Shown piece by piece: positions 1 to 9,529 of a stretch of DNA of 9,529 nt (position 1 is its first letter; each line of letters begins with the position of its first letter). The position numbers and the translations under genes were made by a program. This DNA is from Endomicrobiia bacterium (lineage in GTDB: Bacteria > Elusimicrobiota > Endomicrobiia > Endomicrobiales > Endomicrobiaceae). A model generated the notes under the pieces. It saw nothing but the letters and a program-made list of their open reading frames with translations, did not search any database and was not told the origin of the DNA. The stretch is from contig WQUP01000206.1 of the NCBI GenBank assembly GCA_009782015.1, positions 1-9,529 of the forward strand. The letters are read 5' to 3'.

Positions 1-1793
1 GGGCGGTTGAGAGTATTTTGGGCGGGCGCGATACGCTTTGCGTTATGCCTACCGGAGCGGGGAAGACTGTCTGCTTTCAGCTTCCCGCTATGCTGCTTGA
101 CGGAGTTACGTTTGTAATTTCGCCGCTCATATCTTTGATGAAAGACCAGATAGATTCGCTTTCCCAAAACGGCATACCTTGCGCGTACATCAACAGCTCT
201 CTTACATTGTCTGAGCTGAAGGACGTTCTATCAAAGGCTGCCAAGGGCAGCTATAAACTTATTTATATTGCTCCGGAAAGGCTGGATAACGAGTGGTTTT
301 TATCTTTTGCAAAATCTCTTAAAATTTCCATGATCGTGGTTGATGAAGCGCACTGCGTTTCTCAATGGGGTCAGGATTTCCGCGTAAGCTACACAAAAAT
401 TTCTGATTTTGTAGGGGGCATATCGCCCCGCCCGCGTGTTTCAGCTTTTACGGCTACTGCAACGCCGCGAGTCCGCGAAGATATAGTTAAAATGTTAAAG
501 CTTCAAAATCCGGAAATCATAGTTGCGGGTTTTGACAGGGAAAATTTGAATTTTGAAGTGCGCAGGCCTGCCAAAAAGTTTGAGGAGCTTTGCTCATTTT
601 TAAAGGAACGAAGTTCCCAGAGCGGAATTATTTATTGTTTGACAAGGAAAACCGTTGACGAGCTCAGCGAAAAGCTTAAAAATCTGGGCTTTAGCGCCGC
701 GCCTTACCATGCCGGCCTTCCCACGGATGACAGGCATAAAAACCAGGAAGATTTTATTTTTGACCGCGTCCGCATAATAGTTGCGACAAATGCCTTTGGC
801 ATGGGAGTTAATAAGGCCAACGTGTCTTTTGTCGTGCATTACAATATGCCAAAAGACATAGAAAGTTATTATCAGGAAGCTGGCAGAGCAGGCAGAGACG
901 GCAGCCCGGCTGACGCAGTCATTTTATACAGCGGTCAGGATATAAGGACAAATCTTTTTCTTATAAACGAAAGCAAAGATAAACAATATACGTCTGCCGA
1001 AGAAGAGATGTATTTAAAATCTTTGGAAAGAAAAAGATTGAAGGAAATGGATCTGTACTGCAACACCCACGAGTGCCTGAGGCACTACATATTAAAGTAT
1101 TTCGGGGAAATACCGTCCGGCGAGTGTAAAAGCTGCGGGAACTGCAACTCTAAATCCGATATCAAAGATATCACGGTTTTATCACAGAAGATTTTATCTT
1201 GCGTTTTCAGAATGCGCGGAAATTTCGGCAAAAACACGGTGATTGACGTATTAAAAGGAAGCAAAAACGCGCGCGTTCAGAGATTTATGCTGGACAAGCT
1301 TTCAACTTACGGAATATGCAAAGAACACAGGACGGAAATTCATGATGCGATGACGTTTTTGCTGGTCAACGGCTTTTTAGAGATGACAAACGGGGAATTC
1401 CCGGTCATAAAGCTGGGCAGCCGCGCGGATGAGATATTAAAAGATAAAATGAAAGTCGAAATGAAGCTTTCTGCGCATAAACAAAAAGAGTCGCAAGCCG
1501 CAGACGAGCGTTCGGCAAAGATTACAGCCGCTAAAACAGCAAAAGCGCCATCCAACGCCGACATTGACCAAAAATTATTCGCAAATTTAAAAATCCTCAG
1601 GGCAAAACTTGCCGCCGCCCAAGGCCTTCCGGCCTACATAATTTTTCACGACAGCGCGCTGATAGATATGTGCGCCAAACTTCCCAAAACCAAAGAAGAT
1701 TTTTCCAACATATCCGGCGTGGGCGCCCAAAAATTGGAAAGATACGGCGATGTGTTTATAGATGAGATAAAGAATTATGTAGGCAGCTTGTAA
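1..1793 (+). CDS. recQ: ATP-dependent DNA helicase RecQ, 5'-truncated by window edge
   Basis: 3'-5' superfamily 2 DNA helicase acting in recombination and stalled-fork repair. The frame is open from base 3 with no start in view. The first possible initiator (TTG at 18) lies inside the conserved stretch before Walker A, so it is not the true start; roughly the first 30 residues are missing. Numbering from base 18: Walker A PTGAGKT (11-17), DEAH box 109-112 followed by SQWGQDFR, motif III SAFTATATP, motif IV GIIYC, motifs V/VI with ATNAFGMGVNK and QEAGRAGRDG. A zinc site follows at C353, C370, C373, C376; as I recall, the same 17/3/3 spacing as E. coli RecQ. Then come an RQC winged-helix region and an intact C-terminal HRDC domain (about 512-591). 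The aromatic-rich loop has Gln where E. coli has His (GHDFR). No clear terminator follows the TAA stop. Confidence 0.97.
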   Translation, partial: AVESILGGRDTLCVMPTGAGKTVCFQLPAMLLDGVTFVISPLISLMKDQIDSLSQNGIPCAYINSSLTLSELKDVLSKAAKGSYKLIYIAPERLDNEWFLSFAKSLKISMIVVDEAHCVSQWGQDFRVSYTKISDFVGGISPRPRVSAFTATATPRVREDIVKMLKLQNPEIIVAGFDRENLNFEVRRPAKKFEELCSFLKERSSQSGIIYCLTRKTVDELSEKLKNLGFSAAPYHAGLPTDDRHKNQEDFIFDRVRIIVATNAFGMGVNKANVSFVVHYNMPKDIESYYQEAGRAGRDGSPADAVILYSGQDIRTNLFLINESKDKQYTSAEEEMYLKSLERKRLKEMDLYCNTHECLRHYILKYFGEIPSGECKSCGNCNSKSDIKDITVLSQKILSCVFRMRGNFGKNTVIDVLKGSKNARVQRFMLDKLSTYGICKEHRTEIHDAMTFLLVNGFLEMTNGEFPVIKLGSRADEILKDKMKVEMKLSAHKQKESQAADERSAKITAAKTAKAPSNADIDQKLFANLKILRAKLAAAQGLPAYIIFHDSALIDMCAKLPKTKEDFSNISGVGAQKLERYGDVFIDEIKNYVGSL

Positions 1794-1811
1794 GCTCTAA
1801 AAACCTATGCT

Positions 1812-1841
1812 TGTCATCCCGGAAAGTCTTTGTCCGGGATC
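1812..1841 (+). repeat. TGTCAT-flanked hairpin with 9-nt loop (copy A)
   Basis: Perfect 8-bp stem ATCCCGGA (1816-1823) with TCCGGGAT (1833-1840) around the 9-nt loop AAGTCTTTG. It opens with TGTCAT. No T-run follows, so it does not look like a standard recQ terminator. It is one of four hairpins in this window with a similar 9-nt loop. Confidence 0.75.
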
Positions 1842-1878
1842 TGCCGTAAATCTTTGTCGACGACAAAAAACTGCGGAT
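1839..1878 (+). repeat. Nested hairpin with tri-nucleotide loop
   Basis: Inner stem TTTGTC (1853-1858) with GACAAA (1862-1867) around a GAC loop. Outer arms ATCTGC (1839-1844) and GCGGAT (1873-1878) pair with one G-T wobble. It sits directly between hairpin copies A and B, so 1812-1904 is almost continuously self-complementary. Confidence 0.5.
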
Positions 1879-1881
1879 ACC

Positions 1882-1904
1882 CACCAGACTAAGACATTCT
1901 GGTG
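1882..1904 (-). repeat. Hairpin with 9-nt loop (copy B)
   Basis: Stem CACCAGA (1882-1888) with TCTGGTG (1898-1904). Read on the minus strand the 9-nt loop is ATGTCTTAG, matching copies A and D although the stem sequence is completely different. It has no TGTCAT flank. Confidence 0.7.
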
Positions 1905-1974
1905 CAGGGTTCTGAGGAATAATGTCTTTTAACAACTTTCCGGTATTGACAGACTTTAGGGGTTTTTAGTGTTG

Positions 1975-2037
1975 TTGCGGCCTCCGAGCCGCAATCTCGT
2001 CGTAAATTCTAGATTGCGGGTCAAGCCCGCAATGACA
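1975..2037 (-). repeat. Double palindrome with TGTCAT boundary, REP/BIME-like
   Basis: Two hairpins: TTGCGGC (1975-1981) with GCCGCAA (1988-1994), and ATTGCGGG (2013-2020) with CCCGCAAT (2026-2033) around a 5-nt loop. They can also pair with each other through CCGCAATCT (1989-1997) and AGATTGCGG (2011-2019). Read on the minus strand the element begins TGTCAT and is preceded by CCTGTTTT, close to the CCTGCTTTTGTCAT at 7438-7451. The rest of 1794-2112 holds no supported gene or promoter. Confidence 0.65.
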
Positions 2038-2112
2038 AAAACAGGAGTTTTTAGATAGACCCAATTAGGAATTAACTGCAAAACGGCAACTCTATCTCCG
2101 GGCATGTAACCC

Positions 2113-3630
2113 CTAACTGTCCATCAGCGAAAATATGAAATTTGTGAAATCTATTATGTTTCCGTTGACGCTTGCTTGTTCTAAACTTTGCATATATTCT
2201 TCTCTTCTGGCGACGGGGACAATAGTCCAGGGGTATCCTGCGGACGTAAACATAACGTTCATTAAAAACCGTCCCAAGCGCCCGTTGCCGTCCATGTAAG
2301 GATGAATATAAACAAAAAAGAAATGCCCTAAAACAGCTCTGACTCTTGCGTCAGGCTCTTTTTTTAGCAAATCAAATAAAACGGGCATAGCGTCGCGTAC
2401 TGCCGTCGGGTTAAGCGGCGTATGCCAAGAAGAGCGGATATAGACTTGATGATTTCTGTAGCCTATCAAATCCGAAGGTTTTAATAATCCTGCGGATACG
2501 GTTTGAGAAAAAAGCTCTTTATACCAAATATGATGTTCGTTAGCGGCAATTTCGCCCGCGTTTTTGCCTTGCAATATTTTCTTAATACTTTTTTTAACGG
2601 CTTGAAATGTTTGCCAATATCCGCGGGCAGCCATAGCGTCGCGCTGCTTGGCGTCGTCTTTATTTAAAGCGGGATCAAATTTCCCGGTTTTAACTTTCTC
2701 TACTAATTCGTCGGAAACATTGTATCCTTCTATGGATAAAGAATTATAAGCATCGGCTTTATATTTTTCATCTATATCTTTAAAACACTCTTCAACGGTT
2801 AATTTTTTTGGTTTTATATCGGCAAAAATTTCAAGCACGTTTTTTCGCATGTTTTCCCACATCAATTTTAGCCTTGCGGCATACGGAGATTGTGAACGGG
2901 AATAAGTCAATTTGTAATCGTCAATAAACGGGTTTTCTTCCTGTATATTATAACCGAAACTTTTCATGGTTTTTATAATTGTTTCGGCATCTTTTTGCCG
3001 TCCTATGGCGCGAAATGCTCCGGCAAGCCTGCCGGCTTTTACGGTTTGCCCTTTGTCAGCCAAAATTCCTAATATATCCGAAATATCATCTATTTGCGAC
3101 AAACAAACTTTTACGGACACGGGGTCGGTCTTAAAAAAATCCGCATTGCACTCAATAAGCGCTTCATTGATTGTATATAAATTGAGACCGAAAGAATTTT
3201 CTTTGTAAAAAGGGTTTGCTATTTTAGCTTTGAAGTATAAAATCGAGGTGTCGTGTATGAGTTCCAATAAATTGCCTGTAGAGTTAAGCGTTCGGATAAT
3301 CACTTGTTTTGGCGTTTTTGTATTTGCGCCGTAAAAAGACAACGATTGCTCTGCCGACAAGCACCAATCATTTCCAAAACGGGAATTTGCGTATTTTGCT
3401 ATAAAAAACCAAAATGACGCAAACCAGCTTGTTGTATCACCCGGATTTTCGGCAGGGTTAGATAATATGTACCAGCTTTTTATGACTTCTTTCAAAAATC
3501 CGTTTTTTACCAGTCTTTCCAAATGCGCCCGAGACAAATCCGAAGTATTAACAACGGCAACACCGCTTCTGATTTGAAAGCCCTGCAGTTTTTTTAAAGA
3601 ATCCGCTAATTTTTCATGAATGGCAGCCAT
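2113..3630 (-). CDS. Fic-domain protein (probable AMP/NMP transferase) with AbiEi-like winged-helix N-terminus
   Basis: 505 aa. Fic enzymes transfer a nucleotide monophosphate, usually AMP, to a hydroxyl on a target protein. The core motif is intact: HPYMDGNGRLGR at 443-454 with catalytic H443, D447, the G-N-G anion hole and R451/R454. Upstream lies SLSIEG with S297, E301, G302, the (S/T)xxxE(G/N) inhibitory helix, here N-terminal to the Fic core within one chain (class II arrangement). Its Glu normally blocks productive ATP binding, so the enzyme is probably self-restrained. Residues 1-60 resemble the winged-helix domain of AbiEi-type type IV antitoxins (SDLSRAHLERLVKNGFL, then a W-Y-L strand); residues 60-210 continue in that style but I cannot name them. 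ATG at 3630 is the only good start and the upstream SD is weak. It is monocistronic. The AbiEi assignment is from sequence resemblance only; the target is unknown. Confidence 0.92.
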   Translation of the reverse strand: MAAIHEKLADSLKKLQGFQIRSGVAVVNTSDLSRAHLERLVKNGFLKEVIKSWYILSNPAENPGDTTSWFASFWFFIAKYANSRFGNDWCLSAEQSLSFYGANTKTPKQVIIRTLNSTGNLLELIHDTSILYFKAKIANPFYKENSFGLNLYTINEALIECNADFFKTDPVSVKVCLSQIDDISDILGILADKGQTVKAGRLAGAFRAIGRQKDAETIIKTMKSFGYNIQEENPFIDDYKLTYSRSQSPYAARLKLMWENMRKNVLEIFADIKPKKLTVEECFKDIDEKYKADAYNSLSIEGYNVSDELVEKVKTGKFDPALNKDDAKQRDAMAARGYWQTFQAVKKSIKKILQGKNAGEIAANEHHIWYKELFSQTVSAGLLKPSDLIGYRNHQVYIRSSWHTPLNPTAVRDAMPVLFDLLKKEPDARVRAVLGHFFFVYIHPYMDGNGRLGRFLMNVMFTSAGYPWTIVPVARREEYMQSLEQASVNGNIIDFTNFIFSLMDS

Positions 3631-3659
3631 AAGTTATACTCTTTTTATGCGTTTAATTT

Positions 3660-3697
3660 TTACTATTGTTTCGCGTATAAGTCTTGCTATTGTTTGG
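3660..3697 (-). promoter_or_regulatory. Direct repeat over the fic transcription start, candidate operator
   Basis: A 14-bp sequence, TTRCTATTGTTTSG on the + strand, occurs at 3660-3673 and 3684-3697 with two differences, 24 bp apart. The copies lie immediately downstream of the -10 box and span the predicted start, where a bound repressor would block transcription. The Fic protein's own winged-helix N-terminus is the obvious candidate binder (inference). Confidence 0.45.
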
Positions 3698-3701
3698 TGT
3701 A

Positions 3702-3730
3702 ATTGTATAAACTTGATTTATGTTTGTCAA
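3702..3730 (-). promoter_or_regulatory. Sigma70-type promoter of the fic gene
   Basis: On the minus strand: TTGACA (3730-3725), a 17-bp spacer, then TACAAT (3707-3702), one mismatch from consensus. Transcription would start near 3695, giving a leader of about 65 nt before the ATG at 3630. Confidence 0.75.
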
Positions 3731-3754
3731 TTCAGCGTTTTTGTTCTGTCGTTT

Positions 3755-3782
3755 TTGTTTTTTATTACGAATATAATATAAT
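3755..3782 (+). promoter_or_regulatory. Possible + strand promoter for the 3.8-4.0 kb locus
   Basis: TTGTTT (3755-3760), 16-bp spacer, TATAAT (3777-3782); a second TATAAT overlaps at 3772-3777. The -10 is perfect but the -35 matches only 4 of 6 and the region is AT-rich, so it could be chance. A start near 3789 would give a transcript of about 210 nt ending at the terminator at 3972-3997. Confidence 0.4.
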
Positions 3783-3815
3783 AATACGACACTCTTTATT
3801 TATTACAGAGGCATT

Positions 3816-3929
3816 ATGAGTACACAGTACAGGGGACAAAGTCCCCACAGCACAGGGAACAAGGTTCCCACAGCACAGCACAGCACAGCACAGCACAGCA
3901 CAGCACAGCACAGCACTACTAATAACTAA
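3816..3929 (+). CDS. Possible 37-aa small ORF containing the pentanucleotide tract
   Basis: ATG at 3816, with AGAGG at 3807-3811 (spacing only 4 nt), reads 37 codons to TAA at 3927-3929. The N-terminal half is encoded by two palindromic 23-bp units. The C-terminal part is three TAQHS repeats from the pentanucleotide tract, then TTNN. The peptide has low complexity, no signal sequence and no family I recognise. The pentamer has no stop codon in any frame, so an open frame here proves little. A promoter candidate upstream and terminator downstream fit either a small peptide gene or an untranslated structured RNA. Adding one pentamer would redirect the frame into a further open stretch ending at TAG 4099-4101. 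Confidence 0.25.
   Translation: MSTQYRGQSPHSTGNKVPTAQHSTAQHSTAQHSTTNN
3824..3869 (+). repeat. Tandem pair of 23-bp palindromic units with a compensatory change
   Basis: Units 3824-3846 and 3847-3869 differ at four positions. Each holds a 6-bp hairpin: GGGGAC-AAA-GTCCCC (3832-3846) and GGGAAC-AAG-GTTCCC (3855-3869). Two differences are paired: a G-C pair in the first is an A-T pair in the second, so the stem is kept. Both units begin ACAGYAC, the sequence that then expands into the pentanucleotide tract. Confidence 0.8.
3870..3916 (+). repeat. Pentanucleotide microsatellite (ACAGC), 9.4 copies
   Basis: Nine perfect copies of ACAGC plus AC, uninterrupted over 47 bp. Tracts like this change length by slipped-strand mispairing and underlie phase variation in many bacteria. 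It starts exactly at the end of the second 23-bp palindromic unit, and lies about 240 bp upstream of the autotransporter start and downstream of the divergent fic promoter. Confidence 0.95.
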
Positions 3930-3971
3930 CCCTGCCTTAAACGCGTCGTTTATAAAATTAAAAAATTTAAA

Positions 3972-3998
3972 CTGCTGTCTTCGGACAGCGGTTTTTTC
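3972..3998 (+). terminator. Rho-independent terminator with UUCG tetraloop
   Basis: Stem CTGCTGTC (3972-3979) with GACAGCGG (3984-3991), one G-T wobble, capped by TTCG closed by C-G, the extra-stable tetraloop form. Six T follow, then CTTTTTT. Since fic is transcribed the other way, it implies a short + strand transcript from the 3.8-3.9 kb region. Confidence 0.8.
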
Positions 3999-4036
3999 TT
4001 TTTTGCCGGAAATCTTGTTGTCATTGCAAAAAAAAA

Positions 4037-4124
4037 GAGCGAAGCTCATTGACGCGGCAATCCGCAAAGCTGTAAAAGAAAAAACGGTTTTACCGTCTTA
4101 GATTGTTTCGACAGCTTTGCTGTC
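4037..4124 (+). promoter_or_regulatory. Run of four mini-hairpins in the autotransporter leader
   Basis: GAGC-GAA-GCTC (4037-4047), GCGG-CAAT-CCGC (4054-4065), ACGGT-TTT-ACCGT (4084-4096) and GACAGC-TTT-GCTGTC (4110-4124). The first contains GCGAAGC, known as an unusually stable DNA mini-hairpin. A weak promoter candidate overlaps: TTGACG (4049-4054), 18 bp, TAAAAG (4073-4078), with the second hairpin in its spacer. No other gene signal is visible in 3998-4140. Confidence 0.45.
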
Positions 4125-4156
4125 CGGCAGACAGATAAAAAAAGGAGAAAAAACGT

Positions 4157-6694
4157 ATGAGCAAAACACCATTGAGGAAAGTATTTTCTTTGTTAGTCGC
4201 AGCATTGTTTTTAGCAAGTTCGGCTTTTGCAGGGCAGAACATCGTCATTGACGGAACTGTAAGCGATAATATTTACGGCAACGGTACGCTGCCAAACGGC
4301 GCGGAGCCGGCAGGCGGATTTCCCGCCAATGCTGACGGCAACAGCGTCACCGTGAGCAGCGGCGCCGTCGTGATCTGGGGTTATGATCTCTTTGGCGGAT
4401 ATGCCGAAAGCGCCTCAGGTTCAGCTGCCGCCGACGGCAACAGCGTTGCTGCTAATATCGGCGCAAAGATAGAAGGGGGCAGTCTTACCGGCGGATATGC
4501 CTATGCTAAAGGCTCGAATTCTGCCACAGCATCGGGAAACACGATTACAAGCAACATTTATATCAATGGAGTTGTTGTCGGCGGAAGAGCTGAAAGCGAT
4601 TCCGGCGATACAGCGGCAAATAACAATATCATAAACATCAATGCCGGTTCTAACGGAGCCTGTGGCGGATCAGCTTTCTCTCCTTCGGCTACGGCCAATA
4701 ATAATGTCGTAAACGTCTCCGGCCCAATGACAAATGATGCCTATGGCGGAGTCGCCGGAGGAGGCGAAAGTTCCTCAGGCAGCGTTATAGCTATGGCCAA
4801 CAACAACGCTGTTAACGTCACCGGCGGATGGGGCTCTTTACGCGTCACCGGCGGCAGAGCTGGTAGCGATTCCGGAACTGCCACAGCCATGGGTAACTCC
4901 GCCGTCATCACCGGCGGCACGATGACCCACCAATATGTCCACGGCGGCGATGCTTCCACTAATTCCGGATATGCTATAACCACGGACAACAAAGTTGTTA
5001 TCAAAAGCAGCGGCAGCACGGTGGGCGAGGTTGCCGGCGGATATACTACAACCTCCGGCGGCTCTGCTGCGGCCAACGGTAATACCGCGGACATCATCAA
5101 CAGCATGGCTGGCGGCGTTTACGGCGGATATACCTACTGCGACGCCGCCGTAATGACAACGGCAAGCGGCAATATCGTAAATATCACGGGCAGCACGGTG
5201 GGCGGCGATGTTGTCGGCGGGTTTGCCGGCGGTTATAACAACAGCTTCAATAATTCGGCTGACAACAATCGCGTGATTATCATGGATAGCACGGTGAACG
5301 GCAATGTTTTCGGCGGCTGTGTAGACAGCGACAGTATAAGCGACACGATGACAGCCACACATAACACGGTGACAATCGGCGGCGCTTCGAACCTGCCAAA
5401 CGCAACCGTTTACGGCGGTTATATCAACATCGGCACGGGAGACGCGCGAACGGGAAACACGCTAAACATTATATACACAGGGACAACTATACAAGCCAAG
5501 AGTGTTGCTAATTTCGAGTATTACAATTTCTACCTGCCATCAACCGCACAGCCCAATAACACTATGTTAAACTTAAGCGCCGCCGCAAACATCACAGGCA
5601 GTAAGATCGGCATAGGTTTTAGCGACGGGGCTGCCCCGGCTATGGCTGCGGGCGACAAGTTCACCTTGCTTAACAGTACGGTCAATCTTGCTTCCAACCA
5701 GAGCGGACAAACCATATATGCGGCAACCATTTCCAAGCTGTACGAGTTTAGCTTGAATGTAAACCCTACTTCCCTGATAGCAGAGTTTACGGGCATAACG
5801 CGGACTAACCCTCAAACAAAAATCTTGTCCGAAGGAATAGCGGCGGGGGCGATTACGGCTTTGCAGAGCGTTGACAATATAAACGGCAGCTTATTGTCCG
5901 GATTACAAGACGGAAAAATAGAAGTTTTTGGCAGTTTTTTTGGCGGGAGCTCGAAATATGATACCGGTTCTTCCGTAAATATGAGCGTGTTTGGCGCGGC
6001 GGCGGGTATTGGAAAAAAGTTTGGCGGCAATGCCGCCGCATTAGACGCGGGAATTTTTGTTGAGTACGCAAGCGGGAGTTTTGACACTGAATACGACAGC
6101 TTAAAAGGCGACGGCACATCAAGCGCAATAGGCGGCGGGATTTTAGTCAAAAAAGATATAAACAAAAAAGTTTATGTAGAAGGTTTAATAAGAGCCGGAC
6201 AGCTTTCAAACGACTATAAAACAGAAATTTTAGACAAAAAAGCGGACTTTGATTACAGCTCAACGTATTTTGGTTTCAGTTTAGGCGGCGGATATATTTT
6301 TGAAGTAAGCAAAAAAGTAAATATCGACGCTTTCGGAAAATATATCCTCACGAATGTGAGCGGCGGCAATGCAGACATAGCGGGCGACAAATACGAATTT
6401 GACGCCGTAATGTCAAACCGCGTAAAAGCCGGCGTAAAAGGCGAATATAAAATAACCGAAACAATAAAGCCGTATCTGGCCGCGGCCTATGACCACGAAC
6501 TCAGCGGCGAGGCGAATGCAAAGATAGACGGAATGAAAATAGAAGCGCCGACATTAAACGGCGGAACATTTTCCGGCGAATTAGGCATAAGCGCGAAAGT
6601 TGCAAGCAGCTTAACATTGGATTTAGGCGCAAACATTTACAGCGGAACAAGAGAAGGCGCGACGGGGAGCTTGAAAGCGAAATACGAGTTTTGA
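4157..6694 (+). CDS. Autotransporter (type Va secretion) with repetitive beta-helical passenger
   Basis: 845 aa. Start ATG 4157 is supported by AAAGGAG at 4141-4147. A Sec signal peptide occupies 1-25 (basic n-region, LLVAALFLA core, cleavage after AFA before GQ). The passenger (about 26-470) is built of about 12 units of 30-40 aa, each with a GNxVxI strand and a turn of the form V-x-GG-[YRFC]-A, expected to stack as a right-handed beta-helix. A less repetitive stretch (470-575) leads to a C-terminal barrel of about 265 aa with alternating amphipathic strands, ending KYEF with the terminal Phe typical of BAM substrates. It should insert in the outer membrane and expose or release the passenger. 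Three Cys in the passenger (CGGSAF, YTYCD, GGCVDS) are unusual, since autotransporter passengers are generally Cys-poor. The ligand is unknown. It is monocistronic, bounded by a strong terminator. Confidence 0.9.
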   Translation: MSKTPLRKVFSLLVAALFLASSAFAGQNIVIDGTVSDNIYGNGTLPNGAEPAGGFPANADGNSVTVSSGAVVIWGYDLFGGYAESASGSAAADGNSVAANIGAKIEGGSLTGGYAYAKGSNSATASGNTITSNIYINGVVVGGRAESDSGDTAANNNIININAGSNGACGGSAFSPSATANNNVVNVSGPMTNDAYGGVAGGGESSSGSVIAMANNNAVNVTGGWGSLRVTGGRAGSDSGTATAMGNSAVITGGTMTHQYVHGGDASTNSGYAITTDNKVVIKSSGSTVGEVAGGYTTTSGGSAAANGNTADIINSMAGGVYGGYTYCDAAVMTTASGNIVNITGSTVGGDVVGGFAGGYNNSFNNSADNNRVIIMDSTVNGNVFGGCVDSDSISDTMTATHNTVTIGGASNLPNATVYGGYINIGTGDARTGNTLNIIYTGTTIQAKSVANFEYYNFYLPSTAQPNNTMLNLSAAANITGSKIGIGFSDGAAPAMAAGDKFTLLNSTVNLASNQSGQTIYAATISKLYEFSLNVNPTSLIAEFTGITRTNPQTKILSEGIAAGAITALQSVDNINGSLLSGLQDGKIEVFGSFFGGSSKYDTGSSVNMSVFGAAAGIGKKFGGNAAALDAGIFVEYASGSFDTEYDSLKGDGTSSAIGGGILVKKDINKKVYVEGLIRAGQLSNDYKTEILDKKADFDYSSTYFGFSLGGGYIFEVSKKVNIDAFGKYILTNVSGGNADIAGDKYEFDAVMSNRVKAGVKGEYKITETIKPYLAAAYDHELSGEANAKIDGMKIEAPTLNGGTFSGELGISAKVASSLTLDLGANIYSGTREGATGSLKAKYEF
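4389..5460 (+). repeat. Intragenic degenerate repeats encoding about 12 passenger units
   Basis: Recurring GGCGGATAT-type cores encode GGY turns (for example in codons around 4395, 4490, 5036, 5124) and alternate with GGCAACAGC/AATAACAAT-type cores encoding GNS/NNN. Divergence between units is high, so the array is old, but the short identical cores could support recombination that changes repeat number. These GC-rich repeats also create the long spurious open frames on the opposite strand. Confidence 0.7.
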
Positions 6695-6728
6695 AAAGAT
6701 ATAGTTAAGAAAGCAGCGCGCAGAATCG

Positions 6729-6775
6729 AAAAAACCGCCGCCCGCGAAAACAAGTTCGCGGGCGGCGGTTTTTTT
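6729..6775 (+). terminator. Strong bidirectional terminator after the autotransporter
   Basis: A perfect 16-bp stem (6733-6748 with 6755-6770) around the 6-nt loop AACAAG, core CCGCCGCCCGCGAA. It is followed by T-run 6769-6775 and preceded by A-run 6729-6734, so it works on both strands. It separates the autotransporter from the convergent small gene ending at 6899, whose stop lies about 125 bp away. Confidence 0.95.
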
Positions 6776-6799
6776 GCTGCGAATTTCACTTGGATCCCT

Positions 6800-6861
6800 C
6801 CCCGACTACTACCTTCGGGGACAGGCTGCTATTGAATAACAGCATTCAATAAATTTCGGGG
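6800..6861 (-). repeat. Compound hairpin region (copy C of the 9-nt-loop family)
   Basis: CCCCGA (6800-6805) with TCGGGG (6815-6820) around a 9-nt loop; on the minus strand the loop is AGGTAGTAG and the flank is TGTC. The same CCCCGA can instead pair with TCGGGG at 6856-6861, enclosing another hairpin TATTGAAT (6830-6837) with ATTCAATA (6844-6851). GGATCCC at 6792-6798 and GGGGATGACA at 6858-6867 give the usual edges of this family. Confidence 0.6.
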
Positions 6862-6898
6862 ATGACAAAAGAGCTGAATTGAAACCTGCTTTTGTCAA
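6862..6898. repeat. Inverted repeat with 17-nt spacer, copy 1
   Basis: TGACAAAAG (6863-6871) pairs with CTTTTGTCA (6889-6897) across 17 nt ending AAACCTG. A second copy with the same spacer length is at 7415-7451; the two bracket the small secreted-protein gene. This copy abuts the stop codon of that gene at 6899-6901. Confidence 0.75.
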
Positions 6899-7366
6899 TT
6901 ATTTGGATTTCTTTTCGCTTTTGCCTTTTTTAAAATCTTTCTTGTCGTTTTTCATGCCTTTCATTTGTTTCATTTTTGCCTGTCCTTCGGGGCTAAGGAG
7001 GAAATCTACTTTTTTATTTACGACAGCTGTTTTGTCGGCTTCGGTTTCGGATATTTTCTCCTGCATTTTAGCGGACATTTCTTTTTTTACGGCAAGATCT
7101 TTGTCGGTCTGGGCTGAAACGAGATTAGTAAGCTCCTGCTTTACCGCCGGTTTGTCGGCGTCGGAAGCTTTGTTGTATTTGTCCACAAGAGCCTGCGCTT
7201 TTTTAAAGTATTCCGCCTTGTCTTTTTTTACGGCTTCCCATTTTGCTTTCTGCTCCGGCGTCATATTTTTGCCTTCATGTCCGAAGTTGCCTTGTCCCTG
7301 TCCCGCGAAACCTAAAGTGCTCAACACAAACATTCCCAACATTACAAACGCTGTTTTTTTCATCAT
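6899..7366 (-). CDS. Small secreted lysine-rich helical protein, Spy/CpxP-like in appearance
   Basis: 155 aa from the upstream ATG (7366). A second ATG follows immediately (7363). AAGGAG lies 6 nt before the first and 9 nt before the second, so the second is equally or more likely. Signal peptide: MKK then a VMLGMFVLSTLGFA core, cleavage probably before GQG (about residue 21/22). The mature part is almost wholly polar helix, rich in Lys, Asp, Glu and Ala, with no Cys. It contains NMTPEQKAKWEAVKKDK, resembling the LTPEQ-type motif of Spy/CpxP periplasmic chaperones, and LLSPEGQAKMKQM near the end, then a Lys-rich tail. Spy-family membership is suggested by this pattern only; an unrelated periplasmic coiled-coil protein is possible. 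It is monocistronic, convergent with the autotransporter and divergent from the downstream operon. Confidence 0.8.
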   Translation of the reverse strand: MMKKTAFVMLGMFVLSTLGFAGQGQGNFGHEGKNMTPEQKAKWEAVKKDKAEYFKKAQALVDKYNKASDADKPAVKQELTNLVSAQTDKDLAVKKEMSAKMQEKISETEADKTAVVNKKVDFLLSPEGQAKMKQMKGMKNDKKDFKKGKSEKKSK

Positions 7367-7372
7367 GGTACT

Positions 7373-7378
7373 CTCCTT
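7373..7378 (-). promoter_or_regulatory. Ribosome binding site with two in-frame ATGs
   Basis: Minus-strand AAGGAG. Spacing is 6 nt to the ATG at 7366 and 9 nt to the ATG at 7363, so the choice between MMKK and MKK is open; both keep the same signal peptide. Confidence 0.6.
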
Positions 7379-7391
7379 TTTCCTGTTTTAG

Positions 7392-7416
7392 ATCCCCGAT
7401 TAAGACATTCAGGGAT
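7392..7416 (-). repeat. TGTCAT-flanked hairpin with 9-nt loop (copy D)
   Basis: ATCCCCGA (7392-7399) with TCAGGGAT (7409-7416), one G-T wobble, around a loop that reads ATGTCTTAA on the minus strand. TGTCAT flanks it on that strand, as in copy A. It lies between the small gene's RBS and its presumed promoter, so it would sit in that mRNA's leader. Confidence 0.75.
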
Positions 7417-7451
7417 GACAAAAGAGAGGAACTAAAACCTGCTTTTGTCAT
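7415..7451. repeat. Inverted repeat with 17-nt spacer, copy 2
   Basis: Perfect 10-bp arms ATGACAAAAG (7415-7424) and CTTTTGTCAT (7442-7451) with a 17-nt spacer ending AAACCTG, as in the copy at 6862-6898. It overlaps the edge of hairpin copy D, so each half carries a TGTCAT boundary. Confidence 0.75.
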
Positions 7452-7494
7452 TTTTGAACCGCTGACAAATCAACGCAGAGCGTAAAACTTTTAT

Positions 7495-7524
7495 TGCCCC
7501 GCATTTGACATGCCCCGCATTTGA
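7495..7524 (+). promoter_or_regulatory. Direct repeat upstream of the operon promoter, candidate activator site
   Basis: TGCCCCGCATTTGA occurs perfectly at 7495-7508 and 7511-7524, a 16-bp period, ending 2 bp before the -35 box. Repeats placed just upstream of -35 are typical of activator binding, but no cognate regulator is in the window. Confidence 0.45.
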
Positions 7525-7526
7525 AT

Positions 7527-7555
7527 TTGACACCATTTTACCTTTTACCTATTAT
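7527..7555 (+). promoter_or_regulatory. Sigma70-type promoter of the three-gene operon
   Basis: TTGACA (7527-7532), 17-bp spacer, TATTAT (7550-7555; 5 of 6). Predicted start is near 7562, leaving a leader of about 25 nt before the ATG at 7587. Confidence 0.75.
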
Positions 7556-7586
7556 ATATCATCTGTCGTTAAAAAAGGGGGGTATT

Positions 7587-7850
7587 ATGGAAACGGCTTT
7601 AAGAATCAGAAACATCTTGTTTAAGGCTTTTGTCATCAATTACGCTGTTATTTTTATCGTGTGGCTTATAATGCTGACAGGATTATACAATATTTTAATG
7701 GACTTTTTTTTCGGCTTTGATCCGCAGCGCACGGCAATATTTATGGTACATCTTCTGGGAGCGTGGAAAATTGCCGGCGTGACGCTTTTTCTGATTCCGG
7801 CCGCGGCGATTCATTGGGAATACAGGAAAGGCAGAAGATTGGAAGATTAG
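7587..7850 (+). CDS. Small two-TM membrane protein, DUF6868-like
   Basis: 87 aa from ATG 7587, preceded by a purine-rich AAAAAAGGGGGG (7571-7582). An ATG at 7521 extends the frame upstream but lies before the promoter and has no SD, so I reject it. It has two hydrophobic segments (about 12-34 and 58-78) with a loop containing FGFDPQRTAIFMVH, and a basic C-terminus. The layout (LR...F..FVINYAVIF.WL..., then a short loop and ...H.LGAWKIAGVTLFLIP) resembles the uncharacterised DUF6868 family; this is from memory and moderate at best. It is the first gene of a probable operon with the phosphatase and G1P dehydrogenase. The last residues (RRLED) and stop are encoded inside the octamer palindrome at 7833-7908, so the C-terminus has probably been rewritten by that repeat. 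Confidence 0.75.
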   Translation: METALRIRNILFKAFVINYAVIFIVWLIMLTGLYNILMDFFFGFDPQRTAIFMVHLLGAWKIAGVTLFLIPAAAIHWEYRKGRRLED

Positions 7851-7908
7851 AAGTTTGGAAGCTTGGCAACTGCCAAACTTCTAAGCCCTCCAAGCTCTCT
7901 AAACTTCC
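7833..7908. repeat. Octamer-built imperfect palindrome 1, spanning a stop codon
   Basis: The left arm is four tandem 8-bp units RGAAGNTT: AGAAGATT, GGAAGATT, AGAAGTTT, GGAAGCTT (7833-7864). The right arm (7875-7908) read backwards has the same kind of units, AGAAGTTT, GGAGGGCTT, AGAGAGCTT, GGAAGTTT. The central 12 bp pair perfectly (7847-7858 with 7873-7884). The stop codon of the small membrane gene (7848-7850) is inside the left arm; the right arm ends 17 nt before the phosphatase ATG. Confidence 0.85.
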
Positions 7909-7925
7909 GCCGCATAGGAAAACGA

Positions 7926-8597
7926 ATGAAAAAGACGGCGCTTATCAGCGATTTTGACGGGACTTTGTCAAAAGAAGATTTTTTCAATATGGTTATTGAC
8001 AGGCTTTTGTCAAAAGATGATATACAGCCCTGGCAGGATTATCTTGCCGGCAGAATAACCCACCTGGAAGCGTTAAGCCGCATATTTGCCAAAGTGCGCA
8101 TACCGCAGGCAGAGCTGGATATTTTTATACAAAGCATAGAGATAGACCCGAAAGCCGAAGAGACTTTTGAGCTGTGCAAAGAACTTGCTATACCTATATA
8201 TATATGCAGCGCGGGAATGGATTACTACATTTTAAAAAAGATTCCGCAGCTTATTGAAAAATACAACATTACAATAGTCGCCAACAAAGCCGAATACTCT
8301 CCGGAAACCGGCTTTGAGGTTACCCCGCCGCCGGTTGGCAGCCTTTTTTACAGTAAAAACACCGGCATTGCTAAAGACGCGCTTGTGGAATCTTTAAAGA
8401 AACAAGGTTTCTTTACGATATTTGCCGGAGACGGCAGACCCGATATCAAAGCCGCCAAGATTGCCGACGCGGTTTTTGCAAAAAGCGTTCTGCTCAACCT
8501 TTGCAGAGAGCAAAATATAAGGACTTTAAAATTTGACGGGTTTGGGGATATTACGGAATACATAGAACGGCGATGCGGGGATGCAGAGAGGCAGTGA
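7926..8597 (+). CDS. HAD-superfamily phosphatase of the MtnX/phosphoserine-phosphatase type
   Basis: 223 aa from ATG 7926 with AGGAA 6 nt upstream; an in-frame ATG at 7863 lies inside the palindrome and gives a poor N-terminus, so I reject it. HAD motifs: DFDGT with nucleophile D9 and acid/base D11; CSAGMD with S95; a Lys in the SKNTGIAKDAL segment; GDGRPD with D169 and D173. The stretch AKSVLLNLCREQNI and the GMDYYILKKI segment closely recall Bacillus MtnX, the methionine-salvage HK-MTPenyl-1-P phosphatase, so the fold is clear. No other methionine-salvage gene is nearby. The neighbour is a glycerol-1-phosphate dehydrogenase, so a sugar-alcohol or glycerol phosphate substrate is more likely (inference). 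The C-terminal residues after YIE (RRCGDAERQ) and the stop are encoded in the second octamer palindrome. Confidence 0.88.
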   Translation: MKKTALISDFDGTLSKEDFFNMVIDRLLSKDDIQPWQDYLAGRITHLEALSRIFAKVRIPQAELDIFIQSIEIDPKAEETFELCKELAIPIYICSAGMDYYILKKIPQLIEKYNITIVANKAEYSPETGFEVTPPPVGSLFYSKNTGIAKDALVESLKKQGFFTIFAGDGRPDIKAAKIADAVFAKSVLLNLCREQNIRTLKFDGFGDITEYIERRCGDAERQ

Positions 8598-8671
8598 TGC
8601 AGTGTAAAAGCAACAGCTAAAGCCTTTGTCTTTGCTCCGCATCTTCGCATCCCTGCGTCCTCGCATCGCCG
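8568..8671. repeat. Octamer-built imperfect palindrome 2, spanning a stop codon
   Basis: Left arm: CGGC plus GATGCGGG, GATGCAGA, GAGGCAGT, GATGCAGT (8572-8603). The right arm (8636-8671) read backwards: CGGC plus GATGCGAG, GACGCAGG, GATGCGAA, GATGCGGA. Ungapped, 27 of the first 35 positions pair. The 32-nt loop is 8604-8635. The phosphatase stop (8595-8597) is in the left arm and the right arm ends 17 nt before the next ATG. It shares architecture but not sequence with 7833-7908. Confidence 0.85.
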
Positions 8672-8688
8672 TTTTACAGGAGTTTTTC

Positions 8689-9529
8689 ATGCCATTAAAC
8701 AAAGCGATAAACATTCCGTCGCTTTTAAAAATCGGAAGCGGGAAGACCGCCAAAATCGGCAAGTACCTTTTTGACAGGAAGTTTTTTAAAACCGCGCTGT
8801 TTTTCAGCGACGGGATAGAAGATATTGTTGCGGACAAGCTTTATTCGGGATTTAAAGAACACGGCATAGAGATAGTCCGAAAGGACTTTATTTCCGACAT
8901 CAACATTGAAAATATAATACACACGGCTTTCAAAGTGCCGCAGGGAACGGACGTGATTATAGGCATAGGCGGCGGGAAGTCGCTGGATTACAGCAAGTAC
9001 TGCGCGCATACCTTGCAGCTGCCGTTTATAAGCGTGCCGACATCCGTGTCAAACGACGGCTTTTGCAGCCCGACAGCTTCGCTGCTTGTTGAGGGTAAAA
9101 GAAAAAGCGTTTATGCCAACATCCCTTACGGCGTTGTGGCGGATTTGGACGTAATATCCGGCGCGCCAAAAGAGACTTTTTACTCGGGGCTTGGAGATAT
9201 GATATCCAAGGCGACTGCCTTGTGGGATTGGAAAAGGGCGTTTGATAAAGGCTTGAGCGATTACAACGATTTTTCGGCAATGCTTGCCTACAACTCCTTG
9301 GACGCTTTGCACTATACGGGAGAACGAGCCGCTCCGGAGGAACTTTATTCCCGGGAATTTTGTTCCAGACTTGCAAACTCTCTGGTTTTAAGCGGCATAG
9401 CCATGGAAGTAGCCGGCTCTTCAAGGCCTGCAAGCGGGAGCGAGCATCTTATTTCGCACGCTTTGGACTATATTTCCGCAAACCCGAGAATGCACGGACT
9501 TCAAGTCGGAGCGGCAACGTACCTTTGCG
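8689..9529 (+). CDS. sn-glycerol-1-phosphate dehydrogenase family protein (AraM/EgsA type), 3'-truncated
   Basis: 280 complete codons before the window ends; the family is usually 350-400 aa, so a C-terminal portion is missing. Start ATG 8689 has AGGAG at 8678-8682, 6 nt spacing. The family reduces dihydroxyacetone phosphate to sn-glycerol-1-phosphate with NAD(P)H. Visible signatures: nucleotide-binding GIGGGKSLD (G94-D100), the family hallmark VPTSVSNDGFCSPTASL (from V116), and metal ligands D170 (GLGDMISK), H253 (SGSEHLISH) and H269 (MHGLQVG), all present. GSSRPASGSEH is also typical. Compared with glycerol dehydrogenase or dehydroquinate synthase, the ND-G-x-x-SP segment favours G1PDH; the more usual residue is His rather than Asn at position 122. 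It is third in the operon; what lies downstream (for example a prenyltransferase) is outside the window. Confidence 0.9.
   Translation, partial: MPLNKAINIPSLLKIGSGKTAKIGKYLFDRKFFKTALFFSDGIEDIVADKLYSGFKEHGIEIVRKDFISDINIENIIHTAFKVPQGTDVIIGIGGGKSLDYSKYCAHTLQLPFISVPTSVSNDGFCSPTASLLVEGKRKSVYANIPYGVVADLDVISGAPKETFYSGLGDMISKATALWDWKRAFDKGLSDYNDFSAMLAYNSLDALHYTGERAAPEELYSREFCSRLANSLVLSGIAMEVAGSSRPASGSEHLISHALDYISANPRMHGLQVGAATYLC

Follow-up and report, generated by a model that had tools for sequence, protein, structure and literature searches.

Palindromes with arms of tandem heptamers or octamers form a genome-wide family in an Endomicrobiia bacterium, and their paired arms may be exchanged by template switching

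The locus studied here raises the question of why two successive gene junctions should each carry a palindrome with arms of tandem octamers when the octamers at the two junctions differ. The window, i.e., the whole stretch of 9,529 nucleotides that was analysed, is contig C206 (GenBank WQUP01000206.1) of an Endomicrobiia bacterium whose genome assembly (1,578,700 bases in 290 contigs) is 71% complete. Three of its genes, coding in order for a membrane-type protein, a HAD phosphatase and a dehydrogenase-like protein, are parted by palindrome 1 and palindrome 2. The nearest named kin of the HAD protein are Endomicrobium MAGs, with 79% identity to Candidatus Endomicrobium neocapritermitis. Gene calls were made by a simple purpose-written script, and the features are as follows:

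7536..7572, minus strand: third element, a likely decayed right half with heptamers TTTTACC (complement GGTAAAA) and cap CTGTCGTTAA (TRF period 7, 7536-7554)
7587..7850, plus strand: gene for a small membrane-type protein, without Pfam or NCBIfam match
7827..7832, plus strand: palindrome 1, left outer cap AAAGGC, within the final codons of the upstream gene (sequence)
7834..7865, plus strand: palindrome 1, left arm of four octamers GAAGNTTR (TRF period 8; sequence)
7866..7873, plus strand: palindrome 1, inner block or loop GCAACTGC (sequence, fold)
7874..7907, minus strand: palindrome 1, right arm, imperfect, with two units of 9 nt (sequence, inverted repeat for the inner part, fold)
7908..7912, minus strand: palindrome 1, right outer cap CGCCG, 13 nt ahead of the ATG at 7926 (sequence)
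7926..8597, plus strand: gene for an MtnX-like HAD-IB phosphatase (TIGR01489 above cut-off)
8566..8571, plus strand: palindrome 2, left outer cap AACGGC (sequence, aligned family arms)
8572..8603, plus strand: palindrome 2, left arm of four octamers of class GATGCRRN (TRF period 8)
8604..8635, no strand assigned: palindrome 2, core with inner blocks CAACAGC and AAAGCCTTTGTCTTTGC (sequence, fold)
8636..8667, minus strand: palindrome 2, right arm of four octamers, complement of GATGCGAG GACGCAGG GATGCGAA GATGCGGA (sequence, inverted repeat, fold)
8668..8673, minus strand: palindrome 2, right outer cap GCCGTT (sequence, inverted repeat)
8689..9528, plus strand, leaving the window: iron-containing alcohol or glycerol-1-phosphate dehydrogenase-like gene (PF13685; NF002022 below cut-off)

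The first-pass annotation, made from the letters alone, had described two strong palindromes with tandem units, and several measures agree with it. TRF reports period 8 at 7834-7866 and 8572-8604, the longest inverted repeat within the window is 8563-8676, and the predicted folds of palindrome 1 (-32.2 kcal/mol, z -5.07) and palindrome 2 (-66.5 kcal/mol, z -8.76) were each equalled by 0/200 shuffles. The left-arm units are GAAGATTG GAAGATTA GAAGTTTG GAAGCTTG in palindrome 1 (7834-7865) and GATGCGGG GATGCAGA GAGGCAGT GATGCAGT in palindrome 2 (8572-8603). As had also been noticed, both left arms contain the stop codon of the upstream gene (TAG at 7848-7850 and TGA at 8595-8597, respectively). 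The octameric reading holds for both left arms and for the right arm of palindrome 2, and fails for the right arm of palindrome 1, where two 9-nt units appear when the arm is read inward. Likewise, the palindromes are unrelated as far as their units go, but both have an AAMGGC-type left outer cap and an inner GCAAC block, and the unit classes of both fall in one larger class set; AACGRC-type caps, to which the AAAGGC of palindrome 1 is comparable, turn up again in aligned arms of the family described below. The claim that each palindrome ends exactly 17 nt before the next start codon depends on where the palindrome is cut: with the caps and further pairing included, the distances become 13 and 12 nt, as pairing in palindrome 2 reaches 8676, ahead of the ATG at 8689. 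The third element lies upstream of the gene at 7587, and the sister species has elements in the matching gap (L233). Rfam gave zero matches at gathering score on the window, and the earlier statement that no standard repeat class fits holds as far as it was checked, i.e., for Rfam at that score and for a general link to RAYT genes (see below).

The octamer palindromes prove to be part of a genome-wide family rather than a feature of two sites alone: many intergenic gaps in the source bacterium and two close relatives hold palindromes with arms of about four units. The check proposed with the first-pass annotation, a search for further cases alongside shuffled sequence, was run; further cases were found in number, and shuffles were not equally rich in them. 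In 326,119 unmasked bases of the window's own genome (G000), 111 hairpins score at least 30, and three dinucleotide shuffles give none; by arm period, 41 of these are of period 7, 34 of period 8 and 3 of another period, with 33 showing no clear period. The sister species (G004) has 116 such hairpins in 519,103 bases against a shuffle mean of 2.0, with 55 of period 7 and 22 of period 8, while G003, of the same genus, has 3 hairpins in 142,809 bases (1.7 in shuffles), 0 of them periodic. When tandem arrays were sought without requiring pairing, periods 7 and 8 accounted for 116 and 79 of 230 arrays in G000 (shuffle 2/14) and for 279 and 120 of 507 in 899,320 bases of G004 (shuffle 8/63); G003 yielded 2 + 2 arrays of periods 7 and 8, and its shuffle 2 + 0. 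Pattern searches of the window's own genome returned 96 + 85 matches to three GATGC-N3 units (at most 1 mismatch; reversed control 0) and 282 + 280 matches to three AGTGRAG units (at most 2 mismatches; control 0), where matches overlap and are not counts of elements. One further reversed-pattern control was void because it returned the pattern's own counts (59 each). One heptamer and one octamer element were queried against a plasmid collection, and neither matched.

Some of these samples were selected. Of 60 contigs retrieved from G000, 24 were fully masked and therefore left out, and 16 G000 contigs and several G004 stretches had been chosen for having pattern matches. G000 without the chosen contigs and without C28 still holds 30 periodic hairpins in 165,421 bases, which is a lower-bound density since this set lacks the contigs of the same number range that have matches.

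Aligned arms show a common plan, namely an outer cap AACGRC, about four 7- or 8-nt units, an inner block, a core and a mirrored arm. The inner block is GATACGGCAA in the AGTGRAG class and G[GC][CT]AACGRCAAA in the GATGC class, where classes are our own motif definitions (nine in G000 and fourteen in G004). Arm length varies little, whichever the unit size: 426/594 arrays measure 28-36 nt (period 7, 88/116 in G000 and 194/279 in G004; period 8, 61/79 and 83/120, respectively), and just 10/594 exceed 42 nt. The elements also have a polarity. The 5' arm is more than half purine in 75/75 periodic hairpins of G000 and 76/77 of G004, and arrays at most 200 bp apart follow the order purine-then-pyrimidine in 58 cases in G000 (opposite order 2, alike 8) and 113 in G004 (opposite order 2, alike 9). 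Both arms of such a pair belong to one unit class in 54 of the 55 classified pairs in G000 (58 pairs, 3 unclassified; 0.19 by chance) and in 90 of 96 in G004 (113 pairs, 17 unclassified; 0.115 by chance). The single disagreement in G000 is a GATGC element nested within an AGTG element (L092:6390-6584), and four of the six in G004 set AGTTAAT against AATTAAC types.

The core behaves differently from the arms. In G004 it consists of two small hairpins, TTTCGGC..GCCGAAA and TTTTCGC..GCGAAAA, and a core survey (64 rows, with most elements counted once per strand) found it with arms of types AGTTAGT, GGTAATA, AGAGAAT, AGTGAAG, AGTGTGG, AATTAAC and AGTTCAA. Arm class is thus independent of the core, and one core goes with many classes. 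Searched as one exact pattern (one hairpin order, 3-nt loops), the two-hairpin core occurs in G000, G001, G004, G023 and G031 only among 60 genomes.

Orthologous junctions are where the family is most informative. The retrieved parts of the two genomes, G000 and G004, have 52 neighbouring gene pairs in common; both species have arrays at 16 of these junctions, G000 alone at 11, G004 alone at 4 and neither species at 21 (odds ratio 7.6, Fisher p 0.0018), with at least two one-sided junctions (L172:5614-7404 and L101:2229-2818) being elements missed by the search and seen by eye. At the 16 co-occupied junctions, with sequence comparisons partly judged by eye, the unit classes differ in 12, agree in 2 and are doubtful in 2. 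About three of the 12 differ by neighbouring classes only (L131:2314, L171:9038 and L171:11800), and another (L165:3367) falls within a 1-kb gap in G004. The agreeing sites are the HAD-dehydrogenase junction (GATGC) and L172:8321 (AGTGAAG with AGTGTAG); the doubtful ones are L132:4298 and the upstream gap of the window, where G000 has half an element only. Since 11 and 4 junctions are filled in one species only, gain or loss of entire elements may occur as well.

The window's own junctions, again compared partly by eye, illustrate both outcomes. The gap between the membrane-protein and HAD genes holds octamers in G000 and AGTGAAG heptamers in G004, both starting at the same codon. The HAD-dehydrogenase gap holds GATGC octamers in both species, with positions 8562-8600 identical to the orthologous L061:9230-9268 and the right arm lost in G004; that this junction has the same class in both is an observation against class change. 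Elsewhere, G001 has GGTAACA heptamers in this gap, L063 a further octamer and L062 a short stretch of AAGTTCAAAGTG; the gap is free of elements in seven outgroup loci with both genes (L065, L149-L154). Elements also stand between infA, rpsM, rpsK and rpsD in the ribosomal protein gene cluster, where the S11-S4 gap, judged by eye, is filled in five of seven genomes with five different units, and has no element in G003 and G018. One architecture, many classes and orthologous sites that differ in class together give good support to the earlier proposal that a common generating process, and not simple copying, lies behind the two palindromes.

We tentatively favour the reading, which we hold to be nearly as probable as not, that both palindromes belong to this family as DNA-level repeats in which template switching at the replication fork replaces both arms jointly. 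The observations are that the elements follow one plan and are abundant, that they have a polarity and arms within a narrow range of length, that the two arms agree in class, that arm class and core are independent, that classes differ at orthologous sites, and that neighbours of the same class are in excess. By the proposed mechanism, an extruded palindrome hairpin would stall DNA synthesis, and the nascent strand would switch, via the short common caps or inner blocks, to another and often nearby palindrome and copy its units. A second, intramolecular switch would then write the new arm onto its old partner, such that both arms change class and the site, the caps and often the core persist, and loss of longer palindromes would keep the arms near 32 nt. 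The first filling of an empty gap could come about by copying through template switching or by a transposase. Template switching between inverted repeats is described as homogenising their arms in the part of the literature source at hand (PMC8604942).

Retained caps and cores, partner matching, same-class neighbours and mixed arrays point to such in-place replacement of both arms. In G004, arms match their own partner better than permuted ones (20.94 vs 19.26, 0/2000 in a clustered permutation, with 100 of 113 pairs in clusters); the effect is weak in G000 (20.70 vs 19.87, 75/2000, 47 of 58 pairs in clusters), where arms of the commonest class, AGTGRAG, match other elements slightly better than their own partner (21.9 vs 23.6). 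A cruder first rank test had suggested no partner matching (0.443 in G000 and 0.575 in G004). Consecutive elements share a class in 15/50 cases against 8.0 expected (23/2000) and in 22/76 against 9.6 (0/2000), and unit classes are mixed within 30/156 and 45/236 arrays, with 39 and 163 arrays unclassified. A 28-mer is shared with another array by 29/163 and 97/297 arrays, i.e., there are exact arm copies at separate loci, which insertion explains equally well. All comparisons are between species rather than near-identical strains, and we infer template switching from its presumed products, no event in progress having been seen. The shared caps are just 6-14 nt long, an observation that counts against template switching. 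The first-pass idea of octamer growth by template switching survives in part: matched partners, mixed-unit arrays and same-class neighbours fit switching, whereas 7-nt units outnumber 8-nt units and arms stay near four units, with no free growth. We also considered whether a lack of SbcCD acts as the switch. Not one of the 37 genomes searched has SbcD above cut-off, with weak matches below it in six including G001. This is counted in favour of template switching, but SbcD does not separate carriers from non-carriers, and its absence is rejected as the switch.

The main rival to template switching is MITE-like transposition, and both may act. The palindromes would be non-autonomous elements with terminal inverted repeats made of iterated transposase-binding sites, the unit classes would be families, and co-occupied sites would be independent insertions into the sole tolerated spot, between stop codon and ribosome-binding site. 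We give this reading about one chance in three. Terminal inverted repeats are indeed present and caps recur, many loci share identical arm stretches, some sites are filled in one species only, and at L092:6390-6584 a GATGC element is nested within an AGTG element. The patchy distribution of the family speaks for it as well. Of 60 genomes, 10 contain the GATGC pattern and 12 the AGTGRAG pattern, and in several of them there are just one or two matches; G000, G001 and G004 are rich in both, and G002 and G003, of the same genus as G000, have neither. In a second genus, G028 and G031 have both patterns, and G023 clearly has AGTGRAG only, as its 8 GATGC matches do not exceed 7 control matches. A survey of 18 unmasked stretches from 17 relatives gave five with convincing periodic palindromes (from G001, G031, G023 and G014), one palindrome of another heptamer in G039, a doubtful, widely separated pair in G036, and ten stretches without any period-7 or period-8 hairpin.

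Also in favour of transposition, RAYT-size Y1 genes occur in the carriers G001, G004 and G031 and not in G002 or G003, in a search that covered Y1_Tnp as the only transposase family, and seven of the loci found were read (three in G004, two in G001 and one each in G031 and G018). GGGGACG-type ends stand on at least one side in 6/7 and on both sides in 4, and the seventh locus, the RAYT gene at L106 (G004), has just upstream of it a perfect family palindrome, the best-scoring of the family. L106 is, however, the only one of the seven beside a family palindrome, with L110 (G031) having a single AATTAAC-type array upstream, and the linkage is not general. G018 has a RAYT gene and yet the 17 kb read from it are free of periodic palindromes, and the Y1 search gave no match in the carriers G023 (99% complete) and G000 (71% complete); a carrier such as G023 without a Y1 match means that a RAYT is not required. 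RAYT/REPIN activity as a general source is therefore rejected. No clean target duplication was seen, occupied and empty pairs (those between G000 and G004, and G003 at the S11-S4 gap) being too diverged to show one, and separate families would predict neither one core with many arm classes nor caps that stay constant while arms differ.

Less probable again, and in our view improbable, is that the elements are RNA hairpins of operon transcripts kept by selection as mRNA stabilisers, processing sites or setters of translation ratio, their repeats merely pairing easily, which the first-pass annotation had put forward for the two palindromes. The predicted folds are strong, many tandem-gap elements lie between the stop codon and the next ribosome-binding site (the outer end is 5-30 nt before the start in 41/69 and 82/128 cases in the two genomes), and unlike units at a single site fold similarly, as is argued for the Nostoc P6b stem in the sections available (PMC4476775). 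However, divergent gaps are filled as often (5/13 in G000 and 5/22 in G004) as tandem ones (59/182 and 60/330), with convergent gaps at 4/10 and 4/22; fill rates this similar mean that the elements are not tied to transcript ends. Moreover, the occupancy of a given junction differs between species. Among arm mismatches in tandem gaps, G.U on the sense strand is not above A.C (92 vs 95, p 0.88; 137 vs 114, p 0.16), so no selection on sense RNA is seen, and the proposal is rejected in this form. Placement bears on two further claims of the first-pass annotation. The 17-nt spacing is not fixed: across tandem gaps, the median distance is 23 nt in each of the two genomes, with quartiles at 14.5-79.5 and 16-65.5 nt. 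Insertion at stop codons is too narrow a description: the arm starts within or ahead of the stop codon in 27/69 and 44/128 tandem cases, and gaps of every orientation carry elements. Stop-codon-specific insertion is accordingly rejected, divergent gaps being filled as often.

Transcription terminators or attenuators are a very unlikely reading: stable hairpins do lie close to gene ends, but a run of five T within 20 nt past the right arm follows in just 12/101 and 40/202 cases, and elements stand inside the infA-rpsM-rpsK-rpsD cluster and in divergent gaps, and intrinsic termination is rejected. Equally remote is de novo synthesis of arms by a telomerase-, retron- or DGR-like enzyme that adds repeats from a template of 7-8 nt, with subsequent folding back, which the purine-first polarity and narrow unit number would suit; long stretches are identical between arrays, units are mixed in some arrays, and with no RVT_1 domain in G000 (71% complete), G001 or G004, a reverse-transcriptase generator is rejected for the carriers of this genus.

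By analogy, the closest known system comes from Nostoc, in whose tRNA-Leu(UAA) group I intron the P6b stem is built of Class I (TDNGATT) or Class II (NNTGAGT) repeats; the origin of these classes is stated as unknown in the parts of that paper available (PMC4476775). As there, we find stems of complementary 7-nt motifs (period-7 hairpins number 41 in G000 and 55 in G004), and very different classes replace each other at one site between lineages with the fold remaining similar. The window's own two palindromes differ in having period 8 against the 7-nt motifs of P6b, and the family as a whole differs in that its units are of 7 or 8 nt, with about four to an arm, that its caps and cores recur, and that its hosts belong to a distant phylum. 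Furthermore, the Nostoc case concerns one intron position with two classes (PMC4476775, same sections), whereas here nine and fourteen classes are spread over many intergenic sites. The window elements are not themselves P6b stems of a tRNA-Leu intron, since they lie between protein genes and have no Rfam match at gathering score.

Other systems resemble the family in part. REP/REPIN sequences with RAYT, as partly excerpted (PMC3116915), are likewise dispersed extragenic inverted pairs with predicted hairpins and several groups per genome; here, in contrast, the arms are tandem units and not one REP sequence, there is no general RAYT tie, and one site has different classes in different species. 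The TAACTGA repeats of Beggiatoaceae, Cyanobacteria and Bacteroidetes share the many short intergenic 7-nt arrays, the presence in ribosomal protein operons and the patchy phylogeny. They differ, in the portions of that account at hand (PMC4679880), in comprising 169 direct-repeat sets, one indirect repeat and one unit sequence in the main genome, in lying mostly directly 5' of start codons, and in having neither mirrored arms nor class switching. The BrickBuilt MITE of Porphyromonas gingivalis is also intergenic and combines inverted ends with tandem repeats in its interior, but according to the available extract (PMC4596501) its leader and tail flank a single array of 23-nt units, its inverted ends are small, it has 19 copies in strain ATCC 33277, and its arms are not described as repeats. 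Nostoc P6b, the TAACTGA heptamers, BrickBuilt and REPINs thus each share part of the plan found here, going by those portions of the sources. Among the matches listed, the open-access literature on repeats or on Endomicrobium contains no description of the family, and an Endomicrobia genome paper uses 'palindrome' for CRISPR only in the text available (PMC11257099).

A broader and more doubtful proposal, to which we give somewhat less than one chance in three, is that these elements are a new class of bacterial palindrome, in which a fixed scaffold (site, caps, arms of about 32 bp and core) has its 7-8 nt units swapped as matched pairs through hairpin-to-hairpin template switching, in concert over neighbouring sites, and that the same process would also explain the class replacements in the Nostoc tRNA intron. 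For the genes concerned, an arm that contains a stop codon also codes for the final residues of the protein encoded upstream, which is the case in the window, and gene-end annotation in carrier genomes should allow for arms that hold stop codons. Class replacement of the Nostoc P6b kind is now observed at numerous sites in a single pair of genomes (G000 and G004), together with recurring caps, recurring cores and same-class neighbours, so that in-place template switching, transposition and RNA selection each give predictions that can be counted. If template switching between palindromes is indeed responsible, this would be a genome that keeps its palindromes and yet rewrites their words.

Thirty-nine nucleotides at the left arm of the second palindrome, which lies between the HAD phosphatase and dehydrogenase genes, are a 100% match between the window (8562-8600) and the orthologous site (L061:9230-9268), in contrast to the neighbouring proteins, whose identity is only 79-80%. 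L061 has lost the right arm of this element.

Y1 transposase genes of RAYT size were found at seven loci (L105-L111) in the carrier genomes G004, G001 and G031 and in the relative G018, and GGGGACG-type ends flank six of the seven on at least one side. A Y1 search of the window's own genome (G000) and two same-genus non-carriers (G002 and G003) returned no match. For SbcD, none of 37 genomes of the phylum scored above the curated cut-off, with weak matches below it in six, while 8 of 14 control genomes passed.

Several further dispersed palindrome families are built without tandem units (TGTCATNC..., GTCATTGCGAGG..., AATTGGGTTTCTC...), and the loop of one tandem-unit element, L096:7178-7381, contains a sequence of these families. 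Their sites are as follows.

L131:4423-4496, palindrome without tandem units
L132:3083-3172, palindrome without tandem units
L102:7547-7645, palindrome without tandem units
L096:3639-3789, palindrome without tandem units

Another short palindrome, GGGATGACAAAAGAG...AACCTGCTTTTGTCA, is present twice in the window (6858-6898 and 7412-7451), and sequence similar to it fills gaps in G004 (L184 and L194).

Two other repeats lie around the autotransporter gene.

Window 3823-3916, in the gap that separates the Fic and autotransporter genes, tandem 23-mers that pass into some ten CACAG pentamers
Window 6729-6774, perfect 20-nt inverted repeat with T6 at its end, directly past the autotransporter gene

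The latter inverted repeat is likely a terminator.
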